Assembly (NCBI GenBank): GCA_900170005.1
Contig: LT827128.1
Coordinates: 3,406,168 to 3,470,167 of the forward strand
DNA: 64,000 nt
Source: Gordonibacter massiliensis (ex Traore et al. 2017)
GTDB lineage: Bacteria > Actinomycetota > Coriobacteriia > Coriobacteriales > Eggerthellaceae
Direction of reading: 5' to 3'
Shown here: positions 1-64,000 of the stretch, piece after piece
Layout of the letters: the number at the start of each line of letters is the position of its first letter
Numbering within the stretch: the stretch's first letter is position 1
Notes under the pieces: generated by a model
What the model was told of the DNA's origin: nothing
What the model saw: the letters and a program-made list of their open reading frames with translations, nothing else
The model's database searches: none
Program-made: the position numbers and the translations under genes

Positions 1-1
1 C

Positions 2-58
2 GCCTTCGACACCTATCGCGAGGAAACGGACGCGGCGGTTGCGGTGCCGTTCGCATAG
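2..58 (+). CDS. C-terminal end of an upstream gene (partial)
   Basis: An open frame enters from the left edge and ends in TAG at 56-58, reading AFDTYREETDAAVAVPFA. It is followed about 30 nt later by a strong hairpin, which fits the end of a transcription unit. Too short to assign a family. Confidence 0.4.
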   Translation, partial: AFDTYREETDAAVAVPFA

Positions 59-90
59 CCGGACCGGGTCGCATCGTTCCCTCCGTGAAA

Positions 91-120
91 AGCGGGGCCC
101 GTCATGTGACGGGCCCCGCT
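91..120. terminator. Perfect 14-bp hairpin, likely bidirectional terminator
   Basis: A 14-nt arm (91-104) is the exact reverse complement of 107-120 with a 2-nt centre. It lies between the end of the leftward fragment and the convergent small gene at 155-520. A-rich sequence precedes it on the + strand, so it could also serve the minus-strand gene; no long T-tract is present on the + side. Confidence 0.6.
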
Positions 121-154
121 CGTGTTCGACGTGCTGCCGAGCGTCGGCGACGCC

Positions 155-520
155 CTACTTCCCTCGCAGCTTCTTCACGCCGCCGGCTGCGATGACGGCC
201 CCGCCGCCGATGGCGAGCAGGCCCGGGCCGGGCAGGATGAGCATGGGCACGCCCGCGAGCATGACGACGCCGCCCACGGCCGTCTGGACCGCGCCAGCCA
301 ACCGGCTCGGCTTCTTCGCCGCGCCCTTGCCGTCGATCACCGTCGCCTTCGCCACGCCACGCGCCGCATCGGCGGCCTTGGACGCGGCCTTCCCGGCTGC
401 CTTGCGACCGTAGGAGGGAGCTTTGAAAGCGGCCTTGGCGGTGGACTTCGCCGCGCTCGCCGCTTTGTCGCGGACGCTCGCCACCGGGTCGACGTCGATG
501 ATGGGATCGTGCTTGCTCAT
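155..520 (-). CDS. Small Lys/Ala-rich protein with C-terminal membrane hairpin
   Basis: 121 aa, function not recognised. The first ~75 residues are rich in Lys and Ala (repeated AAKSTAKAAFKA-like stretches), probably helical and basic. They are followed by two hydrophobic stretches joined by a LPGPG turn (GGVVMLAGVPMLILPGPGLL), a pattern seen in small PGPGW-type membrane proteins. It ends in a basic KKLRGK tail. The start ATG is preceded by a GCGAGGTG sequence. It is a single gene, convergent with the fragment to its left. Confidence 0.6.
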   Translation of the reverse strand: MSKHDPIIDVDPVASVRDKAASAAKSTAKAAFKAPSYGRKAAGKAASKAADAARGVAKATVIDGKGAAKKPSRLAGAVQTAVGGVVMLAGVPMLILPGPGLLAIGGGAVIAAGGVKKLRGK

Positions 521-802
521 GGGGCACCTCGCTCGTTCGCGCTCGCGTTTCGTTCTTTCCGATTATACCGCCTTGCCCTCAAGCGGGCTTTCGCCGCACC
601 CGTTCGTCATCTCGCGGCGACGAATTCTCCGCAGTCCCTCCGCCTGCAGGTTGGCACTGCCCGGCAAGCGCGCCTTCCGCCCCGTCCAGCCGCTCCCGGT
701 TCTTCGTGCTGCGCCTGAGCACGTAGCGCGGCGGGGCCGCTCCGACTATTTCCATGCACGCAATTCTTCAAAATCAGCCGAACTTGCTGCAAAAAGGCGT
801 TT
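521..802. other. Intergenic, no gene seen
   Basis: About 280 nt between the small membrane protein and the insertion element. Neither strand shows a supported coding frame, and no clear promoter or hairpin was found. The last three bases (TTT, 800-802) form half of the likely target duplication of the insertion element. Confidence 0.5.
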
Positions 803-2290
803 GGGGGTGCGGACAAAAAGTTGGACCGGTTTCCGGTCCGGAAGGGAGTCCGCATCGTGTACTCGAGGGAAGAGAAGGTCGAGATCGTGGAGGCGTTCCT
901 CGCGAGCGGCCTGACCATGGCCGAGGCCGGCCGCAGGCCGGGCTGGCCCGCCAGGGCCACGCTGTCGAGGTGGGCGGAGGAGGCCCGCCGCGGGGAGCTC
1001 CCCGTCTCCGCGGCGGTCCCGAGGGGCCATGCGGGCGCGCGCAAGCGCCACGAGCGCTACCCCGACGGGACGAGGGCGCGCGCGGTCGCGCTCTACGAGC
1101 GGGGCCGCCGCCCCGCCGAGATCGCGCGCCTGCTCGGGATCGACTGCGGCGCGAGCGTGCGGACGTGGTGGAAGAGGGCGCGGGAGTCTGGTAGGCTTGC
1201 GGGGGACCCGTTCGAGCCGAAGCCCCCCGCGGGCGGAAGGGAGGCCCCCGCCGTGGCCGCGAAGAGGAAGAGGGAGGTCCCGCCCGAGGTCGCCGCGCTC
1301 TCGGAGGCGGAGCTGGAGAACGCGTGCCTGAGGGCGGTGTTGGCCGATTTAAAAGCGGGCGGCTGGGACCCGGCTTCGATCTCGAACAGGAGGAAGTGCG
1401 AGCTCGGCGAGAGATTGAGGCGGGAGACCGGCCGGCCCCTCCGAGAGATCACCCGTTTCTCGGGGATATCGACAAGCTCCTACGAGTACTGCCGCGCCCG
1501 CCTCTCGGCCCCTGACCCCCTCGCGGCGACGAGGGCGCGCGTGCGGGAGCTGTTCTGCGCGAGCCGCGCCCGCTACGGCTACCGCCGCATATGGGCGCTG
1601 CTGCGCCGGGAGGGAAGGCGCGTCTCGGAGAAGGTCGTGCGCAGGGTCATGCGCGAGGAGGGCCTGGTCGTGCGCTACGAGCCCAAGCGCAAGAGGTGGA
1701 GCTCCTACGCCGGGGAGGCGTCCTGGGCCCCTCCCAACCTGGTGGGCCGGGACTTCCGCGCGGGGCTGCCGAACTTCCTGTGGCTCACGGACGTGACCGA
1801 GTTCGGGCTCCCCTCGTTCAAGTGCTACCTCTCCGCCGTCGTGGACTGCTTCGACGGGCGGGTGGCGGGCTGGCGGGTCTCCGAGCGCCCCGACGCCGCG
1901 CTCGCGAACTCCTCGCTCGACGACGCGGTCGCCTCCCTCGCCCCCGGCGAGCGCCCCGTCGTCCATTCGGACCGGGGCGGGCACTACCGCTGGCCGGGCT
2001 GGATAGCGAGGTGCGAGGCGGCGGGGCTGACCCGCTCGATGTCGGCCAAGGGCTGCAGCCCGGACAACTCGGCGTGCGAGGGCTTCTTCGGCAGGCTCAA
2101 GAACGAGTTCTTCCACCACCACTCCTGGGCGGGCGCGACCTTCGAGTCGTTCTCCGCGGAGCTCGCCGCCTACGTCGGGTGGTACAATTCGGACCGCGTC
2201 AAGGAGTCGCTCGGGTGGATGAGCCCCGACGAGTTCCGACGCAGCCTCGGGCTGGCGGTCTAGCCGGTCCAAGAAATCGTCCGCACCCCC
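803..2290. mobile_element. IS3-family insertion sequence, intact
   Basis: The ends are 25-bp imperfect inverted repeats: 803-827 and 2266-2290 share GGGGGTGCGGAC at the tip and TTGGACC at the inner end. TTT flanks both sides (800-802 and 2291-2293), which fits a 3-bp target duplication typical of IS3 elements. The whole element is about 1488 bp with one transposase gene. Both ends and the DDE triad are present, so it may be active. Confidence 0.88.
857..2263 (+). CDS. IS3-family transposase (single-frame OrfAB)
   Basis: 468 aa from GTG 857, chosen because GGAAGGGAG lies 8 nt upstream; the frame stays open to a TTG at 821 inside the left repeat. The N-terminal ~130 residues carry two helix-turn-helix segments (OrfA-like). 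The C-terminal half is an rve integrase core with D312, D372 and E408, a spacing of 59 and 35 residues, that is the DD35E pattern of IS3. Most IS150-type IS3 elements need a -1 frameshift between OrfA and OrfB; here both halves are in one uninterrupted frame. Confidence 0.9.
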   Translation: MYSREEKVEIVEAFLASGLTMAEAGRRPGWPARATLSRWAEEARRGELPVSAAVPRGHAGARKRHERYPDGTRARAVALYERGRRPAEIARLLGIDCGASVRTWWKRARESGRLAGDPFEPKPPAGGREAPAVAAKRKREVPPEVAALSEAELENACLRAVLADLKAGGWDPASISNRRKCELGERLRRETGRPLREITRFSGISTSSYEYCRARLSAPDPLAATRARVRELFCASRARYGYRRIWALLRREGRRVSEKVVRRVMREEGLVVRYEPKRKRWSSYAGEASWAPPNLVGRDFRAGLPNFLWLTDVTEFGLPSFKCYLSAVVDCFDGRVAGWRVSERPDAALANSSLDDAVASLAPGERPVVHSDRGGHYRWPGWIARCEAAGLTRSMSAKGCSPDNSACEGFFGRLKNEFFHHHSWAGATFESFSAELAAYVGWYNSDRVKESLGWMSPDEFRRSLGLAV

Positions 2291-2560
2291 TTTGTGAACG
2301 ATTTTTTCGACTGATTTTTATATAAGTTAAAATATCATTATATAAAAGACCAGATGAGAAGATCATGTCTTCTATTGTCCTCCAATAAGATCATGCACAA
2401 ACGTCTTTTTGAAGCAGAAACGCTAGTCCCCGCCGTCGAACCGCCATCGACATCCCGCGAGCCGACGCATCGTCGTCCCGGGCGAGCGAAGCGCAAAGGC
2501 GCCGCCCCTTTGCCACCCCGACCGGAATGCAAAGGCACCGCCCTTTGTCATCCTGAACGG
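2291..2560. other. AT-rich stretch after the insertion element
   Basis: From 2295 to about 2400 the sequence becomes strongly AT-rich (runs such as TTTTTATATAAGTTAAAATA), unlike its GC-rich surroundings. It may be the former promoter region of a gene displaced by the insertion element. No coding frame is supported. Confidence 0.35.
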
Positions 2561-2564
2561 AACG

Positions 2565-2760
2565 CAAGGCTCCGCCCTTCTGTCATCCTGAGCGAAGCGA
2601 ACGCAGAGAGTGCAGTCGAAGGATCCCGCGCGGCGCCAGCCGAAAGCGCTTCAGGCTGTCGCCGCGCGGAATCCTCCGGCTCCGGCGGCTCGCGCCGCCC
2701 ATCGCTTCGCGATGTCTCCCTGCACTCGCTTCGCTTGCGGATCGAAGGGCGGTCCGCGTC
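2565..2760. repeat. Imperfect palindromic repeat of the GTCATCCTGAGCGAAGCG type
   Basis: The unit TGTCATCCTGAGCGAAGCG followed by GAAGGATCC (about 2580-2630) is of a kind scattered between genes in many bacterial genomes. Partial copies precede it at about 2508 and 2547 (TTTGTCATCCTGAACGGAA). Downstream, inverted matches (CGCCGCGCGGAATCC about 2660, CTGCACTCGCTTCGC about 2721) let the region fold into a long imperfect stem. Frames through it are repeat translations, not genes. Confidence 0.6.
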
Positions 2761-3012
2761 TCCGCCGGCCAAGGAGCCGACGCGCAAGCGCGCTCGGTCG
2801 GCCCGCGTGCGAAAGGAGCTCCGAATTCCCTCATTTCCGACATCTCGGCCGCTCACATGCGATACACTACGAACCAACGGTATTCGCGGCGCGTTCGCGC
2901 GTTCGCGAGACTTGCAACGCGAGGGTTGGAACGGGTAAGGCTCGACTGTGGTTCGCGCCTTGGAGACAACGACAACGGCGTGGGCCACGCAACCGGAAAG
3001 TTGGTGGTCAAC

Positions 3013-5085
3013 ATGGCAGCTCCTGCTACCGAACACGTACGAAACATTGTGCTGGTCGGCCAAGACGGCGCCGGCAAGACATCGCTCGCCGAAGCGATGC
3101 TGCACGTCTCGGGCCGCACGCCCCGCATGGGCACGACCCACGACGGGAAGTCCTACCTCGATTACGACGAGGAGGAAATCCGGCGCAAGTTCACCATCGG
3201 CACGTCCATCGCCCCCATCCCCTACAAGGACTACAAGATCAACCTGCTGGACACGTCCGGCCACCCCGACTTCATCGGCGACACGTTGGCCACCATGCAG
3301 GCGGCCGAGATGGCGCTGTTCGTGGTCGACGCCGTAGCCGGCCCGCAGGTCATGACCACCAAGCTGTGGCGCGAGGCCGAGGACATGCGCCTGTCGCGCG
3401 CCGTGTTCATCAACCACATCGACCGCGAGAACGCCGACTTCGACACGGCCATGGCCCTTCTGCACGCGCGCTTCGGCTCGCGCCTGGGCCCCGTGACCAT
3501 CCCCATCGGCGTGGACGCGGACTTCAAGGGCGTCATCGACATCATCCGCATGAAGGCCCGCTACTTCGATCCCGACAGCGACGCCGAGCGCATCGAGGAC
3601 ATCCCCGCCGACTACGTCGAAACGGCGCAGGCGGCCCGCGACAAGCTGTGCGACCTCGTGGCCGAGGCCGACGACGAGCTTATGATGAAGTACCTGGACG
3701 GCGAAGAGCAGCTCACGCAGGAAGAGTTGGAGCAGCTGCTCGACAAGGCCATCGCGCAGGAGCTGTTCATCCCCGTGTTCGTGGGTTCCACCATCATCGA
3801 GCAGGGCATCCAGGGCGTCATGGAGGACATCGCCACCTACTTCCCGCACCCGCGCCACCACGGCCGCTTCCGCCTGGCCAACGGCGAGGAGACGTTCGTC
3901 GACGAGACGGGCGAGCCTGCGGGCTTCGTGTTCAAGACCGTGTCCGACCCGTTCGTGGGGCGCCTGAGCTTCATGAAGGTCATCTCCGGCGTGCTGGAGC
4001 CGGGCATGGAGCTCGTCAACGCGCGCACGGGCAAGAAGGACCGCCTGGGCCACCTCTACGTCATGATGGGCAAAGAGACCAACGACGTGAAGAGCGCGAA
4101 GGCCGGCGACATCATCGTCGTGCCCAAGCTCACGGAAACCCGCACGGGCGACACGCTGTCGAAGTCGGGCTCCGTTGCCATCGACCCGCTTCCGCTGCCC
4201 GAGCCGCAATACCCCGTGGCCATCGAGGCCGTGAACAAGAAGGACGAGGACAAGCTGGGCACGTTCCTGGCCCGCGCGGTGGAGACCGACCCCACCATCC
4301 GCGTCAGCCGCAGCGAGGAGACGCACCAGACCGTCGTCACCGCCATGGGCGACGCCCAGGTGGATACGCTGCTCGCGCGCCTGAAGGAGCAGACGGGCGT
4401 CGAGGCGAAGCTCGTCGACGTGCGCATACCGTACCGCGAGACCATCCGCAAGACGGCTGAGGCGCAGGGCCGCCACAAGAAGCAGACGGGCGGCTCCGGC
4501 CAGTTCGGCGATTGCTGGCTGCGCCTGGAGCCCAATCCGGGCGGCGGCTACGAGTTCCTCGACGAGATCGTGGGCGGCAAGATCCCGCGCGGCTTCATCC
4601 CCGCCGTGGACAAGGGCGTGCAGGACGCTATGGCCGAGGGCTTTTTGGCAGGTTACCCCATGGTGGACGTCAAGTGCGCCGTGTACGACGGCTCGTACCA
4701 CTCGGTCGACTCCAACGAGATGGCGTTCAAAACCGCCGCGCGCATCGGCTTCCGCGCCGCGTGCGAGAAGGCCGACCCCATTTTGCTGGAGCCCATGGCG
4801 AACCTGAACGTGACGGTGGGCGAGGAGTACGCCGGCGCCGTGATGGGCGACATCTCCACGCGCCGCGGCCGCATCGTGGGCACCGACTCCAACGACGCGG
4901 GCGAGACGGTCATCATGATGCGCGTGCCCTACGCCGAAGTGGTCACGTACACCAAGGACCTGCGCTCCATCACGCGCGGCTCCGGCTCCTACACCCTCGA
5001 GCTCGAGGGGTACGACCCGGCTCCCGCCGACGTGACGAAGAGGCTCGTGGACGCGTATCAGGCGGCAAGGGCCGCCGGCAACTAG
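3013..5085 (+). CDS. fusA2: EF-G paralogue (elongation factor G-like GTPase)
   Basis: 690 aa, the usual length for EF-G. ATG 3013 is preferred; the frame is open upstream to 2857, but homology begins here and GGAAAG lies 12 nt upstream. Motifs: P-loop GQDGAGKT (16-23), G3 DTSGH (80-84), and a degenerate G4 N134-H-I-D137 where canonical factors have NKxD. The switch I segment reads KFTIGTS rather than RGITI. These changes place it with the EF-G2-type paralogues rather than the housekeeping translocase, and its role (recycling, stress or antibiotic protection) cannot be told from sequence. It stands alone with a hairpin after it. Confidence 0.9.
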   Translation: MAAPATEHVRNIVLVGQDGAGKTSLAEAMLHVSGRTPRMGTTHDGKSYLDYDEEEIRRKFTIGTSIAPIPYKDYKINLLDTSGHPDFIGDTLATMQAAEMALFVVDAVAGPQVMTTKLWREAEDMRLSRAVFINHIDRENADFDTAMALLHARFGSRLGPVTIPIGVDADFKGVIDIIRMKARYFDPDSDAERIEDIPADYVETAQAARDKLCDLVAEADDELMMKYLDGEEQLTQEELEQLLDKAIAQELFIPVFVGSTIIEQGIQGVMEDIATYFPHPRHHGRFRLANGEETFVDETGEPAGFVFKTVSDPFVGRLSFMKVISGVLEPGMELVNARTGKKDRLGHLYVMMGKETNDVKSAKAGDIIVVPKLTETRTGDTLSKSGSVAIDPLPLPEPQYPVAIEAVNKKDEDKLGTFLARAVETDPTIRVSRSEETHQTVVTAMGDAQVDTLLARLKEQTGVEAKLVDVRIPYRETIRKTAEAQGRHKKQTGGSGQFGDCWLRLEPNPGGGYEFLDEIVGGKIPRGFIPAVDKGVQDAMAEGFLAGYPMVDVKCAVYDGSYHSVDSNEMAFKTAARIGFRAACEKADPILLEPMANLNVTVGEEYAGAVMGDISTRRGRIVGTDSNDAGETVIMMRVPYAEVVTYTKDLRSITRGSGSYTLELEGYDPAPADVTKRLVDAYQAARAAGN

Positions 5086-5104
5086 CGGCAACCCTGAACC
5101 GCAT

Positions 5105-5138
5105 GCGAGAACGCCGCCTTTCGGGGCGGCGCTCTCGC
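5105..5138 (+). terminator. Hairpin after the EF-G paralogue
   Basis: 14-bp stem with one mismatch (5105-5118 with 5125-5138), 6-nt loop TTTCGG, starting 20 nt after the stop codon. It lacks a strong T-tract (GTTATGG follows), so termination may be partial. Confidence 0.5.
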
Positions 5139-5226
5139 GTTATGGCTGCATGATGTTCGTGAGCGGAGGGGGCGCATCGGAAGCGCGCTTCAAGACACGC
5201 GCTTGTCGGGGCGGCGCTTGGCGGTT

Positions 5227-5553
5227 CTACACGTTCGGATGCGCTGCCAGCCACTCGTCGCTCGGAGGAGTGTTGCGCCGACACACCTGGTAGCCGTGCT
5301 CGGGGTGCGACGTCGTTCCCTTGCCGCAGGGATAGGCGCACACGAGGCCGCTGTAGTTACAGCGCACGGGCTCGGGGCGCACCAGCGGGGCCAGGTCCTC
5401 GCCGCACTTCTTGCACAGAAGCGGCGCGCCGGCCGTGATATCCTCCCGGTCGAAGATGGTGCACGTGCCGCAAACGGGGCATTTCCCCGACTTCTTAGGT
5501 GCGGGCTGGCACTTCCCGCATAACGGGTTGCATATCCAGCATCCTCCCGGCAT
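5227..5553 (-). CDS. Cysteine-rich zinc-ribbon protein
   Basis: 108 aa from ATG 5553, chosen because AAGGAAGG lies about 7 nt upstream; an upstream TTG (5580) is in frame. It has 14 cysteines, mostly in CxxC pairs: CWIC, CGKC, CPVCGTC, CKKCG, then singles that include CNYSGLVC and CGKG. It looks like two or three structural zinc ribbons and has no membrane segment. Several other small zinc-ribbon genes occur in this window next to molybdoenzymes; this one stands apart, convergent with the EF-G paralogue. Function unknown. Confidence 0.7.
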   Translation of the reverse strand: MPGGCWICNPLCGKCQPAPKKSGKCPVCGTCTIFDREDITAGAPLLCKKCGEDLAPLVRPEPVRCNYSGLVCAYPCGKGTTSHPEHGYQVCRRNTPPSDEWLAAHPNV

Positions 5554-5748
5554 TGCGGCCTTCCTTCCTTTTGTTGGCAAACAGTAAACTTATCCGTCAG
5601 GTTACGTTATACTTTATGATGAGTCGATTGCCGTTCGAGTGCGAGCGCGGGCGCCGAAGCGAAAGCGATGTCGCGCGAGTCGCATAGGGCGGATGTGCGG
5701 GACTTCGCGGGCGCAACAACCAACCTAGCATGGAACCCAAAGCGCTTG

Positions 5749-5784
5749 TACCTATCGCGGTATGAAAATGGATGGCTCTAGTAC
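5749..5784 (-). promoter_or_regulatory. Copy of the GTACTAG-N8-TTTTCATAC-N6-GGTA box
   Basis: Read on the minus strand from 5784: GTACTAG, eight bases, TTTTCATAC, six bases, then GGTA. It matches the copies at 8504-8538 and 16368-16403. It lies between the divergent Cys-rich gene (start 5553) and the LuxR-type regulator (start 5884), so it could serve either. Confidence 0.6.
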
Positions 5785-5883
5785 CATGGGCCATAGGCTC
5801 TTTCGTACAAAACGAGTAAGGTTTGGAAAGGACGAGTGACGGGCTGCTCGGTTCTTTTCATCAGGGGGAAAGGGGCGTGCCGG

Positions 5884-7515
5884 ATGACGCAATCTGTGCC
5901 GGAGCGATCAGAGGGGAAGGCTTCCAGCACGAAGACTTTGACTATGATCGGATTCAAGGTCATCTTGAGCTGGCACTACCTGGTACTGTTCTCTCCTATT
6001 TTCATCGGTGCGACCAACAATCCTTCCTTCTCGTTCTTCCTCGAGCGCCAGTTCACGCTGTACCTGACGCTGGCTTTGTCCTTCGCGGCGCTCGTCGGCG
6101 TGGGGCGCTTCTTTCTGAACCGCAACAAAACGGCGCCCTCCACGCTGCTGCTGGGCGCGGCGGGCGTGTTGGCCACGGTCGCCTCGGCGCTGTCGCTCGC
6201 CACGCTTTCGGCCGACATGCCGTGGCGCATCGCGTCGGTCGTGCTGCTGGGCTTCTCCGAGGCGTTCCTCATGTTCCTGTGGCTCCACTACTATATGGAG
6301 GCGGCGGCGGGACACCTGTTCCGCTCGTTCGCGGTCGATATGATGGCCGGCGGCATAATCGCATTTCTCACGTGCAGCTTCGTGCCGCCGATCAGCTATA
6401 TCGTAACCCTGTGCATGCCTGCGGTGGCCACGGTGTCGCTCGTCGCCAACTGGCGCACCATCGAACCGGTGGACGTGGCGGTTCCCGCGCCGGCCATCAA
6501 TCCGCCCCGCAAAAGCATCCTGCGCCATTCGCTGAAGACGCTGCTGCCCACGACGGTGTACGCGTTCGTGTTCGGACTGCTGCAAGGCGGGTTCATCAAC
6601 AGCGGCGTCGCGCTGCTCATGGCCGGCAACGCCGTGGTGCTCGTGGGCATCGTCGTGGCGGGCATCGTCATCTTCTTCATCCCCGAGGCGCCCGAGACGA
6701 ATGCGGATATCGACACGATACATCGCTTCTCGCTGCTGTTCTTCGTCCTCGGCATCGTGGGACAAACCGTTATTTTGGCGGGATTCAACCTGTTCGACTT
6801 CGGCGGCCTGATACTCGGCGTCGGGCTGGCGCGGCGGCTTAAGCCCGGGTCGCTCCTGCTCGTCGACGGTGGCCGCGTGCTCGTGTACGTGAGCTTGGCG
6901 GTGGGCCTCGTGGTGGGCAAGGGCGTGGTCACGGGCCTCGGAGCGGCCGATCCCTCGCTCGTACTCTATTCGCTGTGCGGAGCCGCCATCACCATGTTGG
7001 TGGCCACGGTGCTCACCCCGTTTCGAGAGCAGGATCCCTTCGAGGTGCAGCTTGCCCGCATGCCGGCCGAGGCTGGCGAGGTCGGCACGGCGAGCACCGC
7101 TGTGACGGACGCGGCCCCGACCTCCGACACCGCAACCTCCAAGAAAACCGCGGGCGACGCTACGGCCGCCGCCTCCACGCTCATCGCTCGAGACGAGGCC
7201 GCGACCTCGTCGAAAACGGCGATGCCGGCGAAGCCCAACGCGGAGTCCAAACGCGCCGACACGCCATGGCGGCGCACATGCCGCACCATCGCCGAGCTGT
7301 ACAAGCTCTCTCCGCGCGAGACGGAAATATTCTTCCTCATAGCCAAGGGCCGCAACGCGGAGTACGTCCAGCAGAAGCTGGTCATATCCATGCACACAGC
7401 CAAAACCCATATAGCGAACATCTACCACAAACTCGGGGTGCATTCATCGCAGGAGATGCTCAGCTTGATAGAGACGTTCCGCGAGGAGGATATCAAATCG
7501 CAGGAACAAGACTGA
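5884..7515 (+). CDS. LuxR-type transcription regulator with polytopic membrane domain
   Basis: 543 aa. ATG 5884 is chosen for the GGGGGAAAGGGG 8 nt upstream; GTG 5836 (AAAGGA just upstream) is an alternative. Residues ~20-390 form about 12 hydrophobic segments of MFS-like spacing. A Ser/Thr/Ala-rich linker (~395-470) leads to a LuxR/GerE helix-turn-helix in the last 60 residues (LSPRETEIFFLIAKG then HTAKTHIANIYHKLG). This membrane-plus-LuxR design is highly expanded in Eggerthellaceae and is thought to sense small molecules; the ligand is unknown. The downstream genes may be its targets, since the box at 5749-5784 precedes it and recurs at 8504. Confidence 0.88.
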   Translation: MTQSVPERSEGKASSTKTLTMIGFKVILSWHYLVLFSPIFIGATNNPSFSFFLERQFTLYLTLALSFAALVGVGRFFLNRNKTAPSTLLLGAAGVLATVASALSLATLSADMPWRIASVVLLGFSEAFLMFLWLHYYMEAAAGHLFRSFAVDMMAGGIIAFLTCSFVPPISYIVTLCMPAVATVSLVANWRTIEPVDVAVPAPAINPPRKSILRHSLKTLLPTTVYAFVFGLLQGGFINSGVALLMAGNAVVLVGIVVAGIVIFFIPEAPETNADIDTIHRFSLLFFVLGIVGQTVILAGFNLFDFGGLILGVGLARRLKPGSLLLVDGGRVLVYVSLAVGLVVGKGVVTGLGAADPSLVLYSLCGAAITMLVATVLTPFREQDPFEVQLARMPAEAGEVGTASTAVTDAAPTSDTATSKKTAGDATAAASTLIARDEAATSSKTAMPAKPNAESKRADTPWRRTCRTIAELYKLSPRETEIFFLIAKGRNAEYVQQKLVISMHTAKTHIANIYHKLGVHSSQEMLSLIETFREEDIKSQEQD

Positions 7516-7527
7516 CACCGCCCATCT

Positions 7528-7551
7528 CGGCGTGCTTCGGCACGCCGTTTT
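7528..7551 (+). terminator. Rho-independent terminator after the LuxR-type gene
   Basis: 8-bp stem CGGCGTGC/GCACGCCG with a TTCG tetraloop followed by TTTT, 12 nt after the stop codon. Confidence 0.85.
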
Positions 7552-7598
7552 GCAATCATCGAGGGGCGGAACGCCCCGCCAAACGTTAGGAGTGCTCC

Positions 7599-8321
7599 AT
7601 GGAAGAAACCGTCCCCCAGCTTGACCTGAGCGCATTCGCGCTCTCCTCGCTCGACAGCGTGCGCGTGGTCATGCCGCCCGCGCCCGTCGCCACCGACGAC
7701 GACGTGGACGCGCAGCTGTTCGTGTACGTCGCCTCGGCCACGAACCACTCGCCCATACGCTCCATCGGCGATTTGACCGACGAATGGGTGAAGGGCCAGT
7801 TCGACGGCATCAACACCATGGCCGAGCTGCGTGCGGGCATCAAGCAGGACCTCGAGCGCCAGGGCATGGTCGCTTGGAACAACACGAAGTTCCAGAAGTG
7901 CTCTGACGCGCTCGTCGCGCGTCTTGAGGGCGAGCTGCCCAAAGAGGTGATTGCCGCCAATGTCGAGGTTTCCCACGCGCAATACGAGAGTCGCCTGCGT
8001 CTGATGGGTTCCACGAAGGAGCGCTACCTGCGCGAAGAGCACCTCACGCCCGAGCAGTTCGATGAGAAGCTGCGCGACGACGTGGTGTTCCAGCTCAAGC
8101 TCAACGCCGCACTCGACAAGATGATCGAGGCGAAGGGCATCGAGGTCGCGAAGTCCGAGCTGACCGAGTACCTGTCGACGGACGACCCCGATTCGTTCTT
8201 GGCCGAGATCGAGGCGAACGGCCGCGTAGAGGACGCGTGCCAGGCTGCCGCCCGCGTCAAGGCTATGCGCCATATCGTGGAGACGGCCGTCGTGGAAACC
8301 GAGGAGGGCGTAACCGCCTAG
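7599..8321 (+). CDS. Trigger-factor-like chaperone, no PPIase domain
   Basis: 240 aa with AGGAG 7 nt upstream of the ATG. The region from about residue 60 resembles the helical C-terminal arm domain of trigger factor (alternating charged and hydrophobic helices, ELRAGIKQDLERQG, EEHLTPEQFDEKLRDDV). The N-terminal ribosome-binding signature and the FKBP domain are absent. A role as a dedicated folding helper is inferred. A second, longer trigger-factor-like gene lies at 41808. It sits just upstream of molybdoenzyme cluster 1 but has its own terminator, so a link is only suggestive. Confidence 0.6.
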   Translation: MEETVPQLDLSAFALSSLDSVRVVMPPAPVATDDDVDAQLFVYVASATNHSPIRSIGDLTDEWVKGQFDGINTMAELRAGIKQDLERQGMVAWNNTKFQKCSDALVARLEGELPKEVIAANVEVSHAQYESRLRLMGSTKERYLREEHLTPEQFDEKLRDDVVFQLKLNAALDKMIEAKGIEVAKSELTEYLSTDDPDSFLAEIEANGRVEDACQAAARVKAMRHIVETAVVETEEGVTA

Positions 8322-8371
8322 TCGACTTCCCGTCCGTGCGTCGCACCGCACCGTCATGTCGCAACCGCTTT

Positions 8372-8398
8372 GGAAGGACCCGCTGCGCGGGTCCTTCC
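8372..8398 (+). terminator. Terminator after the trigger-factor-like gene
   Basis: Perfect 12-bp stem (8372-8383 with 8387-8398) with a 3-nt loop, 50 nt after the stop codon and followed by GCTTGTTTG. Confidence 0.75.
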
Positions 8399-8474
8399 GC
8401 TTGTTTGGGGGCCGTAAACCCCGCATCGTCCCATCTGCATGAACGATTTACGTTTTGCCTGATAAAAGCCTCGA

Positions 8475-8490
8475 CACTAGCGCGCTAGTG
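8475..8490. promoter_or_regulatory. Perfect 16-bp palindrome, candidate operator
   Basis: CACTAGCGCGCTAGTG equals its own reverse complement. It lies 14 nt before the conserved GTACTAG box and about 160 nt before the first gene of molybdoenzyme cluster 1. A repressor or LuxR-type site is plausible. Confidence 0.5.
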
Positions 8491-8503
8491 AGTATGACTA
8501 CCA

Positions 8504-8538
8504 GTACTAGATCGCCCTTTTTCATACCCGCGAAGGTA
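8504..8538 (+). promoter_or_regulatory. Copy of the GTACTAG box before molybdoenzyme cluster 1
   Basis: Reads GTACTAG, then seven to eight bases, TTTTCATACC, six bases, GGTA. It ends 108 nt before the ATG of the zinc-ribbon gene at 8647, a comparable distance to the copy at 16368 (120 nt). Either a promoter of a dedicated sigma factor or an activator site. Confidence 0.65.
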
Positions 8539-8646
8539 CTTTCCGCGAATCGGCGCATGGTAGCTTATGCGCTGTGAATGCACCCCAATGTATTTGCGAT
8601 CTACTGTCGATCCGGTTTCACACAATGGAAGAGGAGGAAACACGAT

Positions 8647-8892
8647 ATGTGCTTCAGACCACCTTCGTTCGACGAGATGATGAAGAAGTGCCCGAACTGC
8701 GGCGCCTTCAACCCGCCCGAGAACGATAAATGCAAGAAGTGCGGCACCGAGCTTCCCGCTGCGGATGCTGCCGGCACGGGTGCCAACGCGCCCGCTCCCA
8801 GTGCTCCTGGCGCCCCCAAGGCTCCTGGCGCCGCCCCGGCCGCTCCCGGTGCCCCCAAGGCTCCCGGCGCGCCGAAACCGCCGACGGCGTAA
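8647..8892 (+). CDS. Small zinc-ribbon protein with Ala/Pro-rich tail
   Basis: 81 aa from ATG 8647 (GAGGAGG 9 nt upstream). One zinc ribbon, CPNCGAFNPPENDKCKKCG, begins near residue 14. It is followed by a low-complexity tail built from GAPKAPGAP-like units that ends KPPTA. The gene at 33110 has the same architecture and also starts MC-R-P, so the two are clear paralogues, each next to a molybdoenzyme plus ferredoxin pair. Probable job: structural or partner-binding accessory for the oxidoreductase (inference). No catalytic motif is visible. Confidence 0.75.
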   Translation: MCFRPPSFDEMMKKCPNCGAFNPPENDKCKKCGTELPAADAAGTGANAPAPSAPGAPKAPGAAPAAPGAPKAPGAPKPPTA

Positions 8893-8978
8893 AACGCCGC
8901 GCGGATCCGATCCTTCCGGCGAGAGCGGTTTCAGAGAGAGCCGCGCGAGCGTCGAGAAAAGGATCATGCAGGTCTTTA

Positions 8979-9086
8979 AGAAACCCCGATCCTCCGTTCG
9001 GAAGAGGAGACCGAACGGACACGGGAATGCGGGATGCGTGGTTTGAGGAGGCTGCGAATCCCAAGTAAGCGTGTTTCGGGGTTTCT
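8979..9086 (+). promoter_or_regulatory. Structured leader before molybdoenzyme 1
   Basis: AGAAACCCCGA (8979-8989) pairs exactly with TCGGGGTTTCT (9076-9086). Inside this long-range stem, CCGTTCGG and CCGAACGG (about 8994-9018) form a local hairpin. The intergenic gap of about 250 nt inside an otherwise tight cluster suggests a processed or regulated leader. It does not match a riboswitch class I can name. Confidence 0.4.
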
Positions 9087-9139
9087 GAAGAATAAGAGTT
9101 CATCTTATCGGTATCTCTTTTATGAAAGGGGGGCTTTTC

Positions 9140-11506
9140 ATGATCAACGAATACAACCATGATCTGTACAAAACAGACTGGCGTTGGTACGAGGATGGTT
9201 ATGAAGTGACCCGCACCTCGGTCTGGACCGGACCTGGGTGTCACAACGGCTGCGGCGTGCTCACGTACGTCAAAGACGGCAAGCTCGAGAAGATCGAGGG
9301 CGACCCCAACTTCGGGTACAACCAGGGACGTCTGTGCCTGCGCTGCCTGAACATGGTCGAGAACATCTACAACAACGACCGCCTCAAGTGGCCTCTCCTC
9401 CGCGACGGCGAAAAAGGCGAGAACAAGTGGAAGCGCATCACGTGGGAAGAGGCCTTCGACTGGCTCGAGGACACCTACGCGAAGATCTGCAAGACCATTC
9501 ATGACGACTACAACGGCATCGGGCCCGAGGGCATCGTCGCCCTGTCCGGCACCGGTCGTAACGCCATGTGGCATGGCGCTATGTGCCTCCGCGCCGTCTT
9601 CGGCAGCCCGAACATGGCGTTCGGCTTCCTCTCTGCCGACTCCTGCTACCAGCCCCGCATGACCGCCAACCTCATGAAGGACGGCGACTGCTGGATCCTG
9701 GACGCCTCGCAGCTGCACCCCGACCGTTACGACAACCCGGAGTGGAAGCGCCCCGAAGTCGTTATCGTGTGGGGCAACGAGCCTCTCGCATCCAACCCCG
9801 ACGGCTTCGTCGGCCACTGGATCGTCGACCTCATGCGCATGGGCACGAAGCTCATCGTCATGGACCCGGCCCTCACGTGGCTGGCCTCGAAGGCCGACAT
9901 CTGGATCCAGGTTCGCCCCGGCACTGACTGCGCGCTCGCCATGGGCATGCTGCGCGTCATCGTCGACGAGGATCTGTACGATCACGACTTCGTCGAGAAC
10001 TGGTGCTACGGCTTCGACGAGCTCGTCGAGCGCCTGCAGGACTACCCGACCGACAAGGTCGCGGAAATCTGCTGGATCCCCGAGCAGCAGATCTACGACG
10101 CTGCCCGCATGTTCGCGGCCGCCAAGCCCGGCGCCATCCAGTGGGGTCTCGCCATCGACATGCAGATCGCCGCTATGGAGGCTTCGTTCGCCATCTCCGA
10201 CATCACGGCCCTTTGCGGCAACCTCGACGTCCCCGGTGGCAACGTGCTCGTGCGCTACGCGTACAACAGCTCCAAGAAGTACGGCTGCGGCCTCGAGTTC
10301 ATCTCCCAGGAGATGCTCGACCGCCGTATCGGCACCGACCAGTCGCCCATCCACAAGGCCGGCTACACGCCGTTCATTCCGCCCGACCTGCTGCTCGAGG
10401 CCATGGAGACGGGCGTGCCCTATCCGGTCCAGATGCTCTGGGTCCACGGCACGAACCCCATCGCCAACATGGGCGGCGACGCCCCGCGCATCTACCGCGC
10501 GTGGCAGAACGTGCCCTACACGGTCGTCGTCGACTACTATCTGACCCCGACCGCGGTCGCCTTCGCCGACCTGGTGCTCCCGGTGGCCATGTCCGTCGAG
10601 CGCGACTCCTTCCGCTCCTGGTGGCAGCCGCTGCGTACGCTGACCGCGTCCGCCGGCCGTTACTACGAGTGCATGATGGACGAAGAGCTGGTGTTCTATC
10701 TGGGCAAGCGCTTCAACCCGGACTTCTTCAACCAGTTCGAATCCGTGCGCGACTTCCTCACGTGGATGATCCAGGACGACGGCAACGGCGTTCCCTACAC
10801 GTTCGAGGACCTCACCCACAAGGTGTACGACTACTGGGATTGGAACGAGACGTACCACAAGTACGAGAAGGGCCTGCTCCGCGAAGACGGTCAGCCCGGC
10901 TTCGTCACGGCCACCGGCATGTACGAGATCTCTTCGCCGCTGTTCGACGTGTGGGGCTTCGATCCGCTGCCGCACCACATGGAGCCGTTCGAGAGCCCGT
11001 ACCGCACGCCTGAGCTGTACAAGGAGTACCCGTACATCTACACGTCCGGTCACCGCCACATCGGCCTGTTCCACTCCGAGCATCGCCAGCTGCCCACCAT
11101 GCGCGAAGTGCACCCCACGGCCATCGCCGACATCTCGCCCGAGATCGCCGAGGAGATCGGCGTCAAGGAAGGCGACTGGGTGTGGTTCGAGAACAAGCGC
11201 GGTAAGTGCAAGCAGCAGGCGCACATCGCTCCGGGCCTCATGCCGAACCTCGTCCGTGCCCGCCACGGCTGGTGGTTCCCCGAGCAGGAGGCTGCTGAGC
11301 CGAACCTGTACGGCGTGTTCGACTGCAACGGCAATAACCTGACCACGATGGGCGTGTACGGCCCGACGCACTACGGCGCCCCGTACAAGAGCTCGCTCTG
11401 CAAGTGCTACAAGGTGACGCCTGAAAATGATTGCTCGCCCAGCGAGATTGTGACTAAGGGAGGTGGCTTCGGTGGCTATGACTACACCCGGTTCGAAGGC
11501 GACTAA
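9140..11506 (+). CDS. Molybdopterin oxidoreductase, catechol dehydroxylase-like large subunit
   Basis: 788 aa from ATG 9140 (AAAGGGGGG 6 nt upstream). DMSO-reductase family with bis-MGD Mo cofactor. C34, C38, C66 and C69 form an N-terminal [4Fe-4S] motif with spacing Cx3C-x27-Cx2C. The SADSCYQPR segment is probably near the Mo-ligand position. MGD-binding stretches include GTNPIANMGGDAPR and the C-terminal RHGWWFPE region. No Tat signal, so cytoplasmic. It is followed by a two-cluster ferredoxin, a zinc ribbon and an aromatic-acid carrier, the layout of the Hcdh/Dadh-type dehydroxylases described in Eggerthella and Gordonibacter. The substrate (a catechol or pyrogallol aromatic) is inferred. 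It closely resembles the gene at 30345. Confidence 0.85.
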   Translation: MINEYNHDLYKTDWRWYEDGYEVTRTSVWTGPGCHNGCGVLTYVKDGKLEKIEGDPNFGYNQGRLCLRCLNMVENIYNNDRLKWPLLRDGEKGENKWKRITWEEAFDWLEDTYAKICKTIHDDYNGIGPEGIVALSGTGRNAMWHGAMCLRAVFGSPNMAFGFLSADSCYQPRMTANLMKDGDCWILDASQLHPDRYDNPEWKRPEVVIVWGNEPLASNPDGFVGHWIVDLMRMGTKLIVMDPALTWLASKADIWIQVRPGTDCALAMGMLRVIVDEDLYDHDFVENWCYGFDELVERLQDYPTDKVAEICWIPEQQIYDAARMFAAAKPGAIQWGLAIDMQIAAMEASFAISDITALCGNLDVPGGNVLVRYAYNSSKKYGCGLEFISQEMLDRRIGTDQSPIHKAGYTPFIPPDLLLEAMETGVPYPVQMLWVHGTNPIANMGGDAPRIYRAWQNVPYTVVVDYYLTPTAVAFADLVLPVAMSVERDSFRSWWQPLRTLTASAGRYYECMMDEELVFYLGKRFNPDFFNQFESVRDFLTWMIQDDGNGVPYTFEDLTHKVYDYWDWNETYHKYEKGLLREDGQPGFVTATGMYEISSPLFDVWGFDPLPHHMEPFESPYRTPELYKEYPYIYTSGHRHIGLFHSEHRQLPTMREVHPTAIADISPEIAEEIGVKEGDWVWFENKRGKCKQQAHIAPGLMPNLVRARHGWWFPEQEAAEPNLYGVFDCNGNNLTTMGVYGPTHYGAPYKSSLCKCYKVTPENDCSPSEIVTKGGGFGGYDYTRFEGD

Positions 11507-11828
11507 CGGTCTGCTGATCGACTACGAATTCTGCACCAACTGCCATACGTGCGAAGTTGCTTGCAAGAAGGTACATGATCTTCCGATCGGCCAATACGGC
11601 ATCAAGACGCTGGAATACGGCCCCGTGAAGAACGTCAACGGCAAGTGGGAGTGGACCTATCTGCCCCTGCCCACGGATCTGTGCGACCTCTGCGCCGACC
11701 GTGTGGCCGAGGGCCGTCTCCCGAGCTGCGTGCATCACTGCCAGTCCGGCATCATGTACTACGGCACGCTCGAGGAGCTGTCCGCTAAGTTGGCTGAGAA
11801 GCCCAATCAGGTGCTTTTCGCAAAGTAA
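11472..11828 (+). CDS. Two-cluster 4Fe-4S small subunit of molybdoenzyme 1
   Basis: 118 aa. GTG 11472 is preferred because AAGGGAGG lies 8 nt upstream, the same geometry as the paralogue at 32686; GTG 11463 and ATG 11478 are alternatives. It overlaps the large-subunit stop by about 35 nt, so translation is coupled. Two cluster motifs: CTNCHTCEVAC plus CDLCADR with a distal SCVHHC. It lacks the third and fourth clusters of DmsB-type subunits. It should pass electrons to the catalytic subunit in the cytoplasm; no membrane anchor is encoded here. Confidence 0.85.
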   Translation: MAMTTPGSKATNGLLIDYEFCTNCHTCEVACKKVHDLPIGQYGIKTLEYGPVKNVNGKWEWTYLPLPTDLCDLCADRVAEGRLPSCVHHCQSGIMYYGTLEELSAKLAEKPNQVLFAK

Positions 11829-11852
11829 TGTTGGAACGAAGGAGGTAGAGCT

Positions 11853-12089
11853 ATGGCTCGTCAGGAGAAAGGCGGATTCCGTCCGCCTCCATTGGGGAAA
11901 ATTCTGTGGAAGTGCACCGAGTGCGGTACTTTCAACGCGGCCGATGCCACGTCGTGCAAGAAGTGCGGCGCCGAGAAGGAGAAGGTTGCTGACAAGTCCA
12001 TCGAGAGCGCGACGTTCAAGCCGATCGATGACTCCGAGCGCCTGAACCAGGACAAGAAGGCCGTCGAGAAGATTCTCGGCGAAGAGTAG
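11853..12089 (+). CDS. Small zinc-ribbon protein of molybdoenzyme cluster 1
   Basis: 78 aa, GGAGG 7 nt upstream of the ATG. One zinc ribbon, CTECGTFNAADATSCKKCG, at about residues 21-39, then a charged helical tail (DDSERLNQDKKAVEKILGEE). It sits 24 nt after the ferredoxin gene and so is in the same operon. Same ribbon type as 8647 and 33110 but without the Ala/Pro tail. Function unknown; an accessory to the oxidoreductase is likely from context. Confidence 0.75.
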   Translation: MARQEKGGFRPPPLGKILWKCTECGTFNAADATSCKKCGAEKEKVADKSIESATFKPIDDSERLNQDKKAVEKILGEE

Positions 12090-12361
12090 CAGTTCCAACG
12101 GCGAGGGGATCTCTTTCTCGAGATTGGGGTCCCCTCCGTCTTTCCATGGCCGTCTGGCAGGGTCGAAACGTTTTCACGGGGAAATGCTGAAAGAGCAAAA
12201 GAAGACGATGCCTCGATCCGAGTCTACAAATCCAGGGCTAGCGCACGAAGCGGGAACGCCTTCTTTTGCGCGGGATCCGCACTGCCCGACGGCTGCCTAT
12301 CAGATTCTCCGACTTGAAAGAACGGCTCATAAGGGTCGGGGAACGTTCCAAGGAGCGGATT

Positions 12362-13771
12362 ATGAGTGCAGCTGCTAAGTCGCCGGGGAAGTTCACCATT
12401 TCCCAGGCGATCGACTCCCTCGGAGTCAGCAAGTTTACCATTTCCATTTTCTTCCTCGTTGGCATAGCGATGATGTTCGATGGTTACGACTACATGATCA
12501 TCTCCTACACCAACACCCAGATCATGCAGGAGTTCTTCGGTCCTGCGGGCAACGACGCCCTCAAGGGCGCCCTGTCGTCTTGGTCGACCATCGGCATCGT
12601 GGTGGGCTCGTTCGCAGCCGGCCCGCTGTCCGACAAGTTCGGCCGCCGCAAGATCCTCACCATCGGCACGTTCATGTACGGCCTGCTCACCATTCCGTGC
12701 ATCTTTGCCCCGAACTACGAGGTCTTCGCGGTCTTCCGCGTGCTGGCCGGCCTGTTCCTGGGCGTGTGCACGCCTATCGTCACCACGCTGTTCACGGAGT
12801 TCACTCCCACGAAGCAGCGTTCGTTCTTCATCACGTTCGGCATGGCGTGGATGATCGTCGGCTGGGTTATGGCCGCCCTCGTGGGCACCGTCATCGTGCA
12901 GATCACCACGTGGCACTGGTGCTACGCCATCGGCGCTCTGCCGGTGATCTACGCGTTCATCTTCGGTAAGTTCACACCGGAGTCGGCGCACTGGGCAGCC
13001 GTTCACGGCAAGATGGATGTCGCTGTGAAGACGCTCGAGCGCATCGAGAAGCGTGCGGGCAAGGAGATCCCCTACGATCTCAAGGCCGAGAACCTTCTCG
13101 TTCCGCCGGTTTCCGCCAAGTCGAGCCCTGCTGAGGTGTGGAAGGGCAAGTACCTGAAGACCACCATCGCTCTGGTTGTCATCTACTTCGCCGGCAACTT
13201 CAGCATCTACGGCGTGAACGCTTGGCTGCCGGCCTTGATGCTCGAGGCCACGGGCGGCGCCGTCACCGCGTCGTACATGCTGGCCATGGCGCAGAACGCC
13301 GCGTCCGTCGTGGCGAACTGCACCACCGGTTTCGTGTCGGAGGCCATGGGCCGCAAGCGCAACCTCATCTTCGGCTACGGCCTGTCGGTGGTTGCCTGCC
13401 TCATCGTGTCTCAGGTGGTCAAGCTTCCCGCCGAGACGAGCTTCTGGCCGTACCTGATCGCGTTCGTGTTCATGGGCTTCGCTCTGAACTACGCCATCAC
13501 CGCTGCTCAGCCGATGATGTCCGAGTCGTACCCCACCGAGTTCCGTAACTCCGGCGTTGCGACGATCGTCGCTCTGGGCAAGTCCGCAGGCATCCTGTCG
13601 CCCATCATCCTGGGCGGTCTGAAGGCTGCGGGTTGGGCGTTCTCTCCGCTCATCATGCTGCTGGCCGCCCCCATGGCGTTCGGCTTCTTGGCTGGCTTCC
13701 TGCTTCCCAAGGGCGCCAAGGGCATGAACATCGACGATATCGCCGATGAGGCTGCCGACGCGAAAGCGTAA
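12362..13771 (+). CDS. MFS transporter, aromatic acid:H+ symporter type
   Basis: 469 aa from ATG 12362 (AAGGAG 7 nt upstream). Twelve predicted membrane segments. The first contains FDGYD, the DG-x-D signature of the AAHS family (PcaK, BenK, MhpT). The loop after segment 2 has the MFS motif GPLSDKFGRRK, and a matching motif VSEAMGRKRN follows segment 8. Proposed role: uptake of the aromatic substrate of the upstream molybdoenzyme, as for the carrier in known hydrocaffeate dehydroxylase loci (family knowledge plus context). The specific substrate is not determined. Confidence 0.85.
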   Translation: MSAAAKSPGKFTISQAIDSLGVSKFTISIFFLVGIAMMFDGYDYMIISYTNTQIMQEFFGPAGNDALKGALSSWSTIGIVVGSFAAGPLSDKFGRRKILTIGTFMYGLLTIPCIFAPNYEVFAVFRVLAGLFLGVCTPIVTTLFTEFTPTKQRSFFITFGMAWMIVGWVMAALVGTVIVQITTWHWCYAIGALPVIYAFIFGKFTPESAHWAAVHGKMDVAVKTLERIEKRAGKEIPYDLKAENLLVPPVSAKSSPAEVWKGKYLKTTIALVVIYFAGNFSIYGVNAWLPALMLEATGGAVTASYMLAMAQNAASVVANCTTGFVSEAMGRKRNLIFGYGLSVVACLIVSQVVKLPAETSFWPYLIAFVFMGFALNYAITAAQPMMSESYPTEFRNSGVATIVALGKSAGILSPIILGGLKAAGWAFSPLIMLLAAPMAFGFLAGFLLPKGAKGMNIDDIADEAADAKA

Positions 13772-13815
13772 GGTTCCACCGCGCGGCTGTTGATGTTGCG
13801 CGAAGGTTTGTTCGA

Positions 13816-13955
13816 CCGACCGACGAGGTTTCCAGGCTGCTGCCGGAGGCCTCGTCGGTCGGGTTTGCCGGGACGATTCCGTGATCGACCGGTTCGCCTG
13901 CGGTGTCGCATCGCAAGCGGCCGGCTCCGTCGAATCCTTCCGGCAAACCCGACCG
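13816..13955 (+). promoter_or_regulatory. Two mutually exclusive hairpins between carrier and zinc-ribbon gene
   Basis: The arm 13816-13828 pairs with 13850-13862 (13 bp). The overlapping segment 13856-13871 pairs instead with 13940-13955 (16 bp, exact). Both cannot form at once. The first could terminate the carrier transcript (GTTTG follows), the second would relieve it; an attenuator-like switch is possible but not shown. Confidence 0.4.
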
Positions 13956-14030
13956 AGATGTCTGCGGGCGACGTCGTTTTCCAGGAAGATGTCGAACGCA
14001 GGCGGCCTAATCGATTGAAGGGGGTTCGCG

Positions 14031-14282
14031 ATGGGCGCTATCATCTGTCCGTTCTGCGGCAAGGAATCGGCATCCGAGGATCATTGCACGAAATGCCGCA
14101 CGCGCTTCACCAAGGAGATCCGAGCGGCGGCCTACCGCGTTGAAGACGACCCGCGCAGCGACCGCATAGGCCCGGTTTCCACGAAGACCGCGAAGATATT
14201 CTGCTGGGTTATCCTGGGGCTGCTCCTGGTCGCTTTCGTGCTGGCCACCGAGCTCACCGGCAACGGCGTCACCGGCCACTGA
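14031..14282 (+). CDS. Zinc-ribbon protein with one C-terminal membrane helix
   Basis: 83 aa, GAAGGGGG 6 nt upstream. N-terminal zinc ribbon CPFCGKESASEDHCTKC (residues 6-22), a polar middle, then a single hydrophobic helix (KIFCWVILGLLLVAFVLATEL). It is the fourth small zinc-ribbon gene near cluster 1/OFA transporters and the only membrane-anchored one. It may tether a partner to the membrane (inference). Confidence 0.7.
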   Translation: MGAIICPFCGKESASEDHCTKCRTRFTKEIRAAAYRVEDDPRSDRIGPVSTKTAKIFCWVILGLLLVAFVLATELTGNGVTGH

Positions 14283-14308
14283 GTGACAACGACCACGTCT
14301 TCGAACAA

Positions 14309-14475
14309 TTCGCGTTAACCCCCGTAGGGGCGATCTCCAGATCGCCCGGTGCTGAAACGCCCGAAGAAGATGGACGATGCGGCAAGCGCACCGTGCGCTC
14401 GCCGCATCGTTTCGTTTTGCCGTGGCCGATCACGCTGGACGATCTGGAGATCGCCCCTACGGGGGTTAACGCGAA
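14309..14475. repeat. Long inverted repeat of the GTAGGGGCGATC family
   Basis: Arms of 36 nt (14309-14344 and 14440-14475) are exact reverse complements carrying CCCCCGTAGGGGCGATC. The 95-nt centre holds a second hairpin (GATGCGGC and GCCGCATC flanking GCGCAC/GTGCGC). It separates two convergent genes, so it may terminate both, but it is also one member of a dispersed family (see 14886, 44098, 44877, 55671, 58309, 58401). Confidence 0.7.
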
Positions 14476-14507
14476 GGGAAGAGGGCAACCCCTCGCCCCT
14501 CGCTTCG

Positions 14508-14849
14508 TTACCCCTCGCGCTTCGCCTGCTCGTAGTTCTTGATATCCTGCTTCGTGATGCCCACGCTGGCTTGGATGCCCCTGATCTCGTTGCCCGAACG
14601 GGTGAAATCGACGCTCGAGGTGCCTCCCAGGATGGCCAGGCCGATGCCGGCCATCATCATGGCGGCACCGACGGCCATGTTCCCCACTTCCAAAACGCCG
14701 CTCGTTTCCAGCGCCAACTTCACCGTGACCAGCACGATGATGGCGGCGAGGGCGGCGGCGCACTTTATGATGTCCTTGCGGCGGTTCGCCTTGAGGCGCT
14801 CGATGTCTTCGTACGCCTTCGCCTTGCGCTGGCTCATACTCTTTCCCAT
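14508..14849 (-). CDS. Small two-helix membrane protein
   Basis: 113 aa from ATG 14849 (AAGGAA 6 nt upstream). A basic N-terminus (KAKAYEDIERLKANRRKDIIK) precedes two hydrophobic helices separated by a short turn, then a polar C-terminus. The protein at 19964 shares EIERLKA-RR-DIIK and the two-helix plan, so they are paralogues; both lie near OFA-type MFS or other transport genes. It follows the MFS gene at 14960-16261 in the same direction with a hairpin between them. Function unknown. Confidence 0.7.
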   Translation of the reverse strand: MGKSMSQRKAKAYEDIERLKANRRKDIIKCAAALAAIIVLVTVKLALETSGVLEVGNMAVGAAMMMAGIGLAILGGTSSVDFTRSGNEIRGIQASVGITKQDIKNYEQAKREG

Positions 14850-14885
14850 GACGGTTCCTTTCCCCTGAGTTCGGACCTGTCGGTT

Positions 14886-14925
14886 CTCCCCGCAGGGACG
14901 ATCCTCTGATCGCCCCTGCGGGGAG
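14886..14925. repeat. 18-bp hairpin, variant of the GTAGGGGCG repeat
   Basis: Arms 14886-14903 and 14908-14925 pair with a single mismatch around a CTCT loop (CTCCCCGCAGGG...). It sits between the MFS gene and the small membrane gene on the minus strand and may act as an intercistronic terminator. Confidence 0.65.
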
Positions 14926-14959
14926 GCCGGCCGTGCGGGGCCGGCCTCCGAGAGAGGGC

Positions 14960-16261
14960 CTACGAGGCGGCCGTAGCCGTCTCGGGTGCGTCGACGCCTT
15001 CGGTCGCCGCCTTGGCCTTGCGGCCTTCGAGCATTTTCATGTCGCTGTTCCACTTCTTGGAGAACGGCAGCACGTCCAGCGCGGCCACGAGCGACAGCAC
15101 GCCCATGACCATGAACACGGCCAGGCGGTTGTCGCCGCCCACGGCGCCCTGCACCACGATGTTCAGGATGGAGCCGAACACGATGGCGAAGTTCGCCAGC
15201 GACAGGTTGAGCGGGTACTTCTTGGCACCGTAGCGCTGGCGGGCGAACGCCGAGGCCACCACGGGCACGCCGCCGTAGCAGAAGCCGCAGCAGAACGCGC
15301 CCACCACGTAGAGCGCCGAGATGCCGGTGGTGAACGCGCCGATGATGCAGGCGCAGGCAGCCACGGCGATGAGGCCGTCGACCAGCATGGTCACCTTCAC
15401 GTTCGTCTTGTCGTAGATGAGGCCGATGACCACGCGCGCCAGGCCGTTGCAGGTGGACACCAAGCCCACGAGCAGCGTGGCGAAGCCCACGTCGAAGCCC
15501 ACGGCCTGCGCGTCGGAGGCGCAGTTGCCGATGGTGGCCAGGCCGATGGCGATGACGATGATGGCCCAGATCCAGTACACGTAGAACGTGGACGACTTGA
15601 GCGGCGTGTCCTGCTCGCCCGGGTCGTAGCCGCTGGCGGTGGCCTTCTCGGGCGCCATGAGCGCCACGATGTTCGCCGGCGGGCGGCGCAGCGTGCAGGC
15701 CAGCACGACCACGACGAGCGCGGTGATCACGCCGATGGCCACGAACACGGTGCCCAGGCCGAGCGTCGGCGCCAAGTTCACCGAGAGCGTGCCCAAAATG
15801 AGCGAGCCCAGGCCGAAGCCCATCATGAGCACGCCCGACGAGAAGCCCACCTTGTCGGGGAACCACACGTTGGTCGTGGCGATGACGGAGTTGTAGCCCA
15901 CGCCCACGCCCAGGCCGCCCAGCACGCCGTAGCACAGGTACACTACGGTGATGCTCCCCTGGCCGAACAGGCCGGTGCCGGCGAAGCCGCAGAAGAACAG
16001 CACGGCGGCTACGAACAGCGTGTTGCGCACGCCGATTTTGCCTTCGATCTGCGAGCCGATGACGGCGCCGACGCAGAACGTGATCATCATGATGTTGAAC
16101 GTGAGGCCCACGGCGCTCTTCTCGAGGCCGAACGTGGTGCATATGGGCGCCGCGAACATGGAGAACGCGTAGATGAGCCCCAGAAACAGCAACGTGAGCG
16201 TGGATAAGGCCAGATAGAGCACTCGCTTGCTCTTGATCTGGCCGACGGTCATATCAGGCAT
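14960..16261 (-). CDS. MFS transporter, oxalate/formate antiporter (OFA) family
   Basis: 433 aa from ATG 16261 (GAGAGGGG just upstream). Twelve membrane segments. The first (LALSTLTLLFLGLIYAFSMF) and the GVGVGYNSVIATTNVWFPDK stretch are typical of the OFA family, members of which exchange small carboxylates. The loop IYDKTN takes the place of the MFS RxGRR motif. Soluble tail of about 30 residues. It is divergent from the second OFA gene at 16523, with a GTACTAG box in the shared 260-nt gap. Substrate unknown. Confidence 0.8.
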   Translation of the reverse strand: MPDMTVGQIKSKRVLYLALSTLTLLFLGLIYAFSMFAAPICTTFGLEKSAVGLTFNIMMITFCVGAVIGSQIEGKIGVRNTLFVAAVLFFCGFAGTGLFGQGSITVVYLCYGVLGGLGVGVGYNSVIATTNVWFPDKVGFSSGVLMMGFGLGSLILGTLSVNLAPTLGLGTVFVAIGVITALVVVVLACTLRRPPANIVALMAPEKATASGYDPGEQDTPLKSSTFYVYWIWAIIVIAIGLATIGNCASDAQAVGFDVGFATLLVGLVSTCNGLARVVIGLIYDKTNVKVTMLVDGLIAVAACACIIGAFTTGISALYVVGAFCCGFCYGGVPVVASAFARQRYGAKKYPLNLSLANFAIVFGSILNIVVQGAVGGDNRLAVFMVMGVLSLVAALDVLPFSKKWNSDMKMLEGRKAKAATEGVDAPETATAAS

Positions 16262-16367
16262 GGATCCCCTCTCTTTCAACGGTTACACGCGCGCACGGGC
16301 AAACGCGGGCATGCCGTGCGGCAGATACTATTGTGCCGTGCGCGCGCGGGCGCACGTATAGTCGTCC

Positions 16368-16403
16368 GTACTAGATGCCCCCGTTTTCATACTCCTCACG
16401 GTA
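16368..16403 (+). promoter_or_regulatory. GTACTAG box between two divergent OFA transporters
   Basis: GTACTAG, eight bases, TTTTCATAC, seven bases, GGTA, ending 120 nt before the GTG start at 16523. Third strong copy of the box seen at 5749 and 8504. Confidence 0.65.
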
Positions 16404-16522
16404 GGGGGAAACCGCGCGCCGGTGGTAGGTTGCAAGGCGAGCAAACGCGCGCGGACGCGCGCGGCTTCCGTTCGGAGGCGCACGCCGCCTTCGCCGGGAA
16501 ACGTCAGGGGGAGGCGAGGAGC

Positions 16523-17824
16523 GTGGCCGACATACGCAAGAACCGCTACGCCATTTTGGTATGCGGCATTCTGACCATGCTCATGTTCGGCACGATCTAC
16601 GCCTGGTCCATCTTCATCCCTCCGCTCGAGGCCGAATTCGGTTGGTCACGCAGCCAGACGTCGCTCGTGTTCTCCGTCGCCATGATAGGGTTGTCGTTCG
16701 GCATGCTGTCCATCGGCCCCCTTTCGAAGGTGCTTTCGCTGCGCACGTGCTTCGTCGCCTCCACGTCGCTCATCGTGGCGGGGCTGTTCTCATGCCAGTT
16801 CATCACCGAGCTGTGGCAGCTCTACGTGTTCTACGGCGTGTGCTGCGGGCTGGGCTCGGGCATGAGCTACACCGTGTGGACCACGAACACGCTCGCGTGG
16901 TTCGGCGACAAGGTGGGGTTCGCCTCGGGCGTGCTGGTCATGGGGTTCGGCATGGGCGCGCTGGTGCTGGGGTCGCTGGCCTCGGCGCTCATCTACTCGT
17001 CTTTGGGCTGGCGCCTCGCGTTCGTCGTCATCGCGGCGCTGGCGTTGGTGGAGGCGCTCGTCGCCATCAACTTCATCCAGGAGCCGCCGCCGCACATCGC
17101 GGCGCTCAAGCCGAAGCGCGACGCCGTGGGCGTGAGCCTGCCCGGCTCGAAAACGGTGCGCGAGCCGTCGTTTTGGCTGTTCTGCATCTGGCGCAGCGTG
17201 GTCATGGGCGCGGGCGGCGCCGTGATAGCCGAGGCGTCCGTCATGATGACGGGCATCGGGTCGTCCATCGCGTTCGCCACGGCGGCCGTAGGCGCGCTCG
17301 GCTTGGGCAACGGGTTCGGCCGGCCGCTCGGCGGCATCCTGTACGACCGCATTGGGCAGAACCGCACGCTCGTGGTGCTGCCGGCGCTCGCATTGGCCGT
17401 GTCGGTGGGCATGGCGGCGGCGTACTGGTTCGAGGTGCCGTGGATGTTCGCGCCGTTTTTGCTCATCGAGGGGCTTTTGTACGGCATGTACGCGGCCATC
17501 AACACGTCGTACATGCGCACGACGTTCGGCCAGCGCGACCTGGCTATGAACACCGGCATCAGCGCCGTGGTGCTGGCGCCGTTCAACCTGGTGTTCCCGC
17601 TCGTGGCCGCGGCGCTGTTCGAATGGACGGGCGGCTACGAGGCGTTCTTCGTGCTCGTTCCCGCCTTCGCGCTGCTGTCGCTGGCGTGCGGCGCGCTGTG
17701 CAAGCCCGCGAACGCGCGGCTGCAGGCGAAATACGGGGCGCTGGAGAAGGATGCAGGGGAAGGAGGCGGCCATGTCGTGGGGCAAAGGGCAGATCACGAA
17801 GCAGGCGTACCGTACCGCGCCTGA
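16523..17824 (+). CDS. MFS transporter, OFA family
   Basis: 433 aa. GTG 16523 is chosen because GGGGGAGG lies 8 nt upstream and the protein then begins directly before the first membrane helix; the frame is open back to 16316. Twelve segments, with GLGSGMSYTVWTTNTLAWFGDKVGFASG matching the OFA signature region of the divergent neighbour. The soluble C-terminus overlaps the next gene by 53 nt, pointing to one operon. Substrate unknown; a small organic acid is likely from the family. Confidence 0.8.
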   Translation: MADIRKNRYAILVCGILTMLMFGTIYAWSIFIPPLEAEFGWSRSQTSLVFSVAMIGLSFGMLSIGPLSKVLSLRTCFVASTSLIVAGLFSCQFITELWQLYVFYGVCCGLGSGMSYTVWTTNTLAWFGDKVGFASGVLVMGFGMGALVLGSLASALIYSSLGWRLAFVVIAALALVEALVAINFIQEPPPHIAALKPKRDAVGVSLPGSKTVREPSFWLFCIWRSVVMGAGGAVIAEASVMMTGIGSSIAFATAAVGALGLGNGFGRPLGGILYDRIGQNRTLVVLPALALAVSVGMAAAYWFEVPWMFAPFLLIEGLLYGMYAAINTSYMRTTFGQRDLAMNTGISAVVLAPFNLVFPLVAAALFEWTGGYEAFFVLVPAFALLSLACGALCKPANARLQAKYGALEKDAGEGGGHVVGQRADHEAGVPYRA

Positions 17825-19151
17825 GGACTACGCCGCGTTCGAGGCCGTGAACCTGGCCGGGAGGGACGGCGCGCGCGTGCTGGACGTGGGGTGCTTCGAC
17901 GGGTTCAACACGCGGCTCAAGTTCGCCCCCTACGCCGGCGTGACGCGCGTGGTGGGCATCGACCCGATGGCCGACGCGGTGGCCGAGGCGGCAGCGCTCA
18001 CGGCCGACGACCCCCGTTTCTCGTTCGCGTGCACGACGTTCGAGGAGTACGAGCCGGGCGACGAGGAACGCTTCGACCTCGTGTACTTCTCGCACGTGCT
18101 GCAGCATCTGCCCGATCCGCAGGCGGCGCTCGACAAGGCGTGCCGGCTGCTCGAACCCGGCGGCTTCGTGGTGGTGAAGACCGTCGACGACGCCGCGAAG
18201 CTGTCGTACCCCGACCCCGACGCCGTCATGCGCCGCCTGTTCGCGTTGTACGAGCGGCACGTGCTGCCGAACACCCCGCACACGTCCCGCACCGACCGCT
18301 ACAACGGCGAGAAATGCTACACGCTCATGAAGCGCGCGGGCTTGGACAACGTGCGCGTGCGCACGTTCTCGGCCGACACGGCCGGCAAGGAGCTCGACGA
18401 GCGCCGCGCCCTGTTCGAGCGGTGCGTGTACTTCCGGCGCAACGTGCCGCCCTGCGTGGACGAGGCGGCTGCGGACGAGATCCGCGCGCTCGCGGACGCG
18501 TGGGGCGCCCTGTTCGAGCGCGACGACTACTACTTCTCCAGCCAATCGTTCGTGGTGATAGGACAGAAGCCGCGGGAGGGCGAGCCGCCGTGGACGTACG
18601 CGGGGCCGGTGTTCGGCGACGGGGCGGCGGCGGGAGCGCCTCGCTTCGCGAAAGCGGGAGGCGCGGAGGCCTCGAAGGGGGAGCGGACGGCAGAGGGAGC
18701 GGTTTCGACCCTTGCGATACGCCCCTTGGCGGAGCGCGACCTGGGCAGGGTCATGGGCATAGAGGTGGCGTCGTTCCGCGATCCGTGGACGCCGCTCGCC
18801 TTCGCGCTCGAGCTGCGCCACAACCCGTGCGCGCATTACGCGGCCGCCGTGGTGGACGGGGACGTGGCGGGCTACCTGGGTTGGTGGGGCACGCCGGAAG
18901 GGGCGGCCATCGTGCGGGTGGCCGTGGACCCTGCGCTGCGCAAGGCGGGCGTGGGCCGCGCGCTCGTGGAGCAGGCGGCACGGCGCGCCCGCGAGGAGGG
19001 CCATGCCGCGCTCAAGCTCGAAGTGCGGGCCGGAAACGCCGTGGCCTGCGCCTTCTACGCGCGCCTGGGCTTTTTGGTGGTTGCCGTGCGCGCGGGGTAC
19101 TACGACGATCCCCCTGAAGACGCCCTGGTCATGGCCCTTCCGCTGGGATAG
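17772..19151 (+). CDS. SAM methyltransferase fused to RimI-like GNAT acetyltransferase
   Basis: 459 aa from ATG 17772 (GGAAGGAGG 7 nt upstream). Residues ~1-280 are a class I SAM-dependent methyltransferase: motif I VLDVGCFDGFN, an acidic VVGIDP strand, and LVYFSHVLQHLPD. An Ala/Gly/Glu linker (~280-312) joins a GNAT domain (~315-455) with the acetyl-CoA loop RKAGVGRALVEQA and the RimI-like end ARLGFLVVAVRAGYYDDP. The pairing suggests two modifications of one target, perhaps a protein N-terminus or a small molecule. The frame is continuous, so it is a real fusion and not two adjacent genes. Confidence 0.8.
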   Translation: MSWGKGQITKQAYRTAPEDYAAFEAVNLAGRDGARVLDVGCFDGFNTRLKFAPYAGVTRVVGIDPMADAVAEAAALTADDPRFSFACTTFEEYEPGDEERFDLVYFSHVLQHLPDPQAALDKACRLLEPGGFVVVKTVDDAAKLSYPDPDAVMRRLFALYERHVLPNTPHTSRTDRYNGEKCYTLMKRAGLDNVRVRTFSADTAGKELDERRALFERCVYFRRNVPPCVDEAAADEIRALADAWGALFERDDYYFSSQSFVVIGQKPREGEPPWTYAGPVFGDGAAAGAPRFAKAGGAEASKGERTAEGAVSTLAIRPLAERDLGRVMGIEVASFRDPWTPLAFALELRHNPCAHYAAAVVDGDVAGYLGWWGTPEGAAIVRVAVDPALRKAGVGRALVEQAARRAREEGHAALKLEVRAGNAVACAFYARLGFLVVAVRAGYYDDPPEDALVMALPLG

Positions 19152-19189
19152 GCGGGCGGGGGCTTGCGGCAGCCTCTTTTCGCCTCCCG

Positions 19190-19852
19190 TCAGTGCGTGT
19201 CGGCCTCTTCCAGCGTGGCGTCCGACATGCCCACGGCCCATAGCATGTAGGCGTTCATGATGCGCGGGGACTTGTCGGCGAGCGATTCGGTGTCGGCGGC
19301 GCTGGCCTGGTCGCTGGCGCCGCGGAGGTGCAGGGGGCGGTAGAGCGGCCGCGCGGCGTATCCGGCGCGCTTGGCCACGAGCAGGGTGGGGAACGTCACG
19401 CCGGCGTTGTTGTACGTCGTCGCCGCGTTGTTGTAGAGGCGTTCGAGCAAAGGCAGACGGCTGTCGATCTCGCCCAGCCGCTCAATCGCCTCGTGCGCAC
19501 GCTCGAGCGCGGTTGCGCGGCGCATGTCGGTTGCGGCGGACAGGGCGCGCCACGCGTCCGCGAGCGCGCTGTCCGCCGCCGCGGCCGCTTCGATTCCGTC
19601 GGCGTTTCTGCAGGCGTCCAGCGCTCGGCGGACGTCGTCGGTGGGAGCGTCGCCGAATTCGGCGCTCGCGGACAGCGCGTCGATCAACCGCCGGGACGCG
19701 TCCAGCCGCTCCATGCGCTGCTCCTGAACGCGGCTCCAGGCCTCGCCGGCCTCTTCGTCGAGCCTTTGCAGGTTGCGGAAGAGCAGGATCATGATGACGG
19801 TGAAGCCGGTGGCGAGTACGACGAACGGCACGAGAACGGACATGATCGACAT
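19190..19852 (-). CDS. LemA-family membrane protein
   Basis: 220 aa with AAGGGGG 5 nt before the ATG. One N-terminal hydrophobic helix (VLVPFVVLATGFTVIMILLF), then a long helical, charged domain. The family signature YNNAATTYNNAGVTFPTLLVA (first part) near residue 140 identifies LemA. LemA proteins are membrane-anchored coiled-coil proteins of poorly known function. Its promoter region holds two nested inverted repeats (19853-19932). Confidence 0.8.
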   Translation of the reverse strand: MSIMSVLVPFVVLATGFTVIMILLFRNLQRLDEEAGEAWSRVQEQRMERLDASRRLIDALSASAEFGDAPTDDVRRALDACRNADGIEAAAAADSALADAWRALSAATDMRRATALERAHEAIERLGEIDSRLPLLERLYNNAATTYNNAGVTFPTLLVAKRAGYAARPLYRPLHLRGASDQASAADTESLADKSPRIMNAYMLWAVGMSDATLEEADTH

Positions 19853-19932
19853 GAGGGCCCCCTTCGGAGTCGGCTGACGCCGCTATTATACGAAGGGGGC
19901 CCTCGCGAACCATACCACTGCTGGTATGGTTC
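19853..19932 (-). promoter_or_regulatory. Promoter with two inverted repeats before the LemA-like gene
   Basis: Read on the minus strand there is a perfect -10 TATAAT (19885-19890). An 11-bp perfect dyad GAACCATACCA-CTGC-TGGTATGGTTC lies upstream (19907-19932), about the -35 region. A 14-bp inverted repeat (19853-19866 with 19891-19904) brackets the -10 and includes the ribosome-binding site. Repressor operators are the simplest reading. Confidence 0.55.
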
Positions 19933-19963
19933 TAGGGTATGAACGCGCCGGCTTCGGCGCGGC

Positions 19964-20254
19964 TTACAGGCCTGCTCGCGTGCGCACCTCTTCGATGCTG
20001 CGCCCGCATTTCGAGAAGTCCCTGCCTGCGGTTCCCGCGAAGATGGCCAGGATGAACGCCGATATCCACATGGCGCCGCTCACCACCATGTTGCCTTCTT
20101 GCAGGATGCCGGCAACCTCCAGCATCGGTTTGCCCAGCAGTATCAGCATCATCACGGCAAGCGCTGCCAGGATCTTGATGATGTCGAGCCGCCGCTTCGC
20201 TTTGAGGCGCTCTATCTCGGCACGCGCTTTCGCGGCGCTTCCCTTTTTGCCCAT
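19964..20254 (-). CDS. Small two-helix membrane protein, paralogue of 14508
   Basis: 96 aa with AGGAGG 5 nt upstream of the ATG. Basic N-terminus ARAEIERLKAKRRLDIIK, two hydrophobic helices and a short polar tail, matching the protein at 14508 in order and motifs. It follows the SpoVA-like gene on the same strand by about 60 nt, so the two are probably co-transcribed. Function unknown. Confidence 0.7.
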   Translation of the reverse strand: MGKKGSAAKARAEIERLKAKRRLDIIKILAALAVMMLILLGKPMLEVAGILQEGNMVVSGAMWISAFILAIFAGTAGRDFSKCGRSIEEVRTRAGL

Positions 20255-20314
20255 GCGGGCCTCCTATTCCCGAACCCGGCCCGCCTTATGCGACGGGGAG
20301 CCGCTTTTCGCGCC

Positions 20315-21268
20315 CTATCCGACCGACCGGTCCACGGCCTCTTCGGCCACGGCCATGGGCACCGCCTCGGCCGATGCCACGACGGGCGCGCCGGCCGCGT
20401 TCGGATGTATCTCGTCGAGCTCGTCCATGAGGTGCTGCGCCTTCGCGCGGTGGACTTCATGGATGGGCGTGCGGCCGAACTTGGCGTTGTAGATGAGGAA
20501 CGTGGCCAAGCCGGTGAAGAACAGGCCGGCCACGGCCAGGAAGAACGAACCCAAGTGCACGATCCCCTCGCCGAACTCTCCCATCGCGAACGACACGCCC
20601 ACATTGTACATGTTGTAGCCGCCCACGGGAATCATCACGCTGAAACCCTGCCCCGCGAAGTTCGCCAGCGCGCCCGACACGCCGAGCGGCGCGAACACGG
20701 CGCCGCAGAACCAAGCCGTGAGCAGGATCCACACGGGCTGGCACTTCGGCGTGATGCTCTTCACCACCAGGTAGATCACCTGGAAAAGCGCGCACAGCAG
20801 GCCGCCTGCGAGGAAGGCCAGGGGGAACACGAGCGCGGTCGTGTTCTTCTCAACGGACACGAGCGGCTCGACGCCCGCGGCGCCGCAGACGTAGCCGAAC
20901 AGGATGCTTATGCCGGCGGCCACGGCGTTGAACCATATGACCAGCCACAATCCCTGCCACACCGCTTTGCCCGCCGTGGCGTTCTGCTTCGTCCAGGGTC
21001 CCACCATCTTCATGCCCACCGCCATGGCGAAGCCGGAAAACGGCAGCAGCGCGCCGAACGTGCCCCATTCCTCGACCATTTGGTAGGTAGCGAACCCGCC
21101 CAGCACGCAGCCGATAACGCCCATGCTGACGAGCGTCGCCCCGCCGATGAAGAATTGCATGGGCGTGCCGGTGAGCGCTTGCGTCCACACCGTGACGATC
21201 GCTTGGGCGACGAGCGCGAGCACGCCGCCTATCAGGAAGCTGTAGATAACCGTCTTGTAGGCTTTCAT
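20315..21268 (-). CDS. SpoVA-like membrane protein with two similar halves
   Basis: 317 aa from ATG 21268 (AGGGG 8 nt upstream). About eight hydrophobic segments. The first half reads FLIGGVLALVAQ ... GTFGALLPFSGFAMAVG and the second FLAGGLLCALFQ ... GQGFSVMIPVGGYNM. Both follow the FLVGG-x-ICVIGQ ... GAG-x-LVP-x-TGF pattern of SpoVAC/SpoVAE, proteins of dipicolinate transport in spores. So this looks like a duplicated SpoVA-type domain in a lineage not known to sporulate. The soluble tail (~60 aa) is Ala/Val/Glu-rich. Transport of a small acid is possible but not shown. Confidence 0.55.
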   Translation of the reverse strand: MKAYKTVIYSFLIGGVLALVAQAIVTVWTQALTGTPMQFFIGGATLVSMGVIGCVLGGFATYQMVEEWGTFGALLPFSGFAMAVGMKMVGPWTKQNATAGKAVWQGLWLVIWFNAVAAGISILFGYVCGAAGVEPLVSVEKNTTALVFPLAFLAGGLLCALFQVIYLVVKSITPKCQPVWILLTAWFCGAVFAPLGVSGALANFAGQGFSVMIPVGGYNMYNVGVSFAMGEFGEGIVHLGSFFLAVAGLFFTGLATFLIYNAKFGRTPIHEVHRAKAQHLMDELDEIHPNAAGAPVVASAEAVPMAVAEEAVDRSVG

Positions 21269-21361
21269 CGATTCATCCCCTCTACGTGTTCGTATGACAT
21301 GCGCGAAAGCGCGAGACGCCGTCATTGTACCGGTGCGAGGAGAGCCGATATCGATCCGTGC

Positions 21362-21396
21362 GTACTAGGCCCTGTTGATTTTCGTCCACACGGGAG
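21362..21396 (+). promoter_or_regulatory. Weak copy of the GTACTAG box
   Basis: GTACTAG, then GCCCTGTTGA and TTTTCGTCC, a partial match to the three strong boxes. It lies 94 nt upstream of the SpoVA-like start (minus strand) but in the opposite orientation. Could be coincidental. Confidence 0.3.
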
Positions 21397-21621
21397 GATG
21401 AATAGCGGCGGAAAGGGCGCGCTTGCGAGGGGAGGGCCTCGGGGTGCGAGAGGGGCGAAAACAGGAGAGCCGGGAACGCTTCCGCGCTTCCGGCTCCTGT
21501 GTTTCAGACCTTCTCGATTATAAGACGGTATCTACTAGTTGGCAAGACCGTCGGTCAGGTATTTTTACTTTGACCGAGAATTCATGTCGATTCGCGGAAT
21601 CGTGCCCGGCGGGCCGAGCGG

Positions 21622-22233
21622 CTACTCGCCCTTGTCGGCGAGGGCGCTCGGAACGAGGGAGCGGGCGGCCGTGCGCGCCTCGCCGAGCTTCTCGCGCGTC
21701 CGAGCCAGGCCGGGTTTGACGGCGTACGCGTAGGCGATCTTCACGAAGGGGCCCACGGCGAGCAGGTTCACGAAGAACGCGAGCGCGAGGGACACGGGCA
21801 GGCCCTCGATGTAGGCGAGCCAGGTGAAGCCGGCGGGCCCGTTCGAGATGAGCACGCCGAAGAACGTCATGAACGTCACCATGGAAACCACGTTCACGGC
21901 CGTCATGGCCACCGTGCGCTTGAACCCGGACAGGCTGGACGACACGACGGCGGGCGCCACGCGCGCCACGATGGGGTTGGCGACGAACAGGCGCACGCAG
22001 AACGCGGCGGCGAACGTGAGGGGGTACTCGTAGAGCGCCTGCGCGTACGCGGCCCAGGTGATGTCCGACGCGTGCAACAGCCAGTTGATGGTCACCATGC
22101 ACGTGACCATGCAGAACACCATGAGCGTTTGGAACGCGAGCTTGTCCTTTCCGCCGGTGGGCACGGGGACGGCGCCTCGCAGGGCGCGGGTGTAGGCGTT
22201 GTCGGGCAAAAAGCGTGCAGCATGCAAAGACAT
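21622..22233 (-). CDS. DUF2798-like membrane protein
   Basis: 203 aa with AAAGGA 4 nt before the ATG. Four hydrophobic helices arranged as two similar pairs: FQTLMVFCMVTCMVTINW / AAFCVRLFVANPIVARVAP and VAMTAVNVVSMVTFMTFFGV / LALAFFVNLLAVGPFVKIA. The repeated (F/V)xMVTxM...(L/V)NP(I/F)V pattern is that of DUF2798. Function unknown. Basic, soluble C-terminus of ~35 residues. Confidence 0.6.
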   Translation of the reverse strand: MSLHAARFLPDNAYTRALRGAVPVPTGGKDKLAFQTLMVFCMVTCMVTINWLLHASDITWAAYAQALYEYPLTFAAAFCVRLFVANPIVARVAPAVVSSSLSGFKRTVAMTAVNVVSMVTFMTFFGVLISNGPAGFTWLAYIEGLPVSLALAFFVNLLAVGPFVKIAYAYAVKPGLARTREKLGEARTAARSLVPSALADKGE

Positions 22234-22710
22234 AAGGTCCTTTCGGTCGAAGTGCGTATTTCGTTGTCGTTTCTTTCATGCGCTGCGCTGCCGAGTCGGG
22301 CGGCTCGGGCGTTTCGGGCGCGAACGCGGCGGAAAACATCCGCCGACGCAAGACGACGAACAGCCGACGCCGGGCGGCGGGCTGCATCGAAAATGTCGTC
22401 GATGATGAAAAAACGGGCAGCGCTCGTGGCGCTGGCGAATCCGAATGCCATCGGATGACTCCAGTATAGGGCAAGGTCGTCTGCCGACCCCGTCGAAAAA
22501 GTTCATCACCAGAAACTCTTCACCGGAAAGCGCCCCGAACCCCGTTCGCCGCTCGAACGAGCCCGTCCGCACCCCTTCGGGGCCCGCCGATCCGCCTGAG
22601 GCGAGGCTAGCCAAAACGTGTTAATGGTGATAATCTAGTATAAGACATAATCTATCATTACTCGACGGATCACCGAACGAGCAGGCAGCGCGAGAGAAGG
22701 GACGGAAGGC
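22234..22710. other. Intergenic region, AT-rich promoter part at its right end
   Basis: GC-rich and without a supported gene from 22234 to about 22610. From 22619 to 22665 it turns AT-rich (GTGATAATCTAGTATAAGAC), likely the promoter of the AhpD-like/arsS pair; TATAAG at about 22639 is a possible -10. An imperfect dyad (TAATGGTGATAATCT with AATCTATCATTA) surrounds it. Confidence 0.4.
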
Positions 22711-23043
22711 ATGGAAACCTACTACAACCCGGAGGACCTCGACAAGTTCTCGACCATGGGCGAGGAAGCCCCCGAGCTTTGGGATTTGTACATGGCCTAC
22801 TACGGCAAGGTGTTCGCCGAGGGCGCGCTCACGGCGCGCGAGAAGGCGATCGTCGCGCTGGCGGTGGCGGCGGCCGTGCAGTGCCCGTACTGCATCGACT
22901 CCTACACGCAGTCGTGCTTGGAGAAAGGCGTGACCGAGGAGCAGATGACCGAGGCCATCCACGTGGCGAACGCCATCCGCGGCGGCGCGGCGCTCGTGCA
23001 CGGCGTGCAGATGAAGAACGTGGTCAAGCAGCTGGAAATGTAG
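22711..23043 (+). CDS. AhpD/CMD-like protein, arsenosugar-associated type
   Basis: 110 aa, carboxymuconolactone decarboxylase/AhpD fold. It has the redox pair C58-P-Y-C61 and the helix that follows in AhpD (IDSYTQSCLEKGVTEEQMTEAIHVANAIRGGAA). It ends 2 nt before the radical SAM gene arsS. The family commonly found beside ArsS is annotated as an arsenosugar-associated peroxidase-like protein. Proposed role: thiol-redox partner in the same pathway (context). Confidence 0.8.
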   Translation: METYYNPEDLDKFSTMGEEAPELWDLYMAYYGKVFAEGALTAREKAIVALAVAAAVQCPYCIDSYTQSCLEKGVTEEQMTEAIHVANAIRGGAALVHGVQMKNVVKQLEM

Positions 23044-23045
23044 CC

Positions 23046-24050
23046 ATGCCCGCAACCGACGAACAAGCCCAAGCCGTCATGGACTCGTTCCCGCCGTTCT
23101 TCGAGCGGACGGACGAGGACACGCGCCGCACGCACGAGCGGCTCGACGTGCTGCAGGTGAACGTGGGACGCCTGTGCAACCTGGCGTGCCGCCACTGCCA
23201 CATGGACGCGGGCCCGAACCGCACCGAGGTCATGGCACGCGACACCCTGCAGGCGTGCTTGGACGTGGCCGCGGGCCGCGGCTTCAAGACGCTCGACGTG
23301 ACGGGCGGCGCTCCCGAGATGAATCCCGATTTCGAGTGGTTCGTGCGCGAGGCCGCCGCGCGCGGCCTGGACGTCATCGTGCGCTCGAACCTCGTCGTGA
23401 TGCTGGACGAGCCGTACCGCCACTTGCCCGAAGTGCTGGCCGAGCTGGGCGCGACGGTGTTCGCCTCGCTGCCGCACTACACGGCGAAGCCCGTGGAGAA
23501 GCAGCGCGGCGCGCACACGTTCGACGGGGTCATAGCCATGCTGCAGAGGCTGAACGCGCTGGGCTACGGGCGCGCCGAGGGCGCGAACGAGGACGGGCTC
23601 GTGCTCAATTTGGTGTTCAACCCGAGCGGCGCGTTCCTTCCGCCCGACCAGGAGGCCCTTGAGAAGGAGTACCGGGCCAAGCTCGCCGAGGACTACGGCA
23701 TCGTGTTCGACCACGTGTTCGCCATCGCGAACAACCCGCTGGGGCGCTTCGGGAACCTGCTGCACAAAACCGGCAACCTGGAACGCTACATGGGCAGGCT
23801 CGTGAACGCGTTCAATCCCGATACCGTGCCGGTCATGATGTGCCGCAGCCAGCTGTCGGTGGGTTGGGACGGCGCGCTGTACGACTGCGACTTCAACCAA
23901 GCGGCCGGCCTTCCGTGCAAAAACGGCCTGACCATCGCGGAGCTGGCGGCCGATCCCGCGCTGCCGCTGGCGCGCGACATAGCGTTCGGCAACCACTGCT
24001 ACGCCTGCACCGCCGGCGCCGGCAGCAGTTGAGGCGGCTCCACGGCGTAG
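23046..24050 (+). CDS. arsS: Radical SAM protein ArsS, selenocysteine-containing
   Basis: 334 aa if TGA 24030-24032 is read as selenocysteine (residue 329), ending at TAG 24048-24050; 328 aa if it is a stop. Radical SAM cluster cysteines C44-x3-C48-x2-C51 (CNLACRHC). The C-terminus reads CYACTAGAGSS then the TGA codon then GGSTA, matching the ACTAG-x-GSS-[Cys or Sec]-x-G tail of the rSAM/SeCys family. A SECIS-type hairpin starts 11 nt after the TGA. ArsS builds the deoxyadenosyl-arsenic bond of arsenosugar precursors in characterised members. It is coupled to the AhpD-like gene. An automatic annotation would truncate it. Confidence 0.85.
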
Positions 24051-24059
24051 GTCTACGCC
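24030..24059 (+). promoter_or_regulatory. Bacterial SECIS element for ArsS
   Basis: TGA at 24030-24032, 11-nt spacer, then stem GGCGT (24044-24048) and ACGCC (24055-24059) with apical loop AGGTCT. The loop and the 11-nt spacing are the same as I recall for the E. coli fdhF SECIS, where SelB binds. The true stop TAG falls inside this hairpin. Confidence 0.8.
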
Positions 24060-24065
24060 TTTCGG

Positions 24066-24091
24066 TTCCGGTGGCCTGGCGGCCATCGGAA
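24066..24091. terminator. Hairpin between convergent arsS and hydrolase genes
   Basis: 11-bp stem with one G-T pair (24066-24076 with 24081-24091), tetraloop TGGC. Probably terminates arsS transcription; it lies too far from the TGA to be the SECIS itself. Confidence 0.5.
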
Positions 24092-24137
24092 CGAAGCCGC
24101 CGCCGCGGAACCTACCTCCCCGCGGCGGCGCGCTTTC

Positions 24138-24935
24138 TCAAAACGCGAAAGACAGGCCGTCGGCAGCGGGCTTGACGCGGTCGCCGTACTGCCGCAGGTA
24201 CTCCTCCAGCTCGGCGAGCGTGACGGGCTCGTCGTAGTGCATGGCCAGGTGCGTGAGGTAGAGCGTCTTCGCGCCCAGCTCCAGGCCCTCCTCGATGCAT
24301 TCCTGCACGCTGTGGTGCGCGTCGGGCGACCAGTTCCGCTTCCAGAACGTGGCGTCCATGGCCATGACGTCCACGTCGCGCACGCGCTCGGCCGTCTCGG
24401 GCGGCAGCTTGCCGGTGTCCGACGCGTAGAACAGGCGCGTCTCGGGCGTCTCGATGAGGTAGCCGTACGTGCCCGGAGCGTGGGTCACGGGCAGCGCCGT
24501 GTAGCGCGCGCCGTCCAGCTCCACCTGCTCGTAGGGCGCGAGCTCGCGCATGTCCAGGCAGTAGGTCATGTAATGGAACTCGATGCTCGCCCCTTCCAGC
24601 GCCTCGGCGCTGCCGTACGTGGGCAGCGGCGCTTTGCGCACGAGCTGCACCAGGTACTCCAGCTCGCCGAGGCCTCCCAAATGGTCGAAGTGCGCGTGCG
24701 TGTACAGCAGCTCGTCGATGTTTCGCACGTCCTCGCGGATAAGCTGATGGCGCACGTCGGGCGGCGTGTCGATGAGCACGGTCTTCTCGCCGCGCACCAT
24801 GACGCCGCAGTCGCCGCGCCGCGCCCGCGGGTCGCGGCGCGCCTCGTCGCAGGCGGGGCAGTCGCAGAAAAACGCCGGCACCCCGCATCCGGCGGCCGTG
24901 CCCATGAAAGTGAAAGTGTGCGTTGCGCGCTCCAT
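24138..24935 (-). CDS. Metallo-beta-lactamase-fold hydrolase, PhnP-like
   Basis: 265 aa, AGGAG 6 nt before the ATG. Metal-binding motif THAHFDHLGG near residue 100, later ligands at D (ASDTGK) and H (LTHLAMH). An N-terminal FFCDCPAC cysteine motif and the GTAAGCGVPAFFC start are those of PhnP-type phosphodiesterases, which cleave cyclic phosphoribosyl phosphates. Cytoplasmic. It converges on arsS and is not in that operon; a phn cluster is not present. Exact substrate unknown. Confidence 0.8.
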   Translation of the reverse strand: MERATHTFTFMGTAAGCGVPAFFCDCPACDEARRDPRARRGDCGVMVRGEKTVLIDTPPDVRHQLIREDVRNIDELLYTHAHFDHLGGLGELEYLVQLVRKAPLPTYGSAEALEGASIEFHYMTYCLDMRELAPYEQVELDGARYTALPVTHAPGTYGYLIETPETRLFYASDTGKLPPETAERVRDVDVMAMDATFWKRNWSPDAHHSVQECIEEGLELGAKTLYLTHLAMHYDEPVTLAELEEYLRQYGDRVKPAADGLSFAF

Positions 24936-25199
24936 CGTCGTCTCCTAGCTCTTCGATGCCTCGCTTTCATGATAGCGCTTTTCGCGGCCTGTTTTTCGCG
25001 CGCTTTGGAGGTTCGGCGCGCGCGTCCTTCGGATCGAACCGCGTTCGCGGGCGGCCAAGCTGCGGAAACATCCCTTTGGTGATTTCGCCGCCTTTCCGTT
25101 CGATCGTGCTACTATAGGCACCGTTCGATCCGAGGGCTCTGGGTTGGAGGAGGCCCTGCGTTCTCGGAAGGCTGTTTCCAACGGGGGGAAGAGGCTGTC

Positions 25200-25349
25200 A
25201 TGCGACAAGGCTTTTTGACGGGAAACCGGCGTATGCTTCGGTCGACGTCGTCGCGGCTGCTGCTTCCGGCGTTTGCCGGAAGCGCCGAGCCGTGCCGCGG
25301 CGCGACGGCGGGTGCCTTTCCGCACGGCGGGGAAGGGGCTGCCACGTGA
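25200..25349 (+). CDS. Possible 49-aa leader ORF coupled to rpoN
   Basis: ATG 25200 has GGGGGGAAGAGG 5 nt upstream and the frame ends in TGA at 25347-25349, overlapping the rpoN GTG (GTGA). The product is basic and unremarkable (MRQGFLTGNRRMLRS start). A perfect 9-bp hairpin (25262-25270 with 25275-25283) lies inside. Good start signal and stop-start overlap support translation coupling; no homology is recognised, so it could be a regulatory leader or no gene at all. Confidence 0.35.
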   Translation: MRQGFLTGNRRMLRSTSSRLLLPAFAGSAEPCRGATAGAFPHGGEGAAT

Positions 25350-26734
25350 ACATCGACCAGAGGCCCGATCTCTCCCTGCAGCAGCATCTCCATCTGACCA
25401 CCGAGCTCAAGCAGGGCATCGCCATCCTGCGCATGTCGGCACTGGAGCTCTCCGAGTACGCGCGGAAATGCGTCGAGGAGAACCCGTTTTTCGATGACGA
25501 CGACTGGGTCGAGCCGCGCCACCCTCTGACCCCCGACCGGTACGTGCAGGACGTGAGCGCCGACGCGCTTTTCGAGAAGCGGGGGCACGGCAGCCCGGAG
25601 ACGTTCGACGCCGAACGCGGCGGCGACATGTCCCAGCGCTCGTTCTCGTTCGACCGGTACCTGACCGAAGGGGAGACGCTCGACGAGTTCCTGCTCGAGC
25701 AGCTGCGCCTGCAGGCCGACTCTCCTCATGCGATGGCCATCGGGGAGTACCTTATCGGCAACATCGACGGCAGCGGCTACCTGAGGACGTCCGTCGAACA
25801 GGTGGCCTCCGCGCTCGGCGTGCCCGAGCAGGAGGTGGCCCGCGTCCTCTCGCTCGTCCAGCAGTTCGAGCCCACGGGCGTGGGCGCGCGCAACCTCGCC
25901 GAATGCCTCGAGCTGCAGCTGCGGAAGAACGGCAAGTTCACCCCCACGCTCGAGCGGCTCGTGAAAAGCCACCTCGCCGAGTTCGAGTCGCGCACCCCCG
26001 CGTCCATCGCGCGCGACATGGGGCTCTCGCTCGCCGAGCTCAACGAGGCGCTCGACGTCATCCGCACGTGCAACCCGCGTCCGGCCAGCCAGTTCGGCAG
26101 CCCGTCGCGGCCCATTTGGCCGGAGGTCGTGGTGGAGGCGTGCGGCAACGGCGAGTACGAGGTGAGCCTCCAAGACTTCTACCTGCCGCATCTGAAGATC
26201 AACCCCACGTACCGGGCGATGGCCTCGAACGTGAAGGAACGCGACGCCGAAACGTATCTGAAGGAGAAGCTCAAGGAAGCCGAGAGCCTTATCGACGGCA
26301 TCAACTACCGCCATTCGACGCTGCACAAGATCGCCTGCTGCATCGTGGAGATGCAGGTCGAGTTTTTCGAGCGAGGCTACGACTGCCTGCGCCCCCTCAC
26401 CATGGTCCAGGTGGCCGAGGCCACGGGGGTGTCGGAGTCCACGGTGAGCCGCATTGCGAGCGGGAACTACATGCAAACGCCGCGCGGCGTGTTCGAGCTG
26501 CGCTTCTTCTTCCATTCGTCCGCCTACCACGCGGCCGACCGCGTGGTGTCCTCCATCAGCGTCAAGCATCGCATAACCGAGCTCGTGGCTAAGGAGGACT
26601 CCTCGAACCCGCTCAGCGACCAGGCCCTGTCCGAGGCTTTGGCGCGCGAGGGCGTGTCCGTGTCGCGCCGCACGGTGAACAAGTACCGCGAAGAGCTCGG
26701 CATCCCCGCGCGCGCCGCGCGTCGTCGCAGCTAG
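25346..26734 (+). CDS. rpoN: RNA polymerase sigma-54 factor
   Basis: 462 aa from GTG 25346 (GGAAGGGG 7 nt upstream), which gives the expected short N-terminus before region I (LSLQQHLHLTTELKQGIAILRMSALEL). Regions in order: glutamine/leucine-rich activator-interacting region I (1-45), acidic linker (50-85), core-binding domain (~95-260), helix-turn-helix (ATGVSESTVSRIASG) and the RpoN box variant SRRTVNKYREELGIPAR near the C-terminus. RpoN recognises -24/-12 promoters and needs an AAA+ activator; both promoter types and an activator are found just downstream. Sigma-54 is uncommon in Actinomycetota. Confidence 0.95.
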   Translation: MNIDQRPDLSLQQHLHLTTELKQGIAILRMSALELSEYARKCVEENPFFDDDDWVEPRHPLTPDRYVQDVSADALFEKRGHGSPETFDAERGGDMSQRSFSFDRYLTEGETLDEFLLEQLRLQADSPHAMAIGEYLIGNIDGSGYLRTSVEQVASALGVPEQEVARVLSLVQQFEPTGVGARNLAECLELQLRKNGKFTPTLERLVKSHLAEFESRTPASIARDMGLSLAELNEALDVIRTCNPRPASQFGSPSRPIWPEVVVEACGNGEYEVSLQDFYLPHLKINPTYRAMASNVKERDAETYLKEKLKEAESLIDGINYRHSTLHKIACCIVEMQVEFFERGYDCLRPLTMVQVAEATGVSESTVSRIASGNYMQTPRGVFELRFFFHSSAYHAADRVVSSISVKHRITELVAKEDSSNPLSDQALSEALAREGVSVSRRTVNKYREELGIPARAARRRS

Positions 26735-26757
26735 GCTCGCAAGCTGGGCCCGCATGC

Positions 26758-26796
26758 AAGCGCCATTCGCTCTCTGCGATGGCGCTTTTTCTTATT
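26758..26796 (+). terminator. Rho-independent terminator of rpoN
   Basis: 9-bp stem AAGCGCCAT/ATGGCGCTT (26758-26766 with 26779-26787), 12-nt loop, then TTTCTTATTTT. 24 nt after the stop codon. Confidence 0.85.
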
Positions 26797-26806
26797 TTGG
26801 AACGAT

Positions 26807-26821
26807 TCTCAAATTGTGACG
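26807..26821 (+). promoter_or_regulatory. Candidate enhancer site for the sigma-54 activator
   Basis: TCTCA-N5-TGACG, 76 nt upstream of the -24 element at 26897. It matches the sites at 29792 and 29825 in half-site sequence and 5-nt spacing. Confidence 0.45.
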
Positions 26822-26896
26822 GCTCCTTCGCGGCCCGGTGCGAAGCCGTTTCGAGAACGCTGCGCCTTGACCTGCTTTGTCATCCAACTTGGAAAG

Positions 26897-26913
26897 TGGC
26901 ACGGTTCTTGCAT
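26897..26913 (+). promoter_or_regulatory. Sigma-54 promoter of the MFS pair
   Basis: TGGCAC-GGTTC-TTGCAT is an exact match to the -24/-12 consensus (TGGCAC-N5-TTGCW), with GG and GC 10 nt apart. It lies 177 nt upstream of the TTG start at 27090, leaving a leader of about 165 nt. Confidence 0.85.
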
Positions 26914-27089
26914 CGATGATTACGAGGCGTCTTTGACTTTGGCTGTTGGGATCAGCCAGGTGAACGGGCGTGCAGTTCGTCGGGGGGAAGTTCGACGGGC
27001 TGTCATCCCTGCGGCCGTTCGAGTCCGAGAGCGTTTCCGAAGCCGGTTTCGTATGTAAACGGGGACTGTCGGAATAAGGAGGAGTTGGA

Positions 27090-28355
27090 TTGACTAAAAA
27101 GCAAAAGACTGCGGCGGCGTGGACCGTCGTCATCATCGCCTTTTTCGGGGGCTTTGCCCTAGCCAACGTCCAAAACAAAGTACCGCCCGTAATCGACGTC
27201 GTCATGGCGTACTTCAACATCGGTGAAACGGACGCCGGCTGGTTGACGTCGGTGTTCACCATCATGGGCATGATCACGGCCATCCCGGCCTCCATGCTCA
27301 TGCACAAGATGGGCCCGAAGAAGATCGGCGTCATCTCGCTGGCCTGCGCGGCCGTGGGCGGCATCATCGGCGCCTTCGCGACCGAACTCTGGGTGCTCAT
27401 GGCCACCCGCGTGCTGGAAGGCGTGGGCGTGGGCATGATCGCCGTGGTCGGCCCAACGGTTATCTCCATGTGGTTCCCAGCCGAGAAACGCGGCCTGCCC
27501 ATGGGCCTCTGGGGTTCGTGGATGATGTGCTCCCAAACGCTGCTGTTCTTCATCGGCGGCGGCCTGAGCACGGCGTTCGGATGGCAGGGCGTCTGGTGGT
27601 TCTGCGTGGCGTTCTGCGTGGTCGTGCTCATTCTCTACATGTGGAAGGTCGACGCGCCCCCCGAGGGCACGCCGAACTACGCCGAAGGCGAGGACGAGGA
27701 AGAGTTCAAGCTCGGTGACGGCTTCAAGTCCTCTTCGACGTGGATTCTCACCATCGCCGGCACCATCTTCACGTTCTGCTGCTTCGGTTTCGCCACGTAC
27801 ATCTCGCTGTACTGGGCGCAGACGCTCTTCGGCGGCGACATGAACCAGTCGAACTGGTGGGTGTCGGTCATGTACGCCATCGAGATCCCGGTCGTCATCT
27901 TCATCGGCTGGCTGTTGAACCACATCAAGCTTAAGAACCGTCGTTTCGTGGGCGTCATCGGCTTTTTGCTGTACACGTTCATCCTGTTCGTGTGCTTCCG
28001 GATGGAGGAGCCGGGCTTGATCCTGCCCTTCATCATCGTCTATCCGTTCCTCGAGGGCTCTATCCCGACGGTGTACTGGACCTTGTGCCCCTCGACGGCC
28101 AAGAGCCCGGAGTATTCGGGAACGGCTATCGGTATTCTGAACGTGGGCTTGAACATCGGCACGCTGCTTGGCCCCCCGGTGACCGGTTTCTTCATCGAGA
28201 ACTACGGATGGGCAACTGCCACCATTCCGCTGGCCATCGCTTCGGTTTTGGGTGCGATCGCGTTCTTCTTCGTGAAGACGTACGATCACGACTCCGACAA
28301 GGCGACGGCTCGCGCAACGGGCATCGAAGACGACTTGACCCAAGCGGCGGTGTAG
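27090..28355 (+). CDS. MFS transporter under sigma-54 control
   Basis: 421 aa from TTG 27090 (AAGGAGG 7 nt upstream). Twelve hydrophobic segments. The loop LMHKMGPKKIG stands for the MFS R-x-GRR motif, and the stretch TRVLEGVGVGMIAVVGPTVISMWF is shared with the next gene. Similar in outline to CynX/NimT-type and other anion or aromatic carriers. The two carriers are 38 nt apart and clearly duplicated. From position, they probably move the substrate or product of the molybdoenzyme at 30345. Substrate unknown. Confidence 0.8.
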   Translation: MTKKQKTAAAWTVVIIAFFGGFALANVQNKVPPVIDVVMAYFNIGETDAGWLTSVFTIMGMITAIPASMLMHKMGPKKIGVISLACAAVGGIIGAFATELWVLMATRVLEGVGVGMIAVVGPTVISMWFPAEKRGLPMGLWGSWMMCSQTLLFFIGGGLSTAFGWQGVWWFCVAFCVVVLILYMWKVDAPPEGTPNYAEGEDEEEFKLGDGFKSSSTWILTIAGTIFTFCCFGFATYISLYWAQTLFGGDMNQSNWWVSVMYAIEIPVVIFIGWLLNHIKLKNRRFVGVIGFLLYTFILFVCFRMEEPGLILPFIIVYPFLEGSIPTVYWTLCPSTAKSPEYSGTAIGILNVGLNIGTLLGPPVTGFFIENYGWATATIPLAIASVLGAIAFFFVKTYDHDSDKATARATGIEDDLTQAAV

Positions 28356-28393
28356 CAGATCGAGCTTCCGTGTAACTGAAGGAGAGTAGTTTA

Positions 28394-29629
28394 ATGAAGA
28401 CGAAACGAGCTTGGATCGTCGCGTTCGCGACTATCTTCGCCGGCATCTCGCTGGCGCTCGTGCAGAACAAAGTGGCACCCTGCATGACAACCCTGATGGG
28501 CGCATTCAGCATCGACATGGCCACGGCCGGTTGGCTGAGCTCCCTGTTCTCGCTGGTGGGCATCATCATGGCCATCCCGGCCTCCATCGTGCTGAACAAG
28601 CTCGGGCCGAAGAAGGGCGGCATCGTGGCCCTGGCATGCGCTATATTGGGCTCGCTCATCGGTGTGTTCACCGACAGCGTTCCCGTGCTTATGGCGAGCC
28701 GTATCGTCGAGGGCGTGGGCGTGGGCCTCATGTCGGTCATCGGGCCGTCGCTCATCGCCATGTGGTTCCCCGAGGCGAAGCGCGGCCTGCCCATGAGCAT
28801 TTGGGCGGCGTACCAGATGGGCGCCCAGGCTGTCATGTTCTTCTTGGGCGCGCTGCTCACGACGAGCTTCGGTTGGCAAGGCGTGTGGTGGTTCGGGCTC
28901 GTTGCGTGCGTCGTCGCGTTCGTGCTCTACGTCCTGTGCGTGAAGAGTCCCCGTCCCGAGGACAGCTATGCTGACGTGGAGAGCGAGGACGTGTCCATCG
29001 TCGAGGGCATCAAGTCGCCTTCGGCCTGGGTGCTCTCGTTGGCCACGATGCTCTTCTGCATCGGCTGCTTCGGCTTTGTCAACTGGATCGCCACGTGTTG
29101 GGCGCAGACGTTCACGTGGGACGAGGGCCAAGCCAACATGTGGGTGGGGTACTTCTCCATCTTCGGCGTGATCGCCGCGGTGGTCATCGGCGCGCTGCTG
29201 AACCGCGTCAAGAACCGCAAGATGTTCGGCGTTGCGGCGCTGGTCGCCTACGGCATCGCATCGCTCGTGGGCATGTTCATGGACAACCCGGCGTTCCTCA
29301 TCGGCTTCGTGATCGTGTACGGCTTCGTCGACGCAGGGTTCCCCTGCGTGCTGTGGACGATGGCCGCCCAGACGGTCAAGAAGCCCGAACTGGCGGGCGT
29401 GGCCCTGGGCGTGGTGTCCATCGGGTTCAACGTGGGCATCCTCCTCGGCCCGCCGATCATCGGCGCCGTCGTCGAGGCGGCCGGTTGGCATGTGGGCGCC
29501 ATCGCCATCTGCGCATCCTGCGTGCTGGCTGCCGTCGTGCTGTCGTTCACGAAGCTTTACAGCGTTGACGACGCTCCTTCTTCGGAAACGCCGGAGGCCG
29601 TTCTCTCGCCGGCCGGCGAGGTGCAGTAG
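28394..29629 (+). CDS. MFS transporter, paralogue of the preceding gene
   Basis: 411 aa with AAGGAGAG 7 nt upstream. Same plan as the preceding carrier: LNKLGPKKGG loop, SRIVEGVGVGLMSVIGPSLIAMWF, and the SIWAAYQMGAQ helix. The central cytoplasmic loop is acidic (EDSYADVESEDVS). Two related carriers in one operon may form a substrate/product pair or a heteromer; neither is shown. Two hairpins follow. Confidence 0.8.
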   Translation: MKTKRAWIVAFATIFAGISLALVQNKVAPCMTTLMGAFSIDMATAGWLSSLFSLVGIIMAIPASIVLNKLGPKKGGIVALACAILGSLIGVFTDSVPVLMASRIVEGVGVGLMSVIGPSLIAMWFPEAKRGLPMSIWAAYQMGAQAVMFFLGALLTTSFGWQGVWWFGLVACVVAFVLYVLCVKSPRPEDSYADVESEDVSIVEGIKSPSAWVLSLATMLFCIGCFGFVNWIATCWAQTFTWDEGQANMWVGYFSIFGVIAAVVIGALLNRVKNRKMFGVAALVAYGIASLVGMFMDNPAFLIGFVIVYGFVDAGFPCVLWTMAAQTVKKPELAGVALGVVSIGFNVGILLGPPIIGAVVEAAGWHVGAIAICASCVLAAVVLSFTKLYSVDDAPSSETPEAVLSPAGEVQ

Positions 29630-29670
29630 CGGGATAGCCTGCTTCGGCATACGATCCTGCCCGATTGGGC

Positions 29671-29741
29671 GCGGACGGGTTCGCCCGTCCGCATGACCGC
29701 GATGCGGACACTTCCCCAAGAGGTGTCCGCATCGCTTTTTT
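29671..29741 (+). terminator. Double terminator after the MFS pair
   Basis: First hairpin GCGGACGGG-TTCG-CCCGTCCGC (29671-29692), second a 13-bp stem (29699-29711 with 29723-29735) followed by six T. The second is a classic intrinsic terminator. Confidence 0.9.
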
Positions 29742-29791
29742 ATGCGTCGGCAGGCTGCGGCGCCCGCTGTGCCGACGCGGCTTCGAGCCCG

Positions 29792-29839
29792 TCTCAAAAA
29801 TTGAGACGGAAGGGACAAGGGCGTTCTCAATATGCGAGC
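29792..29839 (+). promoter_or_regulatory. Two candidate enhancer sites before molybdoenzyme cluster 2
   Basis: Site one is the perfect dyad TCTCA-AAAAT-TGAGA (29792-29806), extended to GTCTCAA/TTGAGAC. Site two is TCTCA-ATATG-CGAGC (29825-29839). A TTGAGAC half-site follows at 29877. They lie 150-200 nt upstream of the -24/-12 element, the usual place for activator binding. Confidence 0.55.
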
Positions 29840-29991
29840 CGCGCCTGCCGCATGGCGCTCGATTTCGAGAAGCAAATTGAGACAATCGCTGCGACCACCT
29901 GCGGCCTCCCGATCGCCAAAAAGGCCATGAAAACATTTTTCATGCCGTTGAACAGGCATTTTGCAAATTCTCTCGCAAGGATGCGCCCGAT

Positions 29992-30008
29992 TGGCACGGA
30001 GCATGCAA
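29992..30008 (+). promoter_or_regulatory. Sigma-54 promoter of molybdoenzyme cluster 2
   Basis: TGGCAC-GGAGC-ATGCAA: perfect -24 half and a -12 half with one mismatch, GG and GC 10 nt apart. It lies 116 nt before the first gene (30124). Confidence 0.75.
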
Positions 30009-30123
30009 CTACCTATATCAGAAGGCGCAACCGGCAAAGGAGCAACGCCGAAAGCCTTTCTGATTCACGTTGTAAGGCCATGTTCAACCATGGCGGAGGT
30101 TTGTCGGAGAGGAGGACATGCAA

Positions 30124-30300
30124 ATGGCAGAGGAGAAGAAGAGGCTGGACCTGGATCGGGAGTTCCAGGAAAAGCGCAAGACGGAGCACCTGGCTGACCC
30201 GAACAAGAACAAGGAAGCGTGGCAGCAGAAGGCGCAGGATGCTTCGGGACGCGACTGGACGAAGCCTCGTCGTCCGACGTTGAAAGACGGGGAAGTCTAA
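30124..30300 (+). CDS. 58-aa hydrophilic protein, first gene of molybdoenzyme cluster 2
   Basis: ATG 30124 is chosen since AGGAGG lies 8 nt upstream; ATG 30118 is too close to it. Very charged (EEKKRLDLDREFQEKRKTEHL), no cysteine, no hydrophobic helix, ending RRPTLKDGEV. It begins right after the sigma-54 promoter and 44 nt before the large subunit. Probably a real small protein of the operon; function not recognised. Confidence 0.6.
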   Translation: MAEEKKRLDLDREFQEKRKTEHLADPNKNKEAWQQKAQDASGRDWTKPRRPTLKDGEV

Positions 30301-30344
30301 GAACTGCCCGAAAGAGGAGAATCGGAGAGAGAGGGATAGCAAGT

Positions 30345-32684
30345 ATGCTTACCAACGAACTCGAAGGCGTCAACAAAGACGTCTACAAAACAGATTGGCA
30401 GTGGCAAGAGGGTGAGTACACGGTCACGCGTACGAACATGTGGACCGCCCCCGGCTGCCACAACGGCTGCTCTGTTCTGTACTACACCAAGGACGGCAAG
30501 GTCGAGAAGATCGAAGGCGACCCGCTGAGCCCCTACAACCAGGGCCGTCTTTGCATGCGTTGCCTCGACGTCGTCGAGACGTTCTACCATCCTGACCGCT
30601 TGAAGTACCCCCTGAAGCGCGTCGGCGAGCGCGGCGAGAACAAGTGGGAGCGCATCACGTGGGACGAGGCTTACGACGACATCGCCGAGCACGTCCGCGC
30701 CATCTGGGAGGACTACGGCCCCGAGTCCATCGTGTCCATGCAGGGCACCGGCCGTAACATCTGCTGGCAGACCCCCTACCTGAGCTACGCCGCCTTCGGC
30801 AGCCCGAACTTCGTGCTCGGCTTCCTGTCCGGCGACGCCTGCTACCTGCCCCGTACGACCATCGGTCACTGCTTCATGGGCGACTTCTTCGTGGCTGACT
30901 GCTCGCAGCACCTCGAGAAGCGCTTCGCCGATCCGGAGTACGTGTTCCCCGACTACATGCTCATCTGCGGCAACAACGCCCTCGTGTCCAACGGCGACGG
31001 CTTCTTCGGCCACTGGATCGTCGACGTCATGAAGGAAGGCGGCACGAAGCTCATCGTGCTCGACCCCTCCTGCACGTGGCTGGCCTCCAAGGCCGAGCAC
31101 TGGCTGCAGGTGCGCCCCGGCACCGACGCCGCGGTCGTCATCTCCATGCTGGGCGTCATCATCGAAGAGGATCTCTACGATCACGACTTCGTTGAGAACT
31201 GGTGCTACGGCTTCGACGAGCTGGCCGAGCGCTGCAAGGACTACCCGCCCGAGAAGGCCGCCGAGATCGCCGGCATCGACGCCGAGGACATCCGCGCCGC
31301 TGCCCGCGCCTACGCTTCCGGCAATCCCTCCACGATTCAGTGGGGCCTCAAGGTCGACCAGACCGTCTGCGGCATTCCTCTGGCCCAGGCTCTGCTCTCC
31401 TTGGGCGCCATCTGCGGCGACATCGACGTGCCCGGCGGCATGATGATCCCGCGTTGCGCTTACGACATTCCCGACTCCTACGGCTGCGGCATGTGGAACC
31501 TTTCCGACGAGATGCTCGGCAAGATGCTCGGCGTGGACACCTCCCCGCTGCACGCCCTCGGCTTCGACCCGACCGCCAACGGCGACACGGTGCTCCTGGC
31601 CATCGAGACCGGCGAGCCGTACCCGATTCGCATGCTGTTCATCCAGTCCACGAACCCGATCGCCAACATGGCTGCCGACGCCCCGCGCGTGTACAACGCC
31701 ATGCGCTCGGTGGACTACAACGTCGTGGTCGACGTGTTCATGACCCCGACGGCCGTGGCTTGCGCCGACATCGTGCTGCCCTGCGGCATGAGCTGCGAGC
31801 GTAACTCCGCTCGCGTGTGGTGGTGGCCGCTGCGCTCCATCGTCAAGGTCGCCGACTACTACGAGGCCAAGTCCGACGAGCAGATCATCCTCGAGCTGGG
31901 CAAGCGCCTCAATCCCAGGCTGTTCCCGTGGGAGACGGACGTCGAGCTCATGACGTGGTGGATCCAGTCCGGCAACCGCTTCCATGCCGGTTGGCCGCAC
32001 AAGACCGACCAGACGTTCCTCGACCTCACCGAGAAGGTCATCGACTGGCCGGACGACTGGGCGTACCGCAAGCACGAGCTCGGTTGGCTGCGCGACGACG
32101 GCCAGCCCGGCTTCAACACGAACACGGGCAAGTGCGAGCTGTACAACACCCTGTTCGACGCGTGGGGCTTCGATCCGCTGCCGTACTACGAGGAGCCGCC
32201 TGAGTCCCCGATCTCCACGCCGGAGCTGTTCGAGGAGTACCCGTACGTCCTCACCACCGGCGCCCGTACGTGGGAGTACTTCCACTCGGAGGAGCGTCAG
32301 GTTCCGCGCCTGCGCGAGTCGCATCCCGATCCGCTGACCGATCTGCATCCCGACACCGCCGCGAAGATCGGCGTGTGCGAGGGCGACTGGATCTGGGTCG
32401 AGAACATGCGCGGCAAGTGCAAGCAGCGCGTGCGCATCAACGCGTCCCTCAAGCCCAACACCGTGCGCTCCGAGCACGGCTGGTGGTTCCCCGAGACGGA
32501 CGGCGCAGAGCCCAACCTGTTCGGCGTGTTCGACTCCAACATCAACAACCTCACGGTTCAGGGTGTTACCGGTCCTACGCTGTACGGCGCCCCGTACGCG
32601 AACCAAATTTGCAAGATCTATCCGGTCACGAAGGAGAACGACTGCTCGCCCAGCGAGATCGTGACCCGCAAGGGAGGTTTCTAA
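30345..32684 (+). CDS. Molybdopterin oxidoreductase, catechol dehydroxylase-like large subunit
   Basis: 779 aa from ATG 30345 (AGAGAGGG 9 nt upstream). Collinear with the enzyme at 9140 throughout: shared start DVYKTDW, [4Fe-4S] cysteines C38, C42, C70, C73, a SGDACYLPR segment at the likely Mo-ligand position, STNPIANMAADAPR, and EHGWWFPE near the end. No Tat signal, so cytoplasmic. It is followed at once by a two-cluster ferredoxin. The family in Eggerthella and Gordonibacter removes para-hydroxyls from catechols; this member's substrate is unknown. Sigma-54 control and two linked carriers distinguish it from cluster 1. Confidence 0.85.
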   Translation: MLTNELEGVNKDVYKTDWQWQEGEYTVTRTNMWTAPGCHNGCSVLYYTKDGKVEKIEGDPLSPYNQGRLCMRCLDVVETFYHPDRLKYPLKRVGERGENKWERITWDEAYDDIAEHVRAIWEDYGPESIVSMQGTGRNICWQTPYLSYAAFGSPNFVLGFLSGDACYLPRTTIGHCFMGDFFVADCSQHLEKRFADPEYVFPDYMLICGNNALVSNGDGFFGHWIVDVMKEGGTKLIVLDPSCTWLASKAEHWLQVRPGTDAAVVISMLGVIIEEDLYDHDFVENWCYGFDELAERCKDYPPEKAAEIAGIDAEDIRAAARAYASGNPSTIQWGLKVDQTVCGIPLAQALLSLGAICGDIDVPGGMMIPRCAYDIPDSYGCGMWNLSDEMLGKMLGVDTSPLHALGFDPTANGDTVLLAIETGEPYPIRMLFIQSTNPIANMAADAPRVYNAMRSVDYNVVVDVFMTPTAVACADIVLPCGMSCERNSARVWWWPLRSIVKVADYYEAKSDEQIILELGKRLNPRLFPWETDVELMTWWIQSGNRFHAGWPHKTDQTFLDLTEKVIDWPDDWAYRKHELGWLRDDGQPGFNTNTGKCELYNTLFDAWGFDPLPYYEEPPESPISTPELFEEYPYVLTTGARTWEYFHSEERQVPRLRESHPDPLTDLHPDTAAKIGVCEGDWIWVENMRGKCKQRVRINASLKPNTVRSEHGWWFPETDGAEPNLFGVFDSNINNLTVQGVTGPTLYGAPYANQICKIYPVTKENDCSPSEIVTRKGGF

Positions 32685-32685
32685 G

Positions 32686-33030
32686 ATGGCGGAAAAATAC
32701 GGACTTCTGATCGACTACACGTGGTGCACCGGTTGCCACTCCTGCGAGATGGCCTGCAAGGTTGAGCACGGCTGGGCGGCCGGCGAAGCGAACGGCATCC
32801 AGCTGTTCGAGGACGGCCCGCGCAAGATGCCCAACGGCAAGTTCGAGTACAATTACCTGCCCGTGATGACGTCGCTGTGCGACCTGTGCGCCGATCGTAC
32901 GGCCATGGGCAAGCTCCCGACCTGCGTGCATCACTGCCAGTCGGCTTGCATGAAGTACGGCACGGTGGACGAGCTGGCCGAGAAGGCCAAGGAAATGCCC
33001 CGTACCTGGATCTACGTACCTGAGCAGTAA
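32686..33030 (+). CDS. Two-cluster 4Fe-4S small subunit of molybdoenzyme 2
   Basis: 114 aa, AAGGGAGG 8 nt before the ATG, 1 nt after the large-subunit stop. Cluster motifs CTGCHSCEMAC and CDLCADR...TCVHHC, closely matching the protein at 11472. It is expected to carry electrons to the large subunit. No anchor or export signal. Confidence 0.87.
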   Translation: MAEKYGLLIDYTWCTGCHSCEMACKVEHGWAAGEANGIQLFEDGPRKMPNGKFEYNYLPVMTSLCDLCADRTAMGKLPTCVHHCQSACMKYGTVDELAEKAKEMPRTWIYVPEQ

Positions 33031-33043
33031 GACTTTTCGTCTC

Positions 33044-33076
33044 GCTGGCGCCCCGGCTTCCGGCCGGGGCGCCAGC
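33044..33076 (+). terminator. 14-bp hairpin inside the cluster
   Basis: Perfect 14-bp stem (33044-33057 with 33063-33076), 5-nt loop, no T-tract. It sits between the ferredoxin and the zinc-ribbon gene and may stabilise or partly terminate the transcript. Confidence 0.55.
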
Positions 33077-33109
33077 CTCAGCAAGACGTGAACGTAAGGA
33101 GAGAAAGCC

Positions 33110-33373
33110 ATGTGTTACAGACCAGCTAATACCGTTACCATTGTGAAGTGCCTCGAGTGCGGCGCGTTCAACAAGCCCACGAACGAGACGTGCCAGAAGT
33201 GCGGCGCCGATCTGAACGAATCCCGCAAGGCTGCGGATCAGGCTGCGGCTCCGTCTCCCGGTGCTCCGAAGGAGATCTCGCTCAAGCCCCAGGGTCTTGA
33301 CGGCGCCCCCAAGGCTCCCGGCGCCCCTTCGGCCCCAAAAGCGCCCGGCGCTCCGAAGCCGCCGACGAACTAA
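33110..33373 (+). CDS. Small zinc-ribbon protein with Ala/Pro-rich tail
   Basis: 87 aa, AAGGAGAG 8 nt before the ATG. Zinc ribbon CLECGAFNKPTNETCQKCG near residue 15, then a tail with APKAPGAP repeats ending KPPTN. Clear paralogue of the 8647 protein: same MC-R-P start, same ribbon and same tail. In cluster 1 it precedes the large subunit, here it follows the small subunit. Function unknown; consistent association with this enzyme type suggests an accessory role. Confidence 0.78.
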   Translation: MCYRPANTVTIVKCLECGAFNKPTNETCQKCGADLNESRKAADQAAAPSPGAPKEISLKPQGLDGAPKAPGAPSAPKAPGAPKPPTN

Positions 33374-33427
33374 CCGTGACATGTCCGGCGGCGTACGGTG
33401 GATGTTTTAGAATGAGGCGAAGCGCAC

Positions 33428-33760
33428 ATGCCTAATTGTAGAACCTGCAGCCCATGGTGCCGCCGTTGCCATAAGAAGGCGGATTACAAGTTTCCCGTCG
33501 AGTGTCCCGAGTGCGGGTGGTACAACCCCTACGAACGGGACACCTGCAAGAAATGCGGGGCCCCGGTCGCGCACGACGAGGAGAAGGCGGTCGACCACCT
33601 CAACACCGAGGTGAAGAAGGCCTGTTTCTTCTGCTCGCCGTTCGAGCGGCCGCTCTGCAACGAATGCGTGGAGACGGGACGAACGAAGATATGCCCGGAG
33701 TGCGGCAGTTACGTGTTGGGGACGCGTACGGCGTGCAAGAAGTGCGGGCACGTCTTCTAA
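33428..33760 (+). CDS. Multi-zinc-ribbon protein
   Basis: 110 aa with 16 cysteines. CRTCSPWCRRC at the start, CPECGWYNPYERDTCKKCG (about 31-49), CFFC with CNEC, and CPECGSYVLGTRTACKKCG at the end: at least three ribbons, two of them with the C-x2-C-G...C-KKCG form of the other small proteins here. No visible ribosome-binding site closer than a weak GAGGCG. It is 54 nt after the preceding zinc-ribbon gene and is likely in the operon. A terminator follows. Function unknown. Confidence 0.7.
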   Translation: MPNCRTCSPWCRRCHKKADYKFPVECPECGWYNPYERDTCKKCGAPVAHDEEKAVDHLNTEVKKACFFCSPFERPLCNECVETGRTKICPECGSYVLGTRTACKKCGHVF

Positions 33761-33859
33761 GGCTCGTGCCCAGGCTCCCGCGTGCGGGCGCCGAGGTTCG
33801 GCCTGAAAAAGAGGGGGGCGAGGGCATGGCTCGCATAAACCGTGCCTGTGTTGAATGAT

Positions 33860-33904
33860 CGGGCTGGAGAAGGTGCTTAACGCTCATCTCCAGCCCGTTT
33901 GGCT
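33860..33904. terminator. Bidirectional terminator between cluster 2 and its regulator
   Basis: 10-bp stem CGGGCTGGAG/CTCCAGCCCG (33860-33869 with 33888-33897), then TTTGGCTTTT. Separates the convergent operon and activator gene. Confidence 0.75.
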
Positions 33905-33942
33905 TTTCGGACCTCGGGTGCCCTTGGTTCGAGGCGGGAAAG

Positions 33943-36138
<2,196 letters not shown>

Positions 36139-36189
36139 GAAGAACCCCCCGTAACAAGTATGTTGGTACTTTATTATAGGATTAAAGTG

Positions 36190-38511
36190 ATGCAAGTTTG
36201 CGAAGAAGATCATTTTGAGAAAAGCTCCGGAAACGGGAGCTCTTCCTCGCATGCCTCGGCCAAGGAGTTCGAGGGGCGCAGGCCGTGGCACCTCGATGCG
36301 CGCAAACCTTGGCGTCCCGACGACGAAGGGGCCGATCAGGGGGGAGAGCCGTGGGCCTTCGACCATGGTATCCGCCGGTCCCCCGCCGAGGGGCGGGACT
36401 TCGAGGGCGACGACGTGCGCCGCTCCCCGGCGGAGGAGCTTGTCTCAAAAGGATACTCTCTGCCGAACTTCAAGCGCAAGGACGCGGACGGCGAGGAGCT
36501 GCGGCACGGTGACTACCGCTACCGCCTGCGCGAGGACGGCTCGGCCCGCCTCGTGGCCTACGAGGGTTGCGCGGAGTGCGTGGACATTCCGGCCGAGGTC
36601 GGCGGCGCGCGCGTGACCTCGCTGGCCACGAATCTGTTCCGCGACCATGCGGAGCTGCGCCGCGCCTCGATGCCCGACACGGTGGAGTTCGCGGGCAACC
36701 ATGTGTTCGACGGCTGCGTCAACCTGAGAGGCGTCCGGCTCTCGGCGGCGCTCACCCAGGTCGACCCCACCATGTTCCTGCAATGCGGCTCGCTGGTCGA
36801 GGTGGAGCTCGCCATGCCCACGGTGCGGCTCGAGGGCAACTCGTTCTCGGACGCGCCGGTGGCGCACGTGGTGTTCGGCCCCCTCGTGCAGGCGCTCGAC
36901 GCGAAGCCCCTGGGGCTGCCGCATTTGGAGCGCGTGTCCGTCGACGCGGCCAACGAGCGCTTCGTCACCGACGGCAAGGCCCTGCTCTCGAAGGACCGGC
37001 GCCACCTGTACCGCCTGGTCGTTCCGTGCGCCGCCTACGAGGTGCCCGCCGGATGCGAGGCCGTGGACGAGCGCGCGTTCGATTCGCTCGGCGGGCTCGA
37101 GCAGGTCGCGCTGCCCGACTCCCTGCGCAGCGTGGGCCGCATGGCCTTCGCGAAAACGGGGCTGGCCGCGGTGAGCTTTCCCGCTTCGGTGGAGTCCATC
37201 GGGGAGAAGGCGTTCTACCATTGCGCCGCGCTGTCACAGGTGCGCCTGCCGAGCGGGTGCCGGGACATCGGGTCCGAGGCGTTCGCCTTCACGGCCGCCT
37301 GCCGCGTCGAGCTGCCGCCGGCGCTCGAGCACCTGGGATTCCGCGCCTTCGACCACACGCCCGCGCAGGAGCGTATCGCCGACGGGGCTTTGAGCGTGTC
37401 CGCGGCGAATCGCTTCCTCGAGCTGGACGCCGAAGGCGGCCTGTATCGCCACGACGTGTTCTTGGAGCTGGTGGGCCGGGTGGCGAGCTACCGGGTGCGG
37501 CCCGGCACGCACGCGGTGGCCGACGAGGCCTTCAAACGCCATGCCACCGTGCGTGCGGTGGAGCTGCCCGAGGGCGTGTTCTCCGTGGGCCGCGAGGCGT
37601 TCCGCGGGAACCGGCAGCTCGTGCGGGTCGACCTGCCCGAGAGCCTCGAGCGCATCGGCGCACGCGCGTTTCTGGACACCTCGCTTCTCACGCTGCGCCT
37701 TTCGGAGAACGTGCGCTTCATCGGGGAGGACGCGCTGCTCGTGCAGGGCGACAACCAGCTCATGCCCCGCACGCCTTTGCAGTCGGTTTCGCTCGACGCG
37801 GGCAACCCCGCGTTCTACCTGGAAAACGGGCTTTTGTGCCAGCGCGACGGCAGCAAGATGGGCGGAGACACCTGCCTTCTGTACGTGGGGCCCGACGACG
37901 TGGTGCGCATTCCGCGCCAGGTGACGCACGTCGCGAGCCTCGCGTTCTGCGGCGCCTCGGGCGTGAGCGAGCTGTACGTGCACGGGCACCTGCGCAGCGT
38001 CTGCAACGGGGCGTTCTCCACGGCGCGCACCATTCCGGTCGTGCACGTGGAGTTCCCCGAACCCATCGACGGCTACGAGAAGGGCGATTTCCGGGTGCCC
38101 GAACTGTCCTCGCGGTACCGCTCCCCGTCGTATCTGTTCGACGCGGGCCCGGCGGGAACCGTGTTCGACTTCGAATACTACGACTCGTGGGTGACGCACG
38201 CCGCCACCATGCGGGAGTTCGCGCCGGCCGCCCTGTACCGCCTGACGCATCCCATGCGCCTCGACGAGCGCACGCGCGAGCTGTACGAGGGGATACTCCA
38301 ACGCAAGAGCGCGGCCGCGTGCCGCTACTTCGCCGAGCAGGGCGACCTGGACGCGCTGGCGTGGCTGGCAGACCGGGGGCTGCTTGCCGAGGACGTCGTT
38401 GAAGCGGAACTGAGGACCACGTCGCTTGAGGGGAGGACGCAAGCCACCGCCTGCTTGCTCGAGCTGCAGCATCGCACGATGCCGAGCGCGGGCGTAGACT
38501 TCAGCTTGTAA
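36190..38511 (+). CDS. BspA-type leucine-rich repeat protein
   Basis: 773 aa from ATG 36190 (AGGA 8 nt upstream). No signal peptide. Residues 1-90 are polar, with a repeated RRSPAE motif. From ~100 to ~640 there are about 15 LRR_5/BspA-type units of the form V-LP-x-S/G...IG-x-x-AF (for example LPDSLRSVGRMAFAKTGLAAVSFPA). The C-terminal ~110 residues are helical (YEGILQRKSAAACRYFAEQGDLDAL, ankyrin-like in feel). It runs directly into the VWA and MoxR genes (6-nt gap), so the three probably act together. The lack of a secretion signal argues for a cytoplasmic role, unlike surface BspA proteins. Confidence 0.75.
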   Translation: MQVCEEDHFEKSSGNGSSSSHASAKEFEGRRPWHLDARKPWRPDDEGADQGGEPWAFDHGIRRSPAEGRDFEGDDVRRSPAEELVSKGYSLPNFKRKDADGEELRHGDYRYRLREDGSARLVAYEGCAECVDIPAEVGGARVTSLATNLFRDHAELRRASMPDTVEFAGNHVFDGCVNLRGVRLSAALTQVDPTMFLQCGSLVEVELAMPTVRLEGNSFSDAPVAHVVFGPLVQALDAKPLGLPHLERVSVDAANERFVTDGKALLSKDRRHLYRLVVPCAAYEVPAGCEAVDERAFDSLGGLEQVALPDSLRSVGRMAFAKTGLAAVSFPASVESIGEKAFYHCAALSQVRLPSGCRDIGSEAFAFTAACRVELPPALEHLGFRAFDHTPAQERIADGALSVSAANRFLELDAEGGLYRHDVFLELVGRVASYRVRPGTHAVADEAFKRHATVRAVELPEGVFSVGREAFRGNRQLVRVDLPESLERIGARAFLDTSLLTLRLSENVRFIGEDALLVQGDNQLMPRTPLQSVSLDAGNPAFYLENGLLCQRDGSKMGGDTCLLYVGPDDVVRIPRQVTHVASLAFCGASGVSELYVHGHLRSVCNGAFSTARTIPVVHVEFPEPIDGYEKGDFRVPELSSRYRSPSYLFDAGPAGTVFDFEYYDSWVTHAATMREFAPAALYRLTHPMRLDERTRELYEGILQRKSAAACRYFAEQGDLDALAWLADRGLLAEDVVEAELRTTSLEGRTQATACLLELQHRTMPSAGVDFSL

Positions 38512-38517
38512 ACGCCT

Positions 38518-40167
38518 ATGAAAGATTTGACGCCCATAGCGGAAGGGGACGTGGTTCTCGAGGAACGGGAGCGTGCGCGCGCCCGGGGCACCGCGCCGGA
38601 GAAGATGGTTCTGACCACCGAGGCGCGCATGGCCGAGAAGCGCGAGCGCTACGAGCGGTGCCTTCCCGTGGCCAACGATATTCTGGAGGACGCGCGCACG
38701 TCGCTCGCGGTGCGCTTCCGCTTCCTCGACCGGGCGCTCTGGCGCATGCCGCTCGTGCCGAGCTTCGACGTCTACGGCATCGCGAGCGACGGCTTGAAGC
38801 TGTACTACGACCCCGAGTACGTGGTCGACCGCTTCAAGCTCTCGCCGAACGAAGTGGTGCGCGACGTCATCCACTGCCTGTTCCACTGCATATTCCGGCA
38901 TCCGTTCATGCTGTACTCGGTGCTGCGGCAGCCGTGGGACGTGGCCTGCGACATCGCCATCGAGGCGCTGCTGCTCGATCTGGTGGGAGAGGCGTTTCCC
39001 AGCAACTTCGACCGACGCGCGCGCGAGGCGCTCAGGGTCATCCGCGCCCAGGTGGAAGGGGTGGTGACGGCCGAGCGGCTCTACCACTTCTTCTCGAACG
39101 AGGGCAGCCAGGTCGACCTGCGCTCGCTGGCGCCCATGTTCTATCGCGACACGCACGGGCTGTGGTACAACGACGGAGCCGAAGGCGCGGCGCGCGGATC
39201 CATGAGCGCCGCGCGCCAGCAGTCGGAAGACCGCGAGGGCGGCGAGCTGCCCACGTCGGAGGGGGGCGAGTCGCTCGACGACACGCGCGGCGCTTCCGAG
39301 ATGCCCGCGCCGAGCGGGGGCGACGACGAGCAGGATCGCGAGTCGCCCGACGACGAGGCCGAGCGCGACGAGCCGGCCGACGAGCGCGACGACGAGGGCG
39401 GCTCCGGCGACGACGAACCGGCCGTGGACGACGAGCTGGCCGAACAGTGGGCCGACGTGAGCCGGCACATCCAGATCGAGCTGGAGGCGCATATGCTGCG
39501 CCAGGGCGAGGGGGCGGGCAACTTCGCCGCCGCGCTCGAGGCCGTGAACCGCGAGAAGCACGACTACGCGGAGTTCCTCAAGCGCTTCGCCACGCTGCAC
39601 GAGCGCATGCGCGTGAACCCCGACGAGTTCGACTACATCTACTACACGTACGGCTTGGACCAGTACGGCAACATGCCGCTCATCGAGCCGCTCGAGTACA
39701 AGGAGACGCGCGCGGTGCACGACTTCGCCATCGCCATCGACACGTCCGAGTCGGTGTCGGGCGATCTGGTGCAGGCGTTCATGCGCAAGACGTACAACAT
39801 ACTGAAGCAGGCCGAGAACTTCACCGACCGCGTGAACATCCACGTCATCCAGTGCGACGCGCGCGTGCAGGAGGACACGAAGATCACCTCGCTCGAGGAG
39901 CTCGACCTGTACTTGGAGAACCTGGAGCTCAAGGGGTTCGGCGGCACGGACTTCCGACCGGTGTTCGAATACGTGAACCTTTTGGTGGAGAAGGGCGAGT
40001 TCTCCGACTTGCGGGGCCTCGTCTACTTCACGGACGGGCAGGGCACGTTCCCGCGCAGGCAGCCGGCCTACGACGCGGTGTTCGTGTTCTTGGACGACGG
40101 CTACTCGGACCCGACGGTGCCCCCGTGGGCGCTCAAGGTCATTCTGGACGAGAGGGGATTGACGTGA
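38518..40167 (+). CDS. VWA protein with degenerate zincin domain (DUF2201-like)
   Basis: 549 aa, starting 6 nt after the LRR stop, with no strong ribosome-binding site, so probably coupled. N-terminal metallopeptidase-like domain (~60-220) where the usual HExxH reads H119-C-L-F-H123: the catalytic Glu is replaced by Cys, suggesting loss of peptidase activity. A very acidic linker (~230-320, runs of Asp/Glu) follows, then a VWA domain with the MIDAS motif D408-T-S-E-S412. Such VWA proteins are standard partners of MoxR ATPases, here the next gene. Likely role: substrate adaptor for the ATPase. Confidence 0.8.
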   Translation: MKDLTPIAEGDVVLEERERARARGTAPEKMVLTTEARMAEKRERYERCLPVANDILEDARTSLAVRFRFLDRALWRMPLVPSFDVYGIASDGLKLYYDPEYVVDRFKLSPNEVVRDVIHCLFHCIFRHPFMLYSVLRQPWDVACDIAIEALLLDLVGEAFPSNFDRRAREALRVIRAQVEGVVTAERLYHFFSNEGSQVDLRSLAPMFYRDTHGLWYNDGAEGAARGSMSAARQQSEDREGGELPTSEGGESLDDTRGASEMPAPSGGDDEQDRESPDDEAERDEPADERDDEGGSGDDEPAVDDELAEQWADVSRHIQIELEAHMLRQGEGAGNFAAALEAVNREKHDYAEFLKRFATLHERMRVNPDEFDYIYYTYGLDQYGNMPLIEPLEYKETRAVHDFAIAIDTSESVSGDLVQAFMRKTYNILKQAENFTDRVNIHVIQCDARVQEDTKITSLEELDLYLENLELKGFGGTDFRPVFEYVNLLVEKGEFSDLRGLVYFTDGQGTFPRRQPAYDAVFVFLDDGYSDPTVPPWALKVILDERGLT

Positions 40168-40228
40168 CGGACGGCGGGCGGGGCCTGCGAGGCGAAGGGC
40201 GGCAATCGGTGGACTCAAGGAGCGAACT

Positions 40229-41731
40229 ATGAACATTGCGGAAGCGAAACAGCAGGTGAAAGACACTATCGAGGCGTACCTGGCGGTCGACGACCGCGGG
40301 CGGCCCCTTCTGGACACCGCGCGTCAGCGCCCGGTGTTCTTGGTGGGCGCGCCCGGCATCGGCAAGACGGCCATCATGGCGCAGATCGCCAGCGAGCTGG
40401 GCATCGGGCTGGTGTCCTACTCCATGACGCATCACACGCGCCAGAGCGCGCTCGGCCTGCCGTTCATCGTGCACGAGGATTTCGAAGGGTTGGAGTACGA
40501 GGCCTCCGAGTACACCATGAGCGAGATCATCGCGTCCGTGTACTCCTACATGAAGAAGAGCAAGGTGCGCCGCGGCATCCTGTTCCTCGACGAGATCAAC
40601 TGCGTGTCCGAGACGCTCTATCCGTCCATGCTGCAGTTCCTCCAGTTCAAGACGTTCGGGCGCCATGCGGTGCCCGAGGGGTGGATCATCGTCACGGCCG
40701 GCAACCCGCCCGAGTACAACAAGTCCGTGCACGAGTTCGACATCGTCACGCTCGATCGCGTGAAGAAGATCAACGTCGAGCCCGACTTCGGCGCGTGGAA
40801 GGCCTATGCGGTGTCGAAGGGCACGCACCCGGCCATCCTCACGTTTTTGGAGATCAAAAAGAACCGCTTCTACTCCATCGAGGCGTCGCTCGACGGCAAG
40901 TCGTTCGTCACCGCGCGCGGGTGGGACGACCTGTCGGACATGATCGGCATATTCGAGCGGCTGGGCAAGACGGTCGACTACGATTTGATCGTTCAGTACG
41001 TGCAGAACGAGACGATAGCGCGCGAGTTCGCCGCGTACTACGACCTGTTCAACAAATACCGCGACGACTACCGCATCGACGAGATCCTTGCCGGCGGGGA
41101 CGTTGCCGGTATAATCGACCGAGCCGGCGCGGCCGAGTTCGACGAACGCCTGTCGCTCGTGGGGCTTTTGCTGGACGCCGTGTGCGGCGACATGAAGGAC
41201 ATCGTCGACGAGACCGACGTGCTCGTGGCGCTGCGCGACGATTTGCGCGGCATGAAGCCCGCCGTGGAGGAGGGCGGCGACGTTCGGGAGCTTTTGGGGG
41301 ACCTCGGACGCGTGCGCGCCTCGCAGCTCGAGCTGGGCGTGGCCGCGGGCAACCTGTCGAAGGGCCGCCGCGCGATCGCCGAGCGCGAGCTGGATGAGAT
41401 AGCCGCCTTGGCGAGGATTGCCGAGGAGGTCGCCGATCCGGCCGAGGGCTACGCGCTCGTGGCGGCCGCGTTCGCCGACAAGGCGGAGGCGCTGCAGGGG
41501 CGCGCGGCCGAGGTGGAGGAGCGGCTGTCCCGCGCGTTCTCCTTCGTGGAGGAGGCGTTCGGCGACGCGCAGGAGATGACGGTGTTCACGACGGAGCTCA
41601 CCTCGCGCACCAGCTCGGCACGCTACATCGCCCAGTACGGAAGCGCGTCCTACTTCGCGCACAACGCGGATATGATATTGTCGGACCGGCAGCGCGAGCT
41701 GCGCCGTCGCGTCGAAGACCTCAACGTGTAG
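40229..41731 (+). CDS. MoxR-type AAA+ ATPase
   Basis: 500 aa, AAGGAG 6 nt before the ATG. Walker A GAPGIGKT (40-47), Walker B GILFLDEIN, sensor I ATAGNPPEYN-like (VTAGNPPEYNKS). The AAA+ core covers ~30-300. The C-terminal ~200 residues are helical and acidic, and longer than in short MoxR proteins. Forms a module with the VWA protein upstream: such pairs remodel or assemble protein complexes, often inserting metal cofactors. The client is unknown; the LRR protein or the nearby molybdoenzymes are candidates. Confidence 0.85.
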   Translation: MNIAEAKQQVKDTIEAYLAVDDRGRPLLDTARQRPVFLVGAPGIGKTAIMAQIASELGIGLVSYSMTHHTRQSALGLPFIVHEDFEGLEYEASEYTMSEIIASVYSYMKKSKVRRGILFLDEINCVSETLYPSMLQFLQFKTFGRHAVPEGWIIVTAGNPPEYNKSVHEFDIVTLDRVKKINVEPDFGAWKAYAVSKGTHPAILTFLEIKKNRFYSIEASLDGKSFVTARGWDDLSDMIGIFERLGKTVDYDLIVQYVQNETIAREFAAYYDLFNKYRDDYRIDEILAGGDVAGIIDRAGAAEFDERLSLVGLLLDAVCGDMKDIVDETDVLVALRDDLRGMKPAVEEGGDVRELLGDLGRVRASQLELGVAAGNLSKGRRAIAERELDEIAALARIAEEVADPAEGYALVAAAFADKAEALQGRAAEVEERLSRAFSFVEEAFGDAQEMTVFTTELTSRTSSARYIAQYGSASYFAHNADMILSDRQRELRRRVEDLNV

Positions 41732-41807
41732 GGCAAGCCAGGGAGCATCGCGAACCAATGCGCCGAAAAACCAACGTGCAAGGCAAACAGCTAAGGAGAA
41801 GAAGATT

Positions 41808-42647
41808 ATGAAGAAGTACACGCTCACCTCGTACGATCCGGTCGAACTCGACCTGCCGAAGCCCCAGGTGCCCGCAAGCCTGGTGGACGCCCAGATCGAG
41901 AAGCTGCTCGAGCCCTTGGCGGAGTACCACGAGATCGCCGAGGAGCGCGGGGTCATGATGGGCGACCATGTGGTCGTGACCACCGTTGACGCCTGCATCG
42001 ACGGCAACCCCGCCTCGAACTTCGTGCTGGAGCATTCGCTGTACCACGTGGGAGGCGGCGAGATGCCCCGCACGTTCGACGACGAGCTGGTGGGCATGGC
42101 CCCGGGCGAGACGAAGGGCGCCGAGGCGAAGATCAAGCTGCCGCTGGCGAAGGACGGCGACGCGTCGCGTCTGACCATGCAGGTGACGGTGGAGAAGATC
42201 CTGAGCTGCCGCACGCCGGAGCTGACCGACGCGTTCGTCGCCGAGCACTTCGAACCCGCCACGACGGTGGCCGAGTTCCGCGAGGGCGTGGCCAAGCAGT
42301 TCGGCCTGCCCGACATGGCGAAGAACGACGCCCAGTTCCCCGACCTCGTGCTGGACGAGCTGGCGAAGCGCCTGGTGGAGGATCCCGATCCGGCCGACCT
42401 GCTTCCGGGGCAGCCTCTGGACGCGCTGCGCATCACCTGCGCCATCGACGCGCTGGCCGACCACTTGGACATCGAGCTCACCGACGCGGACATCACGGCC
42501 CAGATGCCCGGCAACGACGCCGAGCAGCGCGAGAAGATTCGCCGGCAGCTGGAGGATCAGGGCCTGGGCGACGAGGCGCGGGTGTTCGCGCGCCGCGAAG
42601 CCGCCCTGTCGTGGCTGGTGAACAACTCGCGCGTTTCGTACAAATAG
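41808..42647 (+). CDS. Trigger-factor-like chaperone with FKBP-like domain
   Basis: 279 aa, AAGGAGAAG 7 nt before the ATG. Residues ~50-140 look like an FKBP-type PPIase insert of trigger factor (GDHVVVTTVDACIDG ... GGGEMPRTFDDELVGMAPGETK, whose last part is the usual G-x-E-x-x-G/A-P-G-E pattern). The rest is the helical chaperone domain. The N-terminal ribosome-binding motif GFRxGKxP of true trigger factor is missing. It follows the MoxR-VWA genes by 76 nt and may be co-transcribed. Distinct from the shorter gene at 7599. Confidence 0.7.
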   Translation: MKKYTLTSYDPVELDLPKPQVPASLVDAQIEKLLEPLAEYHEIAEERGVMMGDHVVVTTVDACIDGNPASNFVLEHSLYHVGGGEMPRTFDDELVGMAPGETKGAEAKIKLPLAKDGDASRLTMQVTVEKILSCRTPELTDAFVAEHFEPATTVAEFREGVAKQFGLPDMAKNDAQFPDLVLDELAKRLVEDPDPADLLPGQPLDALRITCAIDALADHLDIELTDADITAQMPGNDAEQREKIRRQLEDQGLGDEARVFARREAALSWLVNNSRVSYK

Positions 42648-42674
42648 CGAGCACGGCCGAGCGGAGGTGGAGTC

Positions 42675-43394
42675 ATGCAGGCGGACAAGCCGATCGACGA
42701 GGAGAGCCTGAGGGCGTACTACGAGCAGCTTCCCAACGAATACGGGTTCGCGAGCCAGTGCAAGATGACGCTCTTGGGCGACATCAAGGGGAAGCGCGTG
42801 CTCGACCTCGATTGCCGTAGGGGCAAGGGCGTCGTCAAGCTGTCCGACTACGTGGGCGCCCGCGGACGCGTGGTGGGGGTCGATCCGACGCCCGAGTGGA
42901 TAGAGATCGCCCGCTCCTACCAAGACGACGCATGGCGCCGCAACGGGCTGCCCGAGAACAACATGGAATACCTCGTGGCCTATCCGGAGGACCTTGCGGC
43001 GGCCGGGCTTGAGGACGGCGCGTTCGACCTGGTGTTCGCCAACAGCAGCGTGAACGTGGACTACTGCCCCGAGGGGGTGTTCGCCGAGGCGTTCCGCGTG
43101 CTCAGGCCCGGCGGCGTGCTGGTGTACGACGGCGTGGTGGCGGCCGGGGCGCGCGACGCGGACACGGTGGCCCGCGCGCGGGCGCTTGGCAACGCCGTGC
43201 AGGCCGCGTTCGCGCGCGAGGAGTTCGAGGGCATCATGGCCCGCATCGGGTTCGAGAAGCCCGAGTACTACGAGGAATCGGACGTGCGGCCCGAGACGGG
43301 CTACCAGACAGGATGCGAGGTGCCGGTGGCCGAGAGCGACGAGGACGTGCGGTTCGTGAAGACCACGGCGCGCATCTACAAGCCGCGCCGCTAG
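42675..43394 (+). CDS. SAM-dependent methyltransferase
   Basis: 239 aa, GGAGGTGGAG before the ATG. Motif I is VLDLDCRRGKG (the usual GxGxG is altered), the acidic strand is RVVGVDP, and FRVLRPGGVLVYDGV is motif III. The region FDLVFANSSVNVDYC and the spacing recall ArsM-type arsenite methyltransferases, but the catalytic NCV cysteine of ArsM is replaced by Ser, so arsenic methylation is doubtful. Starts 27 nt after the trigger-factor-like gene. Substrate unknown. Confidence 0.75.
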   Translation: MQADKPIDEESLRAYYEQLPNEYGFASQCKMTLLGDIKGKRVLDLDCRRGKGVVKLSDYVGARGRVVGVDPTPEWIEIARSYQDDAWRRNGLPENNMEYLVAYPEDLAAAGLEDGAFDLVFANSSVNVDYCPEGVFAEAFRVLRPGGVLVYDGVVAAGARDADTVARARALGNAVQAAFAREEFEGIMARIGFEKPEYYEESDVRPETGYQTGCEVPVAESDEDVRFVKTTARIYKPRR

Positions 43395-43482
43395 GGTTTG
43401 GAAGCGCGGGCGCTGCGAGTGCCGCGCGCAAGGGGGCGATGTGCCGTCGAGGGTTTCGATCCCGGCGGCGTGAAGGAGCGAT

Positions 43483-44064
43483 ATGAAGTACGAGGAACTG
43501 AAGGAGCAGGTAAAAGCGGTGCCCGCATCGCAGGCGAAGGACTATCGCGAGTTGCTTTCGTTGGCGAGCATTGCCGGCGACGTGTGGCCCCAATTCAAGA
43601 AGCACCTTGAGCAGGCGCAGGACTGCCGAGGCTTCTTCAAGTCCATCTACGACGACGATGCCTGCCGCTTCGAGAACGCCTGGGCGTACTGGGCGAAGAT
43701 GAACAAGGAGCTGTGGGCCGACCGGTTCGAGGCGGAGCGCGCGTTGAGGAACGTGACGCTGGACAACAAGGGGGTTTTCCTCAAAGGGGGCGGCAACGAG
43801 CTGCTCATCCCGCTTTCCGGCCGCAGCCATGCGGCGAGCATCTACCTGTTCCGCGAGAACGGCTTCAACGAGAAGGCCGCGGAGTTCTACGGCGCCATCA
43901 ACGGCTCGTTCACGTGCGCGGGCATCGAGCTCGAGGGCGCGTTCGACGTGTACCGCGCGCACCGTGCGCTCATCTTCGAGCGTTGGGAGATCGACCAACT
44001 GAAGCGCCGCGCCGACGGCAAGGGCCAGATCCGCACGGGATGCGACTGCTCGACCCCCTGGTAG
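43483..44064 (+). CDS. Protein of unknown function
   Basis: 193 aa, AAGGAG 6 nt before the ATG. No recognised family. Mixed alpha/beta, aromatic-rich (WAYWAKMNKELWADRFEAE), with a C-terminal TGCDCSTPW that carries two cysteines. No signal peptide or membrane helix. It is the last gene of the rightward run from the LRR gene and is followed by a hairpin. Confidence 0.65.
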   Translation: MKYEELKEQVKAVPASQAKDYRELLSLASIAGDVWPQFKKHLEQAQDCRGFFKSIYDDDACRFENAWAYWAKMNKELWADRFEAERALRNVTLDNKGVFLKGGGNELLIPLSGRSHAASIYLFRENGFNEKAAEFYGAINGSFTCAGIELEGAFDVYRAHRALIFERWEIDQLKRRADGKGQIRTGCDCSTPW

Positions 44065-44097
44065 GGCTGCGTTTCCGAAGCGATGCCGAGAACCGTT

Positions 44098-44127
44098 CGC
44101 AGGGGCGGGCAGCAGCCCGCCCCTGCG
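44098..44127. repeat. Hairpin of the dispersed repeat family, likely terminator
   Basis: Perfect 13-bp stem (44098-44110 with 44115-44127), loop AGCA, core CAGGGGCGGGC. It lies between convergent genes (43483 gene and hicB). Confidence 0.7.
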
Positions 44128-44138
44128 GGGATTGGCGG

Positions 44139-44591
44139 CTAGGACGTCTTCGCGGACTTTTTCGGGCGCCCCGCCTTCGGCTTCTCGCGCAGGCGCGCAT
44201 CCACGCTGTAGCGCGTGATGAACGAGTCGCGACCCTTGCGGAAGCCTTCGAGAAGGTCGGCTTTAAGCATTTGAGACACGCGCGCGCGGGATACGCCCAG
44301 AAGCTCGGCTGCTTCGGACGCGGTGACTGCGGGGATGGTGTCGAGGCCCGCCTCCACGGCTACGAGAAGAACGCGGCCGCCTTCACGCGTGGGCTCATGA
44401 CCGAGGGTGGCCTCGGGAATGTCCTCGCCGTGCATGAGGCGATGCTCGATTTCAAGCTTCAGCCAATCGGCTGCCATAGTTGCAGCTTCGGCCAGATCGG
44501 CCCCTTGGGTTCCTCCATCGAAATCGAACGGGAACGCGAGAATCCAGCCGTCTTCTCCTTCGAACAGTTCGAACTCGTACACATACAGCAT
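44139..44591 (-). CDS. hicB: HicB-type antitoxin
   Basis: 150 aa from ATG 44591 (AAGGAA 6 nt upstream). The N-terminal degenerate RNase H-like fold begins YVYEFELFEGEDGWILAFPFDF, the HicB pattern. The C-terminal helix-turn-helix (SEAAELLGVSRARVSQML) should bind the hicAB operator. Basic tail KPKAGRPKKSAK. It follows the toxin gene by 31 nt. It neutralises HicA and represses the operon in known systems. Confidence 0.85.
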   Translation of the reverse strand: MLYVYEFELFEGEDGWILAFPFDFDGGTQGADLAEAATMAADWLKLEIEHRLMHGEDIPEATLGHEPTREGGRVLLVAVEAGLDTIPAVTASEAAELLGVSRARVSQMLKADLLEGFRKGRDSFITRYSVDARLREKPKAGRPKKSAKTS

Positions 44592-44622
44592 GGGCGGTTC
44601 CTTTCGTGTTTTTTGGGCAGGG

Positions 44623-44805
44623 TCAAGGCCGTTTCTCGATTCCCGCCTGCTTTCTGATTGCTCTCGCCAGCCCTTCATCGATTTCCCGATGTCGTGGGAT
44701 TGACGTTTGGAAGCCGGGTTTTTTGAAAACGTCGTGGTCGGCTCCACCGTAGTTCTTCAACCCTTGGGCCTCGACTTCCTTGACAAGGTCGCGTCTCTTT
44801 ACCAT
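44623..44805 (-). CDS. hicA: HicA-type mRNA interferase toxin
   Basis: 60 aa, AAAGGA 5 nt before the ATG. Double-stranded-RNA-binding-like fold with the family core GGADHDVFKKPG, including the catalytic His, and the end IPRHREIDEGLARAIRKQAGI. Toxin-first order, as usual for hicAB. Expected to cleave mRNA and tmRNA when HicB is lost. Confidence 0.88.
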   Translation of the reverse strand: MVKRRDLVKEVEAQGLKNYGGADHDVFKKPGFQTSIPRHREIDEGLARAIRKQAGIEKRP

Positions 44806-44821
44806 GATCGTCCTTTCAAAA

Positions 44822-44850
44822 ATTATAAACTATAATTAAGAATTAATCAA
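44822..44850 (-). promoter_or_regulatory. hicAB promoter and operator
   Basis: On the minus strand, -35 TTGATT (44845-44850) and -10 TATAAT (44822-44827) with a 17-nt spacer. The -10 is half of a perfect dyad ATTATA-AAC-TATAAT (44822-44836), a likely HicB operator. Confidence 0.8.
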
Positions 44851-44876
44851 GCTGATCGATCGATTGCGACAGGCCC

Positions 44877-44993
44877 GTAGGGGCTGTGTCAAAAGCGTCG
44901 TTTTCGCTCGCCCCGTAGGGCAAGGGCAGAGCCCTTGCCCTACGGGGCGACTACGAGAAACGCGCATTTGACGACTTTTGATACAGGCCCTAC
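44877..44993. repeat. Nested long inverted repeat
   Basis: Outer arms 44877-44900 and 44971-44993 pair with few mismatches. Inside, a perfect 20-bp stem (44908-44927 with 44931-44950) closes on a 3-nt AGA loop and carries CGCCCCGTAGGGCAAGGGC. It is upstream of hicAB and downstream of the surface-protein gene; the largest member of the GTAGGGGC family here. Confidence 0.7.
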
Positions 44994-45062
44994 AGCGCGA
45001 CCGCCGCATACGCATCTTGGGCGTTTTATCGACGCGGAGACGGTCGCTTTCCGATGCGCTCC

Positions 45063-46778
45063 TTACGGGCGCCGGCCGCGCTTCGCGGCCGCTGCGGCGA
45101 GCGCGGCGCCGATTGCCGCAGCGAGCGCCGTCCAGCGAGGCGTCATGCCGAGGGCGTCGCCCGTCTCGGCGAGCGCCGAGCCTTCGGCTCTGTGCTCGCT
45201 TGCCGGCGCTTCGGAGGCGCGCACCAGATGGTTTTCCACTTCGTAGAAAGAGGTGCGGCCGTTCTCGTCCACCTGCACGGGGAAGGGCTCGGCGGCGCGG
45301 TAGCCCGGCGGGGTGGTGGCCGGATCCTCGCGCACCTCGTAGGTTCCGTAGGGCAGGGCGCCGTCCGTGGCGCCGGCGTGCAGGTCGGCGGTGGAGGCCC
45401 GGCCGTTCTCGTCGGTGACGATGCGGGCAACCGCCTGGCCGGTCGAGGCCAGCACCACGTCGAACGCCACGTCTGCCAGCGGCTTTCTCGGGGCGTCGGC
45501 GTCCTCGTAGCCGCTTGCGGGCGCGTCCCCGCCTGGGACGTTGCCGTCCGTCCCGTCTGCGACGCCGAACTTGAACAGCGCCACGTCGCCGCGCACCACC
45601 TGCTCGGCCACGACGGGGGCGTGGAACGCGGCCGTGCCCGGCGCGTCGGGAGCGACCTCGACGGGACACACGAACACGGAGGGTTCGGGCGGCAGGTAGC
45701 CGACGGGCGGCCGCACTTCGCGCACGATCACGGTGCCGAGCGGCAGGCCGCGGCCGTCGCTTCCGTCGGAGAAAAGCTCGTCTTTCCCGACCGAGGCGCG
45801 CCCCCGTTCGTCGGTAGCGACGGTCCAGGCGCGGGTGGGGCGCACGCCTGCCGCGGCCACCTCCGCGAGCGAGTCGAAGCGACCCGCGTAATGCTCGACG
45901 GCGAAGAGGGCGCCCGCCAGGCTCGCGTCGCCGAGGGGCTCGGCCGCGCCCGTCTCGCGGTCGATCTTCGCCGCCAGCACGTCGGCGGGGGCGAGCAGGG
46001 GAGCGTCCTCGACCGCCACGACGGGCGCCGTGCCCGTGCGGCAATGCTCGCGGGTCAGCTCGACGGGGAAGGCGCGCTCGTCGAGGACGAAGCCCGCAGG
46101 CGCCGTCTTCTCGCGCACCCAGTAGCGACCGGGCGCCAAGGTTGCAGCCGTGCGGGCGCGACCCGCCGCATCGGTCGCGATTGCGAGCAGCTCGGTTGTG
46201 CACGCCTCGTCGGCGAAGACCCCGTACGTTGCGCCGTCCAGGCGGTAGCAGTCGTTCGCTTCCGTGACGTCGGGTGCGGCGGAGCGTTTGACCACTTCTA
46301 CGGCACCGGTCGGATAGATCTTGAACCCGCCGACGTTCTGCGCGCCGAAGGGCGAGTAGTGGTTCTCGTACATGGAGGCGCCTCGGCAGTTCACCGTGAT
46401 GAGGTAGCCTCCGTCGTCGGCGGGCTCGCCGACGAACGGGTAGGTTCCCGGCAGCGGCGTGCCGTAGACCGAGCCCGAAATGCAATAACCTGTGGCGGTT
46501 ATGCCGTACTGCGGAAACGACACGTCGAACACGTTGCCGCCCTCCGCGCCGTCGATATGCGCGTTCACGCAGGCCACATAGCACGTGCCGGAAATGCCCT
46601 CGTCGGCCTCGGCGCGCGCGGTTCCGCACAGAGCCAGTGCCAGCGCGATGGCGCATACCGCGGCCAGCGCGCGCAGGGCGCGCACCGCGATCGGCAGGGA
46701 AGGGGGACGTTGGGTGCGCGCGGTCTCGACAGCACCGGTTTCTCGTTGATTGCGCGGCTGTGCGTGCGACGGTTCCAC
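45063..46778 (-). CDS. SpaA/Cna-B-type surface protein with sortase signal
   Basis: 571 aa from GTG 46778 (GGAAGGGGG 5 nt upstream). N-terminal Sec signal with hydrophobic core VCAIALALALCGTARA about residues 45-60. The body has at least three SpaA/Cna-B prealbumin-like repeats, seen as recurring Y-G-x-F/F-A-V, TDE-x-GRAS, and Y-x-V-REK/REV/RED-P-A-x-x-GY/GF patterns. The end LAETG, a hydrophobic stretch and the basic tail KRGRRP form a variant LPxTG cell-wall anchor. Adhesin or minor pilin; no sortase or other pilin is adjacent in this window. A set of CGAACCTTGC repeats lies upstream. Confidence 0.83.
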   Translation of the reverse strand: MEPSHAQPRNQRETGAVETARTQRPPSLPIAVRALRALAAVCAIALALALCGTARAEADEGISGTCYVACVNAHIDGAEGGNVFDVSFPQYGITATGYCISGSVYGTPLPGTYPFVGEPADDGGYLITVNCRGASMYENHYSPFGAQNVGGFKIYPTGAVEVVKRSAAPDVTEANDCYRLDGATYGVFADEACTTELLAIATDAAGRARTAATLAPGRYWVREKTAPAGFVLDERAFPVELTREHCRTGTAPVVAVEDAPLLAPADVLAAKIDRETGAAEPLGDASLAGALFAVEHYAGRFDSLAEVAAAGVRPTRAWTVATDERGRASVGKDELFSDGSDGRGLPLGTVIVREVRPPVGYLPPEPSVFVCPVEVAPDAPGTAAFHAPVVAEQVVRGDVALFKFGVADGTDGNVPGGDAPASGYEDADAPRKPLADVAFDVVLASTGQAVARIVTDENGRASTADLHAGATDGALPYGTYEVREDPATTPPGYRAAEPFPVQVDENGRTSFYEVENHLVRASEAPASEHRAEGSALAETGDALGMTPRWTALAAAIGAALAAAAAKRGRRP

Positions 46779-46837
46779 GACGGCCCCCTTCCACTCGAGG
46801 TGCCGGGCTTGCCCCGGCCTCCTCCATCCTAGCGCCG

Positions 46838-46960
46838 CAACCTTGCCCGGCGACCGTAATCCGACCGTCCCGGCGTCGCTCGAACCTTGCCCGAACCTTG
46901 CACGGCCGCCGTCCGAACCTTGCGCGTTTGGCGGCCTTCCGTCGCCTCGACCTTGCACCG
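46838..46960. repeat. Five short repeats (CGAACCTTGC) before the surface-protein gene
   Basis: Copies at 46838, 46881, 46892, 46914 and 46948 share (G/C)(A)ACCTTGC followed by C/A/G-CG. They lie 60-180 nt upstream of the GTG start at 46778 (minus strand). Multiple operator sites or recombination-prone repeats are both possible. Confidence 0.5.
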
Positions 46961-47073
46961 TTCCATCACGGACGCGCCGCATGCCCCGTTTACGTGTTAT
47001 TCGCCGCAAAAACACGCCGCTAGGGTGGCACACTCTATTCAGCATAGCTATAATCAAATAGCCGATTCTATCT

Positions 47074-47133
47074 ACTACTGGTTGGCATCGAACAACGGTT
47101 CAGGACGTGCGCGGTTCGATGACAACCAGTAGT
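47074..47133. promoter_or_regulatory. 20-bp inverted repeat between divergent genes
   Basis: 47074-47093 pairs with 47114-47133 with a single mismatch (ACTACTGGTTG core), spacer 20 nt. It lies in an AT-richer patch about 340 nt upstream of the molybdoenzyme at 47475 and 300 nt upstream of the surface-protein start. Operator for either gene is possible. The rest of the 46961-47474 gap holds two GCGCAGGGGGTGCGAAC-like direct repeats (about 47172 and 47207) and no gene. Confidence 0.5.
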
Positions 47134-47474
47134 CGATCGGGAGCGGTCGGAGGAGCTGCAACGTCATTTCGCGCAGGGGGTGCGAACGTTTGTGCCGAAG
47201 CTCGCGCAGGGGGTGGCGAACCGCCGAACGGTAGGATGCCCAGACGAGCGGTCGGCGCGGAAATCGCGGTCCGATCAATTAATACCATCGGGCTTACCCG
47301 CTCGCGGAATTTAGAACTTCCGGTGTGATGTGGATGGAACGGACGTTTAATACACTGGCGTGCATGATGCGCACGAGTGCGAGCGTTCGAGCCAAGCGGA
47401 ACTTCCGTGCATAATCATGCGAACGGTACGGGCTCAAAGTAAGGTAAACGGACGAGAAGAAGAGGGGAAGGTAG

Positions 47475-50375
47475 ATGGAGATTTCCAAGACGTCGACCGG
47501 TCTCAAGGGCCTTGTGAGCCCAGACACCGTATCGACCGAGGTCGACATCCATCAAGATGGCGTCACGATGGTCAAGTCGCTCTGCTATTTCTGCCATGCT
47601 AACTGCGGCGTGCTTGCCTACGTCAAGGATGGCGACGTAATCAAGATCGAGGGCGATCCTAATTACACGAACCACGGCGGGCTGTGCTGCCGCGGTACCA
47701 GCGCGCTGCTGCATGTCAACCACCCCGCCCGCATCAACCACGCGCTGAAGCGCGTGGGTGCCAAGGGCGAGGGCAAATGGGAGAAGGTGCCGTACGACCA
47801 GGCGATCCAAGAGGTTGCCGACCGGCTCAACCAAATCAAAGAGGAGAGCGGCGCCGAGGCCGTTGCCTCCGCGGGCGGCACGACGCGCACCGACGACTGG
47901 GCGCGCCGCCGCTTCCTGAACCAGTTCGGCACGCCGAACGGCTTCCACAATGCGCTTTTGTGCTGGATCCCCACGTTCATGGCCGAGACCTGCGTGGCCG
48001 GCTGGTCGCCGTTCGAGACCGACCTGGCCTCGGCGAAGTGCCTGATCCTCTGGGGCATGAACCCGGGCGCTTCCACGCTGGGCGGCATGGACGGCTACAC
48101 CGACCTGCAGAAGAACGGCCTGAAGATCGTGGTCGTGGACCCGCGCTACTCCGAGACGGCTTCCAAGGCCGACCTGTGGCTGCCGCTGCGTCCCGGCACC
48201 GACGCCGCGCTCGCGCTGGCCATGCTGCACACCATCATCTACGAGGGCCTGGTCGACTGGGAGTTCGTGGGCGAGTGGTGCGACGGCTTCGAGGAGCTGC
48301 AGGAGCACGTGGCCGAGTACACGCCGGAATGGGCCGCGCCCATCACGTGGCTCGATGCCGACCAGATCCGCCAGGCCGCCCGCCTGTACGCCATGAACAC
48401 GCCCGGCTGCATCCAGTGGGGCTGCACGTGGGACCAGATCGGCCGCGCCTCCACCACCGGCAGCCATGCCATCGCCCTCATGCGCGCCGTCTGCGGCAAC
48501 CTCGACGTTCCCGGCGGCGACGGCATGCCCGGCCCGTCGATGGGCTTCCTCACCGACGAGGAGATGGAGCTCAACGAGTGCCTGCCCGAGGAGCAGAAGG
48601 CGAAGCAGATCGGCTCCAACAAGTTCAAGCTGACCTCCTGGCCCGGCTACCAGCTCATCTCCGACAACGCGAAGCGCACGTGGGGCAAGACCCTGCCCAC
48701 CGAGTGGTTCTGCGAGGCCCACGGCCCCAGCGTGTTCAAGGCCATCCTCACGGGCGATCCGTACCAGGTGCGCGCGCTCATCGTGAACGCAACGAACCCC
48801 ATCAACTCCTACGGCGACGCCAAGATGACGCTCGCGGCGCTGAAGAAGTGCGAGTTCCTGGTGGTCGTCGATTACTGGATGACCCCCACGGCGCTGTTCG
48901 CGGACTACGTGTTCCCGGCCGCCGGCGCGCTGGAGCGCCCCACCATCGTCACCCACTACGGCGCCACCGACTCCATCATGGGCGGCCGTCGCGCGATGCA
49001 GCCCAAGTACGACCGCCACACCGACATGGTGTTCTGGCGCAAGCTGGGCCTGGCGTGCGGCCAAGACCCCGCCAACTGGCCGTGGGAGACCGAGGAAGAG
49101 GCGTACTTCCACATCCTGCAGCCCCTGAACCTGCCCGGCGTGGAGTGCTACGACGACTTCGTCGACTACTATCGCCAGTACTATCCGCCGCTGCACCAGA
49201 ACAAGTTCAAGACCAACGGCGGCTTCTGGACGCCGTCGGGCAAGGTGGAATGCAACTCCACCATCCTGCGCGAGCTCGGCTATCCCGGCATGCCCACCTA
49301 CATCGGCTGCATCGAGAACGAGATCGACACGCCGGAGCTGGCGGAAGAGTACCCCATCGTGCTCACCACGGGCGGCGGCTTCATGCCGTACCACCACTCC
49401 GAGCACTTCCAGATGCAGGGCATCCGCTACCTGTATCCCGACCCGTACTTCTCCATCAACCCGGATCTGGCCGAGAAGCTGAACATCGCCTACGGCGACT
49501 GGTGCTGGATCGAGACGCGCCGCGGCCGCATCAAGATGCGCGCCAACGTGGAGCCCGAGGTGCATCCCAACGTGGTGTTCGCGCCGCGCGGCTGGTGGTT
49601 CCCCGAGCGCGACGGCTCGGCCGACCTGGACAACCCCTTCGGCTGCCTTGAGTCCAACGTCAACGTGCTGACCTCGGTGGACGACGAGCATTGCGACCCG
49701 ATGGGCGGCTCGTGGGCCAACCGCGGCCTCATGTGCAAGGTGTACAAGTGCGGCGAGTACGACAAGGAGTACAAGAAGGAGGACACCCAGTTCTCCATCC
49801 CGGGCTCCTCGTCCGAGCCGGGCATCACGGTCATGCCGAGCGATCAGAAGCTCGCCCGCGAGCCCATTCCGTTCGAGAAGCCGCAGCCGGCCGAGGCCGT
49901 GCCCGAGGGCTACGAGTGGGTGTGGCAGAACAACAGCCTGTACCAGAAGGACACGCACTTCCGTCTGGACGAGTCGGGCTGGCTCATCAACCCGCGCACG
50001 AAGGGCTACCACGACGCCCACACCGGCTGGCGCTACGATGCCGCCAACGAGTGCTTGGTGGACGACGAGACCGGCAAGATGTACACCATGGAGCGCGAAG
50101 AGATCGTGTTCGCGGCCGGCGTGCGCTGCTATCCCGGTCAGGCCGCTCCGTTCGAGGTTCCCGAGAACCTGACCTGGAACGTCGAGGCGGGCTACGCCAC
50201 CTTGGGCGACCTTCCCTACGTGTACGACCCGAACAGCGGCTGGATGCTGGACCCCGACAACGGCGCGTTCCACGACGCCAACTACGGTTGGCTGTACGAT
50301 GCCGCCACCGGTCATTTGGTCGACGAATCAACGGGCAAGCACTACGACATGTCGTACGCGCCCGTCGAAGAATAG
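47475..50375 (+). CDS. Molybdopterin oxidoreductase with C-terminal repeat tail
   Basis: 966 aa, larger than the ~750-800 aa usual for this group. DMSO-reductase family with an N-terminal [4Fe-4S] site (C37-x2-C40-x3-C44, then C71 or C72). MGD-binding stretches include NATNPINSYGDAK and GWWFPERDG near residue 710. No Tat signal. After residue ~800 comes a tail with two tandem units: GWLINPRTKGYHDAHTGW...DDETGKMY (about 836-873) and GWMLDPDNGAFHDANYGW...DESTGKHY (about 916-957). Such repeats are unusual for the family and may bind a partner. Followed by DmsB-like and NrfD-like subunits, so it is the catalytic subunit of a membrane complex. Substrate unknown. Confidence 0.85.
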   Translation: MEISKTSTGLKGLVSPDTVSTEVDIHQDGVTMVKSLCYFCHANCGVLAYVKDGDVIKIEGDPNYTNHGGLCCRGTSALLHVNHPARINHALKRVGAKGEGKWEKVPYDQAIQEVADRLNQIKEESGAEAVASAGGTTRTDDWARRRFLNQFGTPNGFHNALLCWIPTFMAETCVAGWSPFETDLASAKCLILWGMNPGASTLGGMDGYTDLQKNGLKIVVVDPRYSETASKADLWLPLRPGTDAALALAMLHTIIYEGLVDWEFVGEWCDGFEELQEHVAEYTPEWAAPITWLDADQIRQAARLYAMNTPGCIQWGCTWDQIGRASTTGSHAIALMRAVCGNLDVPGGDGMPGPSMGFLTDEEMELNECLPEEQKAKQIGSNKFKLTSWPGYQLISDNAKRTWGKTLPTEWFCEAHGPSVFKAILTGDPYQVRALIVNATNPINSYGDAKMTLAALKKCEFLVVVDYWMTPTALFADYVFPAAGALERPTIVTHYGATDSIMGGRRAMQPKYDRHTDMVFWRKLGLACGQDPANWPWETEEEAYFHILQPLNLPGVECYDDFVDYYRQYYPPLHQNKFKTNGGFWTPSGKVECNSTILRELGYPGMPTYIGCIENEIDTPELAEEYPIVLTTGGGFMPYHHSEHFQMQGIRYLYPDPYFSINPDLAEKLNIAYGDWCWIETRRGRIKMRANVEPEVHPNVVFAPRGWWFPERDGSADLDNPFGCLESNVNVLTSVDDEHCDPMGGSWANRGLMCKVYKCGEYDKEYKKEDTQFSIPGSSSEPGITVMPSDQKLAREPIPFEKPQPAEAVPEGYEWVWQNNSLYQKDTHFRLDESGWLINPRTKGYHDAHTGWRYDAANECLVDDETGKMYTMEREEIVFAAGVRCYPGQAAPFEVPENLTWNVEAGYATLGDLPYVYDPNSGWMLDPDNGAFHDANYGWLYDAATGHLVDESTGKHYDMSYAPVEE

Positions 50376-50403
50376 CCACCGAGTAGGAAGAAAGGATAGA
50401 TAC

Positions 50404-50982
50404 ATGACTCGTTACGTTATGGTCATCGACCAGCGTCGTTGCATCGGCTGTCACTCCTGCACGGTTGCTTGTCGTACGTGGAACAAGCTTCCGCTTGACA
50501 TCGTCTACAACCCCGTGGTCACCGAGGGCGCCCAGGGCACGTGGCCGAACGTCCACAAGAGCTGGCAGCCCCTGCTGTGCATGCACTGCGAGAACCCCGA
50601 GTGCGTTCCGTGCTGCCCGTCCGGCGCGAGCCAGCAGGACGAGGACGGCACCGTGTGGGTCGACCCCAAGAAGTGCCTGTCGTGCAAGGTGTGCGTGAAC
50701 GCCTGCCCGTACGGCATGCGCGACGCCTCCCACCTCGAAGACCGCATGCACCGCTTCGTGCGCAAGTGCACGTTCTGCCGCGACAAGCGCCAGCTGGATC
50801 CCGACGCCAAGCCGTACTGCGTGGAGACCTGCCACCAGAAAGCCCGTATCTTCGGCGACTTGGACGATCCGAACAGCGAAGTGTCCAAGCTCATCGGTTC
50901 CGTGAAAACCGAGCGCCTGTTCGAGGAGTTCGGCACCGATCCGCAGATCTACTATATTCCTGAGTTGGGAGGTAAGGCATAA
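50404..50982 (+). CDS. DmsB/PsrB-type 4Fe-4S electron-transfer subunit
   Basis: 192 aa from ATG 50404 (AAAGGA 7 nt upstream). Four cluster motifs: CIGCHSCTVAC, CMHCENPECVPCC, CLSCKVCVNACPYG and CTFCRDKR...CVETC. Cytoplasmic, no export signal. Its stop overlaps the ATG of the next gene (TAATG). It connects the catalytic subunit to the NrfD-like membrane protein. Confidence 0.93.
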   Translation: MTRYVMVIDQRRCIGCHSCTVACRTWNKLPLDIVYNPVVTEGAQGTWPNVHKSWQPLLCMHCENPECVPCCPSGASQQDEDGTVWVDPKKCLSCKVCVNACPYGMRDASHLEDRMHRFVRKCTFCRDKRQLDPDAKPYCVETCHQKARIFGDLDDPNSEVSKLIGSVKTERLFEEFGTDPQIYYIPELGGKA

Positions 50983-51962
50983 TGAAGCATCATTACTGGG
51001 AACCGCCTATCGCCCTGTACCTGTTCCTGGGCGGCTTGGCGGGCGGCATTCTGTTCTTGGCCGCAATTTTCAACAGCTTCGTGGTTCCGGGCTATGCCGA
51101 GGTGTTCGCGCTTCCCGTGCTCGTGTCGCTGGCCTGCGTGGCCGTGGGCTGCGTGTTCCTCGTCATCGACCTCGGTCAGCCGGGCGTGTTCTGGCGGGTG
51201 TGGACCACGTCGAAGTCCATCATCAAGTGGGGCGCGACGTTCTTGGTCATCGCCGCGGTGTTCGCCCTGCTGTTCTTCCTGGCGTTCATCGGCGACGCGT
51301 GGCCGATCTTCGCCGGCTTGTCCGACTTCCTGAAGCCCGCTGCCGACTTCTTCCTGATCGTGGCCGGTTTCTTCGGCCTGTGCATCATGATGTACACCGG
51401 CATCATGCTGTCCACCCTGAAGGCGCATGCGTTCTGGGCCACCCCGGCGCTGCCCGTGCTGTTCACCATCTCGGCCATCTCGACGGGCTGCGCGGCCGTC
51501 GTGCTGTCCATCGGCGGCTGGCCGGCCGTTATCTCGCTGGAGAGCCTGGTCGTGTCCGAGATCGTGCTCGAGATCCTGCACGTGGTGGACATCGTCCTGG
51601 TCATCGCCGAGCTCATCGTCCTGCTGACGATGGTGCTGTCCTTCGCGGGCGCCGGCAACGTGACCGCCAAGGCGGCCGCCCTTCGCTGGGTGAAGGGCTC
51701 CTACGCGGGCCTGTTCTGGGTCGGCATGGTGGGCCTGGGCCTGGTTGTTCCGCTGGTCATGTACATCGGCGGCGGCCATTCCGCCGCGGCCACGCTCATA
51801 GCCCCCATTCTGGTGCTGTGCGGCGGCTGCCTGCTGCGCTTCATGGTGGTCAACACCGATGATCGCGCCGAGATCCCGGGCGAGAACCGCTACTACAACC
51901 GCGTTGCGAAGAACGACGCGGAGTTCATCACCAAGTGGACGTACGGCGACAACCAGTTCTAA
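50982..51962 (+). CDS. NrfD/PsrC-type quinone-interacting membrane subunit
   Basis: 326 aa with eight to nine hydrophobic helices; the first has YWEPPIALYLFLGGLAGGILFLAA, the NrfD signature. GAGGTAAGG before the ATG. These subunits exchange electrons with menaquinone without haem. Starts at the stop codon of the ferredoxin gene. Together with the two preceding genes it makes a three-subunit menaquinone-linked oxidoreductase. Confidence 0.93.
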   Translation: MKHHYWEPPIALYLFLGGLAGGILFLAAIFNSFVVPGYAEVFALPVLVSLACVAVGCVFLVIDLGQPGVFWRVWTTSKSIIKWGATFLVIAAVFALLFFLAFIGDAWPIFAGLSDFLKPAADFFLIVAGFFGLCIMMYTGIMLSTLKAHAFWATPALPVLFTISAISTGCAAVVLSIGGWPAVISLESLVVSEIVLEILHVVDIVLVIAELIVLLTMVLSFAGAGNVTAKAAALRWVKGSYAGLFWVGMVGLGLVVPLVMYIGGGHSAAATLIAPILVLCGGCLLRFMVVNTDDRAEIPGENRYYNRVAKNDAEFITKWTYGDNQF

Positions 51963-52017
51963 GGTTCGAGGTTCGACGGGTTGCGGGCTTCGCATGAGGC
52001 CCGCAGCTCATGCGACG

Positions 52018-52041
52018 GAGCCCGGCGTTCGCGCCGGGCTC
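52018..52041 (+). terminator. Hairpin between NrfD and HdrB-like genes
   Basis: Perfect 10-bp stem GAGCCCGGCG/CGCCGGGCTC with TTCG loop, no T-tract nearby. It may reduce but not stop readthrough into the next two genes. Confidence 0.55.
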
Positions 52042-52175
52042 TCGCCGCGTTTGGGACGCACCGCCCGCGGACAGGTGCTTTCGGCAAGGGAAGCGCTTGT
52101 CCGCGCGTGATGCGCGCGACGTTCGCCGCGCGGTTGCGATAACCGCGCGATTCAGGGGGAGGCAAGAGGATTCGC

Positions 52176-53129
52176 ATGGAGCAGTATCAGTTCGAGGACG
52201 CTTTGACCGGCACTACCGTCACCTGCGGGTTCCCGCAGCTCGAAGCCGTCGTGACGCCCGGTTCGGATGAGCCGCACCGCTGCGCGTCGCTGTTCTTCCC
52301 CGGCTGCTCGTTCATCAACTACGGGCTGCCGCTGGTGCAGGCGGTCTACAACACGCTCGTCGACGCCGGACGCGTCGACGGGATTTCGCTGTTGTGCTGC
52401 GGAAAGATCTTGTCCTACGAGCCCGACGGCGACGCCGTGCGCGCCTCGTTCGAGGACCAGCTGCGGGACGGCCTGGTTGCCGCGCAGGTGGAGCGCGTGG
52501 TGGCAGCCTGCCCGAACTGCGTCATGGCGCTGCGCGCGGCGCTCGCCGCCGACGAGCGCACGGCGCCTATCGAGGTCGTGGCACTGCCGGCTGTGCTGGC
52601 CGACTTGGGATACCGCATCGACGACGAGGCGGCTCGCGGGATGGTGGCGCGGGAGGCGGGCCTCGACCCGGCCGACGTGAAGGTGTGCGTGCACGATTCC
52701 TGCCCCGACCGCGACACCGGCGAGTTCGCCGACGGGCTGCGCGCGCTGTTGCCCGACGGCCTGATGGTGGAGACGGATCACATTCGCAAGCGCTCGTACT
52801 GCTGCGGCTCGCTTCTGCGCGCGGCGGGCAAACCGTTCGTGGCCGACGCCATGGCCCAGCGGCACGGCGAGGAGGCGCAGGCGGTCGAGGCCTCTGCCAT
52901 CGTCACGGCGTGCATGAGCTGCTCGTTCCAGCTCACGGTGTCCCAGTCGACCGTGCCGGTGTTCCACTACCTGGAGCTTCTGTACGATTGGCGCATCAAC
53001 TGGGAAGGGACCGACCTGTACATGAAGCTGCGGTTCCTGTTCGATGACGCGCTCGGGGCCGTGGAAGGCACGGGCGGGTCGCGGGCGTTCGCCGCCCTCG
53101 ACGCCCTGACGGCGGGAGAGGATTCGTGA
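52176..53129 (+). CDS. HdrB-like protein with two CCG domains
   Basis: 317 aa, GGGGGAGGCAAGAGG before the ATG. Two CCG (DUF224-type) cysteine modules as in heterodisulfide reductase subunit B: FFPGCS...LLCCGK...ACPNC and VHDSCPD...YCCGS...ACMSC. In Hdr these hold non-cubane [4Fe-4S] clusters that reduce disulfides. The C-terminus (FEYL-like FHYLELLYDW) is also HdrB-like. No HdrA or HdrC is adjacent. It overlaps the next gene by one base (TGATG), so the two proteins are made together. Confidence 0.85.
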   Translation: MEQYQFEDALTGTTVTCGFPQLEAVVTPGSDEPHRCASLFFPGCSFINYGLPLVQAVYNTLVDAGRVDGISLLCCGKILSYEPDGDAVRASFEDQLRDGLVAAQVERVVAACPNCVMALRAALAADERTAPIEVVALPAVLADLGYRIDDEAARGMVAREAGLDPADVKVCVHDSCPDRDTGEFADGLRALLPDGLMVETDHIRKRSYCCGSLLRAAGKPFVADAMAQRHGEEAQAVEASAIVTACMSCSFQLTVSQSTVPVFHYLELLYDWRINWEGTDLYMKLRFLFDDALGAVEGTGGSRAFAALDALTAGEDS

Positions 53130-55354
53130 TGGCCGAAACCAAGCGCACGAACTGCCATTACTGCGGCTACTGCTGTGCCTTTCTGGCCACGGTGGAGGAC
53201 GGCCGCGTGACCGAGCTGGCGCCCGACCCCACGCGCTACCCTTACGACGAGCGCATCCTGGCCGGCTGCCGTCGCTGGCGCATGAATTTGGACGCGCTCG
53301 ACGGTGCCGACCGCGTGAACCACCCGCTGCGCCGCGTGGGCGCGCGCGGCGGCAACGAGTGGGAACGCGTGAGCTGGGACGAGGCGCTCGACGACATCGC
53401 CGCCCGCCTGCGGGCACTGGCCGCCGAGCACGGGCCCGAGACGCTCGCCAGCGCCATCGGTGGACCGCACGCGTCGTTCTGGCCGCTGCATCGCTTCATG
53501 AACCTGTTCGGCTCGCCGAACAACTTAGGTATAGGGCAGATATGCTGGAACCCGCGCATCTGGATGGACGCGCTCACGTTCGGCTGGACCGTGGAGGCCG
53601 ACATCGTGCCGGGAACAACGGAATGCCTGTTCATCTGGGGCACGAACCCGGCGCAGTCCGACAACTCGGCGTTCTGGCGCTCGCTTTTGGCGTTCGCGCG
53701 CTCCGATGCCTCGCTCGTGTGCATCGACCCGCGCCGCACGCAGGTGGCGGCCGTGGCCGATCTGTGGCTGCCGGTGCGTCCGGGCACCGACTGCACGCTG
53801 GCGCTGGGCTTCCTGCACGTGATCATCGAGGAGGACCTGGTAGACCATGCGTTCGTGGACGCGTGGTGCCATGGCTTCGACGAGCTGGCCGAGCATGTGA
53901 AGCCCTACACGCCCGAGCACGTGGCGGCCGTGTGCGGTTTGCCGGCGGACGACATCGTGCGGGCGGCGCGCCTGTTCGCGCAGGCGGGGGCCGCGGCGCT
54001 CGTGTCGGGCCGCGGCGTGGACCAGGTGGGGGCGAACGTGGCGCCCACGCACCGCGCCATCTGCTGTTTGCGCGCCGTCACGGGCAACGTGGACAAGCCC
54101 GGCACGTGCGTGCTGGCCGAAGGCCCCGACTTCGTCTCCGAGATGGAGTTGGAGATGACCGATGCGCTGGCGCCCGAGCATCGCGCCCGCTGCCTGAACA
54201 CGCCCTACACACCGCTGCAGTGCTACGACGGCTTCGCACGCGCCCGGCCCCTCACCGAGAAGCTGGGCCGCACGCTGCCGGAGCGCTACCTGACCTCGGC
54301 GCACCCGCATCTCGTGCTGCGCGCCATGGAGACGGGCGAGCCGTACCCGGTGCGCGCGCTCATCGTGAACGCCACGAACCCGCTTCTGACCTACGCCGAC
54401 ACGCACCGCGTGTTCAACGCCCTCATGGGCTTGGACCTGCTGGTGGTGCTGGACTACTATATGACGCCCACGGCGAGTATCGCCGACTACGTGCTGCCCG
54501 CCGCCGGCGCCATCGAGCGCCCCGTGCTGCAGGTGCACGGCGGCGTGGCGAACATGGGCTACGGCGGGCCCGCCGCCGTTGAGCCGTACTACGAGCGCCG
54601 CTGCGACTACGATGTGTTCCGCGGCTTGGGAATGCGCCTGGGCCAGGAAGACGCCTGGCCCGAGGAGACGCTGGCCGACGCGTTCGCCGCGCAGCTCGAG
54701 CGCGCGGGCATGGATTGGGACGTGTTCTGCGAGCTGGGCGTCTACTGGCAGCCGCCGGCGTTCGCCAAGCACGAGCTGCCCGGCCCCGACGGGCGGCCGC
54801 AGGGCTTCGCCACCACTACGGGCAAGATCGAGCTGGCGAGCGAGTTTCTGCCGACGCTGGGCGGGCCGCGCCTGCCCGAGCCGGCGGAGCAGGTGTCGCT
54901 CTGCTCGCCCGAGCTCGTGGCGGCCGCCGAGGCCGAGGGGGCGGTTCATCTGCCCATGATCACCGGGTCGCGCAAGCAGCCGTACAACGCATCCATGTAC
55001 TTCAACAACCCCGCTTTCCGCGCGAAGTCGCCGCACCCGGTGGCGGAGGTGAGCGAGGCAACGGCCGAGCGGCTGGGCTTGAAGCCGGGCGACCGCGTGG
55101 AGGTCGCCACCGACAACGGCTCGGCGCGCTTTATACTGGAGACCGCACGCATGCGCGACGATCTGGTGAACGTGGATTACGGCTGGTGGCATCCCGAATG
55201 GGAGCCGGGGGCGCCGGACTTCGGCGGCATGTGGGAGTCGAACGTGAACTGCCTCACGTCGTGCACACCCGGCGAACCGATGATAGGCACCTGGTCGTAC
55301 AACGCCATCGACTGCGTTCTGCGCAAGGTCGAGGAGCCTCTTTCGTGGGAATGA
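53129..55354 (+). CDS. Molybdopterin oxidoreductase, second catalytic subunit
   Basis: 741 aa from ATG 53129 (GAGAGG 7 nt upstream). DMSO-reductase family: C9, C12, C15/C16 and C47 at the [4Fe-4S] site, the segment GIGQICWNPRIW at the likely Mo-ligand position, NATNPLLTYADTH, and a C-terminal MGD domain (DYGWWHPEW). No Tat signal. Related to the enzyme at 47475 but without the repeat tail. It overlaps the HdrB-like gene, suggesting a Mo enzyme plus CCG protein complex. Substrate unknown. Confidence 0.87.
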   Translation: MAETKRTNCHYCGYCCAFLATVEDGRVTELAPDPTRYPYDERILAGCRRWRMNLDALDGADRVNHPLRRVGARGGNEWERVSWDEALDDIAARLRALAAEHGPETLASAIGGPHASFWPLHRFMNLFGSPNNLGIGQICWNPRIWMDALTFGWTVEADIVPGTTECLFIWGTNPAQSDNSAFWRSLLAFARSDASLVCIDPRRTQVAAVADLWLPVRPGTDCTLALGFLHVIIEEDLVDHAFVDAWCHGFDELAEHVKPYTPEHVAAVCGLPADDIVRAARLFAQAGAAALVSGRGVDQVGANVAPTHRAICCLRAVTGNVDKPGTCVLAEGPDFVSEMELEMTDALAPEHRARCLNTPYTPLQCYDGFARARPLTEKLGRTLPERYLTSAHPHLVLRAMETGEPYPVRALIVNATNPLLTYADTHRVFNALMGLDLLVVLDYYMTPTASIADYVLPAAGAIERPVLQVHGGVANMGYGGPAAVEPYYERRCDYDVFRGLGMRLGQEDAWPEETLADAFAAQLERAGMDWDVFCELGVYWQPPAFAKHELPGPDGRPQGFATTTGKIELASEFLPTLGGPRLPEPAEQVSLCSPELVAAAEAEGAVHLPMITGSRKQPYNASMYFNNPAFRAKSPHPVAEVSEATAERLGLKPGDRVEVATDNGSARFILETARMRDDLVNVDYGWWHPEWEPGAPDFGGMWESNVNCLTSCTPGEPMIGTWSYNAIDCVLRKVEEPLSWE

Positions 55355-55880
55355 ACCTGCGGGACGCGGAGGGAGCGGGCGATCTACCTGCGGGGCGCGG
55401 GGGATGCGGGCGGGCAAGCCGTGCTCGGGCAGTCCTGAGCTCGCACGAACAGCCCGCTGGGCTGTTCGGCTCGTGCGGAATCTGCGCGCGGTTTGCCCGC
55501 CCGCATCCCCCGCTGGCCGTTGCAGCGATCACCCGCTCTCTCCGCTGGCTGCGGTTGAGGCGCGAAGGACCTGCGGGGGCGCAGAACGCCGTCGCGTGAT
55601 CGGTTGATGTGGGAGAGTTTTTGCTGGGAGCCTTCCTTTGGGCGAAGGGCTCCCAGCGATGGCAGACTCCGTAGGGGCGGCCTGCTGGCCGCCCGGCGCG
55701 AGGATTGAGGAGCGAGCGCGCCATGCGGCAAGCGCACGGAACGGCTAGGAGCCGAAAACACCCCCGGCGCGACGGCACCGGACCCGTCCGCTGCGGCGAC
55801 TGAAAAACGAGATACACCCGTGCGGCGAACGCGCGAATACGATACGATGAACGGGCAACGACGAGAAGGAGATCGTTACT
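55355..55880. other. Intergenic region with several hairpins
   Basis: No gene is supported. It contains a bulged hairpin 55442-55477 (CGAACAGCCC/GGGCTGTTCG), a 10-bp hairpin 55623-55632 with 55648-55657 (GCTGGGAGCC), and a GTAGGGGCG repeat at 55671. The first may terminate the preceding operon. Confidence 0.5.
55671..55695. repeat. GTAGGGGCGG repeat copy
   Basis: GTAGGGGCGGCC-TGCT-GGCCGCCC hairpin followed by a GTGCGGCAAGCGCAC-like stretch (ATGCGGCAAGCGCAC near 55723). Same pattern as the copies at 58309 and 58401. Confidence 0.65.
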
Positions 55881-56747
55881 ATGGCGGAAAAGAAGCAAGC
55901 GCTGCTGTTGTTCAGCAAGCCCCCGGTGGCGGGGATGGTGAAAACGCGGCTGACGACCGAGCACAACGGGTTTTTGAGCCCTGCGCAGGCGGCGGAGTTC
56001 TTCAAGCGCAGCCTGTACGACGTGAGCGAGCTTTCCATGCACGCACTCATGGAGCTGCAGATGATGAACGACGCGGCTGTCGAGGCCGATCCGAGCGTCG
56101 ACAAGATCACGTACGACTTCTTCGTGTCCACGACGCCGGCCGAGAACGTGCAGCTTATGAAGGAGACGTACGACGCTATCGGCCCGTGGCCCATGGAGAT
56201 CCACTACCTTACGGACAAGGGCGCCACATTCGACGACCACTTCGACTACGCGTTCAAGGAGATATTCTCGCAGGGTTACGAGCACATCGTGTCCGTGGGC
56301 GGCGACATCCCCACCATGCCGAAGTCGCACATCGTGCAGGCGTTCCAGTGGCTCGACTACTTCCAGTCCATCGGCAAGCCCGGCTTCGTGCAGGCGCCGT
56401 GCCAGGAGTGCGGCACGTCGCTCGTGGGCTTCAGCCACAACACGCCCATAGACCATCAGGGCGTCTACTACAACATGGACGGGCGCCCGGCTCTCGACGG
56501 CTACATGGAGAAGCTCGAGGAGAACGACGTTCCCTCGGCGTTCCTCTCTCCCGTGGCTGACATCGACGAGGCCACCGACCTGGCGCACGCTATCTCGTGC
56601 ATGCGCGCCATCAAGCAGGCCGCCGCGTACCAAACCGAGCTGTTCGTACCGCAGCGCGTGCTCGACTGGATCGATTACATGGGCATCCAGGTGACCACGC
56701 CGCCGAACGACGAGCACGACCCGCGCCAATACATCGACCAGGAGTAA
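55881..56747 (+). CDS. Glycosyltransferase-like protein (rSAM/selenodomain-associated type)
   Basis: 288 aa, GAAGGAG before the ATG. Nucleotide-sugar transferase fold: N-terminal LLLFSKPPVAGMVKTRL is the F-x-K-x-P-x-G-x-V-KTRL motif of DUF2064/TIGR04282, followed by SVGGDIPTMP (the D of the GxDxP motif). The family name records its frequent linkage to the rSAM/SeCys (ArsS) proteins; here arsS is 32 kb away. It is 4 nt upstream of a radical SAM gene, so it probably acts with that. Possible role: sugar transfer or nucleotidyl transfer in a natural-product or lipid pathway. Confidence 0.75.
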   Translation: MAEKKQALLLFSKPPVAGMVKTRLTTEHNGFLSPAQAAEFFKRSLYDVSELSMHALMELQMMNDAAVEADPSVDKITYDFFVSTTPAENVQLMKETYDAIGPWPMEIHYLTDKGATFDDHFDYAFKEIFSQGYEHIVSVGGDIPTMPKSHIVQAFQWLDYFQSIGKPGFVQAPCQECGTSLVGFSHNTPIDHQGVYYNMDGRPALDGYMEKLEENDVPSAFLSPVADIDEATDLAHAISCMRAIKQAAAYQTELFVPQRVLDWIDYMGIQVTTPPNDEHDPRQYIDQE

Positions 56748-56751
56748 CGCC

Positions 56752-58110
56752 ATGGACGCGAACGAGAACGCCGCAGCCGCGCAAGCCGAAGCGCGCACGC
56801 CGCTGCACAAGACCACCGCGCTCTGCCCGGACTGCCTGCAGGAGCTTCCGGCCGACGTGTACGCCGACGCCGAGGGCGTCGTGTGGATGGAGCGCACCTG
56901 CCCCGACCACGGCCGCCTGGCCACGCGCATGTGGCCCGACGCCGAGCACTACCAGTGGCTGCGCTCGCTCGCGTTCCCGAAGACGGCGCCGCAGGGGACG
57001 ATTCCCGCTTCGAAGCCGTGCCCGTTCGGCTGCGGCACGTGCTCGCGTCACCAGCGACGCGGCACGCTGCTGGAGATCGAGGTCACGCGCAACTGCAATC
57101 TACACTGCCCCGTGTGCTTCATGAGCGCCGAGACGGGCGAGGGCGATCCCACGCTCGACGAGATCTCGGACATGTACGACGTCATCGCGAACGCGGTGGG
57201 CACGGACGGCGCGGTGCAGATCACGGGCGGCGAGCCCACGTGCCGCAAGGACCTGCCCGAGATCATCCGCATGGGTCGCGAGAAGGGCTTCTGGGGCATC
57301 GAAGTCAATACGAACGGCCTGGTCATCGCCGCGCGCGACGGATATCTGGAGGAGCTCGTGTGGGCGGGGCTCACGGGCGTGTACCTGTCGTTCGACGGGC
57401 TCACGGGCGACGTGTACGAAGGCACGTGCGGGCGCGACATCCTGGGCATCAAGATGAAGGTTATCGAGCGCTGCCGCGAGGTGGGCATCCAGGTGGTGCT
57501 GTCCGTGGCCGTGGTGGCCGGTTTGAACGACGGGCAGCTGGGCGATCTGCTGCGCTTCTGCCTGGACAACGCCGACGTGGTGGCAGGCCTGGCCCTGCAG
57601 CCGGCGTTCACGTCCGGGCGCTTCGACGCCGAGCGCGCCCTGCCCATGAGCTCGGGCGACGTGATCTTCCAGCTGGCCGAGCAGTCGGACGGGCTCATCG
57701 AGCCGCGCGACGTCTGGCCGCTGGGATGCTCGAACCCGCTGTGCGACACGGGCGTGTTCTTCGTGCACGGCGAGCCGCCCGAGGGCGTGCCGGCGCACCC
57801 ATCGGGCTTCTACCCGGCCACGCGCGCTATGACGATGGAGGAGTACCACGAGGGCTACTCGCCCGACAGCCCGCAGGGGTCGGTGTTCTTGGACATCCTG
57901 GATCGCAAGGGCGTCGAAGTGTCCAGCGGGCTTTCCGTGGTCATCATGAACTACATGGACGCGGTTTCCATGGACACGCAGCGGCTGCGGGAGTGCTCGA
58001 TGATGGTGACGGTGCCTGACGGGCGCGCCATCCCGTTCTGTTCGTACCACTTGACGGATTCTAGTGGGCGGAGGGTGTATCCGCCTTGGTGTAAGGAAGA
58101 GTTGCGGTAG
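56752..58110 (+). CDS. Radical SAM protein, Tes/MJ0619-like
   Basis: 452 aa starting 4 nt after the preceding gene (GGAG upstream). The N-terminal zinc-ribbon-like module TALCPDCLQELPAD...ERTCPDHG and the CPFGCGTCSRH segment precede the radical SAM motif CNLHCPVC (about residues 118-125) and the GGEPT motif. This layout is that of the MJ0619 (methyltransferase) and Tes (tetraether lipid synthase) group. Whether it joins alkyl chains or methylates cannot be told. C-terminal CKEELR tail, no Sec codon. Confidence 0.75.
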   Translation: MDANENAAAAQAEARTPLHKTTALCPDCLQELPADVYADAEGVVWMERTCPDHGRLATRMWPDAEHYQWLRSLAFPKTAPQGTIPASKPCPFGCGTCSRHQRRGTLLEIEVTRNCNLHCPVCFMSAETGEGDPTLDEISDMYDVIANAVGTDGAVQITGGEPTCRKDLPEIIRMGREKGFWGIEVNTNGLVIAARDGYLEELVWAGLTGVYLSFDGLTGDVYEGTCGRDILGIKMKVIERCREVGIQVVLSVAVVAGLNDGQLGDLLRFCLDNADVVAGLALQPAFTSGRFDAERALPMSSGDVIFQLAEQSDGLIEPRDVWPLGCSNPLCDTGVFFVHGEPPEGVPAHPSGFYPATRAMTMEEYHEGYSPDSPQGSVFLDILDRKGVEVSSGLSVVIMNYMDAVSMDTQRLRECSMMVTVPDGRAIPFCSYHLTDSSGRRVYPPWCKEELR

Positions 58111-58569
58111 CTTTTCGATCTGCGGGGCGCGGGGCGTGGGGGCGCGAACGGGATTGCCTCTGAGAGATGAGGTGTTCGCGCTTCGCGCGAATTGGGCTGC
58201 CCCTCGGTTGCAAGCGGGTCCGCAGGGCCGCATAAAGGACGTTGTGGGGACTGTTTTGCCGCTCGACTGGGAGTGCTTCGGGCGTCCCTCGTTTGATTGG
58301 GGATGTTCCCGTAGGGGCGGGGCTTGCCCCGCCCGGCGCGGTGACGCACGACGATGCCACCCGTGCGGCAAGCGCACGAACGAGGTGCGAGCAGAAAGGT
58401 CCCCGTAGGGGCGATCTCCAGATCGCCCGGTGCGGTGACACGCGACGACGATGCCCGTGCGGCGAGCGCACGGCGGCGCGGGTACGATGGTCGTGCGCAC
58501 GCTGCTCCCCGAACGGCTTTGCATGCGGCCGGCAAGAACGAATTTGTTTGCTCGAAGAAGAGGAGACTC
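58111..58569. repeat. Intergenic region with two GTAGGGGCG repeats
   Basis: Copy one is at 58309-58334 (GTAGGGGCGGGGCTTGCCCC). Copy two is at 58401-58430 (CCCGTAGGGGCGATC-TCCA-GATCGCCC). Each is followed by GTGACGCACGACG- or GTGACACGCGACG-type sequence and a CCGTGCGGC(A/G)AGCGCAC hairpin, giving a composite repeat of about 90 nt in tandem. No gene is supported here. Confidence 0.65.
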
Positions 58570-59544
58570 ATGGCTGACTACCGAATCGTGAACGACCCGG
58601 ACCGGTGCGTGAAGTGCGGGCTCTGCATCGCGTTCTGCCCGTGCGAGGTGCTCGAGGCCGACGCGGACGGGCACCCGTTCGCGGCGCGTATCGAGGACTG
58701 CGTGGGGTGCACTACGTGTTCGGGCAACTGCCCGCAGCGGGCGCTTCTGGTGGAGGCGACGGGCGACGCGGTGTACGACCCCTTCGCCGACGAACCACGT
58801 GCCGAGCCTATCGCGCGCGAGCTGCACGAGCAGTACGCCGAGTGGCAGCGCGTCATCATGGACAAGCTGGGCCTGCGCTGGCAGCCGGTGGCCGTGAGCC
58901 TCATCGACAAGGACGAGCTTTTGCCCGACGTGCCCATGCCGCCCGAGAACCAGCGCTTCTGCCAGGCCATGATGGCGGCGCGGCGCGGCGCGAGCATCCT
59001 CATGCCCCCGCATCGGCATTCGTGCCCCGACGGCACGTCCATCTTCGGCATGACCGGCGTGCCTGAGAAGCTGGCAACGGGCGAGATATACGTGCTGTTC
59101 CACAAGGTGGTGAACGCCGAGGCCGCCGCCCGCATGGTGGCGGAGCGCCCCACGCTGCCGCCGAAGAGCCGACGGGCAACCTACGTCGCCCCGCTGGCCA
59201 AGACGGTGCGCGAGCCCGAGGTGGTCGTGATCACCGGCACGCCCGAGCAGATGATGTGGCTGTGCATGTCCATGAGCTATTACTCGGGCCACCGCTTCGA
59301 CTTCCACGCGAGCGGGTTCAACTCCATGTGCGTGGAGGCGGTGCTCTACCCGCTGACGGAGCAGGAGCCCAACATCACGTTCGGCTGCTATGGTTGCCGG
59401 GCGGCCACCGATTTGGGCGAGGACATGATGTTCATGGGCCTGCCTGTCGACAAGCTGCCCATCGTGGCGCAGGGCCTGACGGAGCTGGCGAAGAAGGCCA
59501 TCCCCGATTCCCGCATGAAGATATACGTGCCGCCCATCATGTAG
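58570..59544 (+). CDS. Ferredoxin-DUF169 fusion protein
   Basis: 324 aa from ATG 58570 (GAGGAG 6 nt upstream). Residues 1-65 are a 2[4Fe-4S] ferredoxin: CVKCGLCIAFCPC and CVGCTTCSGNCPQ. From ~90 to the end it is a DUF169 domain, with FCQAMMAAR, the FGCYGCRAATDL cysteine pair and a C-terminal IPDSRMKIYVP helix. DUF169 proteins often accompany radical SAM and redox enzymes in anaerobes; function unknown. It may supply electrons to the radical SAM protein upstream, although repeats separate them. Confidence 0.8.
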   Translation: MADYRIVNDPDRCVKCGLCIAFCPCEVLEADADGHPFAARIEDCVGCTTCSGNCPQRALLVEATGDAVYDPFADEPRAEPIARELHEQYAEWQRVIMDKLGLRWQPVAVSLIDKDELLPDVPMPPENQRFCQAMMAARRGASILMPPHRHSCPDGTSIFGMTGVPEKLATGEIYVLFHKVVNAEAAARMVAERPTLPPKSRRATYVAPLAKTVREPEVVVITGTPEQMMWLCMSMSYYSGHRFDFHASGFNSMCVEAVLYPLTEQEPNITFGCYGCRAATDLGEDMMFMGLPVDKLPIVAQGLTELAKKAIPDSRMKIYVPPIM

Positions 59545-59893
59545 GGTTCCGGCGGCCTTTCGGTTCCGCCGTTCTCCGAACGGCGGAACGACTCGACGCT
59601 GCGGCCCGCCCTCGCACCCGATCTCGCGGCGATGCCGGGGGCTCGCGTACCGAAGTACGCTTCGCCCCCGCCATCCCCACGATCTCGGGCACGAGGACGG
59701 CCCTCGCTGACTTACTACGCCAACCTGGGCGGCAGTTATGCGCCCTCCGGGCGCATGGGCGGGTCGCTTCGCTTCCGCCCGCCAAACCTGGGCGGTTGTT
59801 TTCGCGCTGGCGCGCGAAAGGGCGCTCTTGCGAGCGCCCTGCGGTAACTCACGTGCCCGTTATGCGGCCTTTGGCCGCATGAAAGGAGCTCTT
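59545..59893. other. Intergenic, no gene seen
   Basis: About 350 nt of GC-rich sequence without a supported frame. Short direct repeats (CCAACCTGGGCGG / CCAAACCTGGGCGG near 59721 and 59782) and a small hairpin TGCGGCC-TTT-GGCCGCA just before the next gene are the only features noted. Confidence 0.4.
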
Positions 59894-60331
59894 ATGACCG
59901 ACGAGTTGTTCACCATTCGCGATGCGCGGGTCGATGACAAGCCCGTGCTCGATGCCTACGCGAACGCGGAGGGCATGGACGCCATTCCCGACATAGAGGG
60001 CGTGCGCGTGGCGGTGAACGGGGATGACGAGGTGGTGGGGTTTATCCGCATCGCGCTCGACGAGGAGGACGGCACGGCGTTCGTGAACCCGGTTATCACA
60101 CATGAGACGTGGCGCGGCTACGGGGTGGGGCGCGCGCTCATGGACGAGGCGCTTGCGCGCCACGGCGAGCTGCGGCTCGTGTCGCGCGGTGGAAGCTTGC
60201 CGTTCTACGAGGCCCTCGGCTACGAGCGCATCGGGTGGGACCTCATCAAAATGGCGCTGGTGGACGACTGCGACCACTGCGAGCTGCGTGACGAATGCGG
60301 GCCGGTGCCCATGCGGAAGAGGCTGGGCTAG
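59894..60331 (+). CDS. GNAT-family acetyltransferase
   Basis: 145 aa, AAAGGAG 7 nt before the ATG. GNAT core: FTIRDARVDDKPVLDAY start, acetyl-CoA loop RGYGVGRALMDEA and SLPFYEALGYERIG. The C-terminus carries CDHC...EC, three cysteines that may bind metal, which is not usual for the family. Substrate unknown. It is a single gene. Confidence 0.8.
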   Translation: MTDELFTIRDARVDDKPVLDAYANAEGMDAIPDIEGVRVAVNGDDEVVGFIRIALDEEDGTAFVNPVITHETWRGYGVGRALMDEALARHGELRLVSRGGSLPFYEALGYERIGWDLIKMALVDDCDHCELRDECGPVPMRKRLG

Positions 60332-60374
60332 GGCGTCGGCGGGCTGTCCTGCCGTTCAAATATCTAGGCGCTAC

Positions 60375-60590
60375 TCACCGACTTAAAAGTTCAGACACGT
60401 CGAGGTTGAGTGCGTCCGCTATTTCGCATAGCCTGTCGAACTTCAGATTGCACTGGCCGTGTTCGAGTTGGCTTACGTAAGATTGGTCGCTGCCGATCAT
60501 ATAGGCGAATTTGGTTTGGGAGAGGCGCTGCCGCACCCGCTCGTGGCGGATGGCGGCACCTAGTCGTTCCCTGCGCTCGTTTGTTTGCAT
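60375..60590 (-). CDS. XRE-type helix-turn-helix regulator
   Basis: 71 aa, a lone Cro/C1-type DNA-binding domain: LSQTKFAYMIGSDQSYVSQLEHG is the turn region and NLDVSELLSR ends it. No ribosome-binding site stronger than TAGCG is seen. Convergent with the GNAT gene. May be the remnant or solitary regulator of a small element; targets unknown. Confidence 0.75.
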   Translation of the reverse strand: MQTNERRERLGAAIRHERVRQRLSQTKFAYMIGSDQSYVSQLEHGQCNLKFDRLCEIADALNLDVSELLSR

Positions 60591-61162
60591 GCGCTAAGGA
60601 TACGCTGTATGCAACACTCTATGACGTGAATTCGTCGCAAGGGAAAAGAATTCGCTTCTATTGAGCGGCAATCCCCCGGCGCTTCGTTGGGTTTGGGGTG
60701 GTGACCGCTCCATAGGGGCGGCCGAGGTCTTTCGCTTGGCTCTCGCCGCCTTTGAGACAGTCGGTATGGCGAGAGCGCAGTTCGCCGCTTGTTATGGTGC
60801 AGTCGCATCAGGGAAATCACATACGGCGCCGTTGGGCCCTTCGGTTCGTACCGTCCGCCAGCCGTGGTCGCCGCATGCCGCTTCCGGCTTTCCGTTCACC
60901 GGCGCGATGTCAGCCCCGTTCAAGGGTTTTCCCCGTGGGGAATACGCAAAAAATCATATATTGACCTGCGAAAACAATAAAAAATAGCAAACCGCTCGCC
61001 GTCGATATCGCGCCGCTTGATGACGCCTGCGACCGGTCGGCGAGGTGACGGTTCCCAGCGACCGAGTTGATCGTCTGAACAACAAGACCGCCTTCCTATC
61101 ATGAGGACAACGATGGCGTGCCGCTCTGACGGTGCCGCCGAGACGTGTGAGGAGTGATAAGG
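60591..61162. other. Intergenic region upstream of the cytochrome b gene
   Basis: About 570 nt without a supported gene. It has a 14-bp palindrome TTCCCCGTGGGGAA (60929-60942), then an AT-rich stretch (60945-60990) containing TTGACC at 60960, a possible promoter for the operon at 61163. Confidence 0.4.
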
Positions 61163-62014
61163 ATGCCGTGGTTCGACCAATTCCCGTGGCTCATCGCGTT
61201 GGCGCCTTTCGCGGGGCTGTTCCTGTCGGCCGTCGTCAAGCGAAGGGATCCGGCAGTCATCGGCGACCGCGTGTACCGTCACGATCCCCCTGCGCGCGTG
61301 TCCCATTGGACGCACGCGCTCGGCGTGGGCTTCTGCCTGGTGTCCGGCATCGTCATGGGCGCGCGCTTCACGCCGGCCTTCGTGGCCGACGGGCCCGATG
61401 CCATCCTGTGGATGAACGTTCACTTCGTGGCCGCCGTGTCGTTTCTGTTCGGCACGTTCTTCTATCTGGGCAACACCGTCATCTCGCGCTACCGCTTCAA
61501 GGAGCACCTGCCCACGAGGCACGCCGTGGATTACACCATCCGCCATTACGGTCGCACGATCGGCATCAAAAAGTTCACTATGCCGCCCGAAGACAAGTAT
61601 TTCGAGAGCGAGAAGGTCGCCTATATCATGGCGCTTGCCTGCTCCATCTTGCTGGTGGTGTCCGGTTTGGTGAAGGCGCTCGCGCATGTCGTGCTCACCC
61701 TGCCCGACGCGTTCATGAACGTGCTGACGTGGACCCACGACATAGCCGCCGCGCTCATGCTGCTGTTCTTCGTGGCGCACGTGTTCTTCGCCGTCATCGC
61801 GCCGTTCTCGTGGAAGACGTTTCCGTCCATGTTCACCGGTTGGATGCCGCTCGGCGAGGCCGAGAAAGAGCATAAGGGCTGGTTGGCGCGCCTTGCAGCC
61901 ATGGGGCGCGTAGAGGGGGCGCCCGCGCCCGTCGCCGCGCCCGCCGGCGAGGAGCCTTCGGATACCGGTTCCTCTCAAACCGTTTCGGCGGCTGTCGAGC
62001 AAGGAGGACAGTGA
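61163..62014 (+). CDS. Cytochrome b subunit, FdnI/YdhU-like
   Basis: 283 aa from ATG 61163 (GGAG 8 nt upstream); GTG 61154 is in frame. Four to five membrane helices. Likely haem ligands are in SHWTHALG (early), NVHFVAA, and the pair in THDIAAALMLLFFVAHVFF, the order seen in formate dehydrogenase gamma subunits and YdhU/PhsC. Soluble Ala/Pro/Glu tail. It should pass electrons between menaquinone and the exported Fe-S protein at 62372. First gene of the cluster. Confidence 0.83.
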   Translation: MPWFDQFPWLIALAPFAGLFLSAVVKRRDPAVIGDRVYRHDPPARVSHWTHALGVGFCLVSGIVMGARFTPAFVADGPDAILWMNVHFVAAVSFLFGTFFYLGNTVISRYRFKEHLPTRHAVDYTIRHYGRTIGIKKFTMPPEDKYFESEKVAYIMALACSILLVVSGLVKALAHVVLTLPDAFMNVLTWTHDIAAALMLLFFVAHVFFAVIAPFSWKTFPSMFTGWMPLGEAEKEHKGWLARLAAMGRVEGAPAPVAAPAGEEPSDTGSSQTVSAAVEQGGQ

Positions 62015-62015
62015 T

Positions 62016-62375
62016 ATGTGCGATGAGTTTTACAGCCACCGGGCGCATACGCTCGACAGCCAAGAGGCTCGTGCCGTGGAGCGCTCGATCTTCGAACGCC
62101 CAGCCTCCCGGAAGGGCAGGAAAAGCGAATTCGAGCGAAAGCCGGTTCTTGCCGCGCCGATCGACCTGTCGATCATCGAGGGCTACTTCAGCGAGAAGCA
62201 AGCCGACCAGCCCGGTTCCAACGTTGCCGAGCAAGGTGCTTGCGGCGACGGGGAGAGCGGCCCGGAAACCCCGGCGAATCAGGCTCGGCGATCTGCGGGA
62301 CAAGCGCCGGATGCGTTCGCCGCGGGGCACCCGACGCTTGGAGGCAAAGCCGACAGTAAGGAGCGGGGCGAATGA
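62016..62375 (+). CDS. Small hydrophilic protein of unknown function
   Basis: 119 aa, AAGGAGG 8 nt before the ATG, 1 nt after the cytochrome gene and overlapping the next by 4 nt (ATGA), so firmly in the operon. The N-terminal half has LDSQEARAVERSIFERPASRKG; the C-terminal half is Gly/Ala/Gln-rich and likely disordered. No cysteine pattern or membrane helix. Its place resembles the small YdhT/YdhW genes of enterobacterial ydh operons, but no sequence match is claimed. Confidence 0.65.
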   Translation: MCDEFYSHRAHTLDSQEARAVERSIFERPASRKGRKSEFERKPVLAAPIDLSIIEGYFSEKQADQPGSNVAEQGACGDGESGPETPANQARRSAGQAPDAFAAGHPTLGGKADSKERGE

Positions 62376-63172
62376 CGAAAACAGGACAAAAGGCCCCTCG
62401 GCCGCCCGAGGCCGCTGAGAAGGGCGGCGTTTCTCGCCGCCAGTTCCTCGCGGGCGTGGGCGGGTTGGGCGTCGGCGCCCTATTGGGCGGCTCGCTCGCG
62501 GCCCTTGCGCTGCCCGACAGCGTGTACGCCGTTCCGGCGAGCCAGGGCTACCTGCTGGTGGACACCAAGAAGTGCGGCGGTTGCGAAAGCTGCATGCTCA
62601 CCTGCTCGCTCGTGCACACCGGCAAGGAGAACCTCGCCTTGTCGCGTATCCAAGTGGCGAAAAGCGCGCTCGCCGGCTTTCCCCAGGACTCGGCGCAGTA
62701 CCAGTGCCGCCAGTGCCCGTATCCCGAGTGCGTGGAGGCGTGCCCGACCGGCGCCATGCACGCCGACGAGGCCACCGGCGTGCGCACGGTGGACGAGGGC
62801 AAGTGCATCGGATGCCAACGCTGCATCTCGGCCTGCCCCTTCACGCCGTCGCGCGTGCAGTGGAACTTCGAGGAGCGCCACGCCCAAAAGTGCGACCTGT
62901 GCAAGAACACGCCGTATTGGAATCGCGAGGGCGGCCCCGGCGGCACGCAGGCGTGCGTGGCGGTGTGCCCCATGAAGGCCATCTCCTTCACCGCCGAGCT
63001 TCCCGTGCAATCCGACGAAGGCTACGAGGAGAACATGCGCAACATCCACTGGTCGAACCTGAGCTTTCCCATCGACGACGCGGGAAAGGTCTCGGCGGAA
63101 ACCTATATGCGCGCGAAGGCGGCGAAGCCCGCTGGCGAAGACGCCTCGACGGACTCCGGAAAAATGGCGTAG
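62372..63172 (+). CDS. Tat-exported 4Fe-4S ferredoxin, YdhX-like
   Basis: 266 aa, start overlaps the preceding stop. Tat signal VSRRQFLAGVGGLGVGALLGG (first 20 shown in part) with cleavage likely after YAVPA. Four cluster motifs in the HybA/NrfC order: CGGCESCMLTC, CRQCPYPECVEACPTG, CIGCQRCISACPFT and CDLCKN...CVAVCPM. It should work outside the membrane with the cytochrome b. A partner of the aldehyde ferredoxin oxidoreductase-like gene as in ydh operons. Confidence 0.88.
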   Translation: MTKTGQKAPRPPEAAEKGGVSRRQFLAGVGGLGVGALLGGSLAALALPDSVYAVPASQGYLLVDTKKCGGCESCMLTCSLVHTGKENLALSRIQVAKSALAGFPQDSAQYQCRQCPYPECVEACPTGAMHADEATGVRTVDEGKCIGCQRCISACPFTPSRVQWNFEERHAQKCDLCKNTPYWNREGGPGGTQACVAVCPMKAISFTAELPVQSDEGYEENMRNIHWSNLSFPIDDAGKVSAETYMRAKAAKPAGEDASTDSGKMA

Positions 63173-63210
63173 GCAGACGATGAACGCAACCGCGGACGAG
63201 GAGGCGCACG

Positions 63211-64000
63211 ATGGCCGATAGAGCATACGGCTACGCCGGGAAGATACTGGTGCTGAACCTGGAGGACGAATCCTACGAGACCGTCGACACCGATCCCTAT
63301 GTGGGGGAATGGGTGGGAGGCCACGGCCTGGCCTCGAGGCTGTTCTGGGAGTACTGCGAGGACAAGACCGTCGACGCGCTCGACGACCGGAACGTGATCG
63401 TCATCGCCTCGAACCCCTTCGCCGGAACCATCGTTCCCGCAGGCGGCGGGCGCGTGGAGGTCACCGGTCTCGGGCCCTTCTCCTACCCCGAATGGTACTC
63501 GCGCTCGAGCGTGGGCGGGCGTTTGGGCGGCTCCATGAAGAACGCGGGCTACGACGCGGTGGTGGTGCGCGGCACGGCACCGCGCCGCGTGTGGGTGAAC
63601 GTGGTGAACGGCGACGTGACGTACTGCGACGCCGAAGACCTCTGGGGCAAAGACTCCTGGGAGACGCAGGAGGCCATCTGGGACCGCGTGACGAACAACA
63701 CGCCGCTGGGAGAGTGGTTCGACCTTCCCGGCAACCGCGAAAGCGGCCGCTCGACCTCGCGTCCCGCCGTGTTCGCCATCGGGCAGGCGGGCGAGAACCT
63801 CGTGCGCAGCGCCACGATCACGCACGACGCGAGCCACGTGTCGGGGCAGAGCGGGTTCGGCGCGGTGTTCGGCGCCAAGAACCTCAAGGCCCTCAGCTTC
63901 ATGGGCACGAAGTCCATCGACATCGCCGATCCGGCGCGCCTCGTCGAGCTGCGCCTGGAAATCCAGGAGAAGCTGGGCTACAAGGTGGACGACCCGGTGA
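63211..64000 (+). CDS. Aldehyde ferredoxin oxidoreductase-family protein, YdhV-like (partial)
   Basis: N-terminal 263 residues, continuing past the right edge. GAGGAGG 7 nt before the ATG at 63211. The tungstopterin-binding N-terminal domain is recognisable: GYAGKILVLNL start, VGGHGLASRLFW, NPFAGTIVPAGGGRVEVTG (part of the AOR motif), SSVGGRLGGSMKNAGYDAVVVRG and GPAGENL-like IGQAGENLVRSA. The order cytochrome b, Tat Fe-S, AOR matches the ydhYVWXUT-type operon of enterobacteria, whose substrate is also unknown. Confidence 0.88.
   Translation, partial: MADRAYGYAGKILVLNLEDESYETVDTDPYVGEWVGGHGLASRLFWEYCEDKTVDALDDRNVIVIASNPFAGTIVPAGGGRVEVTGLGPFSYPEWYSRSSVGGRLGGSMKNAGYDAVVVRGTAPRRVWVNVVNGDVTYCDAEDLWGKDSWETQEAIWDRVTNNTPLGEWFDLPGNRESGRSTSRPAVFAIGQAGENLVRSATITHDASHVSGQSGFGAVFGAKNLKALSFMGTKSIDIADPARLVELRLEIQEKLGYKVDDPV

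Follow-up and report, generated by a model that had tools for sequence, protein, structure and literature searches.

An arsS-family gene of Gordonibacter with an in-frame TGA predicted to encode selenocysteine

The arsS gene, its read-through C-terminus and its neighbors

The window (the whole 64,000-nucleotide stretch of Gordonibacter DNA that was analyzed) carries an arsS gene with an in-frame TGA near its 3' end, an AhpD-like gene immediately upstream and a hairpin that spans the end of the coding sequence. The features, and the evidence on which each assignment is based, are:

22711-23043, + strand: AhpD-like, peroxidase-like partner, 2 nt upstream of arsS (TIGR04169, 192 bits, cut-off 120)
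23046-24050, + strand: predicted ArsS-type radical SAM selenoprotein of 334 aa, UGA = Sec329 (TIGR04167, Radical_SAM and DUF3641, translation)
24030-24032, + strand: in-frame TGA, predicted Sec329 codon (Cys/Sec column, host Sec machinery)
24044-24059, + strand: predicted bacterial SECIS hairpin, GGCGT-AGGTCT-ACGCC (motif, same-offset conservation, compensatory changes)
24048-24050, + strand: TAG, predicted true stop, inside the hairpin (GG-x-T-A/E-stop tail common to most Sec and Cys members)

The conventional ORF spans positions 23046-24032 and terminates at the TGA at 24030-24032. A first-pass annotation had proposed that this TGA is followed by Sec-Gly-Gly-Ser-Thr-Ala and then by TAG, and all of these elements are found in the sequence: translation past the TGA gives Sec329-GGSTA and then the TAG at 24048-24050, and the read-through C-terminus is ...NHCYACTAGAGSS-Sec-GGSTA. 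A standard gene caller ends the ORF at the TGA and, as had been pointed out, cuts the protein short of the Cys/Sec residue. The placement of the TAG within the hairpin also holds, the TAG lying at the stem-loop junction; the end coordinate of 24059 given for the gene is the end of the hairpin, and the read-through ORF ends at 24050.

By sequence, the protein is a clear member of TIGR04167 (NCBIfam; full name, arsenosugar biosynthesis radical SAM (seleno)protein ArsS), which it matches over its full length with a score of 399 bits against a curated cut-off of 300. The protein contains a Radical_SAM domain and a DUF3641 domain that constitutes its C-terminal half, has the radical SAM CxxxCxxC motif at C44, C48, and C51, all of them invariant in the alignment, and has a GSSU motif close to its C-terminus. 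The AhpD-like neighbor, which had been said to fit the arsenosugar pathway, belongs to TIGR04169, the named usual partner of the ArsS family, and 95 of the 110 loci fetched have a homologue of it in the vicinity of arsS. There is no arsM gene beside the window arsS.

Other ArsS-type and ArsM-like genes are present in the genome. In one ORF (L141:1138-3219; C1 ~278137-280218), an ArsM-like methyltransferase is fused with a second copy of ArsS, in which Cys occupies the Sec position (GSSCGG); this ORF, which contains the best ArsM-like domain in the genome, with scores below the curated cut-off, is preceded by a gene (L141:11-1108) whose product looks like a GTP-binding CobW-type protein. A third ArsS copy (L142:1237-3249; C1 ~3697236-3699248) is Cys-type and has an N-terminal extension of ~350 residues without a Pfam match at E 0.001. 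Within the window, a methyltransferase gene at 42786-43388 is weakly similar to arsenite methyltransferase (68.6 bits, cut-off 263).

The hairpin downstream of the TGA and the host Sec machinery

The hairpin is separated from the TGA by an 11-nt spacer, GGCGGCTCCAC, and comprises GGCGT (24044-24048), the loop AGGTCT (24049-24054), and ACGCC (24055-24059), precisely the stem, loop, and spacing that had been claimed. Checked against published bacterial SECIS rules, which specify a loop of 3-9 nt, a stem of 4-16 bp, a G among the first two loop nucleotides, a distance of 16-37 nt from the UGA, and an MFE of -7.5 or lower, the sequence downstream of TGA 24030 conforms in loop size, stem length, G position, spacing, and MFE. 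In this GC-rich stretch the MFE of the hairpin, -13.2 kcal/mol, is no better than that of shuffles (z 0.05), and a permissive bacterial SECIS rule that sets no limit on energy is satisfied by 1034 of the window's 1283 TGAs. Because the fold energy is ordinary and the permissive rule matches most TGAs, what carries weight is that the motif is exact and that it is conserved. Counting both strands, the window has 1283 TGA triplets; only at the ArsS site does AGGTCT follow 14-20 nt past the TGA within a stem of 5 bp or more. The pattern TGA-N16-AGGTCT occurs seven times in the whole 3.95 Mb genome; the six other sites were rejected as SECIS elements, the stem around the loop being 2 bp or less at each. 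A search of Rfam at gathering thresholds yielded no match in the window.

The first-pass annotation had implied that the host contains selA, selB, selC, and selD, and all four are found in the complete 3.95 Mb Gordonibacter genome. The genes selA (531 bits), selB (346 bits), and tRNA-Sec (70.6 bits) are contiguous at C1:1199641-1203370, the tRNA being identified by ARAGORN as tRNA-SeC with anticodon tca, and selD (353 bits) is located at C1:1192151, ~6.5 kb away. We conclude that the host has the equipment with which it can make selenoproteins. The host selD (L060:2152-3108; C1:1192151-1193107) carries an in-frame TGA of its own (SKGGU-AAKWGPG), and selD itself therefore looks like a selenoprotein.

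Sec insertion by SelB at a hairpin is an established bacterial mechanism. According to this mechanism, SelB carrying Sec-tRNA(Sec) would bind the hairpin just downstream of UGA 329, UGA 329 would be translated as Sec, and termination would occur six codons on, at the TAG.

Sec and Cys across the ArsS family

Alignment of the C-terminus with the family shows Cys or Sec after GSS in 42 of 42 proteins, and members with neither residue at this position, which the first-pass annotation had named as evidence that would count against a selenoprotein, are absent. Position 329 is thus Cys or UGA in every protein of the alignment, in which the aligner writes Sec as Cys, and every aligned member without UGA has Cys there. 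Where the window has TGA, the codon of Cys-type relatives is TGC or TGT, and the GG-x-T-A tail is maintained downstream of the TGA just as it is downstream of Cys codons. The same-genus genomes G088 and G153 keep the TGA, as do two named Gordonibacter records and divergent members of the Eggerthellales. Among named relatives, the nearest are Gordonibacter sp. 28C, with 93% identity across the stretch that matched, and G. pamelaeae (89%). A same-offset hairpin, for which we required a stem of 5 bp or more, a loop at the offset seen in the window, and a G among the first two loop nucleotides, is present in 14 of 19 distinct UGA members vs. 2 of 81 distinct Cys members, and the remaining 5 of the 19 distinct UGA members have no hairpin at the ArsS offset. 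Within the UGA set the stem covaries, being GGCGTA/TACGCC in the window, GGCTTA/TAAGCC in L047, GGCCTA/TAGGCC in L131, and CGCGTA/TACGCG in L051; in L047 and L131 the 5' arm differs at the wobble position of an Ala codon, and the 3' arm has the matching change beyond the stop codon. In the other Gordonibacter records, the 21 nt from TGA to TAG are unchanged, the loop is shorter (AGUUU), and the closing stem pair is U-G.

On a protein tree built without column 329, the Sec and Cys states require 6 changes, at least 5 of them forced by well-supported branches, as compared with a mean of ~12 for shuffled labels. The gene selA is present in 7 of 7 related UGA-type genomes vs. 3 of 11 Cys-type genomes; with the window genome counted as an eighth UGA-type genome, a one-sided Fisher test, calculated by hand and ignoring relatedness, gives ~0.002. 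The comparative evidence is, on the sequences compared, the strongest part of the case for Sec.

UGA-type ArsS proteins also occur in Bacillota, in Lachnospiraceae and a Eubacteriales relative (L105, L120, L139), where candidate SECIS hairpins are located further downstream; those in L105 and L139 have the form GTTCC-GTx-GGAAC, with a loop unlike the AGGUCU form of Eggerthellales.

Alternative readings, proposed role and relation to known systems

The observation that the arsS ORF continues through an in-frame TGA is confirmed, and its interpretation as a selenoprotein gene is supported by motif, conservation, and host Sec genes; we consider it very probable that UGA 329 is read as Sec in an ArsS-family enzyme. 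One alternative on the coding side, that translation simply ends at the TGA and the enzyme functions in the absence of the final six residues, is what a gene caller would report and is in keeping with the unremarkable fold energy, but it does not account for the invariant Cys at column 329 of the non-UGA members, the coding tail preserved past the TGA, the covariation of the hairpin, or the presence of selA in every UGA-type genome examined, and we regard it as highly improbable. A sequencing error or recent nonsense mutation of a Cys codon would fit the TGC or TGT of Cys-type relatives at the same place, but is refuted by independent genomes with the same TGA, which is found in the other two genomes of the genus, in two named records of Gordonibacter, and in ten or more additional distinct sequences from the class. 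The clustering of Sec/Cys switches on the tree also counts against an error or recent mutation, the probability of which we put close to zero.

A different alternative, compatible with Sec insertion and differing in substrate only, is that the protein, a Sec-containing relative of ArsS, has a non-arsenic substrate. The arsenosugar role of the window operon is one that we infer from the family name, the label coming from the family model only; no arsM adjoins the window arsS, and the genome has its ArsM-like domain in a fusion with another ArsS paralogue, of Cys type, at a separate locus. The score well above the equivalog cut-off and the adjacent AhpD-like family partner argue against a non-arsenic substrate, which we consider a real but minority possibility.

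An AlphaFold model of ArsS has a mean pLDDT of 92.7 and is confident to ~residue 320, but it is unsure in the Sec-bearing tail, where the mean pLDDT falls to 64 over residues 321-330 and to 42 over the final four residues. Foldseek matches are to generic radical SAM folds (e.g., SkfB, BlsE, SuiB, and MoaA), several of which are radical SAM enzymes with SPASM or twitch domains; a PDB sequence search with ArsS gave no hit besides a distant radical SAM protein. The Cys residues C266, C281, C318, and C321 of the C-terminal half are invariant in the alignment, and for this reason the role that we prefer involves an auxiliary iron-sulfur cluster. Sec329 would do the job of the invariant Cys of the relatives, most likely as a ligand of this putative cluster or as a redox or arsenic-binding group beside it. 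Arsenic chemistry is known for ArsS, and the enzyme would join the SAM-derived 5'-deoxyadenosyl group to methylated arsenic. It is unlikely, in our estimate, that the Sec-type ArsS and its AhpD-like partner have an arsenic or selenium substrate that differs from that of the two Cys-type paralogues in the genome; if true, organoarsenic chemistry would gain a new branch, and in a gut bacterium.

TIGR04167 already figures among the selenoprotein families of a published selenoproteome review, where it is given a GxxU motif and the example AAR34688.1 (PMC13188914), and it is also listed in a second such review (PMC9312934). In the open literature, we found these two selenoproteome reviews and no paper that joins ArsS with selenoproteins, radical SAM and selenocysteine, or ArsM. 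Since the reviews list TIGR04167, the ArsS family, including its Sec form, is already known, and the window case is less novel than first thought. The window ArsS leaves knowledge of selenoprotein families unchanged; what it provides is a corrected C-terminus for a conserved enzyme of human gut bacteria that is otherwise cut short at an invariant Cys/Sec residue, and a natural series of Sec/Cys switches with SECIS covariation, suited to studying why some lineages keep selenium.

In its 11-nt spacing, AGGUCU loop, and short GC-rich upper stem, the hairpin resembles the E. coli fdhF SECIS, from which it differs in having no bulged U in the stem and in extending past the stop codon. The Cys-type ArsS proteins of Adlercreutzia, Clostridium, Lachnospiraceae, and others are like the window protein in sequence (~49-61% identity), C-terminal motif, and upstream AhpD-like gene, but have a Cys codon at 329 and only rarely a hairpin at the SECIS offset (2 of 81). 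The window ArsS shares with TIGR04167 the full-length match, CxxxCxxC motif, DUF3641 half, GSSU motif, and AhpD-like partner, and is distinguished, in no respect that amounts to a difference in kind, as a Gordonibacter member with its true stop inside the SECIS hairpin.
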